Origin: Bacillota bacterium
GTDB taxonomy: Bacteria > Bacillota > Clostridia > Oscillospirales > Acutalibacteraceae
Assembly (NCBI GenBank): GCA_021769885.1
Contig: JAETSA010000002.1
Coordinates: 124,001 to 188,000 of the forward strand
Direction: 5' to 3'
Length of the DNA: 64,000 nt
The notes under the pieces are model-generated. The model saw only the letters and a list, made by a program, of their open reading frames with translations, had not been told where the DNA came from and made no database searches. Shown in pieces: positions 1-64,000 of the stretch (the first letter of the stretch is position 1; every line of letters begins with the position of its first letter). The position numbers were made by a program, and so were the translations under genes.

Positions 1-519
1 GATAAATTAGAGGGCATTGAAAATCCGACCGACGAGGACAGAATCAACCTGTTAAAGGGCGACAGCAATTACGGCAAATGCATTTATAAATGCAACAACA
101 ACGTCGTTGACCATCAATCCGTGCTCATCAATTTCGCAAGCGGCGCAACAGGCACGCACAATATGGTCGGCGGTTCTTCGCGCTCTATGCGCCATATTCA
201 CATCATCGGTACAAAAGGTGAAATTTACGGAGATTTTGAGGAATCCAAATTTGTAGTTTCCAAGATTCATCCCACAAAGACCGACGAAAAAATTGTGGAA
301 GAAGTCGATTTGCGCGTAACGGGCGATATGGTCGGTGCATACGGCGGACACGGCGGCGGCGATGAAAAGCTTGCGGAGGATTTCGTGAAATTCCTGCGCG
401 GCGAAACGCCGAGTCTTGCCTGCACATCTATTTTCGATTCCGTAGCAGGACATTTGTGTGTCTATCTTGCAGATAAATCCCGCGAGGCAGGCGGTGCACC
501 GCAGGCAGTACAACTTTAA
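1..519 (+). CDS. Gfo/Idh/MocA family oxidoreductase, C-terminal part (5' truncated by window)
   Basis: The reading frame is open from the first base and ends at a TAA, giving the last 172 residues of the protein. The visible part has the C-terminal alpha/beta domain features of Gfo/Idh/MocA NAD(P)-dependent sugar dehydrogenases: a strand-rich stretch with SGATGTHNM, then HIIGTKGEIYGDF, GAYGGHGGGDEKL, and a terminal helix with SIFDSVAGHLCVYLADKSR. The Rossmann NAD-binding domain lies outside the window. These enzymes oxidise or reduce sugars, sugar acids or glycosides; the substrate cannot be read here. A strong terminator follows directly, so the gene ends its transcription unit. The nearby sugar symporters fit a carbohydrate role by context only. 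Confidence 0.85.
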   Translation, partial: DKLEGIENPTDEDRINLLKGDSNYGKCIYKCNNNVVDHQSVLINFASGATGTHNMVGGSSRSMRHIHIIGTKGEIYGDFEESKFVVSKIHPTKTDEKIVEEVDLRVTGDMVGAYGGHGGGDEKLAEDFVKFLRGETPSLACTSIFDSVAGHLCVYLADKSREAGGAPQAVQL

Positions 520-535
520 TCCGATGCAAATAAAA

Positions 536-573
536 ATCACCGAAAGGTTTTTAGGTCTTTCGGTGGTTTTTTT
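536..573 (+). terminator. Rho-independent terminator after the oxidoreductase
   Basis: Stem ATCACCGAAAG / CTTTCGGTGGT with a 10-base loop, followed by a T run on the plus strand. The T run overlaps the stop codon of the minus-strand HTH gene, so the two convergent units meet here. Confidence 0.8.
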
Positions 574-775
574 ATTCCTCGGTGATTTTAAACAATTCAT
601 TGGGTGTGCATTGCAACAGCAAACACATCGTTTCAATATTTTCATAACGAATAGATTTGGTTTGATTGTTTATCATTTTATTAAAATTCTGATAGCTCAT
701 CCCCAACTGTTTGTACAGCCAATATTTCGTTTTTCCTTGTTTTTCTAATAAATTCAGAACATCTAATTTAATCAT
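572..775 (-). CDS. Small Cro/C1-type helix-turn-helix regulator
   Basis: This 67-residue protein is a single helix-turn-helix domain. It begins MIKLDVLNLLEKQGKTKYWL, continues with LGMSYQNFNKMINNQT as the recognition region, and ends in the amphipathic segment NIETMCLLLQCTPNELF that is typical of the short Cro-like (HTH_26) family. It is likely a DNA-binding dimer in the cytoplasm; its target is unknown. An in-frame ATG five codons upstream exists, but the GGGGA just before the inner ATG favours the start given. It stands alone, facing the upstream oxidoreductase. Confidence 0.75.
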   Translation of the reverse strand: MIKLDVLNLLEKQGKTKYWLYKQLGMSYQNFNKMINNQTKSIRYENIETMCLLLQCTPNELFKITEE

Positions 776-869
776 AAGATATTTCCCCATAAGATATAAG
801 ATAAGGAGATAATAGTTTATAATTCCTCTTTACATATAGACTATTGCGTTAGATAAAATCGGGTGATTT

Positions 870-1250
870 GTGCGTTGCTGTTGGGTTTGTGCAAAATTCA
901 GCCGTGCTCGGGCGAATACAGTTCGCCCCTACGGGCGTAGTGCAAGTTTGTCATTCTGAGCGTAAGCGAAGAATCTCCCGCAGCACAAAGTGAATTGAAT
1001 AATGTGTAGGGAACAACCTCTGTGTTGTTCCGTAAATTTTATCAGGCTTCGGTGGGCGCTTCGTGAAGCGCCCCTACAATTGGTGGGCAACCGTTGGGAT
1101 TTCGCGGATTTGCAAGGTTGCTCGGGCGGGCGTGGAAGGTCTCGCCTGCCGGCTCGGTCGGCGCTTCTGCATACTTCCGTATGCAGAGGTCTCCACCGGA
1201 GACCCGCACCCCGCCCCTACGAGGTTCGTGCACCTGCATAGACGGTAGGG
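870..1250. repeat. Intergenic block of modular palindromic repeats (block A)
   Basis: There is no plausible gene between the HTH gene and 1399. The stretch holds hairpin modules such as GGGCGAATACAGTTCGCCCC near 914-933, GGAACAACCTCTGTGTTGTTCC near 1009-1030 and GGGCGCTTCGTGAAGCGCCCC near 1054-1075. They are joined by linkers of the type CGTTGGG-TTTG-GCAAAAT and CCCCTACGGG. It also carries a TCATTCTGAGCG..AAGCGAAGAATCTC-like motif at about 951-976. The same modules recur at 10.1-10.75, 55.65-55.93 and 56.7-57.3 kb. The ORFs here are shadows of the palindromes. Confidence 0.8.
1138..1210. repeat. Nested repeat element, copy 1
   Basis: A 73-bp block inserted between the two arms of a GGGCGGGCGTGGAA / CCGCCCC hairpin. 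It holds the conserved core CCTGCCGGCTCGGTCGGCGC, then two small hairpins (GCATACTTCCGTATGC and GGTCTCCACCGGAGACC) and the end CCGCACC. The other copy, at 57151-57216, is in the opposite orientation and differs mainly at paired stem positions. Confidence 0.7.
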
Positions 1251-1398
1251 CGGTAGGGCGACACTGTGATATTTATGAATCGGCGCAAATTTTCACGAAA
1301 TTTTTTACAAAATTCTTGCCAAAATCGGCAATGCAACACTTTGTTGCGTGACAAAACGGGAAATTTATGCTTAAATAAAGATAAAGGAGGCGAGGTCT

Positions 1399-2835
1399 AT
1401 GGAAAAAGTGTCTAAAAATCTTCGGCGGTTACGCAAAGCAAACCTGATGACCCAAGAGCAGTTAGCGGAAGAACTGCACGTGACGCGGCAAGCGATATCC
1501 AATTGGGAAAACAACAAAACGCAGCCGGACATTGCGTCGCTCGCGCGGCTCGCAGAAATCTTCGAGGTGGAAATCGAAGAACTGATTTACGGTGAAAAAC
1601 GCCGTGTCGGTACAGAGCTTGCCGCAGAGCGTGTCAGCACGAAAATCCGTATCATTTTGTCGGTATCCGGCTCACTGCTGATTGGCGTCGGGCTGTGTCT
1701 GATTTTCGTAAGCTTTTGGAAGGATTTTCCTCTGCCGCTTCAAACCGCCTTTTCTCTGCTCCCGATGCTCGGCGCACAGGGGTTCGCGCTGTATGTATTC
1801 CTGCGGCGGCGTGCGGACGTGGTTTGGCGCGAATGTGCCGCTGTGCTTTGGTGCATCGGTATGATTTCCACCGTGGCGCTTATCAACAGCATATTTGATA
1901 TTCATTGCGGCTATATCAACTGCCTGTTTATGGATATTTTAATCTGCCTGCCCGCCGCATTTATACTGCGTGCGGTTTCCCCGCTCGCCCTGTACTTCTA
2001 TATGATTATACACTGGTCGCTGTTTACGCCGTATGCCGCACTCAGCATTCCCCTTTTGGCAATTCCCCTGTGCTTCCCCCTGCTGCTTCGAAAAAAAGAA
2101 GATGAACGGTACAAATTCACCGTTTGGCTTTCGGCAATAGCCGCAGTTATCTTTACAGTTGCGCAAATTCTACTGCGGTTGGATGACGAATCTCTTGCCG
2201 CAGTCGGACTGCTTGTTCTGCCGTTTTTGGCGCTGTATGCCGTCGGCAGTCAGGACAGCGACTATACCCTGCCGTTCAAGCCCATCGGCATTTTGGGTTG
2301 TGCGGGCACACTGTCTTTCCTCTCCGCATACGTTTGGAGCGAGTCGCCCTCCCTTTCGGTTTTGGAAATGAGCTTCGCCGATTTTGCCGACGGAAAAGAA
2401 TTTTACATACTCAGCTTGCTGATTCTGTTGGGGCTTGCGGGTGCTGTATTTTTCGGCAGGCAATCCTTTTCCGAAAACGTACCGAAAATCCTGCTTTGCG
2501 CCTTTGCCTTCGGCGGTGCATTTTTCGCAGCTCTGCACGCGCCGATTTCGGAAAGTCCGCTTTTATGGCTCGTCATTTTGTGCACAGTCGGCTTCGGCGG
2601 TACGCTGATTTACACAGGCTTGCAGCAACTAAAGCTCCTGCCCGCCAATTTGGGATTGATTGTCATTTTTATACAATTACTTATGCTCGTCTATGCGCAA
2701 AACGTCCACACGCTGTTTTTGGGCATCGTGCTGTTGATTTTCGGCGCGGCGTTGATTGGTGTCAACTATACTATGAATATGCGCAAAAAAATACAGGCGC
2801 TTGCAGAAAAAGCAAAGGAGGAGAACGATGGTTAA
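1399..2835 (+). CDS. HTH-domain multi-pass membrane protein (DUF2157-like)
   Basis: The 478-residue protein starts with a Cro/C1 helix-turn-helix domain (residues about 5-60; LRKANLMTQEQLAEELHVTR then QAISNWENNKTQPD). After a short linker come at least ten hydrophobic segments from about residue 78 to 460, ending in a basic, Lys/Glu-rich cytoplasmic tail. The membrane part resembles the DUF2157/DUF4401 family, which in many bacteria is followed by a GDYXXLXY-type exported protein, as seems to be the case here. AAAGGAGG lies 10 bases before the ATG, and a GTGACA-17-TTAAAT promoter can be drawn upstream. The fusion suggests a membrane-tethered transcription regulator; the signal sensed is unknown. 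It overlaps the next gene by 8 bases. Confidence 0.7.
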   Translation: MEKVSKNLRRLRKANLMTQEQLAEELHVTRQAISNWENNKTQPDIASLARLAEIFEVEIEELIYGEKRRVGTELAAERVSTKIRIILSVSGSLLIGVGLCLIFVSFWKDFPLPLQTAFSLLPMLGAQGFALYVFLRRRADVVWRECAAVLWCIGMISTVALINSIFDIHCGYINCLFMDILICLPAAFILRAVSPLALYFYMIIHWSLFTPYAALSIPLLAIPLCFPLLLRKKEDERYKFTVWLSAIAAVIFTVAQILLRLDDESLAAVGLLVLPFLALYAVGSQDSDYTLPFKPIGILGCAGTLSFLSAYVWSESPSLSVLEMSFADFADGKEFYILSLLILLGLAGAVFFGRQSFSENVPKILLCAFAFGGAFFAALHAPISESPLLWLVILCTVGFGGTLIYTGLQQLKLLPANLGLIVIFIQLLMLVYAQNVHTLFLGIVLLIFGAALIGVNYTMNMRKKIQALAEKAKEENDG

Positions 2836-3361
2836 GAAAAAAATAACAGTGCCGCTTCTGATTCTTGTTTTCCTGCTGCAGCTTTGCGCGCCCATCGGGT
2901 TAATTGCCTACCACACCGAATTGGAAAAGAACATTTTGCAATACGGCACGGATTACAATTTCAAGGTATATATCACAGCGATACGCGACCACACCGTCTA
3001 TTATCATCCACTGGATTATTACTACCGAAATTCGCACACGCCGTATATTCCCATTCAAATGCAGTCCGATGGTTTTGCGACATTGGGCATTCCGACCGCC
3101 GACAAGCCGAAAGATGCACCGTATTTATATGTAAACAGCAATAAAAATTTCCCAAACCGCGGGTTGGAAGCGGAAACGGCAAGCGATTTGCAATACACAA
3201 GCGAGCTATATGTCGGTGAAGAGAATACGGTCTATGTCCGCGTACGTGTGTATAAAGGACACAGCACTGTGCTCGGGCTGTACGTCAACGGAACGCCGTT
3301 AGACGATTGGCTGTCCGCGCTGAATGCACCGCCGCAGTTCTCTGCGGGAACTTACTTCTAA
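2828..3361 (+). CDS. Exported or membrane-anchored GDYXXLXY-like protein
   Basis: The protein has 177 residues and one N-terminal hydrophobic segment (about residues 5-24, LLILVFLLQLCAPIGLIAYH) that acts as an anchor or signal. The rest is predicted to be outside the cell and strand-rich, ending in a VRVRVYKGHSTVLGLYVNG segment that resembles the end of GDYXXLXY family proteins. The name-giving GDYxxLxY motif is not intact; LDYYYRN sits at about the expected place. The start at 2828 is set by AAAGGAGG at 2815-2822 inside the upstream gene. The 8-base overlap suggests translational coupling with the HTH-membrane protein. Function unknown; probably works with its upstream partner. Confidence 0.6.
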   Translation: MVKKKITVPLLILVFLLQLCAPIGLIAYHTELEKNILQYGTDYNFKVYITAIRDHTVYYHPLDYYYRNSHTPYIPIQMQSDGFATLGIPTADKPKDAPYLYVNSNKNFPNRGLEAETASDLQYTSELYVGEENTVYVRVRVYKGHSTVLGLYVNGTPLDDWLSALNAPPQFSAGTYF

Positions 3362-3370
3362 AAATATAAA

Positions 3371-3410
3371 GGCCCTGCATCGGACGAATCGGTTCGATGC
3401 GGGGCCTTTT
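3371..3410. terminator. Bidirectional terminator between the exported protein gene and cysK
   Basis: Stem GGCCCTGCATCG / CGATGCGGGGCC with one G-U pair and a 12-base loop, A-rich before and TTTT after, so it can serve both converging genes. Confidence 0.85.
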
Positions 3411-3447
3411 ACTGCTCGGGAACTGAAATTTTAAAGCGTATCGCGGT

Positions 3448-4380
3448 TTATTCTTCAAACAGTGCGGTGGAAAGATAGCGTTCACCTGTATCGGGTAGAA
3501 GGGCTACAATGGTTTTGCCTGCGTTTTCGGGACGGCGGGCAAGCTCTGTCGCGGCATACACCGCCGCACCTGCGGAAATCCCGACCAAAAGTCCGTCGGA
3601 ATGGGTAACCGCGCGGCTGTAGCGGAACGCTTCCTCGTTCGGGACAGCGATGATTTCATCGTAGATTTCTGTATCTAAGGTATCGGGAACGAAGCCCGCG
3701 CCGATACCCTGAATTTTATGCGCGCCACCCGTGCCTTTGGACAGTACGGGAGATGTTTCCGGCTCAACTGCGACCACCCGAACATTCGGATTTTGCTCTT
3801 TTAAATATTTGCCCGTACCCGAAAGCGTACCGCCCGTACCGACGCCCGCCACAAAAATATCGACCTTGCCGTCGGTATCGCGGTAAATTTCCGGTCCTGT
3901 GGTTTCGTAATGCGCTTGCGGATTCGCAGGATTTACAAACTGCCCTGCGATAAAGCTGTTTTCAATTTCTGCGGCGAGCTCATCCGCTTTCGCGATTGCG
4001 CCTGCCATCCCCTTCACGCCGTCAGTCAGTACCAATTCTGCGCCGTACGCTTTCATCAGCTTGCGGCGCTCTACGCTCATCGTTTCAGGCATTGTAATGA
4101 TAATCTTATACCCGCGAATTGCCGCAACTGCGCAAAGTCCGATGCCCGTATTGCCCGAGGTCGGCTCAATAATCGTACTGCCGGGCTTTAGCTTTCCGCT
4201 TTTTTCCGCTTCGTCAATAATCGCCTTTGCGACACGGTCTTTCACACTGCCCGCCGGATTGAAATACTCTAACTTTGCAAGCACCTTTGCCTGCAAGCCG
4301 TTTTCCTTTTCAAAATTTGTCAGCTCCAAAAGCGGTGTACCGCCAATCAAGTCCGTGAGAGAGGTATAAATATTTGCCAT
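3448..4380 (-). CDS. cysK: Cysteine synthase A (O-acetylserine sulfhydrylase)
   Basis: This PLP enzyme joins sulfide with O-acetylserine to make cysteine in the cytoplasm. At 310 residues it has family length. The PLP lysine is K47 in NPAGSVKDR, the substrate loop is EPTSGNTG at about 72-79, and the glycine-rich phosphate loop is [11 protein letters not shown]. The C-terminal half keeps the GIGAGF segment. It lies 37 bases after metY on the same strand and is probably the second structural gene of a metY-cysK operon served by the promoter at 5876-5904. Confidence 0.97.
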
Positions 4381-4417
4381 TTGACATCTGCTCCTTATGA
4401 TAAATAGTTTATGATGC

Positions 4418-5707
4418 TTATTCTACCACAGCTTTGAACGCCTGTGCAAGGTCTGCGAGAATATCGTCAATATGTTCTGTGCCGATGGAAAGACGGATGG
4501 TGTTCGGTTTGATATTCTGCTCGGCAAGCTCGGTTTCGTTTAACTGACTGTGTGTGGTCGTTGCCGGGTGAATCACAAGACTTTTGACATCCGCAACATT
4601 GGCAAGCAGGGAGAATATTTTTAAGCTGTCAATAAATTTATGCGCTTGCTTTTGTCCGCCTTTGATTTCAAAGGTAAAAATGGATGCACCGCCGTTCGGG
4701 AAATACTTCTCATACAGTGCGTAGTCGGGATGCTCGGGTAAGGACGGATGATTGACCTTTTCGACCTGCGGGTGCGCGGCAAGGTATTCCACCACCTTTT
4801 TGGTATTTTCGGCGTGGCGTTCCAGGCGCAGGGACAGCGTTTCCGTGCCCTGGAGCAGCAAAAACGCCGCAAACGGGGAAATAGTTGCACCTGTATCACG
4901 CAAAAGAATGGCGCGGATATATGTAACGAACGCCGCCTCACCGACTGCATCGGCAAAGGAAACGCCGTGGTAGCTCGGATTCGGTTCAGCAATCGGTGCA
5001 TATTTGCCCGAAGCCTTCCAATCAAATTTTCCTGATTCCACAATCACGCCGCCGAGGGTTGTACCGTGCCCACCGATGAATTTTGTTGCGGAATGCACCA
5101 CGATATCCGCGCCGTGTTCAATCGGACGGAACAGATACGGCGTCCCGAAGGTATTATCGACCACCAGCGGCAGACCGTAGCGGTGAGCAAGTTCGGCAAG
5201 CGCATCTACATCGGGAATGTCGGAGTTCGGATTGCCGAGCGTTTCCAAATAGATGGCTTTGGTATTCGGCTGAATTGCGGCTTCGACCGCCGCCAAATTA
5301 TGCACATCCACAAAGGTGGTTGTCACGCCGAACTGCGCGAGCGTGTGTGCCAATAAATTGTATGTACCGCCGTAAATGGTCTTTTGCGCAACAATGTGGT
5401 CGCCGTTTTGCGCCAAAGCCTGAATCGTATACGTAATTGCCGCCGCGCCCGAAGCAACCGCCAGTGCCGCCGAGCCGCCCTCTAAGGCGGCAATACGCTT
5501 TTCAAAAACTTCCTGTGTGGAATTGGTGAGTCTGCCGTAAATGTTGCCTGCATCTGCAAGCCCGAACCGCGCCGCCGCGTGGGCACTGTCGCGGAACACA
5601 TAGGATGTGGTTTGATAAATCGGTACGGCGCGTGCGTCCGTAGCGGGGTCGGGGCTCTCCTGCCCCACGTGCAGCTGTAAGGTTTCGAATTTATAAGAAT
5701 TTGACAT
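4418..5707 (-). CDS. metY: O-acetylhomoserine aminocarboxypropyltransferase (sulfhydrylase)
   Basis: A Cys/Met-metabolism PLP enzyme that makes homocysteine from O-acetylhomoserine and sulfide, or exchanges sulfur among amino acids. The 429-residue length and the motifs [12 protein letters not shown] and [10 protein letters not shown], with the PLP lysine about residue 209 in [16 protein letters not shown], place it with MetY rather than the shorter MetB/MetC enzymes. The frame extends six codons further upstream, but AGAGGT sits about 8 bases before the ATG at 5707, so that start is chosen. It is preceded by a 28-codon leader ORF and a strong promoter with an operator-like palindrome. Confidence 0.93.
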
Positions 5708-5737
5708 TGGTACTACCTCTTTCATTTCATAAAATGT

Positions 5738-5824
5738 TTATCTGCCTATGGTTGAAAGCGGCATACACATTCGGCTGTTTCGCCAGTTACACTGTCTTGT
5801 TTTGATTTCGTCGCGGATGTTCAT
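5738..5824 (-). CDS. 28-residue cysteine-containing leader ORF upstream of metY
   Basis: A complete short ORF with an almost perfect ribosome site (AAAGGAGG, 8 bases before the ATG). It begins MNIRDEIKTRQC and ends MCMPLSTIGR. Cys12 and Cys20 are its only cysteines; it is also rich in Arg (positions 4, 10, 15, 18, 28) and Met. It lies between the promoter at 5876-5904 and metY, ending 30 bases before the metY start, in a transcript whose genes make cysteine and homocysteine. No terminator-type hairpin is visible between the leader and metY. If it regulates, control could act through ribosome stalling, translational coupling or the peptide itself. I do not recognise a named family. The position and ribosome site are directly seen; the regulatory role is inferred. 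Confidence 0.65.
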   Translation of the reverse strand: MNIRDEIKTRQCNWRNSRMCMPLSTIGR

Positions 5825-5848
5825 AAAACAGCCTCCTTTAGTTTTTCC

Positions 5849-5876
5849 TATTCCCTATCGGATTAGTATGGAAATA
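5849..5876. promoter_or_regulatory. Operator-like palindrome at the metY promoter
   Basis: The imperfect inverted repeat TATTCCCTAT...GTATGGAAATA spans from the first base of the -10 box across the predicted transcription start. Its shape resembles Rrf2-family (CymR-like) operators that control cysteine genes in Firmicutes. The family assignment is inference; no such regulator gene is in the window. Confidence 0.5.
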
Positions 5877-5904
5877 GAATAGCATATCCGTTTGCATCTG
5901 TCAA
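5876..5904 (-). promoter_or_regulatory. Promoter of the leader-metY-cysK operon
   Basis: On the minus strand a perfect TTGACA (5899-5904), a 17-base spacer and TATTCT (5876-5881). Predicted transcription start about 5868, leaving only about 44 bases before the leader ORF, too short for a T-box or SAM riboswitch. Confidence 0.8.
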
Positions 5905-5960
5905 CTGTTTTTTAATTCGAAAAAGTAGACAAAAAATTTCATAAGGATTCAAATTATTTA

Positions 5961-5989
5961 TTGAAAATACTGTCCTTTAATGATATACT
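5961..5989 (+). promoter_or_regulatory. Promoter of the first GPH symporter
   Basis: TTGAAA (5961-5966), 17-base spacer, TATACT (5984-5989). It is divergent from the metY promoter and leads to AAAGGAGAGAGG in front of the ATG at 6023. Confidence 0.75.
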
Positions 5990-6022
5990 GTATAAGTAAG
6001 TTTATGACAAAGGAGAGAGGAA

Positions 6023-7585
6023 ATGAGCAAATCAAAGAACTCTGTTCCTGCAAATGCTATCAAACACAACACTTACACCGGTAAAGAGCTTACCGGATAT
6101 TTGGTAGGTCTTGCAGGGCAAAACATTATTTACAACATCATTGCAGGCGGACTTCAGTATTACTGGCAGTCCATTATTTTCTTGCCGGCAATGGCAATTT
6201 CGATTATTTTCTTTATCGCCCGTGTTTGGGACGCAATTAACGACCCGATGATGGGTTCTATCGTGGACCATACCAGATCCAAATGGGGCAAATGCAGACC
6301 CTACCTTATGTTTGTGCCTCTCCCCGTCGGTATCATCACCATCCTCACCTTCTGCAACGGGACGTATACCGATTATTCCACGACAGGTATGCACGTTTTG
6401 ATTATCGCTTGGGCGGCAATTTCCTATATCCTTTGGGGTATGACCTACACCATCGGCGATATTCCGCTTTGGGGCGTTACCTCTTTGATGACAGATGACG
6501 AAGGTGACAGAGCAAAGGCGCTGTCCCTTGCCCGTATCGTGGCAAACGTCGGTGCAATCGGTATGCTGATTACCTTTGCAGGCAAAGCGCTTTCCCCGAT
6601 GTTCCAAGAGAAAAAAGGTATGGACGTTCTTCATGCCGATAAAGCGTCCTACATCATCATTGCCGTTGTGCTTACCGTTTTTGCAACCGTGCTTTTCCAA
6701 TTTGCAGGCGTTTCCGTAAGGGAAAGAGTGCAGCAATCCGAAAAGAAGTACACAATGAAAGAGAATTTCAAAATTATGTTCTCGAATGATCCTTTCAGAA
6801 GACTTCTGATTTCGGGCGTTTTGAGAAGTCCCATTCAGCTTCTTTCCATTGTCGGCTTAACACTGGTTATGTACTATTTCTTCGACAACAACCTTGCCAA
6901 CCTTGTGGTTGACGGTCAGCTGCAGATTTTGAAAATCGTCCAGCTTTTGGTTATGGCAATCGGTCTTTTGGGCGGTATGATTATCGGTACTGCCGTTACC
7001 CCCAAGCTTACAGGTAAATTCGGCAAAAAGCAGCTCTACAATTTCTATTCCGTAGCAGGTGCTGTTCCGTTCTTCCTGATTTTTGCGGTTTACAAGCTTG
7101 CCGACGGCAACCTGATGAAGAGTATGGGTTATGTTATCCTGATGGCGGTTATGATGTTTGCCGCATCTTGGGCAATGGGCTCCATCAACATTTTGCAGTC
7201 GATTATGATTGCGGACTGTGTTGACTATGAGGAATACAAAAACGGTGTTCGTACTGACGGTGTTTTCTTCTCGGGTCAGTCCTTTATTACCAAGCTTTCT
7301 ATGGGTGTTTCGTCGCTGATTTCCGGCTTTATTTACAGCGCGGTGCATTACACGGATAAATACATCGAAACCCTGAACGCAGACCTTGCCGCGGGCAAAT
7401 ACCACTTCTTTGAGGCAAACGACGGCAAATATGCTATGGCGATGTTCCTGCTTATTTCCGTACCGCCCGCGATTGGTATGTTTCTTTCGGCTATTCCGAC
7501 GATTAAATATTCTCTTACAGACCAAGAGCATACAAGAATTCTCAATGAGCTGATTGAAAGACGTGCCGCAAAAGACAAAGAATAA
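6023..7585 (+). CDS. GPH-family sugar:cation symporter (MFS)
   Basis: The 520-residue membrane protein has about twelve hydrophobic segments and the glycoside-pentoside-hexuronide family landmarks: RVWDAINDPMMGSIVDHTRSKWGKCRPYL after helix 2, YTIGDIPLWG in the middle, and ADCVDYEEYKNGVRTDGVFFSG between helices 10 and 11. Such carriers import melibiose, xylosides, glucuronides and similar sugars with Na+ or H+. The substrate cannot be told from sequence. It has its own promoter (5961-5989) and a terminator right after the stop, so it is monocistronic. A second member of the family follows after a short gap. Confidence 0.9.
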   Translation: MSKSKNSVPANAIKHNTYTGKELTGYLVGLAGQNIIYNIIAGGLQYYWQSIIFLPAMAISIIFFIARVWDAINDPMMGSIVDHTRSKWGKCRPYLMFVPLPVGIITILTFCNGTYTDYSTTGMHVLIIAWAAISYILWGMTYTIGDIPLWGVTSLMTDDEGDRAKALSLARIVANVGAIGMLITFAGKALSPMFQEKKGMDVLHADKASYIIIAVVLTVFATVLFQFAGVSVRERVQQSEKKYTMKENFKIMFSNDPFRRLLISGVLRSPIQLLSIVGLTLVMYYFFDNNLANLVVDGQLQILKIVQLLVMAIGLLGGMIIGTAVTPKLTGKFGKKQLYNFYSVAGAVPFFLIFAVYKLADGNLMKSMGYVILMAVMMFAASWAMGSINILQSIMIADCVDYEEYKNGVRTDGVFFSGQSFITKLSMGVSSLISGFIYSAVHYTDKYIETLNADLAAGKYHFFEANDGKYAMAMFLLISVPPAIGMFLSAIPTIKYSLTDQEHTRILNELIERRAAKDKE

Positions 7586-7610
7586 GCCGTTTCAAATTTA
7601 TGCAGTAAGA

Positions 7611-7643
7611 CATCACCGTTGTAACCGACGGTGATGCTTTTTT
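7611..7643 (+). terminator. Terminator after the first GPH symporter
   Basis: Stem CATCACCGT / ACGGTGATG with an 8-base loop, then CTTTTTT. Confidence 0.9.
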
Positions 7644-7644
7644 A

Positions 7645-7704
7645 TGCTACAAGCTTACCGCCGTTATTGTCGGCGCGGGGCACCGTGCCGATGTTCTTCT
7701 ATAG
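7645..7704 (+). pseudogene. Possible remnant of a Gfo/Idh/MocA oxidoreductase N terminus
   Basis: Immediately after the terminator one frame reads KLTAVIVGAGHRADV and then stops. KLTAVIVGAGHR is the usual opening Rossmann strand and glycine motif of Gfo/Idh/MocA dehydrogenases. After the stop the same frame continues for 26 codons (QAEMVAEIEGRKAK near its end) to a TAA at about 7780. No full-length gene is present, and no start codon with ribosome site is visible because the region abuts the terminator. I read it as a decayed fragment. The rest of the gap up to 7800 shows nothing else. Confidence 0.4.
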
Positions 7705-7798
7705 CATAGGATAGTCGAAAAACGTCAGGCGGAAATGGTCGCTGAAATTGAGGGCAGAAAAGCAAAAACTTCAAAATAAAATACATAAAATTTCTGCA

Positions 7799-7834
7799 AA
7801 AAGAACGTTTGACGAAAGTCAGGCGTTCTTTTTT
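7799..7834 (+). terminator. Hairpin-T-run upstream of the second GPH symporter
   Basis: Stem AAAAAGAACG / CGTTCTTTTTT enclosing a TGAC-GAAA-GTCA mini-stem, followed by a T run. It lies before the promoter at 7865-7893 and so blocks read-through from upstream. Confidence 0.75.
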
Positions 7835-7864
7835 GACTTCTGTTCATTTTTTATCGGTACGCTG

Positions 7865-7893
7865 TTGACGAATCCGCGTAAAAAAGGTATGAT
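7865..7893 (+). promoter_or_regulatory. Promoter of the second GPH symporter
   Basis: TTGACG (7865-7870), 17-base spacer, TATGAT (7888-7893), 36 bases before the translation start. Confidence 0.75.
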
Positions 7894-7928
7894 ATACCAT
7901 ATAAATACAAAATTTCGGAGTGATTTTT

Positions 7929-9341
7929 TTGGCAACCAAAACAAATGAAAGTCAAATTTCCAAATACGGTCGGTATGTCGGCTACGGCATCGGCGCAGTC
8001 GGATTGGATTTGAGCTACGGTCTGTTTTACGGGTATCTTTCCAAATACCTGACGGATGTGCTTTTAATGCCCGCGGCATTCCTTTTGATTTTGACCCCGA
8101 TTGCCCGTATTTGGGACGGCATCAACGACCCGATTATGGGTACAATCGTAGACAGCACCAAAATGAAAATGGGCAAATACCGCCCGTGGATTATGATTGG
8201 TGCTTCATTAAACGCAGTGGTTTTGGCACTGCTGTTCACGAATCCCGGGATTCCGCTTGGGTCTGTGTGGCTGTATGTATATGTTGCGTTTATGTATATT
8301 GCCTGGGGAATGACCAATACGATGGCGGATATCCCCTATTGGAGTATGGTGCCGAGCTTCACGAACGACCCGAAAGAGCGCAACACCATTTCGACCATTG
8401 CCCGCACCTTCAGCGGTATCGGGCAGGGCATCATCACGATTTTCACACCGTATGCTTTGCTTTTGCTCGGTTCGGGCATCACCAAGGAAGAACGCAAGCT
8501 GAGCGCGCAGGGCTTCAGCCGTTGGGCAATTATTTGTGCGGTACTGCTCATTGTTTTTGCCGTGATTTGCGCAAGCGTCACCAAAGAGCGTCACGTTGTA
8601 TACAACAAAGACAAATTCAGCTTTAAAAAGCTGTTCAACGTGCTCAAAAGCAATGACCAATTGATTGTATTTATGCTGTTTGCGATGATTTCCAACGCGG
8701 GCTGGTACTTAACCAGTGGCGTGGGCATTTATTACTTTGAAAATGTGGAGGGCGACGTCACAAAGCAAAGTATGTTCGCCACCTTCGGTGCAGTCGGCTC
8801 ATTCCTCGGCTTGTTTGTCATTCCGATTATGCAAAAGAAATACACGCGCCGCACAATTTATCAGTTCTGCTTGGTTATGGTCATTGTCGGCTATGCGGCA
8901 ATGATTATCTGCGGACCGATTCTCCACCAAATGCTCCTGCTGTATATCGCGTATATTATCGCGTCCATCGGGATTGCATCGATGTTTGTCAACCAAACGG
9001 TTATGCTTGCGGACATTGTGGATTACGGCGAATACAAAACCGGCAAACGGCAGGAAAGCACCACTTTCTCGATGAAAGGATTTTTGCAAAAGATGGCGTA
9101 TACCATTCAGACAATCATCCTCTTTTCGGGGCTTGGGCTTTCGGGCTACGACGGTGCGGCAACGGTACAGACCGATGCCGCCAAAACGACAATCAGCGTG
9201 ATGACCTTTGTCATTCCGCCGATTCTCGTATTGATTTCGTTCCTGGTATTCTCTAAGAAATATAAGCTGTACGGGGAGCTTTCCGAAAAGGTGCAGTCCT
9301 TCGTCGCGGCACGTGAGGCAAAAATGGAGGAGGACGCATAA
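7929..9341 (+). CDS. GPH-family sugar:cation symporter (MFS), second copy
   Basis: A 470-residue carrier with the same family signatures as the symporter at 6023: RIWDGINDPIMGTIVDSTKMKMGKYRPW, NTMADIPYWSMVPSF and ADIVDYGEYKTGKRQES. The two are clearly different proteins, not a recent duplication. The start is taken as TTG at 7929, because CGGAG lies 8 bases upstream; the GTG at 7920 overlaps that ribosome site. The downstream phosphatase begins at the base after its stop codon, so the two are co-translated. Substrate unknown; probably a glycoside or uronide. Confidence 0.88.
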   Translation: MATKTNESQISKYGRYVGYGIGAVGLDLSYGLFYGYLSKYLTDVLLMPAAFLLILTPIARIWDGINDPIMGTIVDSTKMKMGKYRPWIMIGASLNAVVLALLFTNPGIPLGSVWLYVYVAFMYIAWGMTNTMADIPYWSMVPSFTNDPKERNTISTIARTFSGIGQGIITIFTPYALLLLGSGITKEERKLSAQGFSRWAIICAVLLIVFAVICASVTKERHVVYNKDKFSFKKLFNVLKSNDQLIVFMLFAMISNAGWYLTSGVGIYYFENVEGDVTKQSMFATFGAVGSFLGLFVIPIMQKKYTRRTIYQFCLVMVIVGYAAMIICGPILHQMLLLYIAYIIASIGIASMFVNQTVMLADIVDYGEYKTGKRQESTTFSMKGFLQKMAYTIQTIILFSGLGLSGYDGAATVQTDAAKTTISVMTFVIPPILVLISFLVFSKKYKLYGELSEKVQSFVAAREAKMEEDA

Positions 9342-10070
9342 ATGCGGATTCTGATTATCCGCCACGGCGACCCTGATTATTCCATAGATTCCCTGACGGA
9401 AAAAGGCTGGCGCGAGGCGGAATATCTTGCCGACAAACTCGAAAAAGAGCGCTTAGATGCGATTTACTGCTCCCCGCTCGGGCGTGCACGGGATACAGCG
9501 GGCTGTACCTTGAAGCGCACGGGAAAGACCGCCAAAACACTCGGATGGCTGCGGGAATTTCACGCGCCGATTTTTGATAAGAACACGAAAAAGCTTTGCG
9601 GTCCTTGGGATTTGATGCCTTCGTTTTTTACAAAGGTAGAGGATTTCTATCATCCCGAAAAATGGGTGGACACTGATTTTATGCGCTCCGGGCTGCGGGT
9701 AAAGCAGGAATACAACCGCGTCGGCAAGGGTCTTGACAAGGTTTTGAAGGCACACGGCTACGAACGGCACGGCAGATATTACAAAGCAGTACAGCCGAAC
9801 CGTGACACAATCGTATTCTTCTGCCATTTCGGCGTGGAATGCGTGATGCTCTCGCATCTTTTAGGCATCTCCCCTGTGCCCTTGTGGCAGGGATTTTGCG
9901 CCGCGCCAACCTCGGTCACGACGCTGTATACCGAGGAGCGCGAAGAAGGCATCGCCGCATTTCGCTGTGCCTCGTTCGGAGATATTTCGCATTTGTACGC
10001 AAAAGGCGAGCCGCCCGCATTCGCCGCACGATTTTGCGAGACGTTTGACTGTAAAGAGGAAAGACATTGA
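9342..10070 (+). CDS. Histidine phosphatase family protein
   Basis: This 242-residue cytoplasmic protein opens with MRILIIRHGDPDY, in which the RHG histidine is the phosphate-accepting residue of the phosphoglycerate mutase/acid phosphatase superfamily. YCSPLGRARDTA supplies the second phosphate-binding arginine, and FFCHFGVECVML holds the second catalytic histidine. It acts on a small phosphorylated molecule; sugar phosphates are plausible because the ATG abuts the stop codon of the GPH symporter. A ribosome site GGAGGAGG lies inside the end of that gene. A terminator follows. Confidence 0.88.
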   Translation: MRILIIRHGDPDYSIDSLTEKGWREAEYLADKLEKERLDAIYCSPLGRARDTAGCTLKRTGKTAKTLGWLREFHAPIFDKNTKKLCGPWDLMPSFFTKVEDFYHPEKWVDTDFMRSGLRVKQEYNRVGKGLDKVLKAHGYERHGRYYKAVQPNRDTIVFFCHFGVECVMLSHLLGISPVPLWQGFCAAPTSVTTLYTEEREEGIAAFRCASFGDISHLYAKGEPPAFAARFCETFDCKEERH

Positions 10071-10078
10071 TTTAGAAA

Positions 10079-10115
10079 GGACTGTAAAAGCTTTTGTTTT
10101 TACAGTCCCTTGTTT
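10079..10115 (+). terminator. Terminator after the histidine phosphatase
   Basis: Stem GGACTGTAAAA / TTTTACAGTCC with a short loop and a TTGTTTTTT tail. Confidence 0.9.
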
Positions 10116-10119
10116 TTTA

Positions 10120-10750
10120 AGCTTACGTAGGGACGCTATACTTTACAAACCGCTTAATGCTCCCTCTTAGAGGGTGATTCCCCACGGTGTGGGGAAATGT
10201 CCGCAGGCGAACACAATTCGCCCCTACGATGTAGGGAACGACCTCTGTGTCGTTCCGTAATTTTCATCAGACTTCCACGGTCGGGTGGGTGTAGGGCTCG
10301 TGCTTGTCCGCGCCGTTGGTGCGCTCGGGCGGATGAAGGCATCCGCCCCTACGGGGGTTGCGCATCACCGTTGGGGTTGTGTAAAATTCGACCGTGCGCG
10401 GGCGATTCGTGAATCGCCCCTACAAGGCGGTCGTTGTTTAGCACATCGTAGGGACAGCCCGGGCTCGCTGTCCGTTTTGAAGAATGACCGATTTGTACCA
10501 AACGTAGGGGCATCCGCCCCTACGGGGGTTGCGCATCACCGTTGGGGTTGTGTAAAATCCAACCGTGTTCGGGTCGTCGAGACGCCGACCCCTACGGGAT
10601 AATCCGTAGGGCGGGAGCTTGCTCCCGCCGTTGGGTTCTGCAAATTCCTACCGTGCTCGGGCGGGCGTGGAAACCCGCCCCTACAGGTTGTGCTCCGCCG
10701 TTGGGTTGTGCAGATTTTGCGGAACGACACTTAAGGTCGTTCCCTACAGT
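10120..10750. repeat. Intergenic block of modular palindromic repeats (block B)
   Basis: No gene is credible here. At least seven hairpins follow one another, including GGAACGACCTCTGTGTCGTTCC (about 10236-10257), GGGCGATTCGTGAATCGCCCC (about 10400-10420), GGCGGGAGCTTGCTCCCGCC (about 10610-10629) and GGGCGGGCGTGGAAACCCGCCCC (about 10659-10681). The linker CGCATCACCGTTGGGGTTGT is repeated exactly at about 10361-10380 and 10531-10550. The linker sequence is conserved while the hairpin arms change in a complementary way. Confidence 0.85.
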
Positions 10751-10753
10751 ATA

Positions 10754-10789
10754 AAAACAGGCTTCCCGTTACTGTGGGAAGCCTGTTTT
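10754..10789. terminator. Terminator of the glycan-phosphatase gene
   Basis: Perfect 14-bp stem AAAACAGGCTTCCC / GGGAAGCCTGTTTT with an 8-base loop. It lies 25 bases after the stop of the minus-strand metallophosphoesterase and may also shield the repeat block. Confidence 0.85.
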
Positions 10790-10814
10790 CTTTCTGCTTT
10801 TTCTTTCCGCTATT

Positions 10815-11984
10815 CTATTTATTGTTCTTTTTGCAGACTGCGTAGGCAAGACCTGCAATTGCCGCCGTACCTGCGGCAATACCGAGCTTTTTGAGCGTCG
10901 GCAATACGGATTCTACGCTTGGCGGGGCATAGGAATACAGCAGATATTTCGGCTTATTCTGTATGTCCTTCGCACTGAACAAGTCTCTATACAAAAGAGT
11001 GTGCGTGGAAAAGGTATTCGGATTTTGTTCATCCAAGTCAATCAAACGCACGCCGCGGTTGAGGCGCGGACCGTACACGTTAAAGCCGCATCCTTGTGTA
11101 TAGCCAAGCAGCATATTGCCGTGTTTGCCCACAAAGCTGTTGTTGTGGTCGTGCCCGAAGAACATCGCAAGCGTATCGCCTTTTTCCGCAACCGCCGCAA
11201 ACTCGCCGCTGTTTTCGGCAGGCGTTGCGGGCGTTTCCAACAGGAAGTCGCAATTGCCCTTTTGCAGAAATCGCGCATCAATATCGTAATACTTACCGTA
11301 ATGCTCCCGAAAGCCCTGTGCATGCGGCTTTTGGGATTTCGGCACCTCTTTTAACAAATCCCACATTTCAGGCACGGGAATGTGCTGAAACAGAATCGAG
11401 GGCACATAGCCGCCTTCGGTTTCTTTTAAATGCTCACGCACAGTGCGGTACCATTCGATCTGCTCCGCCGTAACGCTTGCACATTTGCCGTCGAGCGTGG
11501 TGGAAAGCGAATCCACCAAATACAGATTAAACAAAAGCTTTTCGCCGTCGTGCGAACGGATATTGAGATACTGATTGCAAAGCCCGGGAAGGCTCGGGTC
11601 ACCCGCAACAGCGATACAATTTTTATGCGCACGGTACATCTCCAACTGTTTTTCTTTCGGAATGCCAAACGCCTGATCATCGTGGTTGCCGAACACAAAG
11701 GTAAACGGGATATTGCGTTCTTCTAAAGGCGCAATCAAATTGTCAATTGCTTTTTTGTAATTCGCCGTGCGGTCGCCCGCAAGGAAGCTGACGCCGTAAC
11801 CCTTGAACTGGTCGCCTGTGAACACGACCAAATCGGGTTTTGCTTCATCAAGCGCCGCCCTTAAAAACGCCAGAGTATCTTTAGAGGTTACCTGTGTATC
11901 CTGCGTATCGGCAATCTGCATAATACGGAATTTGCCGTCCGCGCGGAAAAACAAGTCCTCTGTTTTGCCAAGTGGAGTCGTCAT
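10815..11984 (-). CDS. Membrane-anchored calcineurin-like metallophosphoesterase
   Basis: The protein has 389 residues. Metallophosphoesterase motifs run in order: IMQIADTQDTQ (metal-binding Asp, with Gln in the place of the usual His), VVFTGDQFKG, TFVFGNHDDQ, ILFQHIPVPEM and MFFGHDHNNSF. This pattern resembles the PhoD/purple-acid-like branch and cyclic-nucleotide or phosphoester hydrolases. Near the C terminus IAAGTAAIAGLAYAVCKK forms one membrane segment with a basic tail. The ATG at 11984 has AGGCGG at good distance; the GTG three codons upstream does not. It is 16 bases after the PAP2 gene, so the two form a pair under the promoter at 12688-12716. Substrate unknown. Confidence 0.83.
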   Translation of the reverse strand: MTTPLGKTEDLFFRADGKFRIMQIADTQDTQVTSKDTLAFLRAALDEAKPDLVVFTGDQFKGYGVSFLAGDRTANYKKAIDNLIAPLEERNIPFTFVFGNHDDQAFGIPKEKQLEMYRAHKNCIAVAGDPSLPGLCNQYLNIRSHDGEKLLFNLYLVDSLSTTLDGKCASVTAEQIEWYRTVREHLKETEGGYVPSILFQHIPVPEMWDLLKEVPKSQKPHAQGFREHYGKYYDIDARFLQKGNCDFLLETPATPAENSGEFAAVAEKGDTLAMFFGHDHNNSFVGKHGNMLLGYTQGCGFNVYGPRLNRGVRLIDLDEQNPNTFSTHTLLYRDLFSAKDIQNKPKYLLYSYAPPSVESVLPTLKKLGIAAGTAAIAGLAYAVCKKNNK

Positions 11985-12000
11985 AGCCTGCACCGCCTAA

Positions 12001-12654
12001 TCAGTTTGCTTTTTCCTTTTTGCCGAATTTCTTAGCAAAAAATGCATCCACCTTTTGCCCGACGTGCTTGTCAAACAACGGATATACGAATTTTGCAATC
12101 AGGAAATAGGCAATCACGGCATATGCTATACCCATCAGCGCACCAAACAGCACGTCGGTCGGGTAATGCACCATCAAATAGTTACGGGAGAAGCCGATTA
12201 AAATCGCCAAAACAAACGCGGGCACGCCGACTTTCCATTTTTTGTTCAGCAAAATTGCCGTTGCCGCCGCAAAGGACGAGGATGTGTGCCCGGAGGGGAA
12301 CGAAAAACTGGACGGCAGAGACACCAACAAATCCGGCTTACCGTCCACCACGGGGAAAGAAGCATACAAATCCGCAAACGGCTCAAAGTTGAACGGACGC
12401 ACACGTGCGAATATGTTTTTGAGCGTCAAATCATTGACAAGAAGCATCACGATGAGCGCAAACGCCATTGTCACGCCGACCTTGCGGTATTTTTTGGAGA
12501 ACAGGAATACCACAGCGAGTAAAATCCAAAAAAAGCCGCCCTCGCCGAGAAATGTGATCATCGGCATAACCACATCTAAAAATCCGCACCAAACGTGCTC
12601 TTGTATCCACTGAAAGGCCGAATGGTCAAACGCGGAAAATACACTGAAATCCAT
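12001..12654 (-). CDS. PAP2-family membrane phosphatase
   Basis: This 217-residue integral membrane phosphatase has about six hydrophobic segments and the three acid-phosphatase motifs: KNIFARVRP, SFPSGHTSSSF and SRNYLMVHYPTDVL, with the catalytic histidines in the second and third. Family members dephosphorylate lipid pyrophosphates or phosphatidic acid. Next to a flippase and glycosyltransferase cluster, recycling of undecaprenyl pyrophosphate (BcrC-like) is a fair guess but not proven. It has its own promoter starting just after DUF2142. Confidence 0.92.
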   Translation of the reverse strand: MDFSVFSAFDHSAFQWIQEHVWCGFLDVVMPMITFLGEGGFFWILLAVVFLFSKKYRKVGVTMAFALIVMLLVNDLTLKNIFARVRPFNFEPFADLYASFPVVDGKPDLLVSLPSSFSFPSGHTSSSFAAATAILLNKKWKVGVPAFVLAILIGFSRNYLMVHYPTDVLFGALMGIAYAVIAYFLIAKFVYPLFDKHVGQKVDAFFAKKFGKKEKAN

Positions 12655-12687
12655 AAGATTACCTCCGTAATACAGTAATTTGTTTCC

Positions 12688-12716
12688 ATTTTAATCGGCA
12701 ATATAGAAAATGTCAA
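12688..12716 (-). promoter_or_regulatory. Promoter of the PAP2-metallophosphoesterase pair
   Basis: On the minus strand TTGACA (12711-12716), 17-base spacer, TAAAAT (12688-12693), followed by a GGAGGTAATC ribosome site before the ATG at 12654. Confidence 0.8.
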
Positions 12717-12720
12717 GTGC

Positions 12721-14796
12721 TCACCAAGTCAGCATAATTGCACGGAATGCATCCACAATATAGAAGATATTGGTTACGACCAAGGAGACCGTCAGGAACT
12801 CGGTGATGCTTTTGCGATGTGTCAGCGCCGAATTGCGAAGCGAAAGCAAAATCAGCGGCAAAATCGGAATGATATAGCGCGTCTGCAAGCCTTCAATTGC
12901 AATTGCGTCAATCGGCGTCCACAAATATGAGGCCGCGCAGAAACCGGCGATTGTCAGCAGTACCACGGGAATCATAAAGCACCTGTCCGTGTTACGCATT
13001 TGCAAAGGCGAAAGGCTGTCGTCCTCACGAACGGAAGAAAGCATCAGCAGGGAGCCGAAGAACAGCGCAAAGGATTTTTCCACCTTCAAATTCACCCACG
13101 CCATATCCGAGCCAAACAGAGAATAGAACCAGGTTTCTTTAGATTGGAAATAGGCGTTGACCCAAAGAGCAATAAAGCCTTTCGTATTGGTGAAAACATC
13201 GCTTACGGTGAAGGTCTTCGCGGCTTCGGTCGTACTGCCCGCATCGCTGATTCTTGACAAATTAAAAATCAGCATAAAGGCAACCGCACTGACTGCCGCC
13301 GCACCGACGGTAAGCCATTTCTTGTTTTTCGGGAGCTGTTTATTCCAAAATACAATCGGCAAAAGTCCCGCCAGCAACACATACACGCCCGCTTTCGGCG
13401 CGCAGAATACCATCAGGCAGACAAGCAGTGATGCAATATCCGTAATGCGGATTCGTTTGGCACGGTAAGCAAGGTCGAAACAGGTCGCAACATAATAAAA
13501 TGCAAATGCGATAATGACGGAGTCATAGGAATAGGACGCGACCTGCTGTAAAGTCAACGGCAACAGTGCTGTCGCAAACAGTATATTTTTGCCGAAAGGC
13601 ATTTTGCGAACCGCCAGCATACCGAGAATTGCAAACAGCAGCAAATTCATCATCCGCCCCAAATAAAATGTCGGAACGGAGTTTAAATGCAAAAGTCTGC
13701 CGAGGGCAATACCGATGCCCGCAGGTGTGTAACAAACATAATTGCCGCTGATGCGCTCGCTTGTGTACAGCACCATTTCTTCGCTCTCCGCCGCGCCCAA
13801 CACATTGTTGATTGCAGTGGCATAAGAAGAAGTCGAGGGCTTGTAGTGCTTGCCGTTAAAGTTTGAGAAAATGCCCTGATAATCGGTATCACACGCACGA
13901 ACATACAGCTGTATATCGGGATTGTCCGCTTTTTCCTGTGTAAAGGTCAGTGCGTTTGAAACACGGTAGGCGGTATAATAATGGACGGTTTCATCCGGCA
14001 CGGTGAACGGTGTCATCAACGCCGTATAGCCGATGCCCATAATCAAGACAGTTACCAAGAACAGAATATGTTTTTTCACACGGAACACATAAGCGCAAAA
14101 ATAGATGACGGTAAACGCCGCCAACAGTCCTGCGGAAAAAGCGGCGAACAGCAGACAAATCATTGTATATGCAGGAGAGATTGCGTAAAAAGCCAAATCC
14201 TGTGAAAGTGCCTCGCCGTCTGACAGCAGAGTGCCTTCTTTATAATAATCACGGTTGGAAGCTTCAAAGCAAATACCGGAATTCTTCGGCAGATTTCCGG
14301 TTATCTCCAAGGTATAGACCTGCCCGCGCACACCACCCGAAATCACCGTATCCAAGGAGTGCCAAAGCCAACCGAACCAAAGCGCGTCGTTAAGCAGTTC
14401 TTCGTCCAGTTCATAAACGTCTAAGGTGTTTCCGGCACTGTCTTTGAGGGTAACGGTCATTTCGCCTTTGACGCGAATCCAGTTGCCGTCGCCGTTTTTT
14501 TCCATTTGGCGGTCACGCTCCGCTTGTTTTTCGTCGGTAAAGCCTAAGAAAAACTCATAGGCGGAAACGGAATCCTTCGCGGTAAAGGTTTGCGTCAGAG
14601 TAAAATCGCCGTCCGGCAGGACGATTTTTGTATCCCTGTTTTTGGACGCCGCAGAATAATAGATTGCCTCGGGCTTTGCGGCTTCGGGTTTGACATAAAA
14701 TTGAAATACCAGCCCTAAGAATGCGGAAAGCGCAAAAAACAGGGCGAAGAAAACTGCCAAAACCTGCCAGAGCGGTTTGCGTTTTTCGGTGTGCAT
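12721..14796 (-). CDS. DUF2142 family large membrane protein
   Basis: A 691-residue protein with an N-terminal membrane helix (about 10-32), an exported region of about 180 residues, then some ten further membrane segments. MTPFTVPDETVHYYTAYRVS after the second block is the usual DUF2142 landmark: an acidic PDE..H motif in the first outside loop, as in GT-C-type lipid-linked sugar transferases. The family is often found with DUF2304 and GT2 proteins in surface-polysaccharide clusters, as here. Its enzymatic role is not established; a glycosyltransferase of the GT-C kind is likely. The start codon overlaps the end of the DUF2304 gene. Confidence 0.87.
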   Translation of the reverse strand: MHTEKRKPLWQVLAVFFALFFALSAFLGLVFQFYVKPEAAKPEAIYYSAASKNRDTKIVLPDGDFTLTQTFTAKDSVSAYEFFLGFTDEKQAERDRQMEKNGDGNWIRVKGEMTVTLKDSAGNTLDVYELDEELLNDALWFGWLWHSLDTVISGGVRGQVYTLEITGNLPKNSGICFEASNRDYYKEGTLLSDGEALSQDLAFYAISPAYTMICLLFAAFSAGLLAAFTVIYFCAYVFRVKKHILFLVTVLIMGIGYTALMTPFTVPDETVHYYTAYRVSNALTFTQEKADNPDIQLYVRACDTDYQGIFSNFNGKHYKPSTSSYATAINNVLGAAESEEMVLYTSERISGNYVCYTPAGIGIALGRLLHLNSVPTFYLGRMMNLLLFAILGMLAVRKMPFGKNILFATALLPLTLQQVASYSYDSVIIAFAFYYVATCFDLAYRAKRIRITDIASLLVCLMVFCAPKAGVYVLLAGLLPIVFWNKQLPKNKKWLTVGAAAVSAVAFMLIFNLSRISDAGSTTEAAKTFTVSDVFTNTKGFIALWVNAYFQSKETWFYSLFGSDMAWVNLKVEKSFALFFGSLLMLSSVREDDSLSPLQMRNTDRCFMIPVVLLTIAGFCAASYLWTPIDAIAIEGLQTRYIIPILPLILLSLRNSALTHRKSITEFLTVSLVVTNIFYIVDAFRAIMLTW

Positions 14797-15155
14797 TACG
14801 ATTCCTCCCCTTTTTCTGCATCCTCTAATTCTTTTTCACGAATCGCAACGTTCTGAATCGTAGATTTCAGCTTTTGCTTTAAGTAAGACACCTCTAAAGA
14901 GAGTGAAAACAGCTTCACAATCACCACAAAAATCACCGCCAAAAAGACAAAATTCGACGGCGACCGAATCCCGAGCAGATGTGAAAGAAAATCGGGAATC
15001 TGCGGAAAAATACTGATAATGACAAGCGCGGTGCTTGCAAATATCCAATAGATTGCGTCTTCAATTTCCATTTGTGCACGGCGAATGCGGCGCAGCACAT
15101 ACAGGCACGCCAACACACACACAACAATCAGCGAAATGCGCAAGGTCAGACTCAT
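14796..15155 (-). CDS. DUF2304 family small membrane protein
   Basis: 119 residues with three hydrophobic segments (about 5-21, 36-57, 70-92) and a charged, coiled tail, the usual plan of DUF2304. The family travels with polyprenyl-phosphate glycosyltransferases and flippase genes and is thought to help them in the membrane. The gene overlaps its GT2 neighbour by four bases upstream and DUF2142 by one base downstream, so all three are tightly coupled. Confidence 0.88.
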   Translation of the reverse strand: MSLTLRISLIVVCVLACLYVLRRIRRAQMEIEDAIYWIFASTALVIISIFPQIPDFLSHLLGIRSPSNFVFLAVIFVVIVKLFSLSLEVSYLKQKLKSTIQNVAIREKELEDAEKGEES

Positions 15156-15862
15156 ACTTCATCCCCCTGTAGCTCCAGCGGCTTGCGAAACCACTGAATA
15201 AAGAAAATAGACACGCACATTCTGGTCATATATTTCATAGACCGTGCAAAAGTCAAATAGCTTTTGCCTGCGGTACGCTCCAGCATTTCAACCTGCGTTT
15301 CACCGATTTTGGCACCGCAGCGCAAAAGAAAGGTCAGCGTGTCGGGCTCAGGTCCAAATTCATAGGAACGCGCGTGCAGCTTCATCATACGGCGGTTGTA
15401 AAGGCGCATACCCGAAGTCGGGTCCTTGACCGTTTGATGCGCCGTGATGCGCATTGCCGCAGAAATTACATTACTGCCGAGCATTCGCAGTGTTTTGGGC
15501 TTCTTTTTTTCAACAAAGCGAGAGCCGATGACAATATCATACCCGCCCTGTTCCATACATTCCAGCATTTCGCCGATGTATTTTGCGTCGTGCTGACCGT
15601 CACCGTCATATTGGATAGCGCAGTCATAGCCGCTGTAGTATGCATATTTCATACCCGCCTGAAATGCCCCCGACAGCCCGATATTTTCAGGCAAATCCAA
15701 AAAATTGAAGCCGTTTCGCATACAGACCTTTGCGGTATTATCTGTAGAACCGTCGTTCACAACGATGTAATCGTACTGCGGGTAGTTCTCGAGAATATTG
15801 CGTACCACGCGCTCAATGCTTTCCCCCTCGTTATACGCGGGAATAATCAAAATTGTTTTCAT
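15152..15862 (-). CDS. GT2 family glycosyltransferase (polyprenyl-phosphate sugar synthase-like)
   Basis: 236 residues with the GT-A fold signatures IIPAYNEGESIERVV, VVNDGSTDNT, and the metal-binding QYDGDGQHD. DPTSGMRLYNRRMM matches the dolichyl/undecaprenyl-phosphate mannose or glucose synthase subgroup. It lacks the C-terminal membrane segments some members have; the DUF2304 protein encoded next may provide them. It probably loads a sugar from a nucleotide donor onto undecaprenyl phosphate. Part of the glycan operon. Confidence 0.92.
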   Translation of the reverse strand: MKTILIIPAYNEGESIERVVRNILENYPQYDYIVVNDGSTDNTAKVCMRNGFNFLDLPENIGLSGAFQAGMKYAYYSGYDCAIQYDGDGQHDAKYIGEMLECMEQGGYDIVIGSRFVEKKKPKTLRMLGSNVISAAMRITAHQTVKDPTSGMRLYNRRMMKLHARSYEFGPEPDTLTFLLRCGAKIGETQVEMLERTAGKSYLTFARSMKYMTRMCVSIFFIQWFRKPLELQGDEV

Positions 15863-15871
15863 AGATTCCCC

Positions 15872-17026
15872 CTATTTATCTTCGAAAATGCGCAGGATAC
15901 GCTCGGCGGTTTCCGGGAAGGTACAGCCGCAATCGTGATAACTCGCTTTGGCAAGCGCGCAAAATGCAGAACGGTCTTGAATCTGCAAGGCACGCAAAAC
16001 GCCTTCTTCCACAGCCTCTGCGCTGTTTTCCTTTAACAGGATTCCCGATTCGCCGTCGGAAATAATCGGCGAAACGCCGGGCACATCGGTCGCAACCACC
16101 ACGGAATCGCAGACAATCGCTTCTAAGACCGAGGTACAGAAGCCCTCCGAATCTGACGGCAACAGATAAAAATCGCTTTCCCGATGCAAGGCGATTGCCT
16201 GCGCATAAGGCACAGCGCCGAGAAACAGGATATGCTCCGTCTGCTTTTCCGCAAGCGTTTCGAACAGTGCGCCGTCCCCCGCGACAATCAAATACGGATT
16301 TTGTTCTGTTTTCCTGCCGGCACGCAGAAAACCGTCCACCGCACTTTTCGCGCCTTTTTCGGCAACCAACCGCCCGATAAACGAAAAGACGGGCGCCTCT
16401 TGCGGAATGTTATATTTTTCACGGAAAGAAATCCCCCGAGCCGCAAGCAAAGCTTCTATTTCCGCTTCGGGCACAGCGTTATATAAAATGCCTTTCGCGG
16501 AAATTCCGAAGTGCGAAAGCCAACGGCAGGCGGCATCGGACACGCCGTAAAAATCGGTGCAATATCTTTTCAACAAAGCAGTAATGCCGTGCTCATACCA
16601 GCCGCAAAGCAAATCAAGCGGCTTTGCGCCCATTTTTAAATGTGCAGAACCGTGTTCAATCACAATAGACGGAATCCCGTGCTTACGGGCAAATTTTGCG
16701 CCGATGAGCGAATGGAAATAAAACCGCGTATTGATGATAACTGCATCGTATTTTTCGAGAGCCAGCTTTTGAAATAAATCACGGTATACACTGTTTTTCT
16801 TCGGAATCGGCAATCTGCCGTTTAAAAGCGGAAAACACGGCAGTGCGTATACCTTGATTCCCTCTTCGGAGCACGAATATCCCGGCGTTTGCTCTGTATT
16901 GGCGGTGACCACCGTAACCTGATGCCCCATACCAATCAGTTCGCGGGCAAGGTTGTAGGTGTAACGCTCCACACCGCCCATATGCGGCACATATAATGCA
17001 GAAAAGAAGCAAAAATGTTTACCCAA
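15872..17026 (-). CDS. GT4 family glycosyltransferase
   Basis: 384 residues, two-Rossmann (GT-B) plan. The N-terminal acceptor domain includes MGGVERYTYNLARELIGMGH. The donor domain has FSFIGRLVAEKGAKSAVDGF and the E-x7-E signature DSEGFCTSVLEAIVCDSVVV. Retaining enzyme using a nucleotide sugar; the product is likely a repeat unit of a surface glycan. It overlaps the flippase gene by eight bases and is followed by the GT2 gene after nine bases. Confidence 0.93.
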   Translation of the reverse strand: MGKHFCFFSALYVPHMGGVERYTYNLARELIGMGHQVTVVTANTEQTPGYSCSEEGIKVYALPCFPLLNGRLPIPKKNSVYRDLFQKLALEKYDAVIINTRFYFHSLIGAKFARKHGIPSIVIEHGSAHLKMGAKPLDLLCGWYEHGITALLKRYCTDFYGVSDAACRWLSHFGISAKGILYNAVPEAEIEALLAARGISFREKYNIPQEAPVFSFIGRLVAEKGAKSAVDGFLRAGRKTEQNPYLIVAGDGALFETLAEKQTEHILFLGAVPYAQAIALHRESDFYLLPSDSEGFCTSVLEAIVCDSVVVATDVPGVSPIISDGESGILLKENSAEAVEEGVLRALQIQDRSAFCALAKASYHDCGCTFPETAERILRIFEDK

Positions 17027-18287
17027 GCTGTTTTTCTCCTTTCCTTTTTTTCAGAAGAACCGTTGTGAAAATGCCGATAAACAGCAAACAAAGCAATATA
17101 ACCGACAGCAAATAGGTCAGCGACGCGCCCAAAAGCCCATAGGCGGCAACCATACGGTCACCCAGCAAAAATGCCGCCAATGCCGCACCGACATACCCAA
17201 TCAGCACATATTTTTGCTTGCGCTGAACAGTAATCATATAATACAGCAGTACGCAGACGGCATTGAAGCCGCCGCCCACAAGCACAATCATCAGCTCCGA
17301 CTTGAATGCGGTCAAATCCGTACCGTACAAAAGCGACAGCAGCGGTATACCAAGCAGCCAGCCGCCGACCAGCGCCACAACCGTAACCGCCAAAATCCAA
17401 AGCAACAGCTTTGCAATCGTGGTTAAAAAGGGCTTGTACTGATGTTCATTCCAAAACGCCGTCAATTTTGTCAAAAGCGGTCGGAATGCGAACAGACTGA
17501 ACAGATTGATGACCGAGGCAGGCATAAAGAGGATGCCGTAATACGTCTGGTATTCCGCCGACAAATGCGCATCCACCGCAAATTTCGGCGCGTTGTTGAT
17601 ATACATCATCAAAAAGGACGCCAAAAAGAGCGGAAAGCAGGATTTGAACAGTTCAAACAACGCTTTCTTATTAAAATCCACACGGCATTTTTCGAAATAC
17701 CGCCCTGTGCCTGCGTCAAAAATCACCAGCCACAAAAGCGCCAAAACCACCATTACACCGCAGGAAATCAGCAAATTCTTTGTCAACAGCAAGGACACAA
17801 GAAAACCTGCACAATACACAAACACGCGCACGGACAGCGAAAAACCTGCGACGTCCAATCTGTCGTTTTGCTGTGCCTGGCCGTTAAACACATCGCTGAA
17901 GGCTTCCACACATTTCAGGATACACAAAAGCACGACTACCCACGCTTTTTCACCGCCAAAGCCGTTTAGAAGCACATACCCAACGGTAATGAGCAGCATC
18001 AGCGCACAGGTCAAAATACGAAATGTAAAATACGAGGCAAACGTAAACTGCTTATAAATATCCGTAGACTGAAACGGTCGCACCTCAAACATACCGACAG
18101 TCAGCATCATTAAGCTGACGGAAAATCCGAGGGAAAACACCCCCGCTTCCGCATCACCCAAGGTGCGCGTAACCATCATTAAAAGCAATACGGAAACGGC
18201 CGCATTGACAAGACTGCCCATCATATTCCAAAACGCAACAGCTTTCGATGAAGGCTTTTTTTGCATCCAGGCTTCTATTATCTGCAT
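17019..18287 (-). CDS. Polysaccharide flippase (Wzx/MATE-like)
   Basis: 422 residues with about twelve hydrophobic segments and the sparse, Phe/Leu-rich sequence typical of oligosaccharide flippases of the MOP superfamily. The N-terminal segment has the usual amphipathic start (SKAVAFWNMMGSLVNAAVSV), and the C terminus ends in a Lys/Arg-rich tail. It would move lipid-linked glycan units across the membrane. First gene of the glycan operon, directly after the promoter at 18332-18360. Confidence 0.88.
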   Translation of the reverse strand: MQIIEAWMQKKPSSKAVAFWNMMGSLVNAAVSVLLLMMVTRTLGDAEAGVFSLGFSVSLMMLTVGMFEVRPFQSTDIYKQFTFASYFTFRILTCALMLLITVGYVLLNGFGGEKAWVVVLLCILKCVEAFSDVFNGQAQQNDRLDVAGFSLSVRVFVYCAGFLVSLLLTKNLLISCGVMVVLALLWLVIFDAGTGRYFEKCRVDFNKKALFELFKSCFPLFLASFLMMYINNAPKFAVDAHLSAEYQTYYGILFMPASVINLFSLFAFRPLLTKLTAFWNEHQYKPFLTTIAKLLLWILAVTVVALVGGWLLGIPLLSLLYGTDLTAFKSELMIVLVGGGFNAVCVLLYYMITVQRKQKYVLIGYVGAALAAFLLGDRMVAAYGLLGASLTYLLSVILLCLLFIGIFTTVLLKKRKGEKQLG

Positions 18288-18331
18288 TGATTTCTCCGAT
18301 TTTTAACAAAACTGACAAAATATATTGTTTT

Positions 18332-18360
18332 ATTATAGCATAGATTAAAATTTTATGCAA
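18332..18360 (-). promoter_or_regulatory. Promoter of the surface-glycan operon
   Basis: TTGCAT (18355-18360), 17-base spacer, perfect TATAAT (18332-18337) on the minus strand, about 45 bases before the flippase start. Confidence 0.8.
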
Positions 18361-18428
18361 TATCTTGTAAAGGATTCTTCTGCTCGCCCCGATTTACAGC
18401 AAAATCGCTAAAAATTATTACATCTCTT

Positions 18429-18457
18429 TTAACAAAAAGCAAAAAATCAGTTACATT
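18429..18457 (+). promoter_or_regulatory. Probable promoter of the mini ferritin-like gene
   Basis: TTAACA (18429-18434), 17-base spacer, TACATT (18452-18457), about 50 bases before the ATG at 18508. Weaker match than the divergent glycan promoter. Confidence 0.5.
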
Positions 18458-18507
18458 GAATGCACAACGGCAAGCGTGGAAATACTGATAAAAAGGAGGC
18501 GTTTACG

Positions 18508-18732
18508 ATGAAAAACGAACAGGACAGACACCGTATTGAGATTACCGTGCGCGACCGATTGCTGCGCGCGTGGGAAAATTCTATGGAAATGGCGCGGGAT
18601 TTTGAGGGCTATTCGCACGAATACAATGCAAACCCGGAATACAGCCGCGCATTCGCAAAATATGCAGTAGACGAAGCTCGGCACGCCGCAGAATTAAAAG
18701 ATATGCTGCACGAATATCAAAGTAAGCAGTAA
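18508..18732 (+). CDS. 74-residue ferritin/rubrerythrin-like mini protein
   Basis: Two predicted helices carry ferritin-like metal motifs: RAWENSMEMARDFEGYSHEY in the first and YAVDEARHAAELKDML in the second. The latter is close to the E-x-x-R-H element of rubrerythrins. A normal rubrerythrin domain has four helices, so this protein is about half a domain and may dimerise into a four-helix bundle. The start at 18508 is set by AAGGAGG nine bases upstream; an earlier in-frame ATG lacks one. It precedes a Cu/Zn superoxide dismutase gene, which fits oxygen or peroxide defence. The assignment rests on motif resemblance only, and no C-terminal rubredoxin domain is present. Confidence 0.65.
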   Translation: MKNEQDRHRIEITVRDRLLRAWENSMEMARDFEGYSHEYNANPEYSRAFAKYAVDEARHAAELKDMLHEYQSKQ

Positions 18733-18740
18733 ATAAAGCA

Positions 18741-18785
18741 AAAAATCACTCCTGTTTGCATATACTGAAAACAGGGGTGATTTTT
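18741..18785 (+). terminator. Hairpin-T-run between the mini ferritin gene and sodC
   Basis: Stem AAAAATCACTCCTGTTT / AAACAGGGGTGATTTTT with one mismatch or wobble and a 10-base loop, followed by T residues. It looks like a terminator, yet its right arm holds AGGGGTG, the only ribosome site for sodC, and the TTG start of sodC lies at the end of the T run. Confidence 0.8.
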
Positions 18786-19303
18786 TGTATACTTTTCAAA
18801 ACGAAAACGCTGATTTTGCGCGCATTTTTTTGACGCACCGCCCATATGCCGCGGCATATGTCAAGGGCAGTGCCGACTACCCGAATACAGCGGGAAGAAT
18901 CCTATTCTACCCGGCAGGCGACCGCGGGATTTTGGTCGTGTCGAACATACGCGGACTGCCCGTGGAGGACGGTGTGTGCGAACAGCACTTTTTTGCAATG
19001 CATATACACGAAAACGGTGCTTGCAGCGGCACAGCGGAAGAACCGTTTCAAGATGCGGGCGGACATTATAATCCAAAAGACTGTCCGCACCCCGCGCACG
19101 CAGGTGACCTGCCGCCTGTTTTAAGCAATGCGCGCGGCAAAGCGTTCAGCGCAGTGCTTTGCGACGGCTTCCGACTCCGAGAAATCATCGGCAAAAGCGT
19201 CATTCTGCACCGCAAGCCCGACGATTTCACATCACAGCCCGCAGGGAATGCGGGAGAACGCATCGCCTGCGGAAGAATTGTAAAGGCAATGTATCGGGGA
19301 TGA
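18785..19303 (+). CDS. sodC: Cu/Zn superoxide dismutase family protein
   Basis: 172 residues. The metal ligands of Cu/Zn SOD can be followed in order: MHIHENGAC (two Cu histidines), AGGHYNP (bridging histidine), PHPAHAGDLP (Zn histidines and aspartate) and VILHRKPDDF (last Cu histidine). Two cysteines for the usual disulfide are present (GACSG and IACGR). No signal peptide is visible, unlike most bacterial SodC proteins, so it may be cytoplasmic. Clostridial homologues have a similar short N-terminal extension, which supports the TTG start at 18785. It disproportionates superoxide if loaded with metals. Its ribosome site is inside the preceding hairpin. After the stop, an imperfect pyrimidine/purine inverted repeat (19318-19403) may end the transcript. 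Confidence 0.85.
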   Translation: MYTFQNENADFARIFLTHRPYAAAYVKGSADYPNTAGRILFYPAGDRGILVVSNIRGLPVEDGVCEQHFFAMHIHENGACSGTAEEPFQDAGGHYNPKDCPHPAHAGDLPPVLSNARGKAFSAVLCDGFRLREIIGKSVILHRKPDDFTSQPAGNAGERIACGRIVKAMYRG

Positions 19304-19403
19304 AAACGGGAATACTCTCTTATCTCTTCTCTTTTTATCTCTTCACTGAAACGACAATTCCTTTTAGAGAAAAGTGAAAGGATAAAAGTAAAAAGAGAAA
19401 AGA

Positions 19404-19453
19404 ACCAAAAAGAAACGGCAATTTCTTTTCGAAAATTGCCGTTTCTTTTTGGT
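19404..19453 (-). terminator. 21-bp perfect stem terminator next to the tRNA gene
   Basis: A perfect 21-bp inverted repeat (19404-19424 and 19433-19453) with an 8-base loop; both arms contain GAAACGGCAATTT or its complement. It touches the CCA end of the tRNA-Leu gene and ends that transcript; it may also stop sodC transcription from the other side. Confidence 0.85.
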
Positions 19454-19536
19454 GCGGATAAGAGGACTTGAACCTCCACCGAGTTGCCCCGACTAGAACC
19501 TGAATCTAGCGCGTCTGCCGATTCCGCCATATCCGC
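19450..19536 (-). tRNA. tRNA-Leu (anticodon CAG)
   Basis: Class II tRNA of 87 bases with an encoded CCA. The acceptor stem GCGGATA / TATCCGC pairs fully. The D-arm holds GGCGG..CGGCAGAC, the anticodon arm is CTAGA-TTCAGGT-TCTAG with CAG, a long variable arm follows (TCGGGGCAACTCGGTG), and the T-arm carries GGTTCAAGTCC. The promoter lies at 19641-19669. Confidence 0.97.
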
Positions 19537-19640
19537 ATATACACTCTCTAAATTTTACACGGCGAGAGAAACCGAGGCGGAGCACAAAGCTTAACCCGCA
19601 ATGCCGTTCCACATAGAAATCCTTCGCAGAACGCTCCAAT

Positions 19641-19669
19641 ATAATAGCACGATTGGCGTCGGTTGTCAA
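19641..19669 (-). promoter_or_regulatory. Promoter of tRNA-Leu
   Basis: TTGACA (19664-19669), 17-base spacer, TATTAT (19641-19646) on the minus strand, giving a leader of about 100 bases before the mature 5' end. Confidence 0.8.
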
Positions 19670-19746
19670 TCAATTTTCAAAATTTTTTAGAAAAGAATCG
19701 TGCAATCTATTTAAAGATACCTGCCCGTATGATTCTAAATTGTAAA

Positions 19747-19780
19747 AAGAAGGATGGCTCTTTGCAAAGCCATCCTTTTT
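19747..19780 (-). terminator. Terminator after the PPOx-family gene
   Basis: Stem AAGGATGGCT / AGCCATCCTT with a short loop; a T run follows on the minus strand (CTTTTTAC). It also insulates the tRNA promoter. Confidence 0.85.
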
Positions 19781-20290
19781 TCATATTGCTGATGTTGCCA
19801 TTCTGCCGAATTTCATTTCCTTGCCGTTTTCGTCGTATTTCTTACGTTTGCCTGTGATGCTCTCTATTTCGATTTTCCACACGGCGGTACGGTCAAGACT
19901 GCTTGCAACTTCGCTGTCAAAATTCGCCATATTGGTCGGCGTGTGGCGTTCGCACAGGTGCTTCAATGCGGTGATTTTCTCCTGCGCATCGGTGACCTCC
20001 GATGCCGTACCGCGCAGGATAGCGGATTCAAATTCCGTGGTAAATATATTCGGCATACGGTGCGTATCTCCGACACAGGCAAGGCAAACCTGCGGATTTG
20101 CGCGCAGGCAGTCAATCTTCTTTCCCTCTTTCGCACAATGGAAATATACCGTCTGCTGTACGCGTACAATCGAAATCGGTACGCAGTACGGCGCATTGCG
20201 CGCATCCGTCATAGAAAGCACAGCATATTCGCATTTGTCCGCAACTTCGAGTGCAAAATCTTTTGACATTTCCCGATCTTTTCTTCGCAT
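19781..20290 (-). CDS. Pyridoxamine 5'-phosphate oxidase-fold flavoprotein (NimA-like)
   Basis: 169 residues. The N terminus MRRKDREMSKDFALEVADKC and the following YAVLSM..APYCVPISIV, FHCAKEGKKIDCLRANPQVC are the hallmarks of the split-barrel FMN-binding family that includes nitroimidazole-reductase-like NimA proteins. Members reduce small molecules or bind flavin as dimers; the natural substrate is not known. Drug inactivation should not be assumed. The gene sits 38 bases after the ROK kinase gene and ends the hprK cluster. Confidence 0.88.
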   Translation of the reverse strand: MRRKDREMSKDFALEVADKCEYAVLSMTDARNAPYCVPISIVRVQQTVYFHCAKEGKKIDCLRANPQVCLACVGDTHRMPNIFTTEFESAILRGTASEVTDAQEKITALKHLCERHTPTNMANFDSEVASSLDRTAVWKIEIESITGKRKKYDENGKEMKFGRMATSAI

Positions 20291-20328
20291 ATTCTAAATC
20301 GCCTTTCAGCTGTTTGTTGTCAGAATCA

Positions 20329-21216
20329 TCACATTGCCTGCTTTGCAAGATATGCCGCGCCGAGCATACCTGCCTGGTTTTTCAGTTCGGCTTTTTTGAT
20401 TTGCACAGACTGAAAGCTGTGCATCGGACGGGCGTGGATGCGGCGGTCGATTTCGGAAATGATATAATCCTCATTCATAATGCCGCCGCCGAGGACGATG
20501 CAGGGTGGATTGAAAATAAAAATCAATGTGGTCAGCCCGCCGATGATTTCATCAATCCAATTGTCCAGAACCGCGCGGATGATTACATTGTTGAAATGCT
20601 CCGGTGCAAAAATTTCACGGCCTGTAAGCTCTTTGCCTGTTTCCTCTTTCACTGCGTTTACAAGCGCGCGGGTAGAAGCATACATTTCGTAGCATCCGTT
20701 GTTGCCGCAGGTACATTTCTTACCGCCTGTGTGGGTGACGATATGCCCAAACTCCCCTGCCGAAAAATAATCGCCTGTATAAATTTTGTCATTAATCCAC
20801 AGCGCGCCGCCGACGCCTGTGCCGTAGGTCAGGCACAAGAAATCCCGATAGCCCCGCCCTGCGCCGAATTTCGCTTCGGCAGTGGCGGCAGAGTTCACAT
20901 CGTTTTCCACATACACGGGCAGATGGAACTGCTCCTGAATTGTTTTTTTGATTTCAATTCCTGTATAATTCGGTATGTTCTCACTTGCAAAAATGATTTT
21001 GCCGAGCTCGCTGTTTACCTGCCCCGCAGTGCTGATGCCGACACAATCCACACGGTCAGCGAACGCACCGACAATCGACAGCATCTTTTGCATCAGATGC
21101 GGACCGCCGAGCTGTGCTTCCGTCGGCACTTCAAAGGATTGTTCAACAGAAAAATCCTCATTTACAATCCCGTATTTTATGGCGGTGCCGCCGATATCAA
21201 TTGCTAAAATCTGCAT
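20329..21216 (-). CDS. ROK family sugar kinase/regulator (no DNA-binding domain)
   Basis: 295 residues with the ATP-binding start MQILAIDIGGTAIKYGIV, the catalytic FASENIPNYTG and YVENDVNSAA segments, LTYGTGVGGALW, and the ROK zinc motif CTCGNNGCYEMYAS. With no helix-turn-helix it is a kinase rather than a repressor. Glucose, N-acetylmannosamine or allose are the usual substrates in this group. It is distinct from the glcK-like gene at 23925. Eight bases separate it from whiA. Confidence 0.9.
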   Translation of the reverse strand: MQILAIDIGGTAIKYGIVNEDFSVEQSFEVPTEAQLGGPHLMQKMLSIVGAFADRVDCVGISTAGQVNSELGKIIFASENIPNYTGIEIKKTIQEQFHLPVYVENDVNSAATAEAKFGAGRGYRDFLCLTYGTGVGGALWINDKIYTGDYFSAGEFGHIVTHTGGKKCTCGNNGCYEMYASTRALVNAVKEETGKELTGREIFAPEHFNNVIIRAVLDNWIDEIIGGLTTLIFIFNPPCIVLGGGIMNEDYIISEIDRRIHARPMHSFQSVQIKKAELKNQAGMLGAAYLAKQAM

Positions 21217-21223
21217 AGTGGTT

Positions 21224-22123
21224 TTACTTTCCTTCCTGTTTTTGTGCCAAAGCGCAGAGCTTTTTCAGTCGGTGGTTGACGCTTGAACGCGACATCGGCG
21301 GCGTCAGCGCGTCACCGATTTGCTGTAATGAATAATCCGGATTTTCCAGTCGGATTTCTGCAATGCTTTGCAGTTCCTCGGGCAATTCGCGAAAAGCGGC
21401 GGTTTTTTGCAGCTTCCCAATCCACTCGATTTGCTGCATTGCCGCATTCACGGTTTTATTTAAGTTGGCATTTTCAAAATTCAAACGCCGATTGACATTG
21501 TTGCGAATGTCTTTATATACAATCACATCAATAAACTCCATTACGAATTTGGACGCGCCCATAATGCCCAACAAATTTTGTATTTCCTCGGTTTTTTTGA
21601 AATACAATACGTACAGCCCGCCTCTGCGCACCTCTTTTGGGGAGAAATCGCTGTTTTCCAAAAACTTTTTGAGGTCACAGCACAAATTATAATGCGGAAC
21701 AACAAATTCCAAATGATAATTTTTTTCAGGCGAATTGACTGTGCCGCACGCCAAAAATGCACCGCGTAAAAACGCACCGACACAGCAGTCCTCCGTGATA
21801 TTTGCCCAATTTAAGCGGCGAACACGCTCCGTGCCGTCACAGCCGAATGCCGAAAGCACACGCAGGCGATCCTCGGCATCCGAAACAGATACTTTAAACT
21901 TCTTAGACGTCGCCTTTTGTATTTCCGGCGCGTGCAAACAAAGCCGCTCCGCCAAATACTGATATTTTTTGGCAACTGCTTCATTTTCTGTCGAAATGGA
22001 CAGCTCACGGCCCGAAAATGCGCGCCCAAACAGCATCAGCCCATAACTTTCCGCCAAAAGGCAGCACGGATTTTCCGCTTCGATGCGCAACAGTTCCTCT
22101 TTTAAATCTGAAGAAAAAGACAT
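21224..22123 (-). CDS. whiA: DNA-binding protein WhiA
   Basis: 299 residues. The start MSFSSDLKEELLRIEAENPCC matches the family, and AAAAGGTAA precedes the ATG. The first two thirds form the degenerate LAGLIDADG-type fold (CCVGAFLRGAFLACGTVNSPE is the most conserved piece). The C-terminal helix-turn-helix includes LPEELQSIAEIRLENPDYSL and PPMSRSSVNHRLKKL. WhiA affects cell division and chromosome segregation in Firmicutes. It starts eight bases after rapZ ends; yvcK, often found between them, is missing. Confidence 0.96.
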   Translation of the reverse strand: MSFSSDLKEELLRIEAENPCCLLAESYGLMLFGRAFSGRELSISTENEAVAKKYQYLAERLCLHAPEIQKATSKKFKVSVSDAEDRLRVLSAFGCDGTERVRRLNWANITEDCCVGAFLRGAFLACGTVNSPEKNYHLEFVVPHYNLCCDLKKFLENSDFSPKEVRRGGLYVLYFKKTEEIQNLLGIMGASKFVMEFIDVIVYKDIRNNVNRRLNFENANLNKTVNAAMQQIEWIGKLQKTAAFRELPEELQSIAEIRLENPDYSLQQIGDALTPPMSRSSVNHRLKKLCALAQKQEGK

Positions 22124-22131
22124 AGCCGTTT

Positions 22132-22992
22132 TTACCTTTTCATATCTCTGTGGAACACACTGCTGCAAGCACCGCTTTCCAGCAAATGCTTATTGATAAG
22201 CTCTGCAAATACAACCGAACGGTGCTTGCCGCCCGTACAGCCGACGGCAATGGTCAACTGACTTTTTCCCTCGCTTCTGTACAGCGGAATCAGGTAATCC
22301 AAAAGGTCGAAAAGCTTGACCTCTAACCCCCGCGCCTGCTCAAATTTCATTACGAAATTGCGGACAGGTTCTTCCAAGCCCGTGTGCTGTTTCAATTCGG
22401 GAATATAAAACGGATTGGGCAGACAACGGACGTCAAAAACCAAATCCGCCTCCTTCGGCGTACCGTATTTAAAACCGAAGGAAATGCAATAAATTTTTAA
22501 GGATTTGGATACATCGTCTAAAAAGAGCTGTGCCACGCGTTCCTTAAACTGCGAACTTTTGACCTGTGTGGTATCAATAATGTAATCCGCTTTTTGCCGT
22601 GCGGGCAAAAGCGTTTCGCGCTCGGTCTGAATTGCCTCTAAAATGGACGGTGAATCGAACATATCCGAAAGCGGATGCTTGCGGCGCGTTTCCTGATAGC
22701 GGCGCATAATGACTTCATTGTCTGCATCGATAAACAGAATCTTATATTTGACATTCATATTTTCAAGATCGCCGAGTACATCGAACAGTGCTGAAAATGA
22801 TGTGCCCAAACGAATATCCGCCACGACAGCCACGCGCTCGCGTTTTTCTTTGGATTTTAAAATCAGATTTACAAAGGTTGGAATCAGCTCCGGCGGCATA
22901 TTATCGACACAAAAATAGCCGATGTCCTCCAGCGCGTCTACCGCGGCGGATTTGCCTGCCCCCGAAAGTCCCGTTACAATCACCAATTCCAT
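22132..22992 (-). CDS. rapZ: RNase adapter/nucleotide-binding protein RapZ (YvcJ)
   Basis: 286 residues with the P-loop GLSGAGKSAAVDALED at residues about 8-23, FIDADNEVIMRRYQETRRKHPL as the Walker B region, and the C-terminal GCTGGKHRSVVFAE signature that binds UDP-GlcNAc-type ligands in characterised homologues. In Gram-positives it has been linked to competence and amino-sugar control. It lies 12 bases after murB. Confidence 0.96.
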   Translation of the reverse strand: MELVIVTGLSGAGKSAAVDALEDIGYFCVDNMPPELIPTFVNLILKSKEKRERVAVVADIRLGTSFSALFDVLGDLENMNVKYKILFIDADNEVIMRRYQETRRKHPLSDMFDSPSILEAIQTERETLLPARQKADYIIDTTQVKSSQFKERVAQLFLDDVSKSLKIYCISFGFKYGTPKEADLVFDVRCLPNPFYIPELKQHTGLEEPVRNFVMKFEQARGLEVKLFDLLDYLIPLYRSEGKSQLTIAVGCTGGKHRSVVFAELINKHLLESGACSSVFHRDMKR

Positions 22993-23004
22993 TTATTTCA
23001 CTTC

Positions 23005-23907
23005 CTATTCCATATACAGAACTTCTGTTTGTAAACGCACACCTTTTTCTGTATACACGGTTTCCTGCACACGGCGAATCAGCTCCAAAATATCTGCTGT
23101 TGTTGCGCCGCCTTTATTGATGACAAAGCCTGCGTGTTTTTCGCTCACCTGTGCGCCGCCGTGAGTCAGTCCTTTCAATCCGCATTCTTCAATCAGTGCA
23201 CCTGCAAAATACCCTGTCGGACGTTTAAAGGTACTGCCCGCACTCGGATATTCAAGCGGCTGTTTCGCTTTGCGCCGCCGCATTTTATCCTCCATTGCCG
23301 CACGGATTGCATCGGGCTCTCCCGCCTTCAGCTGTAACAGCAATTCGGTAATGATATACGCCTGCCCCGAATATACACTCTTGCGGTATCCGAGCTGCAA
23401 GTCCGCACCCGCAAACGTACCGACCGAGCCGTCGGGCGCAATGTGGCGGCAGGAAAGCAGAACATCCCGCATTTCTCCGCCGTAGGCGCCTGCATTCATA
23501 TAGGCGGCACCGCCCGCAGAACCGGGAATCCCGTAAGCAAATTCCAGCCCCGAAAGCCCGTGCTTTAACGCGAAGTTGCAAAGCGCGGTCAGAGACGCCC
23601 CCGCTTCACAGCGAATTTTCCCGTCCTCGAGCATTTCCATTTTTGCCATTGGTGCGCCGAGCCGAAATACAATCCCGCGCACGCCGCTGTCCGCCACCAA
23701 AAGATTACTGCCGTTGCCGATGACGTGATACCGAATCCCCTGCGCTTTACAGGCAATCAGCATTGCCCGCAACGCTTCTTCGCTGTTCGGCAGAATCAGT
23801 ACATCTGCATTGCCGCCCGTCTGAAAGCTGGTCACCTTGGAAAGCGGAAAATCGGTATATACATCTGCACCGAAATCATTTGCGATTTTAATAATTGCCT
23901 CGTACAA
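23005..23907 (-). CDS. murB: UDP-N-acetylenolpyruvoylglucosamine reductase
   Basis: 300 residues, FAD enzyme for the second committed step of peptidoglycan synthesis. FAD-binding parts SFQTGGNADVLILP, YHVIGNGSNLLVAD and IPGSAGGAAYMNAGAYGGEM are all present. The catalytic serine lies in SAGSTFKRP, and LIEECGLKG / VSEKHAGFVINKGGATTADI complete domain 3 of the type II enzyme. It lies between glcK and rapZ as in many Clostridia. Confidence 0.97.
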   Translation of the reverse strand: MYEAIIKIANDFGADVYTDFPLSKVTSFQTGGNADVLILPNSEEALRAMLIACKAQGIRYHVIGNGSNLLVADSGVRGIVFRLGAPMAKMEMLEDGKIRCEAGASLTALCNFALKHGLSGLEFAYGIPGSAGGAAYMNAGAYGGEMRDVLLSCRHIAPDGSVGTFAGADLQLGYRKSVYSGQAYIITELLLQLKAGEPDAIRAAMEDKMRRRKAKQPLEYPSAGSTFKRPTGYFAGALIEECGLKGLTHGGAQVSEKHAGFVINKGGATTADILELIRRVQETVYTEKGVRLQTEVLYME

Positions 23908-23924
23908 AGCGATCCCTCACATAC

Positions 23925-24872
23925 TTATTCATCCAATAATGCCGCGCCGATGACACCCGCGTCGTTGCCGAGCACGGCGGAGCAAATCTGCGTTTGTTTG
24001 CCGCAATGGATGCTGTAACGCTCTTTTAGTACATATTCGCGGACGGGTGCGAGCAACGGCTCGCCCTCACAGCCAACGCCGCCGCCGATGCATAAAACAT
24101 CGGGCTGGAAGGTATTCACAACATTGACGATGCCTGCCGAAAGGTATTTTATGTATTTATCCACAACCAGCTTTGCCGCCGTATCGCCCTGCCGCATTCC
24201 GTCAAAAGCAGTTCTGCCGTTCACCTTTTCCAAGTCATTCTCGACAATCTGCCACATCAGGGAGTCCTTATTTTCACGCATAGCGGTCTTGGTCTGCCGC
24301 ACAAGTGCCGTTGCGGACGCATAGGCCTCCCAACAGCCCTTTCTGCCGCAGGTGCAGGGTTCTCCGTCCACAACGATTACATTGTGACCCATTTCGCCTG
24401 CCGCGTCGTTACAGCCGTTCACGATTTTGCCGTTGACAATGATGCCGCTGCCGACACCCGTACCGAGCGTAATCATAACGAAATTCTCTACATTGCCGCC
24501 CGCACCCGCGACCGCCTCACCGAGTGCCGCGCAGTTTGCGTCGTTTTCAAGATAAATCGGCTTGTCAAAATATTTGGAAAGGATATCCCGCGCAGGTACT
24601 TTGTCAAAGCCTAAGTTATTTGCATATTCAATAATCCCCATACGTTTATTGACAGAGCCCGGCGTGCCGATGCCGATGGACAGAACATCGTCCATTGTGA
24701 TGCCTGCTTTTTCCACTGCTTCCTGCACGCAAGCGGCAATATCCGCCAAAATTTCGCCTGCAGGACGGGGGCAATTCGTTTTGCGCTTGCCCTTGCTGAT
24801 GATTTTATAAAACTCATCCATCACGCCTGCAACTATGTTTGTTCCGCCTAAATCCACACCGATTCTATACAT
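23925..24872 (-). CDS. glcK: ROK family glucokinase
   Basis: 315 residues. MYRIGVDLGGTNIVAGVMDE is the phosphate-binding start; IYLENDANCAALGEAVAGA, MITLGTGVGSGIIVNG and the zinc site CTCGRKGCWEAYASATALVRQ follow the pattern of Gram-positive ROK glucokinases. Phosphorylates glucose at C6 with ATP. The gene is inserted between hprK and murB, which links catabolite control with sugar phosphorylation in one transcript. Confidence 0.93.
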   Translation of the reverse strand: MYRIGVDLGGTNIVAGVMDEFYKIISKGKRKTNCPRPAGEILADIAACVQEAVEKAGITMDDVLSIGIGTPGSVNKRMGIIEYANNLGFDKVPARDILSKYFDKPIYLENDANCAALGEAVAGAGGNVENFVMITLGTGVGSGIIVNGKIVNGCNDAAGEMGHNVIVVDGEPCTCGRKGCWEAYASATALVRQTKTAMRENKDSLMWQIVENDLEKVNGRTAFDGMRQGDTAAKLVVDKYIKYLSAGIVNVVNTFQPDVLCIGGGVGCEGEPLLAPVREYVLKERYSIHCGKQTQICSAVLGNDAGVIGAALLDE

Positions 24873-24890
24873 TTGAAATGCCTCCGTATT

Positions 24891-25859
24891 TTAATAATTT
24901 TGCCAAATTTCCAGTTCTTCTTCCGCAGCCTCTTCGCCCTCATCCATACCGAGCTGATGCAAAAGCTCCCGTGCCGCGTTGTAGCCCATCTTCTTTTGAC
25001 GGTTGTTCATCGCGGCAACCTCAATGATTACAGCGAGATTCCGCCCCGGCTTTACAGGCACGACTGTAACAGGTACTTTAACACCCATTATATTGATAAA
25101 TTCATTGTCCAGACCCATACGGTCATAGACCTTATTGGAATCCCACGGCTCTAACTGAATGACCATATTGATTTTCTCGGTCAGCTTGACCGCACCCATA
25201 CCGAAGATGCGGCGGGCATTGATGATGCCGATGCCGCGCAATTCGATAAAGTGACGGATATTGTCGGGTGCAGAACCGACCAGCGTTTTTGCGGACACCC
25301 TGCGAATCTCGACCGCATCATCTGCAATCAAACGATGCCCGCGCTTAATCAGCTCAATTGCCGTTTCGCTTTTGCCTACGCCGCTGTCGCCGACAATCAG
25401 CACGCCTTCACCGTAAACCTCTACCAATACACCGTGCCGCGTGATGCGCTCGGCAAGCTCTGTACCGAGGAAGTTAATAAGTGCCGCCATACAGCCTGAA
25501 GTGGATTCCTCCGTGCGCAGAAGCGGTACACTGTAGGTTTTGGAAAACTCCAAAAGCGCCTCGGGACACGCAAGCTTTCGGGTAATCAAAATCGCAGAGG
25601 GACTGCGTTCTGTCAGCCTTTTGAGCCCGGCAATCTGCTGTTCCGCACTCAAGGTTTTTAAAAACTCCAGCTCCGAAAGCCCCAGCAGCTGCACACGTTC
25701 AGGGTCAAAATAATCGTCGCGCCCTGCGAGCAGCAGTCCCGGACGGTTCACCTCGGGCGTGGTGACAAATAAATCTGAGGTTTCTTTCGGCATATGCAGA
25801 ATCTCAAAGGAAAACTCTTTAATGATTCTTTCCAAAGAAACAGAATAAGCGGAAGCCAT
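24891..25859 (-). CDS. hprK: HPr kinase/phosphorylase
   Basis: 322 residues. P-loop GDSGVGKSETA (about 157-167), catalytic H142 in TRHGVLVEVYGEGV, and the HprK signature LRGIGIINARRIFG. It phosphorylates Ser46 of HPr (encoded at 62081) in response to fructose bisphosphate and so governs catabolite repression. First gene of the cluster; promoter at 25890-25918 and AAGGAGTG ribosome site. Confidence 0.97.
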   Translation of the reverse strand: MASAYSVSLERIIKEFSFEILHMPKETSDLFVTTPEVNRPGLLLAGRDDYFDPERVQLLGLSELEFLKTLSAEQQIAGLKRLTERSPSAILITRKLACPEALLEFSKTYSVPLLRTEESTSGCMAALINFLGTELAERITRHGVLVEVYGEGVLIVGDSGVGKSETAIELIKRGHRLIADDAVEIRRVSAKTLVGSAPDNIRHFIELRGIGIINARRIFGMGAVKLTEKINMVIQLEPWDSNKVYDRMGLDNEFINIMGVKVPVTVVPVKPGRNLAVIIEVAAMNNRQKKMGYNAARELLHQLGMDEGEEAAEEELEIWQNY

Positions 25860-25889
25860 ATATGCACTCCTTTTTTCATATTCCTTATT

Positions 25890-25918
25890 ATTATAATCGA
25901 AAACGCGTGACTTTCCAA
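25890..25918 (-). promoter_or_regulatory. Promoter of the hprK-glcK-murB-rapZ-whiA cluster
   Basis: TTGGAA (25913-25918), 17-base spacer, perfect TATAAT (25890-25895) on the minus strand. Confidence 0.75.
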
Positions 25919-26043
25919 TAGCTTTCTAAAAATTTCCGAAAGAAAATCGCGGCTTTTTCTGTGTTTTTTTCGTTTTCTCCCGATTCGGCTTCGCTCTGTA
26001 TAAGAAAAATGCATTGCGGTATACTACTTACGGGTGAGATAAG

Positions 26044-26571
26044 ATGATTACAGTCGTTCTGTCAGGACGGGATGTCGAATCGCTCGCGGCGGAGATTTGC
26101 CGCATTTTAGAAAAATTCGGCGGCGCGTGTTTGGTGTCGCACGACAGCGTGCAGGCATATTTTGCCATTGCGCCGAGTTTTTTACTGTTTCACGCGGATA
26201 CGGTACGCGCACTGCCTGAAAAAAACACCGTATTCCTGCAAACGGATGCAACGTTCGAACCGAAAATAGAGAAAAACTGTAAATTCGACTGTATAATCAC
26301 AGAAAGCACATCAGAAAAGCACTGCGCGGCGCAGGTGGTAACCGTTGGGATGGGACGGCAAAACGACATCGGCATTTCCAGCACCGAAAGCGGACATTTG
26401 CACATTGCCGTACAAAACACGGTGCATACCCTTGCCGGTAAAGAAATTTTGCCGTGCGAATTTTCCGTGCTCGGCGCCGAAAACTTTGCGCACAGCGCGC
26501 TTTTATATGCATTTGCGCTGTTGCTGTTGGCAGAAAAAATTGACCACGATTTGCTGACCGTCAAGCTGTAG
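26044..26571 (+). CDS. Hypothetical protein, 175 residues
   Basis: I do not recognise this protein. It has no signal peptide. It starts with MITVVLSGRDVESLAAEICR and alternates hydrophobic strands and helices. The middle has VVTVGMGRQNDIGISSTESG followed by HLHIAVQNTVHTLAGKEILP, faintly recalling the strand pattern of the central domain of Mur ligases, without a P-loop. It ends in a hydrophobic helix (SALLYAFALLLLAEKIDHDL). GGGTGAGATAAG precedes the ATG, and a TATACT box lies 18 bases further up with a poor -35. It is a lone plus-strand gene between two large minus-strand operons and ends in a terminator. Base usage is like its neighbours. Confidence 0.65.
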   Translation: MITVVLSGRDVESLAAEICRILEKFGGACLVSHDSVQAYFAIAPSFLLFHADTVRALPEKNTVFLQTDATFEPKIEKNCKFDCIITESTSEKHCAAQVVTVGMGRQNDIGISSTESGHLHIAVQNTVHTLAGKEILPCEFSVLGAENFAHSALLYAFALLLLAEKIDHDLLTVKL

Positions 26572-26591
26572 GTACATTATAAAAACAAAAC

Positions 26592-26628
26592 CCGCCGTAA
26601 GCACATTTTTCGCTTGCGGCGGATTTTT
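26592..26628. terminator. Bidirectional terminator between the hypothetical gene and spoVM
   Basis: Stem CCGCCGTAAGC / GCTTGCGGCGG with one wobble and a 9-base loop; ATTTTT on the plus side and GTTTTGTTTTT on the minus side. Confidence 0.9.
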
Positions 26629-26642
26629 ATGTTCTGCTGTTC

Positions 26643-26726
26643 TTATACTTCGGACTTTTTGATGCCGAAAATCAGACGCAAAAGTCCGCTCAGCATCTTC
26701 GGACTTTTCACCAATACCACTTTCAT
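26643..26726 (-). CDS. spoVM: Stage V sporulation protein SpoVM
   Basis: A 27-residue amphipathic peptide starting MKVVLVKSPKMLSGLLRLIF and ending in a Lys-rich tail. Its length, the Pro at position 9 and the KxPKxLxGxxRxIFG pattern match SpoVM, which in Bacillus inserts in the curved forespore membrane and anchors SpoIVA for coat assembly. GAGGAGG lies 9 bases before the ATG. It is the last gene of the prkC operon, matching the Bacillus order in which spoVM follows the rsgA-thiN genes. It is too short for usual gene callers. Confidence 0.9.
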   Translation of the reverse strand: MKVVLVKSPKMLSGLLRLIFGIKKSEV

Positions 26727-26738
26727 AAAAAAGCCTCC

Positions 26739-26891
26739 TCAGCAGTTTTTGCAAAGGACAATGCCGCTGACGATTAAAGCTATGGACAGAAATACCACAA
26801 GAAATTTGGACGGGAATATCATAGCGAGGATAAGCCCCGCGCCCAACATCACGAAAATCAACCCGATACTGCCGCCTTTGGCTTTTTTCAT
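26739..26891 (-). CDS. 50-residue membrane protein between thiN and spoVM
   Basis: Complete short ORF beginning MKKAKGGSIGLIFVMLGAGL and ending LIVSGIVLCKNC. It has two hydrophobic segments (about 9-26 and 30-46) joined by a short turn with FPSKF, a basic N terminus and two terminal cysteines (CKNC). GGCGGTGTCGGT precedes the ATG. It ends 12 bases before spoVM, and its stop codon overlaps that gene's ribosome site, so the two are probably translated together. Its place suggests a sporulation or membrane role, but none is shown. Confidence 0.7.
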   Translation of the reverse strand: MKKAKGGSIGLIFVMLGAGLILAMIFPSKFLVVFLSIALIVSGIVLCKNC

Positions 26892-26946
26892 ACCGACACC
26901 GCCTTTTTTGTTGCTATTACACTATATGCGGCGATGAAAAAAGTGT

Positions 26947-27591
26947 TCAAGAATCTTTATCGGTAATAAAAATTAAAGCGATTCCCTGCTCTGCCGTGAT
27001 GCGTGCGTTGTTCGTGGTCACCTCATTGCTCACGCCCAAACCGCAGAACGGTGCAAATTCATAATGGGAAAGCGGATAGAAAAAGCCCTCTTCGGTTACG
27101 GTGCACGCACCGCCGAAGGCGAATACGGAAACATATTTATTCTCAGCATCTGTGATGTTTGCGGTTTCGTTTTGCAGGGCGAAAATACGGTGGTGCGTAT
27201 CGACAAGCATCAAGTTCACGCCCTGTGTTTTTGCTTTTGCGCACAAATCAAAATTCGCAAACGTATGGTCTAAGCGGTCAAGACCCGTACCGCAAAACAG
27301 CACGATATTCCGAAATCCGCGCCGCATAGCCTCTGCGAGTGCGCAGTCGCTGTCGGTCGCATCCTTAATCGGGTTTAACGGGATAATTTGTGCGTCGGTT
27401 TCGGGGCGTGCCCCCGAATCGAAGTCACCGATAACCAAATTCGGCGCAAGCCCGAGCTGTTTTGCGCGCGAAAATCCGCCGTCTGCCGCAATGATAAAAG
27501 GATGCTTTTTCAAATACGGCTGCACCGTGTTAAACGGCACGGCACTGCCTGCGGCAAAAATTACGCAATCGGGATTTGTTACGATTCCCAT
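26947..27591 (-). CDS. thiN: Thiamine diphosphokinase
   Basis: 214 residues. IIAADGGFSRAKQLGLAPNLVIGDFDS and KDATDSDCALAEAMRRG are the ATP and thiamine binding segments of the ThiN/TPK family; FCGTGLDRLDHTFANFDL follows. The enzyme makes thiamine diphosphate from thiamine and ATP. The frame is open further upstream, but the start at 27591 overlaps the end of rsgA by 13 bases and has AAGGATTGGAAAGA before it. This is the usual Firmicute neighbour; rpe, often between rsgA and thiN, is absent. Confidence 0.92.
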   Translation of the reverse strand: MGIVTNPDCVIFAAGSAVPFNTVQPYLKKHPFIIAADGGFSRAKQLGLAPNLVIGDFDSGARPETDAQIIPLNPIKDATDSDCALAEAMRRGFRNIVLFCGTGLDRLDHTFANFDLCAKAKTQGVNLMLVDTHHRIFALQNETANITDAENKYVSVFAFGGACTVTEEGFFYPLSHYEFAPFCGLGVSNEVTTNNARITAEQGIALIFITDKDS

Positions 27592-28469
27592 TCTTTCCAA
27601 TCCTTTACTTTGTTGTAAAGTGCCGTATAGCTGTTGTGGCGCGAAGCACTTATTTCGCCGCGCTCTACCGCCGCGAGGACTGCACAGCCTTTGTCGCACG
27701 TGTGGGAGCAGGAGGTGAATTTACAATTCCCCAAATACGGACGAAATTCGCGGAAGCAGTCTGCCAAATCTTCTTTACGAATCGCGTCGGCACGCTCAAA
27801 ATCCAAGGCGGAAAAGCCGGGAGTGTCCACCACATAGCCGCCGCTGACAGGGAAAAGCTCCGCCTGCCGCGTGGTATGACGTCCGCGCCCCAGTTTGTCG
27901 CTGATTTCGCCTGTTTCACGCTGTAAATCGGGTGCGATTCGGTTTAAAAGCGAGGTTTTGCCCACGCCGGAATTGCCCGTGAACGCGCTGACCTTTCCGC
28001 GGAGTAAAGCGCGGAAAGCCTCCACGCCCTCGCCCGTTTCGTTGGATACCGAAAAGCACGGAATCCCCGCCCCGCGGTAAACCTCGAAAAGCGCATCCGT
28101 CGGTGCGATATCGGTTTTTGTAAAGACGACAATCGGTTCGATTTCTTTTTGCTCCGCCAGTGCAATCAATTTGTCAATCACCAAAGCATTCGGACGCGGC
28201 GCAGTCGTGGAAACGACAATCATCAGTTGGTCTATATTGGCGACAGGCGGACGGCGCAGCTCATTTTTGCGCGGAAAAATCTCGTCAATTGTGTTTTCGT
28301 TATCCCCGTTGCTTACGGTAATCTGCACACGGTCACCGCAAAGCGGCGTGATGCGTTTTTTTCGGAATACGCCGCGCGCTTTGCAGACATATACCGCATC
28401 GGCGGCTTCAACCGAATAGAAGCCGCCGATGCCTTTCAGCAATATTCCGTTTAACGTTTTACTGCTCAT
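27579..28469 (-). CDS. rsgA: Ribosome small-subunit-dependent GTPase A
   Basis: 296 residues. N-terminal OB fold, then the circularly permuted GTPase order: FTKTD (G4) first, FTGNSGVGKTSLLNRI (G1), TTRQAELF (G2) and VDTPGFSALD (G3). The C-terminal zinc finger reads CKFTSCSHTCDKGCAV. It aids late 30S maturation. Thirteen bases separate it from prkC upstream. Confidence 0.97.
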   Translation of the reverse strand: MSSKTLNGILLKGIGGFYSVEAADAVYVCKARGVFRKKRITPLCGDRVQITVSNGDNENTIDEIFPRKNELRRPPVANIDQLMIVVSTTAPRPNALVIDKLIALAEQKEIEPIVVFTKTDIAPTDALFEVYRGAGIPCFSVSNETGEGVEAFRALLRGKVSAFTGNSGVGKTSLLNRIAPDLQRETGEISDKLGRGRHTTRQAELFPVSGGYVVDTPGFSALDFERADAIRKEDLADCFREFRPYLGNCKFTSCSHTCDKGCAVLAAVERGEISASRHNSYTALYNKVKDWKEWES

Positions 28470-28481
28470 AGAAACTCCCGT

Positions 28482-30629
28482 TTATGCGCCGACTGTCAGT
28501 CGGATTTTCGTGGAAGGTATGACTTTTTCATTTTGTGCGGGCGTTTGCTCAGTGACTGTACCTGAAGAAACCCTGTCACCGCTTTCGTTTACAAATTCAA
28601 GATTAGTAAATCCTGAGTCCTCTAATTTTTTCCGCGCCTCTGAAACAGATAAACCGGTTACATTCGGTACGGATACGGGAAATTCTTTATTTTGCACATC
28701 CGTTACTGCGGCGGGCGTCTTTGTAAAGTCAATCTTACCGCTTTGGATTTCGTAATCGTCAATCAAAACCTGGTACGTATTGTTCGCACCCGAGCCTTTG
28801 AGGGTAATGGTGATGGTTTCACCCGAGAAGCTGACCTCGCGCGGGAACTGCTCGGTATCGGAATTGTACAGCGTGCTGTTGAGGAACACCTTCAACGTGC
28901 CCGAGCCGCCGCTGGATTTCGGCAATTTTACGGAAATGGTGGTCGAGGTAGCTTCGGGGACACCGTTGCTGACGACGAGCGCAACAGATGCGCCTTTTTC
29001 TGCGGTTTCACCGCCGTCCGGCGACTGCGAAATCACTGTCCCCTTTTCTTTATCGCTGTTGGCTTCGGTTACATTGCCGACCTTAAAGCCTGCGCTTTCA
29101 ATCAGCTTTTTGGCGATATCCTGGCTGTAACCGACAACGCCCGGCACGACAGCCGCATCGGGATTTTCATTGGTCGCCACATAAATGGTCACCAATGAAC
29201 CCTTTTCGCCGTAAGAGCCTTCAACCGGGTAGGTATCAAACACAATGCCCTCTTTGGCATTTTTATCATATTTCGGGATAATCTTTACATCAAAGCCGCT
29301 CTTCTTGAGCTTCGCTTCCGCCTCTTCGGAAGAAAGCCCGACAATGCCCGAAATCAAAACGCTGTCGTCATTATAGGCAATTTCCAGCTTGACGGTCTTG
29401 CCTTTGCGAATCTTGGTTTTGGCCTCGGGATTCTGCGACAGCACAACACCGGGTTCGGCATCACTGCTGTAGACGGGCTCAGTTTCAAACACAAAGTTTT
29501 CGGTATACAGCGCATTGCCTGCAATTTCATCGTTATAATTCATACCGACAAAATTCGGCACTTCGACTTTCTTTGCATTTCTGCCGAGGAACACGCCGAC
29601 GAAAATCGCAATAATCACAACCAAGCCTGCCAGCACGCCGAAGAGAATCGGCATGGTTTTGCTCGATTCTTTTTCTTCTGCTTCTTCCTCGGGCTTAGGT
29701 TTGACCGCATCGGCAGGTGCTTTTGCGTTGGAGGGGCGTTTCGGCTCTACAAAACGCGTCGGGTCGCTGTCCACAAAATAGTTATAATCGAACTTGATAG
29801 ACGGATTTTTGCGGAACTCATCCAAATCCAACAGCATTTCGGATGCAGACTGATAGCGGTCACGCGCATTTTTCTGCATCGCACGAAGCGTAATCTGCTC
29901 GAGTCCCAACGGGATATCGGGATTGATTTCACGCGGACGTTTCGCCTCCTGCTGGAGCTGCATAATCGCAACGGAAACCGCACTGTCTGACTGGAACGGC
30001 AGCTGCCCTGTCAGCATTTCGTACATCACCACACCGACGGAGTACAAATCCGCCTTGTCGTCGGTAATCTCCCCGCGCGCCTGCTCGGGGCTGATGTAAT
30101 GCACGGAGCCGATGGCACTTTCGGTCATCGTGCGGGTATCACCGCGCGAAAAACGTGCGATGCCAAAATCGCTGACCTTAATGGTGCCGTCCTGCAAAAG
30201 CATAATGTTCTGCGGCTTGATATCACGGTGCACAATGCCCTTGTCGTGCGCGTGCTGTAAGGCTTTTAAAATCTGATTGACAAAATGCACAGCCTCTTTC
30301 CAGTTGACTGCCTTTTGCTGTTCAATGTACTCTTTGAGGGTAATGCCCTCGATATATTCCATAACGATGTACTGCAATCTATCGCCGAAGCTGACATCGT
30401 AAACCTTTACGATATTCGGGTGCGACAGCACTGCAATCGCTTTTGCTTCATTTTTAAAGCGGCGGCGAAATTCTTCGTTTGCCAAAAATTCCTCTTTCAA
30501 AATTTTAATGGCAACGATGCGGTCATCGATGTTGTCATAAGCCTTATAAACGACAGCCATACCGCCGACGCCGATAATCTCACGGATTTCATATCTGCCG
30601 TCTAAACGTTTTCCGCAATAATTTTCCAT
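28482..30629 (-). CDS. prkC: PASTA-domain serine/threonine protein kinase PrkC (Stk)
   Basis: 715 residues. The kinase domain runs from about 10 to 270: IIGVGGMAVVYKAYD glycine loop, VAIKILK lysine, GIVHRDIKPQNIML catalytic loop, VSDFGIAR and GSVHYISPEQARGE activation segment. A Lys/Glu-rich juxtamembrane part is followed by one membrane helix (about 328-350). Three PASTA domains and a separate beta-rich insert follow, with a further PASTA domain at the end, all outside the cell. Muropeptide-sensing kinase for growth, wall synthesis and spore germination. Its partner phosphatase is encoded just upstream. Confidence 0.96.
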   Translation of the reverse strand: MENYCGKRLDGRYEIREIIGVGGMAVVYKAYDNIDDRIVAIKILKEEFLANEEFRRRFKNEAKAIAVLSHPNIVKVYDVSFGDRLQYIVMEYIEGITLKEYIEQQKAVNWKEAVHFVNQILKALQHAHDKGIVHRDIKPQNIMLLQDGTIKVSDFGIARFSRGDTRTMTESAIGSVHYISPEQARGEITDDKADLYSVGVVMYEMLTGQLPFQSDSAVSVAIMQLQQEAKRPREINPDIPLGLEQITLRAMQKNARDRYQSASEMLLDLDEFRKNPSIKFDYNYFVDSDPTRFVEPKRPSNAKAPADAVKPKPEEEAEEKESSKTMPILFGVLAGLVVIIAIFVGVFLGRNAKKVEVPNFVGMNYNDEIAGNALYTENFVFETEPVYSSDAEPGVVLSQNPEAKTKIRKGKTVKLEIAYNDDSVLISGIVGLSSEEAEAKLKKSGFDVKIIPKYDKNAKEGIVFDTYPVEGSYGEKGSLVTIYVATNENPDAAVVPGVVGYSQDIAKKLIESAGFKVGNVTEANSDKEKGTVISQSPDGGETAEKGASVALVVSNGVPEATSTTISVKLPKSSGGSGTLKVFLNSTLYNSDTEQFPREVSFSGETITITLKGSGANNTYQVLIDDYEIQSGKIDFTKTPAAVTDVQNKEFPVSVPNVTGLSVSEARKKLEDSGFTNLEFVNESGDRVSSGTVTEQTPAQNEKVIPSTKIRLTVGA

Positions 30630-30641
30630 AATTTCAACTCC

Positions 30642-31370
30642 TTAAAAACCGATTGTGACAACGGTAACATTGTCGCCGCCGCCGTGTTCATTTGCCTTTT
30701 CCACAAGGGTTTCGGCAAATTCGTAATACGAGCAGGATTCCGTGATCTCACAGATTTCCTCGCTCTCGACATAATTGGTCAAACCGTCGGTGCATAAAAG
30801 CAAAACATCCTTTTTGCCGATGGGTTCCTCGTAAAAATCAACCTGAATCTCCGACCGAACGCCGAGGGCGCGCGTAATGATGTTTTTATTGGGATGGCGT
30901 TTTGCCTGCGTTTCGGTAATTTTACCGGTTTCCACCATTTCCTGCACAACAGAGTGATCCCTGGTCAGCTGGACCAAGCTTCCCCCTGTCAGCATATATG
31001 CACGGCTGTCACCCGCATGGGCAATATAGGCAACATCGTCTGTCACCACAGCGCACACCACGGTTGTGCCCATACCCGAAAGTGCCTCGTTTGAACGTCC
31101 GAGATCATACACGCTGATATTTGCGGCATTGATGGCGGACACGAGCATATTTTTGATGGACTTGCCGCGCATAGATGCACGGTAGGCGGACGTAATCTGC
31201 TCTGAAATGATTTTCACCGCCGTTGTGGAGGCGACATTGCCGCCTGCCGCGCCGCCCATACCGTCACAGACAACCGCCCACGCCACGCCGTCAGGCAGTT
31301 CGCCCGCCGCGTATGCGTCCTGATTGCTTTCGCGTACCTTGCCGACATCGGTTTTTGCTACAATTTTCAA
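30642..31370 (-). CDS. prpC: PP2C-type serine/threonine phosphatase PrpC
   Basis: 242 residues. Metal-binding and active-site motifs KVRESNQDAYAAGELPDG, AVVCDGMGGAAGGNVAS, ALSGMGTTVV, AHAGDSRAY, LTRDHS, LLLCTDGLTNYV and GGGDNVTVVTI are all intact. It removes phosphates placed by PrkC; the two genes are 12 bases apart. Confidence 0.96.
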   Translation of the reverse strand: MKIVAKTDVGKVRESNQDAYAAGELPDGVAWAVVCDGMGGAAGGNVASTTAVKIISEQITSAYRASMRGKSIKNMLVSAINAANISVYDLGRSNEALSGMGTTVVCAVVTDDVAYIAHAGDSRAYMLTGGSLVQLTRDHSVVQEMVETGKITETQAKRHPNKNIITRALGVRSEIQVDFYEEPIGKKDVLLLCTDGLTNYVESEEICEITESCSYYEFAETLVEKANEHGGGDNVTVVTIGF

Positions 31371-31376
31371 AAAAGA

Positions 31377-32414
31377 TCACCTTCTTTGTGTTTTGGAAGC
31401 GCGAAGCTGCCCGCAGGAAGCGTTGATATCGCTGCCGAGGGTACGTCTGACGGTCACCGTCAGTCCGCTCTGCTCCAAAATACCCGAAAACCGTTTCAAA
31501 CGGTCCTCAGAGCTTTTTTGATAATTCTTCTCCCTGACAGTATTGACAGGAATCAGATTGATATGACACAGCATACCGCGCAAACGGGAAGCCAGCTCCC
31601 GCGCACAGGCATCGCTGTCATTAAACGAATCAATCATCGCATATTCAAAGGAAATGCGCCGCGAGGTCACTTTGGTATAATAGCGGCACGCCTCCAAAAG
31701 CGTTTCGACATTCCACTTCTGATTCACGGGCATCGTCTGCGAGCGAATTGCATCATTCGGTGCGTGCAGAGAAACCGAAAGCGTCAGCCCCAAGCGTTTC
31801 TCCGCCAAATCATAGATGCGCGGCACAACGCCGCAGGTAGAAAGCGAAATGTGGCGCATACTGATATTCAAGCCCTTTTCGTCCGTGACCAGCTCCAAAA
31901 AGCGCATAACATTGTCGTAGTTGTCCAGCGGCTCGCCCGTGCCCATTAACACGATATGGGAAATGCGCACGCCGAGGTCGCGCTGTGCCGTTAAAATCTC
32001 CGAAAGCATTTCGGACGGCAGCAGATGGCGGCGAAAACCGCCGATGGCAGAGGCGCAAAACGAACAGCCCATTTTACAACCGAGCTGTGTGGAAATGCAG
32101 ATTGTGTAGCCGTATTTGTATTTCATTACGACACTTTCCACATATTCGCCCTCGCCCAATTCAAACAGGTATTTTACGGTTTCATCTAAGGCGGACACAA
32201 GCTTTGTGTCGATTTTACAGTTGTGTAAAACAAAATCCTGCGAGAGAGATTCACGCAAGGCTTTCGACAGATTGGTCATTTCGGAAAAATCCGTAACGCC
32301 TTTTTCCTGAAGCCACGAATAGACCTGTGCCGCGCGAAACTTCGGCAAGCCTCTTGCGGTCAGCTCGGCGGTCAATTCTGTAAAATTTAAAGAGCGAATG
32401 TCGATTTTACTCAA
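31377..32414 (-). CDS. rlmN: Dual-specificity rRNA/tRNA adenine-C2 methyltransferase RlmN
   Basis: 345 residues. Radical-SAM cluster CKMGCSFCAS, GMGEPLDNYDNV-like segment (here MGTGEPLDNYDNVMRF), and the methyl-carrying cysteines, one in STCGVVPRI and one near the C terminus in SDINASCGQLR. Methylates C2 of A2503 in 23S rRNA. Overlaps rsmB by four bases and leads into prpC after six. Confidence 0.97.
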   Translation of the reverse strand: MSKIDIRSLNFTELTAELTARGLPKFRAAQVYSWLQEKGVTDFSEMTNLSKALRESLSQDFVLHNCKIDTKLVSALDETVKYLFELGEGEYVESVVMKYKYGYTICISTQLGCKMGCSFCASAIGGFRRHLLPSEMLSEILTAQRDLGVRISHIVLMGTGEPLDNYDNVMRFLELVTDEKGLNISMRHISLSTCGVVPRIYDLAEKRLGLTLSVSLHAPNDAIRSQTMPVNQKWNVETLLEACRYYTKVTSRRISFEYAMIDSFNDSDACARELASRLRGMLCHINLIPVNTVREKNYQKSSEDRLKRFSGILEQSGLTVTVRRTLGSDINASCGQLRASKTQRR

Positions 32415-33691
32415 TTTTCTTTTCTCCTAAGTTTTGCAAAAAAGAACCCGTCCGTTCCATCCTTATGCGGCAGAAGCGTTCGATAGTCGCCGAGGCGTTC
32501 AAAATCGGGGTGTTCTTTTAAAAATCGGTCGCAGACCGCGTCATTCTCCGCGCGGTTCAGCGTGCAGGTGGAATAAACCAAAATACCGCCCTGCCGAAGA
32601 ATTTTAGACGCATTGATTAAAATATTATACTGTAATTCCGTCAGATTGTCAACAAATGCCAAATCCTTATAGCGAATCTCAGGTTTGCGGCGAATCGTAC
32701 CGAGCCCGGAGCAAGGTACATCGCAAAGCACACGGTCGGCGATTCCAAACAGTTCGGGCATCGGTTCGGCGGCATCGTGCGGAACGGCATCGAGGATAGA
32801 AATGCCCAGCCGCTTCGCGCCGTCTGTAATCAGATGCACGCGCTGTGGGTATAAATCAAAGGCATAAATCTTGCCGCGGTTCTCCAGAATCTGCGCGGCG
32901 GTAAAGGTCTTGCCGCCGGGTGCGGCACACACGTCCGCGAGAATTTGACCCGGCTGTAAATCGAGCGCTTCTACGCAATAGGCACTCGCGTAATCCTGCA
33001 CGTGGAAAAGCCCGTCAGCATACGCCGCACAAGCAGAGATTGCGCCGCCGCTTTTCACACACAGAGTATTTTCGAGCATACCGCATTCGGTTTCAAAGCC
33101 CTGTGCACACAAAATTTCACGTAAATGTTCCGTATCGGTTTTTAAGGTATTCACCCGCAAAACCGTTTCCACTGCGCCGACAGAAGACGCTAAAATCCCC
33201 TCGGCATTCTCTTCACCGTAGTCGTGTATGTAATGGGACACCAAGGACTCGGGGCAGGAATAGCGTATACTTAAATACTTTATGAAATCACTTTTGTCGG
33301 GGTAGGTAATTTCACTTGCCGCTATCTTTCGGAGCACGGAGTTTACAAGCCCTGCGGCATATGCACAGCCGTTCTTTTTGGCGAGCTTTACGCTCTCATT
33401 CACGGCGGCGGATTCGGGGACTTTCTCCATATATTTCAGCTGATACACGCCCATACGTAAAATTGTCAGCACTTCGGGGCGCAGTTTTTTTATTGGCTGG
33501 CGCAGGAATGCGGATAAAATCCAGTCCAAAGTGATTTTGCGCTCGGTTACGCCGTATACAAGCACGGTGATAAAGGCAGAAGATGGTGATGCGCCGCTTT
33601 GCTTCAGCTGTGCGTCCAGCACCAAATTGGAATATGCATTGCCGCGTTCAATGCGGTTCAAGACTTGAAATGCGGTTTGCCGTTCGTTCAT
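32411..33691 (-). CDS. rsmB: 16S rRNA m5C967 methyltransferase RsmB
   Basis: 426 residues. N-terminal NusB-like RNA-binding domain (about 1-130), then a Rossmann methyltransferase with VCAAPGGKTFTAAQIL (SAM site) and CDVPCSGLGTIRRKPE with the two active cysteine regions (DVPCSG and YSTCTLNRAEN). Makes 5-methylcytosine in 16S rRNA. Confidence 0.96.
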   Translation of the reverse strand: MNERQTAFQVLNRIERGNAYSNLVLDAQLKQSGASPSSAFITVLVYGVTERKITLDWILSAFLRQPIKKLRPEVLTILRMGVYQLKYMEKVPESAAVNESVKLAKKNGCAYAAGLVNSVLRKIAASEITYPDKSDFIKYLSIRYSCPESLVSHYIHDYGEENAEGILASSVGAVETVLRVNTLKTDTEHLREILCAQGFETECGMLENTLCVKSGGAISACAAYADGLFHVQDYASAYCVEALDLQPGQILADVCAAPGGKTFTAAQILENRGKIYAFDLYPQRVHLITDGAKRLGISILDAVPHDAAEPMPELFGIADRVLCDVPCSGLGTIRRKPEIRYKDLAFVDNLTELQYNILINASKILRQGGILVYSTCTLNRAENDAVCDRFLKEHPDFERLGDYRTLLPHKDGTDGFFFAKLRRKEN

Positions 33692-33695
33692 CGGT

Positions 33696-34379
33696 TTAAT
33701 CCCTTCTGTTTCTGGTCAGCAAAAGCAGACGCAGTAGGTTTGCGGCGGACATCGCAAACGATGCGACGTAGGTCATCGCCGCCGCACGCAGGACTTTTTG
33801 CGCACCGCCAAATTCATCGCCCGCCAAAAGCCCTGTTTCTTCAATCACGGAAAGGGCACGGCGGCTTGCGTTAAACTCGACAGGCAGTGTGCAAAGCTGA
33901 AACAGCATCACCGTGGCATATAAAACAATTCCGAAATTCATTAAAAACTGAGAACCGAGAAAAATGCCGAGAATCGCAAGCGGAATTGCGGCATTCGAAC
34001 CGATTTGGGCGGGCAGTAAAAAGGCGTTGCGCACTTTGATGGGCGTATAGCCCTCGGCGTGCTGTGCGGCGTGCCCCGCTTCGTGGCAGGCAACGCCCAC
34101 AGCGGCAATCGAGCAGCTGCCGTAAACGCCGTCGGACAGACGAATGACATTTGTGCGCGGGTCGTAATGGTCGTTCAGCTTCCCGCGGACGTGCTCGATG
34201 CGCACACCCTGCACGCCGTAAAAATCCAAAACCGCCTGTGCCGCCATCGCGCCCGTCAATCCCCGCCGATTCTGCACACGCGAAAATCGGTTATAGGCAG
34301 AATTGACACGGCTCTGTGCGATGAGTGAAATGATTAAAACAGGAACAATTAAGATAAAATAGTAGTAATCCAAATACAT
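33696..34379 (-). CDS. Zinc metallopeptidase, YugP type
   Basis: 227 residues. N-terminal membrane segment (about 7-21), the zinc motif VACHEAGHAAQHAEGY, then two or three further membrane segments. The family (DUF/peptidase M48-like YugP) is common in Firmicutes and sits between fmt and rsmB in many Clostridia, as here. Target proteins are unknown. Confidence 0.9.
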   Translation of the reverse strand: MYLDYYYFILIVPVLIISLIAQSRVNSAYNRFSRVQNRRGLTGAMAAQAVLDFYGVQGVRIEHVRGKLNDHYDPRTNVIRLSDGVYGSCSIAAVGVACHEAGHAAQHAEGYTPIKVRNAFLLPAQIGSNAAIPLAILGIFLGSQFLMNFGIVLYATVMLFQLCTLPVEFNASRRALSVIEETGLLAGDEFGGAQKVLRAAAMTYVASFAMSAANLLRLLLLTRNRRD

Positions 34380-34398
34380 AAAATCACCCTATATCCGT

Positions 34399-35325
34399 TT
34401 ATTCGAAGCTTTCGCCTGCCTGTAATTTGTGTCCAACCAAAAATGCTTTGGCGGTCATTCGCTTTTTGCCCTCGGGCTGTAATTCGGTAACCAGAACGGT
34501 TTTGCCGTCACCGCAGACGACTTCGATGCCGTCGGCGACCGAAACGATTGTGCCCGCAGGCGCAATGCTTATATTTTCAGTAAGGCGTGTAGTGTGAATT
34601 TTCATTCGTTTGCCGTGCAATACGGCAGTCGCGGTCGGGAACGGGGACAATCCGCGCACGTGATTATGCACATCCTGTGCGGTGCGGGAAAAATCAATCG
34701 GGCAAAGTGCCTTGTTGAGCATCGGCGCATAATTGCTCTCGCCTGTTTGCTTTGTCGGATGCAAATCACCGTTTTTCAGGGCTTTCAGTGTATCGGAAAG
34801 CACCTGTGCGCCAAGCTCGGAGAGTGCATCGTGCAGTTCGCCGCCCGTCATGTTCGGCGGAATCGGCAGTTCTGCTTTCAGAAGCATATCGCCTGTATCG
34901 ATGCCGTCATCCATTTGCATCGAGGTCACGCCTGTTTTTTCCTCTCCGTTTAAAATGACCCATTGAATCGGCGCCGCCCCTCTGTATTTTGGTAAGATAG
35001 ACGCGTGAATATTAATGGAATTGTATTTCGGAAAATACAAAATTTCCGGCGGCAAAATCTTACCGTAAGCGACAACAACATTCAAATCGGGCTGTAACGT
35101 TTCGAGAATTTTCAGTGCTTCGCCGTCGCGCATACTTTTCGGTTGAAAAACGGGAATATTGTGTTTTAACGCCTCCACCTTGACAGGCGGCGGCGTGAGT
35201 TCGTAGCCGCGCCCCTTGGGCTTGTCGGGTTGTGTAAATACGCCGACGACCTCTTCGCCGTCCGCAATCAAACGCTGTAAGCACGGCACCGAGAAATCGG
35301 GCGTCCCCATAAAGACAATACGCAT
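34399..35325 (-). CDS. fmt: Methionyl-tRNA formyltransferase
   Basis: 308 residues. MRIVFMGTPDFSVPCLQRLI opening, the formyl-folate site SINIHASILPKYRGAAPIQW with the catalytic Asn/His, and TGVTSMQMDDGIDTGDML. The start at 35325 uses GGGAGGAG in the end of def and lies four bases after its stop; an upstream in-frame ATG in def is rejected. Formylates initiator tRNA. Confidence 0.97.
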   Translation of the reverse strand: MRIVFMGTPDFSVPCLQRLIADGEEVVGVFTQPDKPKGRGYELTPPPVKVEALKHNIPVFQPKSMRDGEALKILETLQPDLNVVVAYGKILPPEILYFPKYNSINIHASILPKYRGAAPIQWVILNGEEKTGVTSMQMDDGIDTGDMLLKAELPIPPNMTGGELHDALSELGAQVLSDTLKALKNGDLHPTKQTGESNYAPMLNKALCPIDFSRTAQDVHNHVRGLSPFPTATAVLHGKRMKIHTTRLTENISIAPAGTIVSVADGIEVVCGDGKTVLVTELQPEGKKRMTAKAFLVGHKLQAGESFE

Positions 35326-35329
35326 CGGA

Positions 35330-35818
35330 TTACTCCTCCCAATTCGGATTTTCCGCACGGATACGCTCCACCACGGCGGCAGGTGCTAAACGCTCGGTAT
35401 ACAAATGCCCGTCCAAATGGTCAATCTCGTGGCAAAATGCACGTGCAAGCAAGCCCTCACCCGTATATTCGACCGTTTCTCCGTTACGGTTTTGTGCGCG
35501 TACACGCACCCACATCGGTCGAAGCGTCACACCACTCTCGCCCGGCAGGGAAAGACAGCCTTCTGTTGCACACTGCTCCCCTTTCACCTCTGTGATTTCG
35601 GGGTTAATCAGCTCCAAAAGCCCCTCGCCGACATCGATAACCACCACGCGCTTTAAAACGCCGACCTGCACTGCCGCCAAGCCGCAGCCGTCCGCTTCAT
35701 ACATCGTGTCGCGCATATCGTCTAAGAGTGTGAACAGCCGCCCGTCGAACCGCTCGACCTTACGGCTTTTTAATTTTAAAATCGGGTCGCCTTTTTTACG
35801 AATATTTCGAATCGCCAT
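35330..35818 (-). CDS. def: Peptide deformylase
   Basis: 162 residues with all three metal motifs: GCGLAAVQVG, EGCLSLPG and HEIDHLDGHLY. Removes the N-terminal formyl group from new proteins. Start at 35818 chosen for GAGGTG at correct spacing; GTG three codons upstream overlaps that site. Couples with fmt. Confidence 0.96.
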   Translation of the reverse strand: MAIRNIRKKGDPILKLKSRKVERFDGRLFTLLDDMRDTMYEADGCGLAAVQVGVLKRVVVIDVGEGLLELINPEITEVKGEQCATEGCLSLPGESGVTLRPMWVRVRAQNRNGETVEYTGEGLLARAFCHEIDHLDGHLYTERLAPAAVVERIRAENPNWEE

Positions 35819-35828
35819 AATTTTCACC

Positions 35829-38282
35829 TCAATAAATATTTTCAGGATTGATATCTGCTGTCACCGTGACCTTTTTAAAGGTATTGTTTTTGGAAAAATC
35901 CTTCAGCAGTTTCGAGAGGAACGCCCGAAACCGTGCGGAATTTTTGCATTTTAAAATGATGCGGAAACGGTATTTGCCCGCCACACGTGCAAGCTTCGGT
36001 GCAATCGGACCGAGTGCAATCAGGCTCAAATCCGCGTAATCCGTTTTGTGCACGGTTTTGAGCATATCCAAAAACACCTTGGAGGCACCTTTCGTCAACT
36101 GCTCGTCCGCGCCGATAAACCCAACCGTACACAAATCGCAAAACGGCGGGTAAACCATCGCTCTGCGGATTTGCATTTCCAAATCGAAAAAGGCGGGAAA
36201 ATCCTGCTGCTGCGACAGGCGAATCACCTCATTGTCGGGAAATGCCGTTTGAATAATCGCTTTGCCGGCCTTTTCGCCGCGCCCCGCGCGCCCGACAACC
36301 TGCGTTAAAAGGTCAAAGGTACGCTCGGCGCTTTTATAGTCATCATTGTAAAGCATCGTGTCCACAGACACCACGCCGACTAAGGTGACATTCGGGAAAT
36401 CCAGCCCTTTCGCCACCATTTGCGTCCCGACCATTATATCATACTCATAATTTGTGAACTTTTTTAGAGATTTTTCAAAAGAATATCTTGAAGCGGTCGA
36501 ATCGGTATCCAGCCGCAGGATTCGCGCTTCGGGAAGCGCCGCCGCGAGTGCGTCCTCCAAATGCTGTGTGCCTGCGCCCGAATACGTCACTGCTTTTTCG
36601 CCGCATTCGCGGCAAACCTCGGTAAACGGCTCGGAATAGCCGCAGTAATGGCACATCAGCCGATGGTTTCGCACGTGATAGGTCAAAGAAATACTGCAAT
36701 GTGGGCAGGTCATTACTTTTCCGCAGGCGTTGCACGCCGCAAAGGTATTATACCCACGGCGGTTCAGCAATAAAATCGACTGGTTGCCCGCCTGTAAATT
36801 CTCACGAAGCTCCGTAAGCAACACGTCGCTCAGCTCCGAAACAGGTGCATCGGCACGGCGGGTCGTATCCACCGTCATCACCTCGGGCAAAACCGCGTTG
36901 CCGTACCGCTCGGTTAAGGTAAACAGCGCATACTGCCCGTTTTTCGCGCGCGCATAGGTTTCCACAGACGGTGTCGCGGAGGCAAGCAACAGCAGGGCAT
37001 TATGATTCTGTGCCCGAAAATGCGCAACATCGCGTGCGTGGTAGCGCGGAGACATCTCGGATTTATAGGTGTGCTCCTGCTCCTCATCCATAATAATAAG
37101 CCCGACATTCTCCAACGGCGCAAACACGGCGGAACGCGTGCCGAGGGCGATTTTTGCCTCGCCTTTTTTGATGCGCTTCCACTCGTCGAGCCGCTCCCCC
37201 ATAGACAGCGCACTGTGTAGGACTGCCACCGCACCGCCGTAGCGCGCATAAAAAATCGACAGCATTTGCGGTGTCAAAGAAATTTCGGGCACCATTAAAA
37301 TCACGTTTTGCCCTTTTTCTAAGACCGCATCAATAAGCTTTAAAAAGACCTGCGTTTTACCCGAGCCCGTGACGCCGAACAGCAGTGCCGTTTCGGATTT
37401 TTCGTGCGCAGTTAAGGCAAGGAGTCCGTCATAGGCTTGCTTTTGCGCGTGCGTTAATACAATTTCTTCCCGCACAGAGGAAGTTTTCTCAAACTTCGGT
37501 TTGCGAAAAATCTCGTTTTCAAATAACTCCGCCAAATTTTTACCCGCCAAAGTGGAAATGACCGCAGGGGTCACGCCCGTGAAGTAGCAAACCTCTTTGA
37601 CGGAAGCGGTACCGACATTTTCTAAAAAAGAAATGACCTCTTTTTGCTTCGGCGTAAACTTCGGTTTGGTTTCAGCTTCGAAATACGCCTGCGTCAGACG
37701 CACCATTTTGATGGTTGCATCGCCGATTTTTCGCTGTGTATCCATATTTTTAAGCAAAACGCCTTTGTCGCAAAGCGATTCCAAAATTTTTACATCGGAT
37801 TTAAAACCCAAATCCTTCAAAATCTTTTCACGCTTGACGTAAACCGCTTTTTCCCGCAGGTATTCTGCCGCCTGCCGTTCTTCGGCGGAAAGGGATTCGA
37901 AATCGCCGCCGTAATTCGGGTCAAAAATATAGGATAAAACAAAATGAAGCCCTATCCCCGACGGCAACAACGCTTTTGCCGCTTCAAACAGCGTGCAAAA
38001 GGTTCTGTCCTTCAGGAATACGGCTAAGCGCAACAGCTCATTATTTAAAAGCGGCTTTTCATCCAAAACCGCCGCTATGTTTTTGAGCTTTTTCTCTTCT
38101 TTCGGCGTGCGCAGGGCAAAAACTATGCCTTGGCGTTTTTTGTTGCCGTTTCCAAACGGCACAAGAACCCGCACACCGGGCTGTACTGCGGCACACAGGG
38201 CTTCGGGGATGGCATAATCGAATGCATCATCAAAGCTGTAAGCCGCGTTTTCGACCGCAACCTTTGCAATTTGATAAGACAC
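35829..38282 (-). CDS. priA: Primosomal replication-restart helicase PriA
   Basis: 817 residues. N-terminal DNA-binding domain (VSYQIAKVAVENAAYSFDDA start), helicase motifs LLFGVTGSGKT (Walker A), IIMDEEQEHTYKSE (DEEQ box), LLLASATPSVE and VGTQMVAKGLDF. A two-zinc cluster reads CNACGKVMTCPHCSISLTYH and CHYCGYSEPFTEVCRECG. GAGGTGA lies before the GTG at 38282; the longer frame upstream has no such site. Restarts stalled replication forks. coaBC, often upstream in this operon, is missing. Confidence 0.96.
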   Translation of the reverse strand: MSYQIAKVAVENAAYSFDDAFDYAIPEALCAAVQPGVRVLVPFGNGNKKRQGIVFALRTPKEEKKLKNIAAVLDEKPLLNNELLRLAVFLKDRTFCTLFEAAKALLPSGIGLHFVLSYIFDPNYGGDFESLSAEERQAAEYLREKAVYVKREKILKDLGFKSDVKILESLCDKGVLLKNMDTQRKIGDATIKMVRLTQAYFEAETKPKFTPKQKEVISFLENVGTASVKEVCYFTGVTPAVISTLAGKNLAELFENEIFRKPKFEKTSSVREEIVLTHAQKQAYDGLLALTAHEKSETALLFGVTGSGKTQVFLKLIDAVLEKGQNVILMVPEISLTPQMLSIFYARYGGAVAVLHSALSMGERLDEWKRIKKGEAKIALGTRSAVFAPLENVGLIIMDEEQEHTYKSEMSPRYHARDVAHFRAQNHNALLLLASATPSVETYARAKNGQYALFTLTERYGNAVLPEVMTVDTTRRADAPVSELSDVLLTELRENLQAGNQSILLLNRRGYNTFAACNACGKVMTCPHCSISLTYHVRNHRLMCHYCGYSEPFTEVCRECGEKAVTYSGAGTQHLEDALAAALPEARILRLDTDSTASRYSFEKSLKKFTNYEYDIMVGTQMVAKGLDFPNVTLVGVVSVDTMLYNDDYKSAERTFDLLTQVVGRAGRGEKAGKAIIQTAFPDNEVIRLSQQQDFPAFFDLEMQIRRAMVYPPFCDLCTVGFIGADEQLTKGASKVFLDMLKTVHKTDYADLSLIALGPIAPKLARVAGKYRFRIILKCKNSARFRAFLSKLLKDFSKNNTFKKVTVTADINPENIY

Positions 38283-38328
38283 TCGATTCACCTCACCGTC
38301 AGGCGAAGGGATTCGCCTAAATTTTACT

Positions 38329-38538
38329 TTAGATATTGCGGATTTCTTCAGGCTCAATAATTTTATATCTGCCCGCAACAATTTCATCCAGCGCCAAGCT
38401 TACGGGCTTTTCGACGATGATTTCTTCATTTTCAATGGCATCGTCGGAAATCGCACGTGCGCGCTTTGCAGTTGCCGTCACCAAAGAATAACGGCTCAGG
38501 TGGTCTTTCAATACATCTTTCAAATCGGGATTAAACAT
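38329..38538 (-). CDS. rpoZ: RNA polymerase omega subunit
   Basis: 69 residues. SRYSLVTATAKRARAIS is the conserved omega helix and KPVSLALDEIVAGRY the second. Stabilises the polymerase core. Located between gmk and priA as in other Firmicutes. Confidence 0.95.
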   Translation of the reverse strand: MFNPDLKDVLKDHLSRYSLVTATAKRARAISDDAIENEEIIVEKPVSLALDEIVAGRYKIIEPEEIRNI

Positions 38539-38565
38539 TACATCTACCTCTTTTATATAAAATGA

Positions 38566-39120
38566 TTACATACTTAAAATTTTCAAAGCTTCGTCTGCCG
38601 CCGCCTCTAAGCTGTCGTTTACGATAATATAATCGTAATCCTGACTTCTTTCAATCTCGGTGCGGGCAATGGAAAGACGGCGCATCAAATCTTCTTCATT
38701 TTCTGTGCCGCGCTGACGCAGACGCTGTTCCAAAACCTCTAAAGAAGGCGGCATAATAAACATTGCAACGGCGTTCGGGTACATTTTTTTGATTTTCGCC
38801 GCACCCTGCACTTCGATTTTCAAAATAACGGTCTTGCCCTCCGAAAGCCATTTGTCCACCGGTTTTTTCGGCGTGCCGTATAGATTTTTGCCGTATTTTG
38901 CAAATTCTAACACTTCGCCGCATTCAATCATCGTTTCAAATTCGTCGGGCGTGATAAAGAAATAATCCACGCCGTCGATTTCACCGATGCGCTGTTCACG
39001 CGTAGTAATGGATATGGACTTTTGAAATTCCGCTCGTTTGGTAATCAAAATGTCCAAAAGCGTGTCCTTTCCGACACCGGACGGTCCTGAAAACAAAATC
39101 AACTTTCCCTGCTTACCCAT
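38566..39120 (-). CDS. gmk: Guanylate kinase
   Basis: 184 residues with P-loop [17 protein letters not shown]-binding [21 protein letters not shown] and the lid [15 protein letters not shown]. Converts GMP to GDP. Overlaps the end of remA by eight bases. Confidence 0.97.
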
Positions 39121-39376
39121 TGACTGCTTCCTCCGTTCCGCCTTCGCCGTTGAAACGGTTCAGAATGGTTTCCGCTTGCAAATAGGTCAAAATGACGTGG
39201 TCGCTGTCCATAATCAGGACGGCACGCGTTCTGCGCCCTTGGGTCGCATCAATCAGCAGTTTTTGCTCCTTAGCCTCTTGAATCATACGCTTAATCGGTG
39301 CGGAATCGGGCGAAACAACCGCCAAAATCCGTGCGGCATTTACCGCATTCCCGAAGCCGATGTTTACCAATTTCAT
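39113..39376 (-). CDS. remA: RemA family regulator (DUF370)
   Basis: 87 residues. [20 protein letters not shown] and [20 protein letters not shown] are the family core; the Arg-rich patch binds DNA in Bacillus RemA, which activates matrix and osmoprotection genes. The ATG at 39376 has AGTGAGG in front; a TTG two codons earlier is ignored. Place between yicC and gmk is conserved. Confidence 0.92.
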
Positions 39377-39385
39377 AGACAAACC

Positions 39386-40264
39386 TCACTCGATATTTTG
39401 CACTTGCTCGCGGATTTTTTCGACCTCCGCTTTCACGGCAATCACGCGCTTGGCAATTTCTACATCCTGCGCCTTAGAGCCAATCGTATTTGCTTCGCGG
39501 TTAATTTCCTGCACTAAGAAGTCCAGCTTTCTGCCGATGGGCTCATCGGCTTCCATAAATGTGCGCAGCTGTGAAATGTGACTGCGCAGACGAACGGTTT
39601 CTTCATCCACAGCGATTTTGTCGGCGAAAATGGCCGCTTCGGTCAGAAGCCGCTGTTCATCCACTTGCGTGCTGCCGAGCAGTTCTTCCATACGCTGTTT
39701 TAACTTTTCGTTATATTCTTTCACGGTTTGCGGAGAACGTTCCTCCACAAATGCGACGTGCTCTAAAATCGTATCGGCACGGGAAAGGATGTCCGCTTTA
39801 AGTTTCGCACCCTCGGTTTCCCGCATTTCGATAAAGCGCATGACCGCCTTCTCGGCGACCGTGCGCACCGCATTCCAAATGCGGTCTTCGTCGGCGGCAG
39901 TCTTTTGCAGCACCAGAACATCCGGATAGCGTGAAAGTGCACCTGCGGAAATATCCGCCGTGAGACCGAACATTTCGGAAAGCTGACGCAGTGCGTCTAC
40001 ATAGCCCTTTGCAAGTGAGGCGTTGACACTGACGGTCGTTTCACTTTCCTCCAGCTGTTCCACGGCAACATAGCATTCCACCTTGCCGCGGGCAACGAGG
40101 GTATTCGTAAACGTTTTAAGCTTTTCTTCCAAAAAGCCGTATGTGCGCGGCACCTTTGCCGTAAATTCAAAATAACGGTGGTTCACACTGCGCAGCTCCA
40201 CCGTGACGTTCATACCGTCCACGGTTTCCTGCACTCTGCCGAACCCTGTCATACTCTTAATCAT
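39386..40264 (-). CDS. YicC/YloC family endoribonuclease
   Basis: 292 residues. MIKSMTGFGR start, VELRSVNHRYFEFTAKVPR and the C-terminal block RKLDFLVQEINREANTIGSKAQDVEIAKRVIAVK with EKIREQVQNIE end are diagnostic. Homologues cut RNA. First gene of the large housekeeping operon, promoter at 40320-40348. Confidence 0.94.
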   Translation of the reverse strand: MIKSMTGFGRVQETVDGMNVTVELRSVNHRYFEFTAKVPRTYGFLEEKLKTFTNTLVARGKVECYVAVEQLEESETTVSVNASLAKGYVDALRQLSEMFGLTADISAGALSRYPDVLVLQKTAADEDRIWNAVRTVAEKAVMRFIEMRETEGAKLKADILSRADTILEHVAFVEERSPQTVKEYNEKLKQRMEELLGSTQVDEQRLLTEAAIFADKIAVDEETVRLRSHISQLRTFMEADEPIGRKLDFLVQEINREANTIGSKAQDVEIAKRVIAVKAEVEKIREQVQNIE

Positions 40265-40319
40265 TTTCACAACCGCCTTGTGCGACTCCGTTTCGGAATC
40301 CGCTTGAAATTATCTATTT

Positions 40320-40348
40320 ATTTTACTATGAATTTCATTTGCTGTCAA
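40320..40348 (-). promoter_or_regulatory. Promoter of the yicC-to-spoVM operon
   Basis: Perfect TTGACA (40343-40348), 17-base spacer, TAAAAT (40320-40325) on the minus strand, located just after the stop of the DUF1349 gene. Leader of about 50 bases. Confidence 0.8.
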
Positions 40349-40353
40349 CTGCG

Positions 40354-40941
40354 TCAGTTATGTGCCTGCCATTTACATTCGGTAATTTCCATATCAGTAA
40401 ATACCGCTTTAAAAGAAGACTGCTCCGGACTGCACGCATAAATGCCGAAAGTGATTTCATCTGCGCCCTCCCACATATGGCAAATACGCATCTGCTTGAA
40501 GGTCACACCGTCCGCACTGCATTCTAAGCAATAATCGCTTTCGCGTCTGCTGAACCGATACCACATCTCTTTGATGTCCGCAGATATATCTACAGTCGCC
40601 CAATCGGAATACCCGTGATTGGTAACAACACTTCCCAATCTTTGATACTGCGCATTTTCAAATTCTACGGATGCTTTTAACCAATTTTCGCTGTCTAAAT
40701 ACATTGCTATACCGCATTGGTCAAAGCGACACTTGCTTTGGAATGCCGTTTTGACCGTAAATGAAAAATATTTTTCATCCGTTTTCATTTGCAAAATCGG
40801 CGCGTTGTCATTTTGAAAACCGTAATAAGTTCTCTGCCATAAATCCGTATTGGGTTCCGTAATGATTTCCACCGCATTTTCGGTAATTATCGACTGTTTC
40901 GGTGCTCTTATCCAAGCAAGCTCGTTTTTCAAAAAATGCAT
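40354..40941 (-). CDS. DUF1349 domain protein (concanavalin-like beta-sandwich)
   Basis: 195 residues. NTDLWQRTYYGFQNDNAPIL and FDQCGIAMYLDSENWLKASVEFEN fit the DUF1349 family, a lectin/glucanase-like jelly-roll. WYRFSRRESDYCLECSADG and ITFGIYACSPEQSSFKAVFTDMEI complete it. No signal peptide. Proposed carbohydrate binding in homologues is not tested. AAAGGAGCG precedes the ATG at 40941; the longer frame is without one. Confidence 0.85.
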   Translation of the reverse strand: MHFLKNELAWIRAPKQSIITENAVEIITEPNTDLWQRTYYGFQNDNAPILQMKTDEKYFSFTVKTAFQSKCRFDQCGIAMYLDSENWLKASVEFENAQYQRLGSVVTNHGYSDWATVDISADIKEMWYRFSRRESDYCLECSADGVTFKQMRICHMWEGADEITFGIYACSPEQSSFKAVFTDMEITECKWQAHN

Positions 40942-40960
40942 TTTGCGCTCCTTTATACAC

Positions 40961-41335
40961 TTAATGCTTACAGCAGCTACCCGCAAGCAGTTCGGGAATC
41001 GTGCCGTTGAATGTGCCGTTTTCTTCGCGGAAGCCGAGCAGCAATAAAACATCTTTTACGGAATGCAGACGGCACACAGCCGCATATGCACCGCGGTTCG
41101 CCGCAAAGTGCAGGGCGGAGCGAATCAAGCCCTCTACAAGAAGCGGATCCGCGGAGGAAGCTTCCAAATCGGTAATTTCACAGGCAGTACCCGCGATTTT
41201 CACAAGGCATTTGCCCGCTACTGCTCCGCTTTCGAGTGCGGTATATGCGCCGTAGACGGCATCTTCCGAAAAATCGGTCTGCGGAAACCATTCTGCGATT
41301 TTCGAATTGTCGGAATAAGGTTTATAAAAAACCAT
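40961..41335 (-). CDS. GNAT-like small protein with CCKH tail
   Basis: 124 residues. The middle resembles acetyltransferase strands and helix (GKCLVKIAGTACEITDLEASS, LLVEGLIRSALHFAANRGAY) but the acetyl-CoA loop R/Q-x-x-G-x-G/A is absent, so catalysis is doubtful. The protein ends in SCCKH. It is four bases after rluB and 19 before the DUF1349 gene. Function unknown. Confidence 0.7.
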   Translation of the reverse strand: MVFYKPYSDNSKIAEWFPQTDFSEDAVYGAYTALESGAVAGKCLVKIAGTACEITDLEASSADPLLVEGLIRSALHFAANRGAYAAVCRLHSVKDVLLLLGFREENGTFNGTIPELLAGSCCKH

Positions 41336-41339
41336 TTTG

Positions 41340-42074
41340 CTACCTCTTTACCTGTGCGGCGACCAAAAGCCCGTGAATTTCATCCTCAGACAAATAACGG
41401 TATTCCCCCTGCTTTAACATACCGAGCTTTAAGGAGCCGATTTTTGTCCGCTTCAGACGCGCAACTTCCAAGCCCAGTGCTTCGCACATTTTGCGAATCT
41501 GACGGTTTCTGCCCTCGTAAATTACGACCTCCAAAACCACTCTGCCCTCTTGCTTGTCCAACACGCGAACCTCTGCGGGAAGAGTCGGTCTGCCGTCAAT
41601 TTCGACGCCGTTTTCAAAGGCAGCAAGCTGTTCTTTGGTTACATCGGGACGCACCGTGACACGGTAGGTCTTGGGCACGTGGCGGGACGGATGCGTCAGC
41701 GCATTGGCAAATTCGCCGTCGTTGGTCAACAGCAGAAGTCCTTCGGATTCTCTGTCCAATCTGCCGACGGGATAGACGCGTTCGGGCACATCCCGGATTA
41801 ACTCCGCCACGCATTTTCTGTCCATCTCGTCGTGCATAGTGGTAATGAACCCGCGCGGCTTGTGGAGCATAATATACACATTCTTTTTGACCTTGACCAC
41901 GCGCTTGCCCGAAACTGTGACCTTGTCGTGCTTCGGGTCAACTTTATCGCCGATGGCGGCAATCTTCCCGTTCACGCGCACCTTGCCCGCCGCAATCAGT
42001 TCCTCAGATTTTCGGCGGGAGGCGATGCCGTTTTCAGCCATATATTTTTGCAGCCTGACTTTTGCGTCTGCCAT
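41340..42074 (-). CDS. rluB: Pseudouridine synthase RluB-type (23S rRNA)
   Basis: 244 residues. S4 RNA-binding domain (RLQKYMAENGIASRRKSEELI), then VYPVGRLDRESEGLLLLTNDG with the catalytic aspartate in GRLDRE, and YEGRNRQIRKMCEALGLEV. The scpA-scpB-DUF2953-ytfJ-dacB-rluB order is standard in Clostridia. Confidence 0.92.
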   Translation of the reverse strand: MADAKVRLQKYMAENGIASRRKSEELIAAGKVRVNGKIAAIGDKVDPKHDKVTVSGKRVVKVKKNVYIMLHKPRGFITTMHDEMDRKCVAELIRDVPERVYPVGRLDRESEGLLLLTNDGEFANALTHPSRHVPKTYRVTVRPDVTKEQLAAFENGVEIDGRPTLPAEVRVLDKQEGRVVLEVVIYEGRNRQIRKMCEALGLEVARLKRTKIGSLKLGMLKQGEYRYLSEDEIHGLLVAAQVKR

Positions 42075-42102
42075 AACATTCTCCTATATCCTGCGCGCCG
42101 AA

Positions 42103-43257
42103 TCAATCTGTGCGCGCAAAAAATGATTTGATTTTTTGAAGCGGCGTGCGGGGGTGCTCCGCCTCTTCCAGCGGGATGGTGGTGCATTCAATATCCTCCG
42201 CCGCGACCAGCGGAATCTCACGCACAATTTTGCCGTCCAATTTATAGACGGCTGTACCGACGGGGTTCCCTGCACCTACGGGTGCATATAAAAACGGCTG
42301 TACGTAGACCTCTACCTGCAATTCCGCGGATGCGTCCGCTACGGGCAGAACCGCGGGGCAATAGAGACGCGCAGGCACACGCGGCGCACTGCCGCCGACC
42401 ACAGGGACAGATATATCCTTTACAAAATCGGAATACTCCCGCGTTTGCATCACGGAAAAGCCGTAATCCAACAGTTTTCTGTGGTCTGCCCAGTCATTCG
42501 GCGCACGCAGAGTCACCGCCACAAGGGTTATACCGTCACGCTCCGCCGCCGAAACAAGACAACGACCGCTCTTTTTCGTAAAGCCCGTTTTGATTCCGAT
42601 GGCACCCGGATATTCCGAAAGCAACCGATTGTGATTAGTAAGCGTGCGTGCGTACGGCGGATTCCCGTAGAGCACGCGTTCGCTTTTTTGCCCGCAGATT
42701 CTGCGAAACTCCGTATTCCGAAGTGCCGCCGCACCCAAAATTGCCATATCGTAAGCGGTGGAATAGTGGTTGTCGGAATCCAAACCCGAAACAGTTTCAA
42801 AATGCGTATTTTGCATACCGATTGCCGCCGCTTTTTGATTCATTAAATCGAGAAATTTCTTCTGTGAGCCTGCCACCGCATACGCTGTAACGTTGGCGGC
42901 GTCGTTGCCGGACTCCAAAAGCATTCCCGAAACGAGCGTGCGCACGGTAATCAAATCATCGGGCAAAAGACCTATCGACGTACCCTCTACCCGCACCATA
43001 TCGGAAGTCACTTGGATTTGCTGTTCGGGGATTCCCTGCTCGAGTGCGACGAGTGCCGTCATAATTTTGGTCGTGCTTGCCATAGAATGACGCTCGTGCG
43101 CATTTTTGGCGGCTAAGACCTCACCGGTGTCCGCAGACAGCAGTACATAAGCCTGTGCCGATAAGTCCTGCGGTTTCTCCGCCGCATATACGGAAAAGCC
43201 GAATACTGCCGCCAAAAAAGCCGTTAGCATTACGCTGAAAATAATCTTTTTACACAA
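42103..43257 (-). CDS. D-alanyl-D-alanine carboxypeptidase (DacF/DacB-like)
   Basis: 384 residues. N-terminal signal peptide (KKIIFSVMLTAFLAAVFGFS, cleaved near VYAA-E). Serine beta-lactamase-fold motifs are SMASTTKIMTAL (SxxK), LESGNDAANV (SxN) and AIGIKTGFTKKSG (KTG). The C-terminal beta domain and amphipathic membrane helix of PBP5 proteins follow. It trims pentapeptides, in sporulating clostridia for cortex or vegetative wall. A TTG at 43257 has AGGTGG just upstream; a GTG at 43266 is an alternative. Its ribosome site lies within a hairpin (43263-43293). Confidence 0.92.
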   Translation of the reverse strand: MCKKIIFSVMLTAFLAAVFGFSVYAAEKPQDLSAQAYVLLSADTGEVLAAKNAHERHSMASTTKIMTALVALEQGIPEQQIQVTSDMVRVEGTSIGLLPDDLITVRTLVSGMLLESGNDAANVTAYAVAGSQKKFLDLMNQKAAAIGMQNTHFETVSGLDSDNHYSTAYDMAILGAAALRNTEFRRICGQKSERVLYGNPPYARTLTNHNRLLSEYPGAIGIKTGFTKKSGRCLVSAAERDGITLVAVTLRAPNDWADHRKLLDYGFSVMQTREYSDFVKDISVPVVGGSAPRVPARLYCPAVLPVADASAELQVEVYVQPFLYAPVGAGNPVGTAVYKLDGKIVREIPLVAAEDIECTTIPLEEAEHPRTPLQKIKSFFARTD

Positions 43258-43262
43258 ATCAA

Positions 43263-43293
43263 CCACCTGCCATATTTTACAATATGCAGGCGG
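43263..43293 (-). promoter_or_regulatory. Intercistronic hairpin covering the carboxypeptidase ribosome site
   Basis: On the minus strand CCGCCTGCATATT pairs with AAATATGGCAGGTGG (one bulge), 3-base loop. The AGGTGG ribosome site is in the right arm. No T run follows, so it is not a terminator. Confidence 0.55.
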
Positions 43294-43302
43294 TGACGGA
43301 AA

Positions 43303-43749
43303 TTATTCTTTTGTAAGCTCTTCAAGTGTTGCAGAGACCAATGCGTCGTCAGCCGCCGCCTGCTCCTGCTGTGCTTTTTCTTTCTTGGCTTTGTTGACAA
43401 CCGAAGTGACCTTGTCGAACATTTCGGGTACAAGGTTGACTACGCGCTCTGCGGCGTTGTCAAACGCTGTGATGTGCTTAATGGTGACTTCGCCGTCGGA
43501 GATGACCAAAAACGCAACCGGTGTGATGGTTACGCCGGCACCGCCGCCGCCGCCGAAAATTTCCTGATTGCTTTTAGAGGGGAAATCCGACCCGCCGGAA
43601 GCAAATCCGTAGGTTACTTTGGAAACGGGGATAATGGTAATGCCGCCCTCGACCTGCATCGGTTCACCGATAATGGTGCTGACGCTGACAAGATTTTTCA
43701 CTTTTTCAATTGTGGTTTCCAAAATTCCTGCTGCAGATTGTTCTTTCAT
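43303..43749 (-). CDS. ytfJ: GerW/YtfJ family sporulation protein
   Basis: 148 residues. The family core IIGEPMQVEGGITIIPVSKVTYGFASGGSDF is followed by the Gly-rich FGGGGGAGVTITPVAFLVIS. Related to proteins needed for spore germination. The tail is Lys/Glu/Ala-rich. Its start overlaps DUF2953 by four bases. Confidence 0.93.
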   Translation of the reverse strand: MKEQSAAGILETTIEKVKNLVSVSTIIGEPMQVEGGITIIPVSKVTYGFASGGSDFPSKSNQEIFGGGGGAGVTITPVAFLVISDGEVTIKHITAFDNAAERVVNLVPEMFDKVTSVVNKAKKEKAQQEQAAADDALVSATLEELTKE

Positions 43750-44441
43750 AAGTTTGCACCGCCTTGTATATTTTGAGTTTCTGTATTTTCGGGGGTCTTG
43801 GGCTTTGCACGGAGCAATTTCAAGACCACTTTAAACAGCAATTTCACTGCCAGCACAATACCGGCATTGATTAAAAAGATGGGACGCACAGACAGCGCAA
43901 ATGCGAACTGTGCACTGCTGAATGTGCCGATGAAATCGGGTTCGATTTCTACATCGTATTTTTTGACCTTTAAATTCGAGCAAATAAAGCCCATGGCAGG
44001 GTAAACATCCTGACACGCTTCGCCGTATTCTATTGCGGTTTGTGCCGCATCGTGATTGTGGGAAATCACAATCCATAAAAACAGCTCGTCAATAATCAGA
44101 TGTTTTTTGACGCTTTTCATCAATCCGCCGACAGCATCCGCCGAATCGCGTACCAGCTGCATCACGCCGTCGAAGCCCTGATTTTCGTAAAAGGTTTTGA
44201 AAGGATTCGGCTTTTTCTCTTTGGGCGTCTCCTCCTGCTCTTTTTGGGGGGCTTCCTTTTTCGGTTTCTCTTTTTTCGGCTTTTTTTCTTTTTTTTGCAT
44301 CGGGTACAAATCGAACGACAAAAACAGCCACCGAAGCTTCACGCGAAAGCTGTCGATATATTCTGCGTCAATCCGCACCTTCACGCTCAGCAAAAGCGCG
44401 AAAAAGAGAATGATGCCCAAGATTATGTAAAGTGCAATCAC
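43746..44441 (-). CDS. DUF2953 family membrane protein
   Basis: 231 residues. One N-terminal membrane helix (about 1-18), a Lys/Pro/Glu-rich linker (about 49-83; KEKKPKKEKPKKEAPQKEQE), then DUF2953 core (IDELFLWIVISHNHDAAQTAIEYGEACQDVYP) and a second hydrophobic region near 185-205. Neighbour of scpB and ytfJ in most Clostridia; likely sporulation-related but untested. Confidence 0.85.
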   Translation of the reverse strand: MIALYIILGIILFFALLLSVKVRIDAEYIDSFRVKLRWLFLSFDLYPMQKKEKKPKKEKPKKEAPQKEQEETPKEKKPNPFKTFYENQGFDGVMQLVRDSADAVGGLMKSVKKHLIIDELFLWIVISHNHDAAQTAIEYGEACQDVYPAMGFICSNLKVKKYDVEIEPDFIGTFSSAQFAFALSVRPIFLINAGIVLAVKLLFKVVLKLLRAKPKTPENTETQNIQGGANL

Positions 44442-44472
44442 TGCATCCCCTCCGTTTCTGAAATCTGATTTT

Positions 44473-45066
44473 CTATTCGTCCTGTGTTTCCGTCGGATGC
44501 TCGGCTTCAGCCTCCGCCGCTTCCAAAGTCGCCTCTATGCTTTGCTCGGCATCGTGATTGGGAAGCTCCGGCAATTCCTCCAAAGAGGAAACAGAAAAAC
44601 AGCGCAGGAACTCGGGCGTTGTGCCGTATAACAACGGACGCCCCGGCAAATCCAATCTGCCCTTTTCCTCCACCAGCTTCTTTTGGCAAAGCGTTGCAAT
44701 AACGCCCGAGCAATCCACGCCGCGCACCTGCTCCACAAAGGATTTGGTGACAGGCTGATTGTAGGCAATCACCGCAAGCACCTCAAACGCCGCCTGCGAC
44801 AGAGGTGCGTTTCGCTTGATCTCCAGCACACTGCGAATCTGCGGTGCGAACTGCGCACGGGAAGAAAGCTGATATTTACTGCCGAGCTTTAAAAGACATA
44901 TACCGCTGCCTCGTTCATCTAAGGACGCAGACAGGTTCATTAAAAGCTGTTCGGTGCTTTCCGCTTCTATTTCCAATGCGGCGGCGATGCGTTCCAGCTC
45001 AATCGGTTCTCCGACTGAAAACAGAACCGCCTCGGCGGCCGCCTGTAATTCTTTTGCGTTGACCAT
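44473..45066 (-). CDS. scpB: Segregation and condensation protein B
   Basis: 197 residues. Two winged-helix domains: LQAAAEAVLFSVGEPIELER and LSQAAFEVLAVIAYNQPVTKSFVEQVRGVDCSGVI, then LPGRPLLYGTTPEFLRCFSV. Acidic tail. With ScpA and SMC it forms the bacterial condensin. ATG four bases after scpA. Confidence 0.96.
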   Translation of the reverse strand: MVNAKELQAAAEAVLFSVGEPIELERIAAALEIEAESTEQLLMNLSASLDERGSGICLLKLGSKYQLSSRAQFAPQIRSVLEIKRNAPLSQAAFEVLAVIAYNQPVTKSFVEQVRGVDCSGVIATLCQKKLVEEKGRLDLPGRPLLYGTTPEFLRCFSVSSLEELPELPNHDAEQSIEATLEAAEAEAEHPTETQDE

Positions 45067-45069
45067 CGG

Positions 45070-45810
45070 TTACTCCCATTCCTGCGAACTGAAATTATCA
45101 AAATCCTCCGCGAGCAATTCCACGCGCATCGCGTCGCCCTCGCCATCCAAATACAGCTTTTTGGTTTTGGCAAGCTCCAACACGGCAAGGAAGGTCGCGA
45201 CCAAATCCGAACGTGACTGTGCGTCTGCAAACAGCGCACGAAAGCGATGCTTTTCGCCTTTTTTGCCGAGTTTTTTGAAAATCGACTTGATTTTGGATTC
45301 AACCGATACGATTTTGGTCGCCACAATCCCGCGAAATGCCTCAATCGGTGGCGGGAGCTTGCGCATTTTTTTACCGACCACATTCAAATAGGCGCGCATA
45401 AGCTCCGTCGGCTCGTGCAGCCTTGTATAAGTCGGGTCAATGTCTATCTGTATCGGCTCACGCACAAAGCGGTCAAAGCCCTCGGTGCGTTTGGCGAGCT
45501 TGCCTGCCATCAGCTGACAGTCGCGGTATTCGAGCAGTTCGCCCGTCAGCTCTTTTTTCAAGTCCTCCGCCTCTTCGTAAACAGGCAACAGGGAAACGGT
45601 TTTGATATACACAAGTCGTGCCGCCATTTCCAAAAATTCGCTGGCGACATACATATCCGCCTCCTGCATTTGTTTTACATAGGCGATATATTGCTCCACA
45701 AGCTCGATAATCGGAATATCGTAAATGTTTAATTTGTGTTTGGAAATCAGATGGAGCAACAAGTCCATCGGGCCTTCAAACACCTCTAATTTATAGGAAA
45801 TCTGCTCCAT
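45070..45810 (-). CDS. scpA: Segregation and condensation protein A
   Basis: 246 residues. SYKLEVFEGPMDLLLHLISKHKLNIYDIPI is the kleisin N-terminal SMC-neck helix region, FLEMAARLVYIKTVSLLP the next block, and FLAVLELAKTKKLYLDGEGD the C-terminal winged helix. One-base overlap with the site-2 protease gene. Confidence 0.96.
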   Translation of the reverse strand: MEQISYKLEVFEGPMDLLLHLISKHKLNIYDIPIIELVEQYIAYVKQMQEADMYVASEFLEMAARLVYIKTVSLLPVYEEAEDLKKELTGELLEYRDCQLMAGKLAKRTEGFDRFVREPIQIDIDPTYTRLHEPTELMRAYLNVVGKKMRKLPPPIEAFRGIVATKIVSVESKIKSIFKKLGKKGEKHRFRALFADAQSRSDLVATFLAVLELAKTKKLYLDGEGDAMRVELLAEDFDNFSSQEWE

Positions 45811-46484
45811 CAGTGCACCCCGCCGAAAGGAAGGCTCACCAAGAAGTCCAAACCGTTATACAAAAGACTTTGCAAGTACCCAAGCGGACGCGAAAGTATC
45901 CCTGTCAACAACAGTACAAATACGACAATTACAACATAACGCTCATACTGCAAAAACTTAAAGTAATATTTAGACGGTATAATCAGCTGTAAAATGCGAG
46001 AGCCGTCGAGCGGTGGAATCGGCAAAAGGTTAAAGACGGCAAGTCCGATATTGATGCTTGCCGCAAAAATGAAGAAATATGCAAGCGCCAAGACAATCGG
46101 GTTGCTTGTCGGGAACAAAAGAATGATGTTTTTCAAAAGCAAAAATACGATTGCCATTAAGAGATTGGCACCGGGTCCTGCAAGCGCGGTAAGCGCCATA
46201 CCGACCTTGGGATTTTTGAAATTGCGGGGATTTACGGGCACGGGCTTGGCGTAACCGAAGCCGACCAAAACAATCATCAGTGCGCCCAGCGGGTCAATAT
46301 GGCGCATCGGATTCAGGGAAAGACGCCCCGACAGGCGCGCAGTCTGATCGCCGAGCTTGGTCGCCACGAGCGCGTGTGCATACTCGTGAAACGGCAAGGT
46401 GCAAAACACCACAAACAGGGATGCAAACACCCCCGCAAGAATTTCAAGCATCGAATGACCGCCGCGAATCAAATCAAACAGCAT
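45810..46484 (-). CDS. Site-2 protease family (M50) membrane peptidase
   Basis: 224 residues, four to six membrane segments. Zinc motif FHEYAHALVA and the second ligand in NLLPIPPLDGSRI. FTLNPMRHIDPLGALMI-like segment (here LSLNPMRHIDPLGALMIVL) is typical of the compact YwhC group. Cleaves within membranes; target unknown. Own promoter at 46518-46547; GTAGGAG ribosome site. Confidence 0.93.
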   Translation of the reverse strand: MLFDLIRGGHSMLEILAGVFASLFVVFCTLPFHEYAHALVATKLGDQTARLSGRLSLNPMRHIDPLGALMIVLVGFGYAKPVPVNPRNFKNPKVGMALTALAGPGANLLMAIVFLLLKNIILLFPTSNPIVLALAYFFIFAASINIGLAVFNLLPIPPLDGSRILQLIIPSKYYFKFLQYERYVVIVVFVLLLTGILSRPLGYLQSLLYNGLDFLVSLPFGGVH

Positions 46485-46517
46485 TTTGTTCTCCTACCAA
46501 ATCTTTTTAGAGTTTTT

Positions 46518-46547
46518 ATTATACTATAATCTGTACGAATCTGTCAA
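46518..46547 (-). promoter_or_regulatory. Promoter of the M50-scpA-scpB-ytfJ cluster
   Basis: TTGACA (46542-46547), 18-base spacer, perfect TATAAT (46518-46523) on the minus strand, inside the last codons of prmC. Confidence 0.75.
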
Positions 46548-47355
46548 TATTTTGAAAGTCAAACAGAACCTTTGCCGCTTTGGCAGACTCGAAAAGCGTT
46601 GCAATCTCACTGCCCTGCCCGTCACCGCATTCAAACAGCAACGTACCGCCCGCGTTTACAAACGGCAGCCACCGATTTTGTATCGCACGGTAAAAATCCA
46701 ATCCGTCAAAGCCCCCGTCGAGTGCAGTGGACGGCTCGCGCAGTACCTCTTTTTGCAGTTCGGCAAGCTCGCGCTTCGGAATATACGGCGGATTGGACAA
46801 CAGCAAATCCGCTCGCGCACCGTCAGGCGGTGTATCTGTGAAAATATCCGCCTTTATAAGATGTGCGTTCGGCGCATTCAGCGCTTCTGCATTTTTTTGC
46901 AGATAAGAGAATGCCGCGTCATATTTTTCGAATAAATACACCGTACATTCGGGCACTTCTTTTGCGACGGTCAAGCCGATACAGCCGCTCCCCGCGCAAA
47001 GGTCAAAGACCGTGCTGTGCGGATTTTCCCGCAATACGGAAATCGCGGTTTCGACGAGTTCTTCCGTTTCGGGGCGCGGAATCAGTACGCCCTCTCCCAC
47101 AAAAAAGTCTCGCCCGTAAAAAGACCATTTGCCCAAAATATATTGCAAAGGCTCGCCTTGTATGCGGCGTGCAATTTGCGAAAAGAATCGTGTTGTGACA
47201 CGTTCCGAAACCGCTTCGGCACCTCTTGCAAGGCACTGACTGCGGCTATAGCCTGTTGCCGATTCCAAAAGGCAGTCGGCTTCAAACGCGGCGTCCTCTA
47301 TTTCGGCACGCTGCAAACGGGCTTTCCCCGCTTTTTGCAATTCCGACAGGGTCAT
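46519..47355 (-). CDS. prmC: Peptide chain release factor glutamine methyltransferase
   Basis: 278 residues. N-terminal helical domain, IPRPETEELVETAI, SAM site VFDLCAGSGCIGLTVA and the catalytic LLSNPPYIPKREL. Methylates the Gln of GGQ in RF1 and RF2. No prfA gene is next to it; DUF1385, its usual clostridial neighbour, overlaps by four bases. Confidence 0.95.
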   Translation of the reverse strand: MTLSELQKAGKARLQRAEIEDAAFEADCLLESATGYSRSQCLARGAEAVSERVTTRFFSQIARRIQGEPLQYILGKWSFYGRDFFVGEGVLIPRPETEELVETAISVLRENPHSTVFDLCAGSGCIGLTVAKEVPECTVYLFEKYDAAFSYLQKNAEALNAPNAHLIKADIFTDTPPDGARADLLLSNPPYIPKRELAELQKEVLREPSTALDGGFDGLDFYRAIQNRWLPFVNAGGTLLFECGDGQGSEIATLFESAKAAKVLFDFQNIDRFVQIIV

Positions 47356-48323
47356 TTGATTTCGTCATCCTCAGGGTTATCGGTCAAAACGGCTTTTAAG
47401 GAAGCGATACCGACCTCTATAATGTCGTCTGTCGGTTCTTTGGTGGTGATGCGCTGCATCCAAAGTCCGGGCGCGGCAAGGATTTTTACAAGCAGATTGT
47501 CGTGCCGTCCCGCATAGCGGATAAACTCGTAGCCGAGACCCATTACGAGGGGCAGAATCAACAGCTTAATGAGAATCCACAGCACGCGGTTGATGTCCGC
47601 CAAAGCAGGGAAAATCAAAACGAGTGCCGAGGACAGCAGAATGCTCAATAAAATCATCACAAACATAAAGCTTGTGCCGCAGCGCGGATGGAAGCGTTTT
47701 TGCTTTTTGACATTTTCCACCGTCAATTCCAAGCCGTTTTCGTAACAAAAAATGGATTTGTGCTCTGCGCCGTGATACATAAACACGCGCTTGATGTCTT
47801 TCATTTGCGATACAAGCAGCATATACAGCACAAAAATCACCACGCGGATGATTCCCTCAAACAGCGGATGGAATTTCGTAAGATTGCCGCCTGTAACCCA
47901 ATCCACAGAAGCGGTGGGCAGCCACATAAACAGGAAAAAGGCAAGCGCCACACCGAGTACAGCCGAAACTGCGCCGATGGCGTTCATCATTTTTTCGCCG
48001 AAATGGTCATTAATCCAACGATCCAGCTTCGACATATTTTCGGTTTCATCCTCTAAACCCTGTGTGGATTTTTCGGCGGATTCCATCAGATATTTATAGC
48101 CCGTGACCATCGATTCCACAAAGCCGACCACGCCGCGCACCAAGGGAACCCCGAAGAATTTGCACTTGTCGCGCCAAGGCTTTGCCTCCTTGTATTCGGT
48201 TTCAATCTCGCCGCTCGGCAGGCGAACGGACATCGCCGTGCCGCGCGGACCTTTCATCATAATGCCCTCAATCAGCGCCTGACCGCCGACAGAGGTTTTG
48301 TGCTGTTTCGCTTTCTTTTCCAA
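47352..48323 (-). CDS. DUF1385 family membrane protein (YqhQ-like)
   Basis: 323 residues. SVGGQALIEGIMMKGPRGTAMSVR is the family signature, FFGVPLVRGVVGFVESM follows, and a central FMYHGAEHKSIFCYE resembles a metal site. Four membrane segments. The start is TTG at 48323 with AAAGGAGAG upstream. Function unknown; proposed metabolite transport in homologues is unproven. Confidence 0.9.
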   Translation of the reverse strand: MEKKAKQHKTSVGGQALIEGIMMKGPRGTAMSVRLPSGEIETEYKEAKPWRDKCKFFGVPLVRGVVGFVESMVTGYKYLMESAEKSTQGLEDETENMSKLDRWINDHFGEKMMNAIGAVSAVLGVALAFFLFMWLPTASVDWVTGGNLTKFHPLFEGIIRVVIFVLYMLLVSQMKDIKRVFMYHGAEHKSIFCYENGLELTVENVKKQKRFHPRCGTSFMFVMILLSILLSSALVLIFPALADINRVLWILIKLLILPLVMGLGYEFIRYAGRHDNLLVKILAAPGLWMQRITTKEPTDDIIEVGIASLKAVLTDNPEDDEIK

Positions 48324-48351
48324 AACTGAATGCTCTCCTTTCGAAGTATGT

Positions 48352-49779
48352 CTACTCCGTCATTTGCGGAACGGGGAACTGTAAAGTAACTGTTGTGCCC
48401 TGCCCGATTTCACTTTGAATATGCAGAGTGCCGCCGTGCAGGGACATAATTTCGGACACAACCGCAAGGCCTATCCCTGAGCCGCGAACGGCGGTATTCG
48501 CCTTATAGAATTTCTCGGTAACGTGCGGCAAATCCGCCTGCGAAATCCCGCAGCCTGTATCGGTAACGGTCACCGTAAAGGTCTGCGGATTCGGCAAATA
48601 CGCATTTATGAGCACGTGCGCCTGCGCGTCCGAATATTTAAAGGCATTGTCTAAAATATTGAAAAACACCTGCTTTACACGGTTGCCGTCACCGCGCATT
48701 TGCACGGGGAACGGCGGCAGATTTGCTTCCAAATGTATACTTTCACGTACGGCACGTGCCTGAAACACGGTCAAAACCTCATCGAGCACGGCGCAAACGT
48801 CAAACATTTCCATACGAATGGACATATTGCCGCTTTCCATACGGGAAAAATCCAAAAGCTCCTCCACAAGACGCGTTAAGCGTTCGGATTCCTTGATAAT
48901 CACGTGCAGACCCTTTTCCTGCAAGAGAATATCCTCATTGGGCGTGGACAAAAGCGTTTCGCCCCAGCCTTTAATCGCCGTCAGCGGGGTGCGCAGTTCG
49001 TGGGAAACCGTGGAAAGGAACTCGTTTTTCATACGGTTGGTTTCGTTAAGCTCACGTGCCATATGATTGATGGTTTCGCTTAACTGCCCGATTTCATCCT
49101 CATATTCGCGGGTTTCAATGCGTGCACTCAAATCGCCCTGTGCAATTTTCAGCGCGGTTTTGTTAATCTCCTGCACGGGATTCACAATGGAACGCACAAA
49201 AAACATTCCCGAAATCGTGACGAAGGACAAAATCACCAGCGCCAGCAACACAAGCAACAGGAAAACGGTTTGCAGCTGACTGTCGATATCCTCTAAAGAA
49301 ATGATATAGCGTACCGCGCCCTGCTGTTGACCGCGCACACCGTTCAGCATAAAGGTCAGCGCCATCACGTGCTCGCCTGACTGTGTTTTGCCGACCCAAT
49401 CCGCACGGCCGTTTTTGGCGGTTTTTGCCGACAGGTAGTCGGGATACACCTCATTCTCAACGGAAAATCCGCTGGAGGACACCACCACATTGCCGTATCG
49501 GTCAATCACCCAAACCTCCATAATCGCTTTGTCGTTAAAATCCTCTACATATTCCTTGGCACGCAGATTGAACGCTTCGTCGGAATTGACGGTGCTTAAA
49601 TCAAAGTAGGACTGCACCATTCCCGTAGCGCGGGAGTTGAGGGTCATACGCACGGACTCGTAATACTGTTCTTTGAACAGAAGCAGTGCCACAAGCAAAA
49701 ATCCGAGCAGCACGACCACGATGACGCAAAGCGTATTTAAAATCCAGCGTTTTGTAATGCCGCTTTTTTTGGCTGCCAT
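48352..49779 (-). CDS. Membrane sensor histidine kinase
   Basis: 475 residues. Two membrane helices (about 15-37 and 170-195) enclose an exported PAS/Cache-like sensor region of about 130 residues with LRAKEYVEDFNDKAIMEVWV. HAMP (NPVQEINKTALKIAQGDLSA), HisKA with STVSHELRTPLTAIKGW (phosphorylated His) and HATPase with DNAFKYSD, DTGCGIS, GSGIGLAV are complete. GAGGAGGCG precedes the ATG at 49779; the longer frame is less likely. Thirty-five bases after its response regulator. Confidence 0.94.
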   Translation of the reverse strand: MAAKKSGITKRWILNTLCVIVVVLLGFLLVALLLFKEQYYESVRMTLNSRATGMVQSYFDLSTVNSDEAFNLRAKEYVEDFNDKAIMEVWVIDRYGNVVVSSSGFSVENEVYPDYLSAKTAKNGRADWVGKTQSGEHVMALTFMLNGVRGQQQGAVRYIISLEDIDSQLQTVFLLLVLLALVILSFVTISGMFFVRSIVNPVQEINKTALKIAQGDLSARIETREYEDEIGQLSETINHMARELNETNRMKNEFLSTVSHELRTPLTAIKGWGETLLSTPNEDILLQEKGLHVIIKESERLTRLVEELLDFSRMESGNMSIRMEMFDVCAVLDEVLTVFQARAVRESIHLEANLPPFPVQMRGDGNRVKQVFFNILDNAFKYSDAQAHVLINAYLPNPQTFTVTVTDTGCGISQADLPHVTEKFYKANTAVRGSGIGLAVVSEIMSLHGGTLHIQSEIGQGTTVTLQFPVPQMTE

Positions 49780-49814
49780 CGCGTTCGCCTCCTCTTCGTC
49801 TGTCCGACGGCAAA

Positions 49815-50519
49815 TTATACAATCCACTTATAGCCCATACCCCAAATGGTTACCAAGTGCTTGGGCTGGGCGGGCTCGTCTTCAATTTTGCCGCGCAGAC
49901 GGTGAATGTTGACGTCAATGACCTTATCATCGACAAAATAGTCGTTGCCCCAAACCTTATGCAAAATATCCGCCCGCTCCAAAACCGTGTTCGGGTTGCG
50001 GAACAAATACTCTAAAATCTGATATTCGATTTGTGTCAGTTCAATCGCTTTGCCGCGCTTATACAAAAGCCGCTCATTGGTGTTCAGCTCAAATTCGCCG
50101 AGCAATACGGATTTGCTCTCCGCTACGGCATTGTGCCGCTCCTTCAGCAACGCTACACGGCGGTAAACGGCATCCACACGCGCCATCAATTCCGAGGGAG
50201 AAAAGGGCTTTGTGACGTAATCATCCGCACCGTTCATAAGACCCGAAACCTTATCGATTTCCTGCGTTTTGGCAGTCAGAATAATAATGCCGAGCTCCGC
50301 ACTGCGCTCACGGAAATACTTACAGACCTGCACGCCGTCGATTTTCGGCATCATAATATCCAAAATCGCAACGTCTATCTGCCCGCCTGCCGCCTCAAAG
50401 CAGTCAATTGCCGCTTGTCCGTCGGCAGCCTCCAGCACCTCAAATCCGCTTCTTTTTAAGTTGATAATGATAAAATCCCGAATGGAATTTTCATCCTCCG
50501 CAATTAAAACGCGTTTCAT
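49815..50519 (-). CDS. OmpR-family response regulator
   Basis: 234 residues. Receiver domain with the acidic pair in LIAEDENSIRDF, phosphorylated Asp in VAILDIMMPKIDG, and Lys in DDYVTKPFSP. C-terminal winged helix with LTQIEYQILEYLFRNPNTVL and VIDVNIHRLRGKIEDEP. Works with the kinase encoded just downstream; similar to YycF/PhoP-type regulators. Regulon not visible. Confidence 0.95.
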   Translation of the reverse strand: MKRVLIAEDENSIRDFIIINLKRSGFEVLEAADGQAAIDCFEAAGGQIDVAILDIMMPKIDGVQVCKYFRERSAELGIIILTAKTQEIDKVSGLMNGADDYVTKPFSPSELMARVDAVYRRVALLKERHNAVAESKSVLLGEFELNTNERLLYKRGKAIELTQIEYQILEYLFRNPNTVLERADILHKVWGNDYFVDDKVIDVNIHRLRGKIEDEPAQPKHLVTIWGMGYKWIV

Positions 50520-50535
50520 AACTTCCGCTCCTCTG

Positions 50536-51888
50536 CTACTGAATCAAAACAAAATGTGTTTCTAAATATGCACTGTCCACGCCCGTCTGCGTACCGTATT
50601 CCGTGATACGGTAATTATAGGTCAGCGTACTACTCTCTGTAAGCGTGACATATTCGGTCGGACGGCGGCGCGTGCGCTCCGTCGCCGGAAAAACAACCAA
50701 TTGGAATAACGCCTGCCCGCGTGCACCGTCTGCACTGCGTGCATAAAACGTGCAGGTACGGTCGGGAATGTTATTGACGATTGCCATATTTTCGGCTTCC
50801 GCTTCGGAAAGTCGGAACATATAAGAGGATGAATTGATCATCAAGCCCTGCGTTTTCACCTGAAGCGATTCGCCGTCAAACTGCAGCCACGTGGTCAGCT
50901 CCAAGGGCTGTTCATCACTGCTGTTTACGGTCACGGCGTTTTCGAGCGGCTTTGCAGTCGGAATATCCAACCGTCCGTCCTTTTCGATGTCCGCCACAGA
51001 CAAATGCACCGCACGAGCGGTTTTGGGGGTATCAGAGGCGTTATCCGCCGTCAGCGGCGCACAAAGACGCGACGCCTGAGCGTCCCAATAGATGATTTCC
51101 GTGACCGCCGTGGTTTCATTCAGCACGCAATCGGCATACACAAGTGCCTGTAAATTGTCGGTACGGTCTGCCTTTTGGCTTTGCAGAGAGGACACACGCA
51201 GTGCCGGAATCAGCTCTACACTGCCGGGACAATAAATGCCAAAATCCGAATCCATCATCAAAAGCTTTGCGACCGTTCGGTTCTTACCGTTTTCAGACGT
51301 GAGCAAAACCAATAAGATATCATCGTTTTCGTCTGCATTCATATCGATATGCACCATTTGTGAAAACGGCTCGCTTGCAAGCTCGCGCACAGTGCCGGTA
51401 TTCTTGCCGAAAGCGGCGGTATACACCGTCATCACCTTACTGCCGCTGCTTTCGAACAGCGACCAGCACACCACAATTTCCGACACGCCGTCGCCGTTCA
51501 TATCACAAAAATCGATTTTATCGACCTCACTGCCCTTACCCTTGATATCCGCAACCGTTTCCCAACGCTCCTCTACGCGATCCAAAATGTGCATATATAC
51601 CGCCGTTTCATCGTCGGCGTTGCAATAAAAGGTGATGACCTCTTTTTCGGCGTCGCCGTCAATATCCTTCAGCACATACGCCGAGCGGTACTCCCCCGTG
51701 GTCGGCGTTTTCATTTTGATACTGCGGTTTGCCGTCGCACGGGAAAAGGCTTCTTCAATCCCTGTGTTTTCGCCGCTCAATTTCGGCGGCCGCATCAGAT
51801 TGTCGACCCCTGTAAGCGTCGGCGTACAGCCGCACAGAGCGCATACAAGAAAGGTAAACAGAAAAAAGACTGCCAGTCCCCGTTTCAT
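50536..51888 (-). CDS. Lipoprotein with FG-GAP/VCBS-like repeats
   Basis: 450 residues. Signal peptide with lipobox LCGC at about residues 17-20, then Ca-binding-type repeats LKDIDGDAEKEVITFYC, FCDMNGDGVSEIVVCW, HIDMNADENDDILLVL and VADIEKDGRLDIP spaced as in a beta-propeller. Such domains bind ligands or calcium outside the cell. GGAGGG lies before the ATG. Being 16 bases upstream of the response regulator, it may be an accessory sensor for that system; this is inference. Confidence 0.8.
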   Translation of the reverse strand: MKRGLAVFFLFTFLVCALCGCTPTLTGVDNLMRPPKLSGENTGIEEAFSRATANRSIKMKTPTTGEYRSAYVLKDIDGDAEKEVITFYCNADDETAVYMHILDRVEERWETVADIKGKGSEVDKIDFCDMNGDGVSEIVVCWSLFESSGSKVMTVYTAAFGKNTGTVRELASEPFSQMVHIDMNADENDDILLVLLTSENGKNRTVAKLLMMDSDFGIYCPGSVELIPALRVSSLQSQKADRTDNLQALVYADCVLNETTAVTEIIYWDAQASRLCAPLTADNASDTPKTARAVHLSVADIEKDGRLDIPTAKPLENAVTVNSSDEQPLELTTWLQFDGESLQVKTQGLMINSSSYMFRLSEAEAENMAIVNNIPDRTCTFYARSADGARGQALFQLVVFPATERTRRRPTEYVTLTESSTLTYNYRITEYGTQTGVDSAYLETHFVLIQ

Positions 51889-51925
51889 ATGCACCCTCCT
51901 TTTGGATATTGAAATCTCTATGCTT

Positions 51926-53239
51926 TTATGCCTTTACGGTTTGGATACGAACATTGTATGTGCCTGCCGCCCAGGCTTTGGAGCTGCCTTTAATCACAAT
52001 ACGCGCCCGTACGGTTTGCTCGCCCTCCGAAAGCTCTATATCAGACAAATCCACCTCTGCATACAGCATTTCGTTGGTCAGCGCGGCAATTTCTTCCGCC
52101 GTGCCGATGACGCGGATATTCTCAATGCCCTGCGTCAGTACCGTGGAATGAAAGCCTTCCTTTTGCGCGGTCACGGCGATATTTTGCGCCGACACGGAAA
52201 ACGATGCCGAAATCGTCCCCGACATATTCACCGTCACACGGAAACGCGCGTTGCTGTCCACAATCGTATACTCGGTAATATCGGACGCTTGGAACGTAAA
52301 CGTATTATAGCCGCTGTCCAAATCCGAAAAGTCCACTGTACCGACACTGATGCTCTTGAGCTCATCGACCTTTTCAATCGGCACGGCGGCTTCGACCTGC
52401 GCGGGTGAAATGCTGACAGGCACATCACCGTTCAAGTAACCGCCCGGCGCATTCTTAAAGGTGACTGCCGTCGGCAAAACGACCTTTTTGAGAACCGGCA
52501 TAGTCATCGTAACGGCACTCTCACCTGTATTCAGCTCGACATAAGACAGTGTTTCCTGCCCGTCGGTCTGCAATTTAATTTCGGGCTGTACGGTCGTGGT
52601 CGCGGAAAGCGGCGCACTGACAGCGGTTTCTGCAATCACCCCCGTCACTTTATTGACCTCTGCGGACGGTCCGCTGACCACAACGGTATTTTGCGAAAAC
52701 AGCACCTTACCCAAAATACAGCCGTCTATTACGGTTTGGTCATTCGGCGCGGAAATGCGCGGTTCGATAGCAAATTCCGCTTCCTTATAGGTATCAAAAT
52801 ACACGTCGATGTAATTTTGGGAAAGCCCCTGAATCTCATAATCTCGGGAATCGTTCGCCGTGGCTTTGAGCTGAAGCGATTTTGTGCCTGCGGAATCGAC
52901 ATAGTTGGTTTGCGCGGTCACCGTTATATCCGAAGGGGTCAGCGAGGACACGACAAAACGCTTGCCCGTAACGGTCACATCGACGTAAAACTCCGTTTGC
53001 CCGAAGGTCTGCAAATGGAGCTGTGCAGGCACGCTGTTTTCCATATCGATTTTCACGGGAACGGCGCTGACGGTCATTTCTACCACGGGACTTTTCTCAA
53101 TGGCAACCCAAATCCAAACCGCAAATGCCAAAATCAGCGAAAACAGCATTGCAATTTTATTGTTATAAATCAGGTTGCGGAATATGCCGTTTACGGACTT
53201 TTCGACCGACTTTTTCTCAGTTGTTTCCTTCGTCGCCAT
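51926..53239 (-). CDS. cdaR: CdaR family regulator (YbbR domains)
   Basis: 437 residues. One N-terminal membrane helix (about 28-47, AMLFSLILAFAVWIWVAI) followed by four YbbR-type beta-domains outside the cell (first about VVEMTVSAVPVKIDMENSVPA). CdaR modulates the diadenylate cyclase CdaA in Firmicutes. Overlaps cdaA by 23 bases. glmM, the usual third gene, is not here. Confidence 0.92.
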   Translation of the reverse strand: MATKETTEKKSVEKSVNGIFRNLIYNNKIAMLFSLILAFAVWIWVAIEKSPVVEMTVSAVPVKIDMENSVPAQLHLQTFGQTEFYVDVTVTGKRFVVSSLTPSDITVTAQTNYVDSAGTKSLQLKATANDSRDYEIQGLSQNYIDVYFDTYKEAEFAIEPRISAPNDQTVIDGCILGKVLFSQNTVVVSGPSAEVNKVTGVIAETAVSAPLSATTTVQPEIKLQTDGQETLSYVELNTGESAVTMTMPVLKKVVLPTAVTFKNAPGGYLNGDVPVSISPAQVEAAVPIEKVDELKSISVGTVDFSDLDSGYNTFTFQASDITEYTIVDSNARFRVTVNMSGTISASFSVSAQNIAVTAQKEGFHSTVLTQGIENIRVIGTAEEIAALTNEMLYAEVDLSDIELSEGEQTVRARIVIKGSSKAWAAGTYNVRIQTVKA

Positions 53240-54116
53240 GCTTTTTAAGTCCTTTCCAGAATTTTTTAATGCGGTTCTCCGGTGCGTGTTCGAATTTCAA
53301 GAAATGCTCGCTCAAAATCTCACGCAAATCGCCGCTGGAAAGGTCGCGCTTCAGCGTACCCTTGTGCGCCACGGAAATACCGCCGGTTTCTTCCGACACC
53401 ACAACAATCAGCGCGTCACTTTGCTCGCTCATACCGATTGCGGCGCGGTGGCGCGTACCGAGCTCACTGCTGACCTGATTTTTCGTCAGCGGTAAAATAC
53501 AGCCCGCCGCGCATACACGTGCGTCGCGCAGAACCGCCGCACCGTCGTGCAAGGGGGCTTTCGGGTAAAAAATGTTGCCGATAAGCTCTGCGGACACCTC
53601 TGCATCCACACGTGTACCGGTTTGAATGATTTCGCCCAAAATGCTCTCTTTTTCAAACACCATCAAAGCGCCGATTCTTTTGTCACTCATATCGGCACAG
53701 GCTTTTGTGACGCCGTTCACCATGGCTCGAAGCTGTTCCTGACGGCGCAGTTCCTCACTGTTTTTAAAGCCAAAGAAATTTAAGTTGGACACACTGCTTC
53801 TGCCTACACTTTCGAGCGCGTGCCGAATCTCGGGTGAAAAGATGATGACGAGTACCAAAAGGATGTCCGAAAAAACGGTGGAAAACATATAGGTGCTGAC
53901 CTGCATATGCAAGAGCGACACTGCCGCATAAATCACGAGCAAAAGCACAAAGCCCTTGGCAAGCTGAATGGCGCGCGTTTCCCGAATCAGCTTAATGGCG
54001 CTGTAAATGACGAACGCCACAAGCAGGACATCCAAAACATCCGATATGCTGTTAAAGCTCAAAATTGCCTTGCCGATTTCATCCAGCGCGTCGGCAAATG
54101 ACAGAGAAAAAAGCAT
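53217..54116 (-). CDS. cdaA: Diadenylate cyclase CdaA
   Basis: 299 residues. Three membrane helices in the first 90 residues, a coiled linker, then the DAC domain with LHDGAAVLRD and LGTRHRAAIGMSEQSDALIVVVSEETGGISVA. Makes c-di-AMP from two ATP. The start at 54116 gives the normal length; the frame continues upstream across a palindrome to 54200 but without a ribosome site. Confidence 0.94.
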   Translation of the reverse strand: MLFSLSFADALDEIGKAILSFNSISDVLDVLLVAFVIYSAIKLIRETRAIQLAKGFVLLLVIYAAVSLLHMQVSTYMFSTVFSDILLVLVIIFSPEIRHALESVGRSSVSNLNFFGFKNSEELRRQEQLRAMVNGVTKACADMSDKRIGALMVFEKESILGEIIQTGTRVDAEVSAELIGNIFYPKAPLHDGAAVLRDARVCAAGCILPLTKNQVSSELGTRHRAAIGMSEQSDALIVVVSEETGGISVAHKGTLKRDLSSGDLREILSEHFLKFEHAPENRIKKFWKGLKKHGDEGNN

Positions 54117-54134
54117 AACTACACCCGTTTCCGT

Positions 54135-54197
54135 AAAAAAATACAATATATCGCAATACACATACGAATGCATACATATATTCACGATATATTGTAT
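54135..54197 (-). terminator. AT-rich inverted repeat with T run before cdaA
   Basis: Perfect 13-bp arms ATACAATATATCG / CGATATATTGTAT (54141-54153 and 54185-54197), 31-base loop with a further weak stem, then six T on the minus strand. It can end the class V aminotransferase transcript; its low GC makes it a weak terminator. Confidence 0.6.
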
Positions 54198-54202
54198 CAT
54201 AC

Positions 54203-55351
54203 TTATACAGCTTTTGCAATTTTAAATACAGAATTTAATAAACTATTTACATCTTTTTCCGTTGTGAAAACCGAAGGGCAAATCCGCACCGTCCCAAGCT
54301 CTTTTGTACCGTAGGTTTCGTGTGCCAACGGCGCGCAATGCAGACCTGCGCGCACGGCGATGCCGACTTCTGAAAGCTTCGCCGCCGTTTCCTCGCTGTG
54401 CAGTCCGCGGATGTTAAAAGACAGCAACGGCACATAGCCTTGCGAGCTTTCCGAGAGGTCGGTATACAGCAGTACATTCGGCATTTGGCGAAGCCCTTCC
54501 TCTATTTTTTGCACACTGTGCATTTCGTGCGCAAAAATGCGGGAAACGCCTGTCGTCTTGACAAACGCAACGCCTTTTTCCAGTGCCGAAATACCCGGTA
54601 CGTTCAGCGTTCCGCTCTCCAAGCGCTCGGGATAGGCTTCGGGCTGTTCCAAAAGCGCAGACAGCGTGCCTGTACCGCCGTAGGTCAGCGGTGTGAGCGT
54701 ATGCGCACAGTTACAAAGCAGAATACCTGTGCCCATTACGCCGTATAAGCCCTTGTGCCCGGGGGCACACAAAAAATCTATACCGCTCTCTTGCATAGAG
54801 ATAGGCAAAATCCCCGCCGTCTGCGCCGCATCCGCAATCAGCGGAATGCCGTTTTTATGCGCCAGCTGTGCGAGTGCTTTCAGCGGTGTGCGTTTGCCGA
54901 ATACATTGGATGCCCCCGTACAGACAATCGCAACCGTATTTTTCCGCAATGCCTTTTCAAAGTTCAAAAGCGTTTGCGCATCCTCTTCTGCAATATGCGC
55001 CGTACTCCAAGTGCATATCCCCTTTTGCCGCAACGCCTCCAACGGTCTCGCAACGGCGTTGTGCTCTAAATCCGAGCAAACAAAATGTCCGCCGCGCCGC
55101 GCCAGACCGAAAATCACGGTATTCAGAGCTTCGGTACAGTTTTTGGTGAAAACCACATTTTCGGGACTGCCGAGAGAAAAGAAATCGGAAACCGCCGTAC
55201 GCGCCGCATACACGCGTTCTGCCGTTTTGTAAGCCATTGTGTGTCCCGCACGCCCCGGATTCGCACCGTAACGAACCGCCGCTTTTTGGAGTGCCTGCAC
55301 AACTGCGTGCGGCTTCGGGTAGGTTGTCGCGGCATTATCGAAGTAAATCAC
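54203..55351 (-). CDS. Class V aminotransferase (cysteine desulfurase-like)
   Basis: 382 residues. VIYFDNAATTYPKPHAVV start, GRAGHTMAYKTAERVYAAR, VVFTKNCTEALNTVI, and the PLP lysine region CAPGHKGLYGVMGTG. GLHCAPLAHETYGT near the end carries the cysteine-containing loop seen in the SufS/CsdB-like clostridial group. Likely mobilises sulfur or selenium from cysteine or selenocysteine. The frame extends upstream, but GTG at 55351 overlaps the DUF3343 stop as GTGA, so that start is chosen. Confidence 0.9.
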   Translation of the reverse strand: MIYFDNAATTYPKPHAVVQALQKAAVRYGANPGRAGHTMAYKTAERVYAARTAVSDFFSLGSPENVVFTKNCTEALNTVIFGLARRGGHFVCSDLEHNAVARPLEALRQKGICTWSTAHIAEEDAQTLLNFEKALRKNTVAIVCTGASNVFGKRTPLKALAQLAHKNGIPLIADAAQTAGILPISMQESGIDFLCAPGHKGLYGVMGTGILLCNCAHTLTPLTYGGTGTLSALLEQPEAYPERLESGTLNVPGISALEKGVAFVKTTGVSRIFAHEMHSVQKIEEGLRQMPNVLLYTDLSESSQGYVPLLSFNIRGLHSEETAAKLSEVGIAVRAGLHCAPLAHETYGTKELGTVRICPSVFTTEKDVNSLLNSVFKIAKAV

Positions 55352-55569
55352 GTTTCCCACTTCACTTCCAATGCCTCGACGCCTGCCCGCCGCAGGATAT
55401 CCGTCACATTCAAATCGGTTGCGGGTACGACCAAAGAGTATCCGCAGCCTTCGTTTTTCATTGGTTTTGCCGTTTTTATAATTTGCACGCGGAGTCCGTA
55501 CTGCCGAAGCACATCTTTTGCCTTCATCGCATAGGTAACAGACCCCACTTTGATTCGCATTTTCTTCAT
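55348..55569 (-). CDS. DUF3343 family putative Se/S carrier protein
   Basis: 73 residues. IKVGSVTYAMKAKDVLRQYG, KNEGCGYSLVV with a single cysteine and DILRRAGVEALEV match the DUF3343 family, which accompanies cysteine desulfurases and selenium genes and is proposed to carry sulfur or selenium on its cysteine. It is translationally coupled to the class V aminotransferase. No selD or selA is in the window. Confidence 0.85.
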   Translation of the reverse strand: MKKMRIKVGSVTYAMKAKDVLRQYGLRVQIIKTAKPMKNEGCGYSLVVPATDLNVTDILRRAGVEALEVKWET

Positions 55570-55654
55570 AAATTACACCACCGATACTTCCTTGGTACAT
55601 ACTATGCGCGGATGTATTCGGCGGTGCAAGCTGTAAAGAATGAAATATGCAGGC

Positions 55655-55930
55655 AAAAATAACGGCGGGAGCAAGGTCCCGCCCCAGCGTGTCGAAAAAG
55701 TGGATTTTGCTCCCCTACGGTGTGGGGAGATGTCGCGAAGCGACAGAGGGGACTCGCCGCCGTCAGCGGCTGTCGCGCGTAGCGCGACTGAGGGGTAGTT
55801 AAAAAGCTTAATTTATCAAGCTTTTCTCTCCCTCCGTCACGCGTAAAGCGCGTGCCACCTCCCTCCGAAGACGGGAGGAAAAAGGTTTTTCTACAATCTG
55901 CGGCGGGACACAAGCCCCCCGCCCTACGGT
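55655..55930. repeat. Intergenic block of modular palindromic repeats (block C)
   Basis: Contains GGCGGGAGCAAGGTCCCGCCCC (55665-55685), ATGTCGCGAAGCGACAGAGGGG (about 55730-55751), GTCGCGCGTAGCGCGACTGAGG and CTCCCTCCGTCACGCGTAAAG next to CGTGCCACCTCCCTC (55827-55865), then a GGCGGGACACAAGCCCCCCGCC-like module. Nothing coding is seen. Confidence 0.75.
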
Positions 55931-55939
55931 ATTATGATT

Positions 55940-56674
55940 TCAAGATGACTTTGGCGCAATTTGCTCTAACTCCGACGGTGTCAATTCCCGGCACGCGCCC
56001 TGCGGCAAAGCCGAATCCAATTCGAGAGTGCCCATATGGGTACGGTGAAGTGCGACGACGCAGTTCCCGACTGCGGAAAACATCCGCTTAATTTGGTGAT
56101 ATTTGCCCTCACAGATTTTAATTTGCACTTGTTTGTTATCTTCGGAAATGATTTTTACGCTTGCGGGCAGAAACTGCGTGCCGTCGCGCAGAAGCAAGCC
56201 CTTTTCTAAAATCACGATGTCCGCATCGCCGAGCGGGCTTTGAAGCGTTGCGACATAGGTTTTTTCGATATGATTTTTCGGAGAGAGAATGCGGTGGGCA
56301 AACGCGCCGTCATCCGTAATCAGCACAAAGCCTGTCGTATCCTTATCGAGTCTGCCCGCCGGGAACAAGCCTGCACGCCGGAAAGCTTCGGGAACGAGGT
56401 CTACAACTGTTTTTTCGGATGTGGAATTGCTGGCGGATACAATGCCTGCTGGCTTATGGAGCATAATATAGATATACTTTTTTAAGGCAATCGGCGTGCC
56501 GTCCACGCAAACGGTATCCGAGGAAATATCAATCTTTTGACCTGCGTCGGTGACCGTTTCGCCGTTTAGTGTAATCCGTTTGCGGCGCACCATTTCTTTT
56601 ACATCCTTGCGGGACAGCGTTCCTGCGCCCGCAAGCAATTTGTCTATCCGTTCTTTTTCCATTTTTGTGCTCAC
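55940..56674 (-). CDS. RsuA-type pseudouridine synthase
   Basis: 244 residues. S4 domain (RIDKLLAGAGTLSRKDVKEMV), catalytic FPAGRLDKDTTGFVLITDDG and the C-terminal ICEGKYHQIKRMFSAVGNCV. The GKYHQIKRM variant is typical of RsuA (16S Psi516) rather than RluB. Start GTG at 56674 or ATG at 56662. It lies between two palindromic repeat blocks. Confidence 0.9.
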   Translation of the reverse strand: MSTKMEKERIDKLLAGAGTLSRKDVKEMVRRKRITLNGETVTDAGQKIDISSDTVCVDGTPIALKKYIYIMLHKPAGIVSASNSTSEKTVVDLVPEAFRRAGLFPAGRLDKDTTGFVLITDDGAFAHRILSPKNHIEKTYVATLQSPLGDADIVILEKGLLLRDGTQFLPASVKIISEDNKQVQIKICEGKYHQIKRMFSAVGNCVVALHRTHMGTLELDSALPQGACRELTPSELEQIAPKSS

Positions 56675-56689
56675 TTTTTAGATTCCTTG

Positions 56690-57290
56690 GTTGTTGTGTA
56701 AGGGGCGGCGGATGAATGCAGTTCGCCCCTACGGGGTGTGCATTGTTTTACGCATACCGTAGGGACAGCCCTTGCGGCTGTCCGCTTGCGGGCGGATGAG
56801 GTTACGGCTTCGCCATCACCCTTTTGTCTGCTTCGCAGACATTTCCCCTTTCAGGGGAATCTACATCCGCCCCTACAGGTTGCGATTCACCGTTGGGATT
56901 GTGCAAAATCCGACTGTGCGCGGGCGCTTCGTGAAGCGACCCTACAAGATTTTGCATCGTCGTTTGGTTTGCGCAAAATCCTGCTGTGCTCGGGCGGGCA
57001 TAGAAACCCGCCCCTACGGGTTGCTATTCACCGTTGGGATTGTGCAAAATCCGACTGTGCGCGGGCGCTTCGTGAAGCGCCCCTACAGGCGTAGGGAACG
57101 ACCTCTGTGTCGTTCCGTAGGGTTTCATCAGATTCCTGCGGGTCGTTGAGGGTGCGGGTGTCCAGTGGACACCTCTAAGCGAAGCTTAGAAGCACCGACC
57201 GAGCCGGCAGGCGAGAACGCCGACCCCTACGGGGTTATACTTTGCCGTTGGGGTGGGTGGATTTTGCGGAACGCGTCATCGGTCGCTCCC
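56690..57290. repeat. Intergenic block of modular palindromic repeats (block D)
   Basis: Largest block, no gene. Hairpins include GGGCGGGCATAGAAACCCGCCCC (56992-57014), GGGCGCTTCGTGAAGCGCCCC (57063-57083) and GGAACGACCTCTGTGTCGTTCC (57095-57116, shared with block B). A nearly identical unit of about 59 bp is present at 56880-56938 and 57021-57079 (ATTCACCGTTGGGATTGTGC and following), a tandem-like duplication with one module between. Confidence 0.85.
57151..57216. repeat. Nested repeat element, copy 2 (inverted)
   Basis: 66-bp block within the loop of a GGGTCGTTGAG / ACGCCGACCC hairpin. Reads GGTGCGGGTGTCC-AGTGGACACC, then AAGCGAAGCTT and CACCGACCGAGCCGGCAGGC. Reverse complement of the copy at 1138-1210, with stem changes compensated on both sides. 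Confidence 0.7.
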
Positions 57291-57297
57291 AACGAGA

Positions 57298-57774
57298 TTA
57301 TGACGCTTCTTTGACGAAGCCGTGCATAAAGCCGTCCAATTCCACTGAGCAGATGTCGCCGCCGATGACCTGCCCGTCATAAACCAAAAGTGTCGCCTGA
57401 ATGCAGTTCTTGCCCTCGTACCCGGGGTAATTGGTGACGCGATACGCCCAACGTTTTACGCGTTTTGCCGCATACAAAGACAAATCAAAGCCCTGCTGTT
57501 TCTGCAATTCGTTATAAGCCGTGTAGGTTTCGTCAAAGGTTTCGGGTATGATAACCTCCGTCACCTCGACAGGATCGGGTTCTACGCTCCAGCCGAATTG
57601 TGATAAATACGCAATCCGTTCTTCGGCGGTGGATGCACGGATATTGACGGTGGGTTCCTTTGCCGCTTCGACACCGCGTTTGGTTACAGCGAAAAAGGCG
57701 ATTGCCACTGCCGCAATGCAGAGGAGCAAAATCACCAATTTAATTTGTCTTTTGTGTACGGAAAACACGAACAT
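57298..57774 (-). CDS. DUF4830 family membrane-anchored protein
   Basis: 158 residues. Basic N terminus, one membrane helix (about 12-29, LVILLLCIAAVAIAFFAV), then the exported DUF4830 domain with EERIAYLSQFGWSVEPDPVE and ETYTAYNELQKQQGFDLSLYA, and YPGYEGKNCIQATLLVYDGQ near the end. Function unknown in the family. Its ribosome site is in the arm of the hairpin at 57779-57815. Confidence 0.85.
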   Translation of the reverse strand: MFVFSVHKRQIKLVILLLCIAAVAIAFFAVTKRGVEAAKEPTVNIRASTAEERIAYLSQFGWSVEPDPVEVTEVIIPETFDETYTAYNELQKQQGFDLSLYAAKRVKRWAYRVTNYPGYEGKNCIQATLLVYDGQVIGGDICSVELDGFMHGFVKEAS

Positions 57775-57778
57775 AAAC

Positions 57779-57815
57779 TTTCACCTCGTACACATTTATA
57801 TGCGACGAGGTGAAA
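57779..57815 (-). promoter_or_regulatory. Hairpin that contains the DUF4830 ribosome site
   Basis: Perfect 11-bp stem TTTCACCTCGT / ACGAGGTGAAA (minus strand), 15-base loop. GAGGTGAAAG is the ribosome site 4-5 bases from the ATG, so it is paired when folded. A T run is absent after the stem. Confidence 0.6.
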
Positions 57816-57854
57816 AATAATGCTTTATGTTTGCTCGAAACGAATGCGGTTTAC

Positions 57855-58394
57855 TTACTTCTGCTCCGCACGCTGTTTATGCTGTGCCGCCGCACGGAGC
57901 GACTGTCTTGCACGGCGAATCTCATTGACGGAATTGGTCAGCGTTTCGTCGGCAAGCGCAACTATGTTTTCTACGTACTCACCTGCGCTCGAACGCATAT
58001 CGTTCGACCATTTCTGCGCCTGGTCGGTAAGCTCCGACGCAGTTGCGCGTGCGCCCTCAACAATCTCGCCTGCCTGCGCGCGTGCCTGCGCCATAATGTC
58101 AGCGGCGGCGGCTTCCGCGCCTTTTGTAATTTCGTGCGCTTCCACAAGCTCCTTTGCGCGTCTTTGCGCACCCGCAATAATGTCGTCCGCACTGTTCTGC
58201 GCCGCTGTCAGAATCTCTTTGCGCTCGGACGCAATTTTGCGTGCCTGCATCAGCTCATCGGGCATATTCAGGCGAATATCCTCAATCACGCGCTTGATTT
58301 CATTTACATCCAACAACAAACCCGAAGAAAACGGCACTTTTTTGCCTTCCTCGAGAATGTCCTCAATTTCATCTAACAAGCTTTCTATGGTCAT
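57855..58394 (-). CDS. Coiled-coil ATPase-like cytoplasmic protein
   Basis: 179 residues, almost all helix. MTIESLLDEIEDILEEGKKV then a short GLLLDVNEIKRVIEDIRLNMP, followed by a long Ala/Glu/Arg-rich coiled coil with heptads (IIAGAQRRAKELVEAHEITK, IVEGARATASELTDQA). Found downstream of coaD in many Clostridia and often labelled ATPase, with no nucleotide motif seen here. Resembles DivIVA-like or ATP synthase stalk coils. Four-base overlap with coaD. Confidence 0.8.
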   Translation of the reverse strand: MTIESLLDEIEDILEEGKKVPFSSGLLLDVNEIKRVIEDIRLNMPDELMQARKIASERKEILTAAQNSADDIIAGAQRRAKELVEAHEITKGAEAAAADIMAQARAQAGEIVEGARATASELTDQAQKWSNDMRSSAGEYVENIVALADETLTNSVNEIRRARQSLRAAAQHKQRAEQK

Positions 58395-58888
58395 TTCTCT
58401 TCACCTCTGCTGATTCTCTTGATTATATCGTCACGAATCTCCTCGGGAACAAAATTGCTGATATCCCCGCCCAATTCGCAAACCTGCTTGACAACGCTGG
58501 AGCTCAAAAACATATTTTCTGCGGTACTCGCAATAAAAATCGTTTCCAAATCACTGTTGAGCTTTTGGTTGGTCAGTGCCTGCTGAAATTCATATTCGAA
58601 GTCCGACACGGCGCGCAGACCCTTTACAATGGCTACGGCATTTTTCTGCCGCGCGTAATCCGCCAAAAGCCCGTCGTAAGCATCCACCTCGACATTTGGA
58701 ATACTTCCGGTGCAACGCTCCAAAAGCGCGACGCGTTCCGCCGCGGAAAACGCATAGGTATTCTTTTTATGATAATTGGTCATCGCGACCACAATCACCT
58801 TATCAAACATCGCCGCAGAACGGCGGATAATATCCAGATGCCCGACCGTTACAGGGTCGAAGCTGCCCGGACAAATAACCGTTTTCAT
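58391..58888 (-). CDS. coaD: Phosphopantetheine adenylyltransferase
   Basis: 165 residues. CPGSFDPVTVGHLDIIRRSA with the TxGH motif (H17), KGLRAVSDFEYEFQQALTN and LSSSVVKQVCELGGD. Fourth step of coenzyme A synthesis. Overlaps rsmD by four bases. Confidence 0.97.
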   Translation of the reverse strand: MKTVICPGSFDPVTVGHLDIIRRSAAMFDKVIVVAMTNYHKKNTYAFSAAERVALLERCTGSIPNVEVDAYDGLLADYARQKNAVAIVKGLRAVSDFEYEFQQALTNQKLNSDLETIFIASTAENMFLSSSVVKQVCELGGDISNFVPEEIRDDIIKRISRGEEK

Positions 58889-59436
58889 ACCGTTTCCTCT
58901 TGTTTCCTGTATGTCGTCAGCTTGGTTTTCCCGTATTTATATTCGCGCAGCTTTTGAAGCGAACCGACAGAATCGGGTAACTCTTCCGTAAAATCGGTTT
59001 CGCAAACAACCAGTGCATCCGCATTACAGCAACGGGACAACAGCGGCAACGCGCTTTGTACCAATCCCTTTTGATACGGCGGGTCTAAAAAAGCCACGTC
59101 GAATTTTTCTTTTGTACCGTTCAAAAACGAGAGTGTGTCTGTATTCAGGACAACGGCACGGTCAAACAGATTGGTGGTTTTTAAATTCTCCTTCACGGTT
59201 TCGAACGCTTTTTTGTTGGCATCCAAAAAATAGGCTTTCTGTGCGCCCCGGCTGAGTGCTTCCAGCCCCAACTGACCCGAGCCCGCAAAGGCATCCAGCA
59301 CAAGTGCGTTTTCCAATTCAAAATGCACGATGCTGAACATCGCTTCCTTGACCTTATCGGTAGTCGGGCGGACGATATCGCCGCCCTCTAAGGTTTTCAA
59401 TTTTCTGCCGCGCGCTGTACCTGTAATGACCCGCAT
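58885..59436 (-). CDS. rsmD: 16S rRNA m2G966 methyltransferase
   Basis: 183 residues. MRVITGTARGRKLKTLEGGD, VLDAFAGSGQLGLEALSRGA SAM site and VAFLDPPYQKGLVQ catalytic motif. An extended -10 (TGCTAAAAT) lies about 30 bases upstream. The rsmD-coaD pairing is standard. Confidence 0.96.
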   Translation of the reverse strand: MRVITGTARGRKLKTLEGGDIVRPTTDKVKEAMFSIVHFELENALVLDAFAGSGQLGLEALSRGAQKAYFLDANKKAFETVKENLKTTNLFDRAVVLNTDTLSFLNGTKEKFDVAFLDPPYQKGLVQSALPLLSRCCNADALVVCETDFTEELPDSVGSLQKLREYKYGKTKLTTYRKQEETV

Positions 59437-59487
59437 CGACTCACTCTCCTCTATTTTTCACCATTTTAGCACAAATGTCAATAAAAA

Positions 59488-60147
59488 TCATCTATTTTTT
59501 AACGATAAAAGCAGATTTTTCAGTTCTTTTGTATCTTTTACCGTCATTTTGACTCCTGCTTTTTGCAAATCCGCCGTATCACGAAATCCCCAAAGCACAC
59601 CGATGGCATCCATTTCGGCATTTTTTGCGGTTTCAATATCGACCTCGCTGTCGCCGACAAACACGGCTTCCGATTTTTTTACGCCCATTTGCTCGAGCGC
59701 ATAATACACACCGTCAGGCGCGGGCTTATTCGGACGGGCATCCACACTGCCGACCACGGTATGTACATATTTGCCGAACAGACGACTGCACAGCGCCTGC
59801 GCCGCAAAATCCGCTTTATTGGTGACGATTGCCATTTTGTAGCCCGCCTGATACAGTGCATCAAGCATATCGGAAATTCCTTCATACTCCGCCGTTTTGT
59901 TTTCCATATTGCCTTTATAGTGTTCGCAGAAAATTTCGTAGCATTCTGTAATTGCAGGCTCTTCTGCCGTTTCGGGCACGGCACGTTCAATCAGCTTTCG
60001 AATTCCGTTGCCGACAAAGCGGCGGACTTCACCGAGACTGCGTTTGGGGAATCCGCATTTTTCGAGCGCAAAATTGGTGCTGTCGCACAAATCCTCTAAG
60101 GTATTTAAAAGTGTACCGTCTAAATCAAATACAATGGCTTTTTTCAT
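59488..60147 (-). CDS. HAD hydrolase (phosphoglycolate/pyrophosphatase PpaX-like)
   Basis: 219 residues. Nucleophile FDLDGTLLNTLEDL, cap domain up to about residue 80, MAIVTNKADFAAQ, lysine in RPNKPAPDGVYYAL and FVGDSEVDIETAKNA. Family removes phosphate from small molecules such as phosphoglycolate. Four-base overlap with uvrC. Confidence 0.92.
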   Translation of the reverse strand: MKKAIVFDLDGTLLNTLEDLCDSTNFALEKCGFPKRSLGEVRRFVGNGIRKLIERAVPETAEEPAITECYEIFCEHYKGNMENKTAEYEGISDMLDALYQAGYKMAIVTNKADFAAQALCSRLFGKYVHTVVGSVDARPNKPAPDGVYYALEQMGVKKSEAVFVGDSEVDIETAKNAEMDAIGVLWGFRDTADLQKAGVKMTVKDTKELKNLLLSLKNR

Positions 60148-61982
60148 ATATTTTCCTCGTTATGATAGTATGCATAAATCTTTTCGGCATTTTTGCGGCT
60201 GACGCCCTCTGCTTCACAAAGCGCGTCTACAGATGCATTTTTTACAGCGGTCAGCATTTTGAAATGCTTCAAGAGCGATTTTGCTTTTTTCTCACCGATG
60301 CCCTCAATTTCGGTCAAGGACAAGGTCAGATTGCGATTGGCGTGCTTATTGCGGTGATAGGCAATGGAGAAGCGGTGGACTTCCTCCTGAATTTCGGAAA
60401 CGAGCGTGAACACACGCCGATTGGAACGGATTTCAATTTCGCCGCCGTTCTGCGCAATAGCTCGCGTGCGGTGGCGATTGTCCTTGACCATACCGAACAG
60501 CGGTACGGAAAGCCCGAACTGCTCTAAAACAGGCTGTACGGCATTCACCTGCCCCACGCCGCCGTCCAAAAGAATCAAATCAGGCAATCTGCCGAAGCCC
60601 TCGCCTGTATCCTTTAGTTTTTCATACTCTGTAAACCGGCGGGTCAGCACCTCGTGCATAGAACGGTAGTCGTCATTGCCGAGAAAGCTTTTGATGGTAA
60701 AGCGTTTATAGGCGGATTTATAGGGTTTGCCGTCTTTAAAGACAATCATCCCCGCGACGCTGTCCTGCCCCGCTGTATGCGAAATGTCGTAGGATTCAAT
60801 ATAATTCGGCGTGGTGGAAAGCCCCAAAAGGTCGCGCAGTTCTTCCAGCACCGCAACGGTTTTGCCGCTTTTGCCCAATTTCAGTGCCAATTTTTCCTGC
60901 GCGTTTTCGCGGCACATATGCACAACCTCGACCTGCTCGCCGCGCTGTGGAGTAAAGACGGTCACTTTCTTCCCTTTTTTCTCGGAAAGCCAGCGTTCGA
61001 CATCCGCCGCACCCTCTAAAGCGCCGTCCACCGTGACGCGGCGCGGGATGTTTTGGCGCATCGAGTAAAAAGAGGTTACCGCAGAGGTCATCATACTTTC
61101 TTGTGTATCGGTTTTGTCAAAAAAGAAGTGTTCACAATCATTGAGTCTGCCGTCCGAAAAGCGCAGAACCGCAAGGCAGACGGTATTTTCCGATTCTGCC
61201 ATAGAAAAAACATCCTGCTCCTCGACGGATTTAAACACGACCTTTTGCTTTTCCTGCATTCGGGAGATAGCGCGGATGCGGTCGCGAAGCTTTGCCGCAC
61301 GCTCAAAATCCATAGCTTCTGCGGCTTCTTCCATTTGCGACTCGAGCATTTTGAGGACCTCTTTTGTATCCCCCTTCAAAAAGCGAATCGCCTGCGCAAC
61401 GGCTTCGTTATACTCCGCTTTGGATACCTTTCCCGTGCAAAGCCCACAGCACTGAGAAATATAATAGTGCAAGCACGGGCGTGTTTTACGGATTTTGCCG
61501 TCGAACACCTTGCCGCACTGCGGCAGCATAAAGATTTTATTGGCGGCATCCACACTCTGTTTGACGGCATAGGAGCTGGTGAACGGTCCGATATATTCCG
61601 CGCCGTCGTCGTTCTTTTGAAGCACGGCGGTGATGGTTTTGTATTCGTCACCCGCAATGCGCACATAGCTGTAGCCTTTGTCATCCTTTAAAAGGATGTT
61701 GTATTTCGGCATATGCTGTTTTATCAGACTGCATTCGAGCACCAGCGCTTCAAACTCGCTGTCGGTCACGATATAGTCAAACTCGTGCACGTTTTCAACC
61801 ATTTTGCGCACCTTGACGGTGTGCCCGTTCGGTGAACCGAAATACTGACTGACACGGTTTTTCAGTGCTTTTGCCTTACCGATATAAATAATTTCGCCGT
61901 GCACATTTTTCATAATATATACGCCCGGCAAAAGCGGCAGACGCATCGCTTTTTTACGCAGTTCTGCGCGTTTTTCATTCAT
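60144..61982 (-). CDS. uvrC: Excinuclease ABC subunit C
   Basis: 612 residues. GIY-YIG nuclease domain (GVYIMKNVHGEIIYIGKAKALK), UVR motif (MEEAAEAMDFERAAKLRDRI), RNaseH-like nuclease with YIESYDISHTAGQDSVAGMI, and C-terminal helix-hairpin-helix. Makes both cuts in nucleotide excision repair. GGGAGGTG ribosome site. Confidence 0.97.
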   Translation of the reverse strand: MNEKRAELRKKAMRLPLLPGVYIMKNVHGEIIYIGKAKALKNRVSQYFGSPNGHTVKVRKMVENVHEFDYIVTDSEFEALVLECSLIKQHMPKYNILLKDDKGYSYVRIAGDEYKTITAVLQKNDDGAEYIGPFTSSYAVKQSVDAANKIFMLPQCGKVFDGKIRKTRPCLHYYISQCCGLCTGKVSKAEYNEAVAQAIRFLKGDTKEVLKMLESQMEEAAEAMDFERAAKLRDRIRAISRMQEKQKVVFKSVEEQDVFSMAESENTVCLAVLRFSDGRLNDCEHFFFDKTDTQESMMTSAVTSFYSMRQNIPRRVTVDGALEGAADVERWLSEKKGKKVTVFTPQRGEQVEVVHMCRENAQEKLALKLGKSGKTVAVLEELRDLLGLSTTPNYIESYDISHTAGQDSVAGMIVFKDGKPYKSAYKRFTIKSFLGNDDYRSMHEVLTRRFTEYEKLKDTGEGFGRLPDLILLDGGVGQVNAVQPVLEQFGLSVPLFGMVKDNRHRTRAIAQNGGEIEIRSNRRVFTLVSEIQEEVHRFSIAYHRNKHANRNLTLSLTEIEGIGEKKAKSLLKHFKMLTAVKNASVDALCEAEGVSRKNAEKIYAYYHNEENI

Positions 61983-62022
61983 ATCGGCACCTCCCTACTG
62001 TCTCAATATCGGTATATAAAAA

Positions 62023-62054
62023 GACATACCGAAACAAAATGGAATCGGTATGCC
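62023..62054 (-). terminator. Terminator after HPr
   Basis: Stem GCATACCGA / TCGGTATG with 12-base loop on the minus strand, followed by TCTTTTTATA, upstream of uvrC. Confidence 0.8.
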
Positions 62055-62080
62055 TGTAAAATACACATATTTCGTTCGGT

Positions 62081-62344
62081 TTATTCAGCGAAACCGGACT
62101 CGACGAGCTTTACAAGCCCTTCCACAGCCTGCTCTTCATCCGGACCGCCTGCAATGATGCGGATTTTGGTGTCGCCCATAATACCGAGTGAGAGAACGCC
62201 CAAAAGACTCTTGGCATTGACTCTTCTTTCATCCTTTTCGACCCAAATCGAAGATTTGTATTCATTGGCTTTCTGGATGAAGAAAGTCGCCGGACGCGCG
62301 TGCAAACCGACCTGATTCTGAACAAGAACTTCTTTAACGAACAT
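62081..62344 (-). CDS. ptsH: HPr family phosphocarrier protein
   Basis: 87 residues. His15 in VGLHARPAT (PTS phosphorylation by enzyme I) and Ser46 in NAKSLLGVLSLGI (target of HprK) are both present, so it is a full HPr rather than Crh. Start at 62344 chosen for GGGGAGA before it. Monocistronic between promoter 62405-62432 and the terminator at 62023. No ptsI is nearby. Interacts with the HprK encoded at 24891. Confidence 0.93.
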   Translation of the reverse strand: MFVKEVLVQNQVGLHARPATFFIQKANEYKSSIWVEKDERRVNAKSLLGVLSLGIMGDTKIRIIAGGPDEEQAVEGLVKLVESGFAE

Positions 62345-62404
62345 AATCATTCTCCCCATATATTATTATAGTGAAATACATTTTCCGTGTGTTTACAGTA
62401 ACAT

Positions 62405-62432
62405 ATTATACCACAAAACTTGTCCGCGTCAA
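62405..62432 (-). promoter_or_regulatory. Promoter of ptsH
   Basis: TTGACG (62427-62432), 16-base spacer, perfect TATAAT (62405-62410) on the minus strand. The rest of the gap to 62570 shows no feature. Confidence 0.75.
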
Positions 62433-62570
62433 CGGTTAAAACACGATATATGGGGGATTTTGTGAGATTTCGGTGGGTATTCCAAAGTCGCTCGTTTTGG
62501 GGTTTACTAACTTTGTGCAAAATGACAAGAAGAAAGCGTATTGTCTATGGAATATACACAAAAACAGATG

Positions 62571-63572
62571 TTAATTTGCCACTCTTTGGTGTGCAGGCGG
62601 TGTGGATTCGGTAATCGTTGCGAATTTACAGCCTGCCGCTTTATAGTAGGCGATTACCTCGGGCAGTGCTTCGACCGTGGTGCGTTTTTCTGCGGAATCG
62701 TGCATCAAAACGATAACGGAATCGCTTTTTTTCGACACCTTGCGACAATTGTTGATAATCTGCTGTGCAGTTGCGCCGCCGCGGTTGGCATCACCCGAAA
62801 CAACATTCCAATCGAAATATACATAGCCCTTATCCGTGACCTGCTGTGTCAGGCGCGTCATAATACCCGGATTAAATCTGCTGACAATATTACTGCTTCC
62901 GCCCGGAAAGCGAATCAAATTGGTGCGCACACCTGTTTCGCTGTACACCAAATCGGAAATTTGCTGTAAATCGGCAAAATAGGCTTCTTCCGAAGCGTAA
63001 ATCTTGTCATAATCGTGTGTATAGGAGTGTAAGGCAATCGTATGTCCTTCGGCAACAATATCCTTCATATAGTGACTGCTTTTGCCGCTGATGTGCGTCA
63101 CAAAAAACGTCGCCTTCACACCGTTGTCTCTGAGGATTTTCAAAACCTCCGGTGTGCGCGGCGACGGTCCGTCATCGAATGTCAGATAAATCGTTTTATT
63201 TGACCAATCGGGATACTCCCCGGGGGCTAAGGGCTTCGGCGCACCGGTCGCCGCTTCGGCGGCACGCTTCACGGCAAGCTGTTTATTCAAATCGGCAATG
63301 GTCTGATTGAGTGCATTTTTCTCATCGGCAAACGCGGAGGATTGCTCCCGCAGCTGATTCTGATAGGATTCCGCTTCGCTTGCCCGCGCCGCTTCCAGAC
63401 TTTCACGCTCTTCCGAGGCGCTGACCAGTGCTTCGGAAGCCGCGCTCCCGCCGTTTTTCAAATTCTTATTTTTGACGGCAGTCACACACAGCACAACGGA
63501 TAAAATCAAAATCACCGCCGCACAGCCGATTAAAATATATTTTAAAAGCTTATTTTGTTTTGCGGTACCCAT
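62571..63572 (-). CDS. Polysaccharide deacetylase (NodB domain), membrane-anchored
   Basis: 333 residues. One N-terminal membrane helix (about 12-32), a coiled-coil stalk rich in Glu/Ala/Gln (about 45-100), then the NodB domain: LTFDDGPSPRTPEVL with the catalytic Asp and metal Asp, HSYTHDYDKIY zinc histidines, RFPGGSSNIV and IVLMHDSAEKRTT. It deacetylates peptidoglycan or chitin-like sugars outside the cell. AGAGGA precedes the ATG at 63572. Confidence 0.9.
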   Translation of the reverse strand: MGTAKQNKLLKYILIGCAAVILILSVVLCVTAVKNKNLKNGGSAASEALVSASEERESLEAARASEAESYQNQLREQSSAFADEKNALNQTIADLNKQLAVKRAAEAATGAPKPLAPGEYPDWSNKTIYLTFDDGPSPRTPEVLKILRDNGVKATFFVTHISGKSSHYMKDIVAEGHTIALHSYTHDYDKIYASEEAYFADLQQISDLVYSETGVRTNLIRFPGGSSNIVSRFNPGIMTRLTQQVTDKGYVYFDWNVVSGDANRGGATAQQIINNCRKVSKKSDSVIVLMHDSAEKRTTVEALPEVIAYYKAAGCKFATITESTPPAHQRVAN

Positions 63573-63616
63573 AAAAATTCCTCTTTCGACAAAAAGCACT
63601 ATATTTCTTATCTCTA

Positions 63617-63644
63617 ATTATATAGTATCCCCGCAAAAGTGCAA
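63617..63644 (-). promoter_or_regulatory. Promoter of the polysaccharide deacetylase
   Basis: TTGCAC (63639-63644), 16-base spacer, TATAAT (63617-63622) on the minus strand, divergent from the promoter at 63689. Confidence 0.65.
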
Positions 63645-63688
63645 GTTACAAATTGTTAAAAATCGGTTACAAAGTTTTAAAAAGCGGA

Positions 63689-63717
63689 TTGCTTTGCAAA
63701 ATGAAAACTGATACAAT
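63689..63717 (+). promoter_or_regulatory. Promoter of the alpha-N-acetylglucosaminidase
   Basis: TTGCTT (63689-63694), 17-base spacer, TACAAT (63712-63717), then GGGGAGA before the ATG at 63748. Confidence 0.6.
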
Positions 63718-63747
63718 AAAAGAAAAATGATTTGGGGAGAAAAACCT

Positions 63748-64000
63748 ATGACGGATACCGTTCTGTCGGCATTTTTACAGCGGGTCGTACCGCATACAGC
63801 CGATGCATTTCAGATTACAGTAGACACGCGCACGCCTGACGGTTACACGGTCACCTTTGCAGACGGCGCGGTGTGCATCGTTGCCGGCAGCCGTGTTTCT
63901 GCCTGCACCGCCGTTTACGACTATTTAAAGCAAATCTGCCGCGTGAATCTTTCCTGGTGCGGAAACGAGGAACTGCAGCTTGACAAAGTCGTACCGTTTG
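63748..64000 (+). CDS. Alpha-N-acetylglucosaminidase (NAGLU-like), N-terminal part, 3' truncated
   Basis: Only the first 84 codons are in the window. After MTDTVLSAFLQRVVP the segment VCIVAGSRVSACTAVYDYLK and CRVNLSWCGNEEL matches the N-terminal alpha/beta domain of GH89 NAGLU enzymes (pattern G-x-S-x-V-A-A..Y-L-K-x..W-x-G-N-x-x-L). No signal peptide is visible, so it may act inside the cell on imported mucin- or heparan-type sugars. Catalytic domain lies beyond the window edge. Confidence 0.75.
   Translation, partial: MTDTVLSAFLQRVVPHTADAFQITVDTRTPDGYTVTFADGAVCIVAGSRVSACTAVYDYLKQICRVNLSWCGNEELQLDKVVPF

Follow-up and report, generated by a model that had tools for sequence, protein, structure and literature searches.

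What, if anything, is sensed by the short open reading frame (ORF) that separates the promoter of a clostridial metY–cysK operon from its first gene, and how would such sensing reach the operon? The window, i.e. the whole stretch of 64,000 nucleotides that was analysed, carries this ORF together with metY, cysK and their promoter on its minus strand (Table 1). A sequence-only reading of the same DNA had described a TTGACA-17-TATTCT promoter, an imperfect palindrome over the start site and a 28-codon ORF with a Shine-Dalgarno (SD) sequence, all placed ahead of two sulfur-assimilation genes; each of these parts was found as described, with Cys at positions 12 and 20 of the peptide, the five Arg residues at positions 4, 10, 15, 18 and 28, and both downstream genes backed by NCBIfam. 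It had further proposed a leader of the cysteine-attenuation kind known from Actinobacteria. The comparison presented here upholds a regulatory leader ORF in front of metY–cysK and does not uphold a purely Cys-codon attenuator, as 11 of 46 related leaders contain no cysteine.

The explanation that we favour, with a probability of roughly 0.7 for the account as a whole, is that the leader encodes a cis-acting peptide controlling metY–cysK by ribosome-mediated translational attenuation. In the free RNA, the segment GUAUGCCGCUUUC would pair with the metY SD region GAAAGAGGUAGUAC, keeping the translation of metY low, whereas a ribosome slowed at Arg(CGA)-Met(AUG)-Cys(UGU) would cover this anti-SD segment, free the metY SD and thereby switch the operon on. 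The trigger would most likely be a shortage of Met-tRNA and/or Cys-tRNA, with the rare CGA codon just before AUG sharpening the pause and the nascent peptide perhaps helping. In relatives, the Arg-Met leader would be used likewise or, at seven loci, together with alternative hairpins, some of them with a terminator. The predicted anti-SD directly after Arg-Met is the element that had been absent from the sequence-only reading. Sequence and computation show the conservation of the leader, its frame, the locked CGA-AUG pair, the complementarity of the anti-SD and the place of best SD release; that the ORF is translated, that ribosomes stall on it, to which signal, in which direction the operon responds and that a repressor takes part are inferences.

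The leader region and its relatives

Table 1. Parts of the metY–cysK leader region and operon, in window coordinates
Feature	Position	Strand	Basis or remark
-35 element TTGACA	5899..5904	-	Sequence; TTGACA also 5' of the ORF in L031-L034
-10 element TATTCT	5876..5881	-	Sequence; 17-nt spacer from the -35 element
Conserved, imperfectly palindromic block CATACTAATCCGATAGG	5854..5870	-	Close to where transcription is expected to begin; candidate operator of the Rrf2 family
Leader-ORF Shine-Dalgarno AAAGGAGG	5832..5839	-	Sequence
Leader ORF MNIRDEIKTRQCNWRNSRMCMPLSTIGR, 28 codons, ATG at 5824	5738..5824	-	Sequence and homologues before metY
Codon pair CGA-AUG (Arg18-Met19)	5768..5773	-	Fixed element of the family; expected (putative) stall site
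Cys20 codon UGU, next A-site codon	5765..5767	-	Sequence and comparison of leaders
Anti-SD segment GUAUGCCGCUUUC, leader codons 20-24	5754..5766	-	Pairs with 5723-5710 in the predicted fold
metY Shine-Dalgarno region GAAAGAGGUAGUAC	5710..5723	-	Hidden within the predicted hairpin
metY (O-acetylhomoserine aminocarboxypropyltransferase / cysteine synthase)	4418..5707	-	NCBIfam TIGR01326, above cut-off
cysK (cysteine synthase A)	3448..4380	-	NCBIfam TIGR01139, above cut-off

The start of metY most likely lies at 5707, an alternative in-frame ATG being present at 5725. Divergent to the leader, two consecutive long ORFs on the plus strand (6023-7585 and 7920-9341) look by eye like multi-pass symporter-type transporters. 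In the predicted fold, GGCUGUUU at the leader SD (5833-5826, minus strand) finds a complement in AAACAGCC, part of the leader core (5780-5773, minus strand), and through this pairing the start of the leader ORF itself may also be folded away. The string GGAGGCUGUUU was found again in L031, L034 and L152.

The absence of the other regulatory elements considered earlier was confirmed: Rfam, searched with E-values up to 5, gave no element in the window leader, neither a T-box nor a SAM riboswitch nor any other, and of the 83 metY loci surveyed, the 19 in which a hairpin followed by a T-run precedes the gene do not include that of the window (L105). Across the leaders Rfam likewise returned nothing, its sole T-box match, which falls short of the gathering score at 845-1093 of L107 (minus strand), lying outside the leader. 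No named family was found for the peptide, in agreement with the sequence-only reading, with no match in Pfam for two leaders or in NCBIfam for the window peptide and five others, short peptides being hard for profiles.

The palindromic block at 5870-5854 is kept in L031, L033 and L034 and, more loosely, in L032, and an Rrf2-family repressor binding at the promoter may add a second layer of control. The host genome holds one exact copy of the block; with up to two mismatches, six places were found against four in the reversed control, and the idea of an operator regulon in this genome was dropped, the near matches being at control level. Its two Rrf2 proteins score 137.5 and 124 bits with the CymR model, the cut-off of which is 195. 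At L218 1495-2579, one of the two host Rrf2 genes is followed by a gene whose 215-residue product bears weak similarity to the end of MetH.

The search for the same ORF in relatives, which the sequence-only reading had named as a check, found it, and the loss of the ORF that would have spoken against that reading was not seen. Three congeners and Massiliimalia timonensis carry the string RQCNWRNSRMC ahead of metY; within the genus, a window-type leader stands at the same place in 4 of 36 genomes, the host counted. The peptides directly before metY are MTSRDRIQIRQCNWRNSRMCMPLS... (G016), MTARDVIQIRQCNWRNSRMCTSVFCKRYL (G007) and MADLNKIKSRQCNWRNSRMCTC (G006); in M. timonensis the leader MATLMRIKTRQCNWRNSRMCLSIQP has metY and cysK downstream and an Rrf2 gene (PF02082) upstream. 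Among the four congeners the core residues are invariant, the synonymous codons differ and the tails differ. This recurrence upstream of metY, with synonymous differences in an invariant core, indicates that the ORF is more than a chance occurrence. In one of these congeners (G016, L031 4001-4171) the leader frame continues into metY in another frame, and leader and gene would overlap.

The peptide search over 59 relatives gave 16 places, and among the 14 inspected for metY (L011 and L016 were left out) the gene adjoins only L002-L005. Over 394 genomes of the order, 12 places were obtained, those in G000, G007 and G359 beside metY and the other nine (L021-L029) not, and the exact window-core pattern, run over 398 genomes of the phylum, matched the host only. 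The member in G359 (L020) is a distant one, MTLEKLKQHLCRWRNSRMCYGVITQPY (CRWRNSRMC), situated 265 nt upstream of metY.

Judged by sequence, the window leader is a divergent member of a wider family of SD-led short ORFs that end in ...N(F/W)R(F/N)(G/S)-Arg-Met, followed by Cys, a stop codon or another residue. A metY-like gene is present in 31 of 32 other congeners, and 21 congener loci were inspected, 17 of them close and with readable upstream DNA (L035-L052 without the truncated L046) and four distant (L053-L056). An FRFGRM-like short ORF occupies the same place at 16 of the 17 close loci, L045 being the one without it, and no such leader was seen at the four distant genes. The endings include NFRFGRM, NYRFGRM, NFRNGRM and GTWRM, and the NFRNGRMC of L035 bridges the window form NWRNSRMC and NFRFGRM.

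A degenerate FRFGRM pattern followed by TG, in which ATGTG was required and any Arg codon allowed, was then matched at 40 places in 39 of the 394 genomes of the order, representing 24 of 168 genera, with matches to the reversed control in two genomes; 299 genomes of the phylum, only three of them from the order, gave no match. Downstream of these 40 places lie metY in 33 cases and an ABC lipoprotein in six (L095, L097, L098, L099, L101 and L102), with neither in one, which is put down to chance. The six lipoproteins are of the substrate-binding ABC type: the three run on Pfam all match PF03180, the other three were judged by eye, and two of the PF03180 proteins match NCBIfam MetQ/NlpA models, below the curated cut-offs. 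Because relatives of the leader precede MetQ/NlpA-type lipoproteins, methionine is implicated at least as much as cysteine. A cystine-type transporter had been considered for the L101 and L102 genes, and L101, the one of the two that was run, gave an NlpA/MetQ-type match instead. At both loci AUGUUGUAU, which follows Arg-Met, has a matching AUACAACAU further downstream.

A scan of 147 genomes for SD-led ORFs with CGAATGTG yielded 46 places in 37 genomes against about 11 matches to the reversed control; by eye these were mostly ordinary gene starts, with a few known metY leaders, and the scan therefore sheds little light on further regulated genes. In another family of the order, a leader-like ORF before metY, MKNKKLMCEAGMMCGKMCSTAMCGIAYMPMCNSKYERQCLL (MKNKKLMCEAGMMCGKMCSTAMCGIAYMPMC..., L187 224-349), holds five Met-Cys pairs, a hint that both amino acids are sensed upstream of metY in this order.

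The CGA-AUG pair and the cysteine codons

The feature common to these leaders is found by starting from the gene rather than from the peptide. Close homologues of metY in 197 genomes of the order gave 83 loci in 82 genomes, and with all of the upstream DNA inspected the commonest hexamer in the 260 nt before the gene was CGAATG, present at 50 of the 83 loci, followed by AAAGGA (46) and TTGACA (42). Inside SD-led short ORFs the hexamer occurs 61 times, in frames 0, 1 and 2 in 53, 5 and 3 cases, respectively. An SD-led ORF with an in-frame CGA-AUG pair is present at 47 loci, among which L110 looks like chance, and is missing from the 260 nt at the other 36, where 33 lack the hexamer and three fail the SD rule. 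All of these family loci are related by descent, and the counts are not independent.

The arginine codon of the pair is locked. All 26 leaders selected with a peptide pattern have CGA there, as do 39 of the 40 FRFGRM places; for comparison, CGA makes up 42 of 771 Arg codons in 45 ORFs of the window, where CGA-AUG pairs number 4 against 1.1 expected, i.e. they are not avoided. The arginine three codons earlier is encoded by CGT (18), CGC (13), CGA (10), CGG (9), AGA (7) and AGG (3) in 60 distinct leaders, a set for which the filter required that earlier arginine and, for a part of it, CGA at the later site. PMC4046918 describes CGA as stalling ribosomes in the Salmonella his leader and also cites profiling that, in rich medium, did not find rare codons to be slow.

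The cysteines behave otherwise: Cys12 is confined to the window subclass and to L020, and it is Arg(CGA)-Met that is fixed. The codon after Arg-Met is UGA in 21, UGU in 20, UGC in 10 and another in 9 of the 60 distinct leaders, so that the position of Cys20 holds Cys in 30 and a stop in 21. Downstream of Arg-Met cysteine is enriched: it accounts for 58 of 392 residues there, against 1.6 percent in the window ORFs, and for 31 of 742 upstream of the pair. The leaders without any cysteine, 11 of the 46 picked by CGAATG in the metY survey, include four from one genus. As 21 of 60 leaders end in Arg-Met-UGA and these 11 of 46 lack cysteine, a shortage of Cys-tRNA cannot be the common trigger.

In the classical view of attenuation, one AUG by itself makes a poor sensor. 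In NFRFG it is the amino acids that are kept, with different codons in different leaders, which counts against the sensing of hungry codons, since such sensing does not need it. The same conservation speaks for nascent-chain arrest. Here a small molecule (candidates are methionine, S-adenosylmethionine, cysteine and an acetylated precursor) would cause the nascent chain ...NFRFGRM or ...NWRNSRM, with CGA-AUG in the decoding sites, to halt the ribosome, and the SD would be released as in the favoured model, the signal being other than tRNA charging. The many leaders that end at UGA directly after Arg-Met, like those devoid of cysteine, would suit such a mechanism. However, NFRFG stands before Arg-Met in some leaders and unrelated peptides (MKANIQRRYCRM, MKTFTMKCIKNENINRMCSSI, MNINERAGEIPRRVITGTDRMC) in others, and in many metY leaders CGA-AUG is kept behind a quite different upstream peptide, which would be odd for ligand specificity, while the Cys-rich tails of other leaders fit the reading of codons. 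We regard an arrest peptide as rather unlikely, though it fares best among the alternatives.

The proposal of a pure cysteine-codon attenuator, in which the ribosome would stall at Cys12 or Cys20 when Cys-tRNA is short, draws on the enrichment just described, on the Cys that follows Arg-Met in the window as in half of the distinct leaders, and on the Cys codons that stand just before Arg-Met in six of seven loci with a long gap to metY (see below). Against it stand the cysteine-free leaders, the restriction of Cys12 to the window subclass and L020, and the copies that precede MetQ/NlpA-type lipoproteins, and it is ranked below the attenuation model as an unlikely account.

Predicted pairing with the metY Shine-Dalgarno region

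In many loci, the window included, the sequence just after or just before Arg-Met is predicted to pair with the SD of metY. The complementarity is preserved with other letters in M. timonensis (UCUUUCUAUC/GAUAGAAAGA), L094 (UGAUCCUCA/UGAGGAUCA) and L090 (UGUGUACC/GGUACACA). The anti-SD duplex of the window is equalled or surpassed by 27 of 2000 shuffles, and for the five loci of the window class (L002 and L031-L034) the shuffles that give an equally good or better duplex after Arg-Met number 27, 0, 11, 53 and 6 of 2000, respectively. The fold of the window leader overall is not unusual (z -0.22). In L020 no such pairing follows Arg-Met, 1998 of 2000 shuffles being as good or better.

Across 67 loci, the native metY SD takes on average 5.19 kcal/mol to open; with SDs exchanged between loci the mean is 2.80 (sd 0.20, highest of 40 rounds 3.32). 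This difference is inflated by shared base composition, as the permutation tests are. Two such tests, the first on 50 loci (L020 excluded for its long gap) and the second on 25 leaders hand-picked one per genus with a gap of up to 120 nt, both favour native pairs of leader and SD, and the window SD ranked 5th of 50 in the former. In the 25-genus test, only 4 to 6 of the 25 leaders had their native SD as the best partner, and an upstream control segment reached a z of -3.9; since this control segment is significant too, base composition contributes to the scores. A pairing profile controlled for composition by mononucleotide shuffles was relied on instead. It shows one peak at -22..-3 around CGA, with a mean z down to -0.8 for one locus per genus and -1.2 for 73 loci, and another at +2..+21, with a mean z of about -1.0 and -1.1, respectively, and elsewhere weaker dips, to about -0.5. 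At the best windows of the profile, z is below -1 in 28 to 45 percent of loci. An alternative pairing, masking the SD of the following gene, is thus predicted, and it is strong in under half of the loci.

In the folding calculations, the release of the SD was also followed with a sliding 28-nt mask that stands for the ribosome. The mean opening cost is lowest when the P site lies on CGA (2.18, compared with 5.21 in the absence of a mask). This minimum is a shallow one, with 2.26 and 2.28 one codon to either side and about 3 at -18 and +12, and nearly every P site from -24 to +39 lowers the mean by at least 1.5. In the window, the cost drops from 5.4 to 2.4-2.6 at P sites 0 to +9 and stays at about 3 up to +21, and it is 5.6-5.8 with P sites from -39 to -15.

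A second layout is found at seven loci (L106, L107, L118, L125, L126, L128 and L129), where 167-199 nt separate Arg-Met from metY. Here a segment that starts 9-12 nt after CGA pairs strongly with a distant segment at -22.9 to -39.6 kcal/mol, and the distant segment can also pair with a third one, so that A:B competes with B:C. Three of these loci (L106, L118 and L126) are among the 19 with a hairpin and T-run in the terminator scan; in L128 a terminator is visible by eye, L125 and L129 have a hairpin without a good T-run, and the T-run of L107 is interrupted. In the same scan, the matches at L148 and L153 overlap Arg-Met itself. Judged from these predicted pairings, the seven loci look more like transcription attenuators. 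Six of them have Cys codons 3-9 nt before CGA, three with Cys at +9 as well, and L106 has no Cys. A ribosome stalled at the Cys codons before CGA would leave the first segment free, and at the SD-release loci, where Cys often comes after Arg-Met, a stalled ribosome would cover the anti-SD; from this anatomy, both layouts would turn metY on in shortage.

A further reading is that of translational coupling, in which ribosomes on the short ORF would always keep the metY SD open, with no specific sensing. An anti-SD inside or beside the ORF, the short gap to metY at many loci and the lowering of the opening cost by masks over much of the leader all agree with it; the fixed CGA codon, its frame and its place at the best SD release are left unexplained, as are the variants with alternative hairpins, and we hold coupling alone to be improbable. 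Very improbable, and likewise ranked below the attenuation model, is the idea that CGAAUGYG (intact element CGAAUGUG) is a nucleic-acid signal, whether an RNA polymerase pause or a binding site for protein or RNA, with its frame incidental: TGYG recalls the elemental pause consensus and the letters of CGAATGTG often persist where AUG is followed by a stop or Trp codon instead of Cys (in a pattern search that itself required ATGTG), but the strong preference for frame 0 persists across leaders with unrelated upstream peptides.

The attenuation model can be extended, more tentatively and at somewhat less than even odds, to the proposal that the CGA-then-AUG pair constitutes a new class of ribosome-mediated sulfur sensor across an order. 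The pair would be a programmed pause that reads the supply of Met and often of Cys, with SD release or attenuator-like hairpins as outputs and with both metY–cysK biosynthesis and MetQ-type uptake as targets.

Relation to known leader peptides

No earlier description of the family, nor the string FRFGRM, was found in the literature searched, the scope of which left out preprints and most subscription papers. The leader probably works like a translational attenuator, and its seven long-gap relatives more like transcriptional ones. Few amino acid genes of Firmicutes have been described as being under leader-peptide attenuation. PMC2965389 (2010) states that, ermC excepted, no such case had been known beyond Proteobacteria and Actinobacteria, and reports histidine leaders in bacilli. 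For Staphylococcus aureus, a leucine-rich attenuator peptide was reportedly described later. A family that spans many genera of one order, with a codon-locked core, two output architectures and a sulfur regulon, makes it possible to compare, as in a natural experiment, what slow codon pairs and nascent chains contribute to ribosome pausing, and gives a testable account of methionine and cysteine control in these Clostridia.

Among known systems, the his, trp and leu transcription attenuators share with the seven long-gap relatives the competition of A:B with B:C before the gene, with a terminator in some; the window leader differs from them in having neither a terminator nor a run of one control codon.

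Polycysteine leaders are known from mycobacteria. The actinobacterial cysteine leaders are likewise short ORFs with Cys codons before sulfur genes and, in the relevant passages of PMC1262725, show runs of Cys codons near the stop, with no conserved terminator hairpin found, a terminator being absent from the window too. In contrast to them, the window leader has a single Cys12 and Cys20 with no run of Cys near the stop, and its family has Arg-Met fixed, Cys optional and an anti-SD thereafter.

TnaC and SpeFL are arrest leaders that respond to ligands, and the likeness to them lies in the conserved basic and aromatic C-terminal peptide of one large subgroup and in the fact that about a third of the distinct leaders end at UGA right after Arg-Met. 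Unlike in those systems, the upstream peptide of the family is not fixed and the target is a biosynthetic operon.

In erm-type translational attenuation, of which the ermC leader is an example, a short SD-led ORF is followed by a predicted hairpin over the next SD, which a stalled ribosome would free, and the window shares this arrangement, including an SD-led short ORF that is conserved as a peptide upstream of the gene. Whereas the erm-type systems sense antibiotics ahead of resistance genes, the leader of the window stands before sulfur amino acid genes and carries a fixed CGA-AUG pair.
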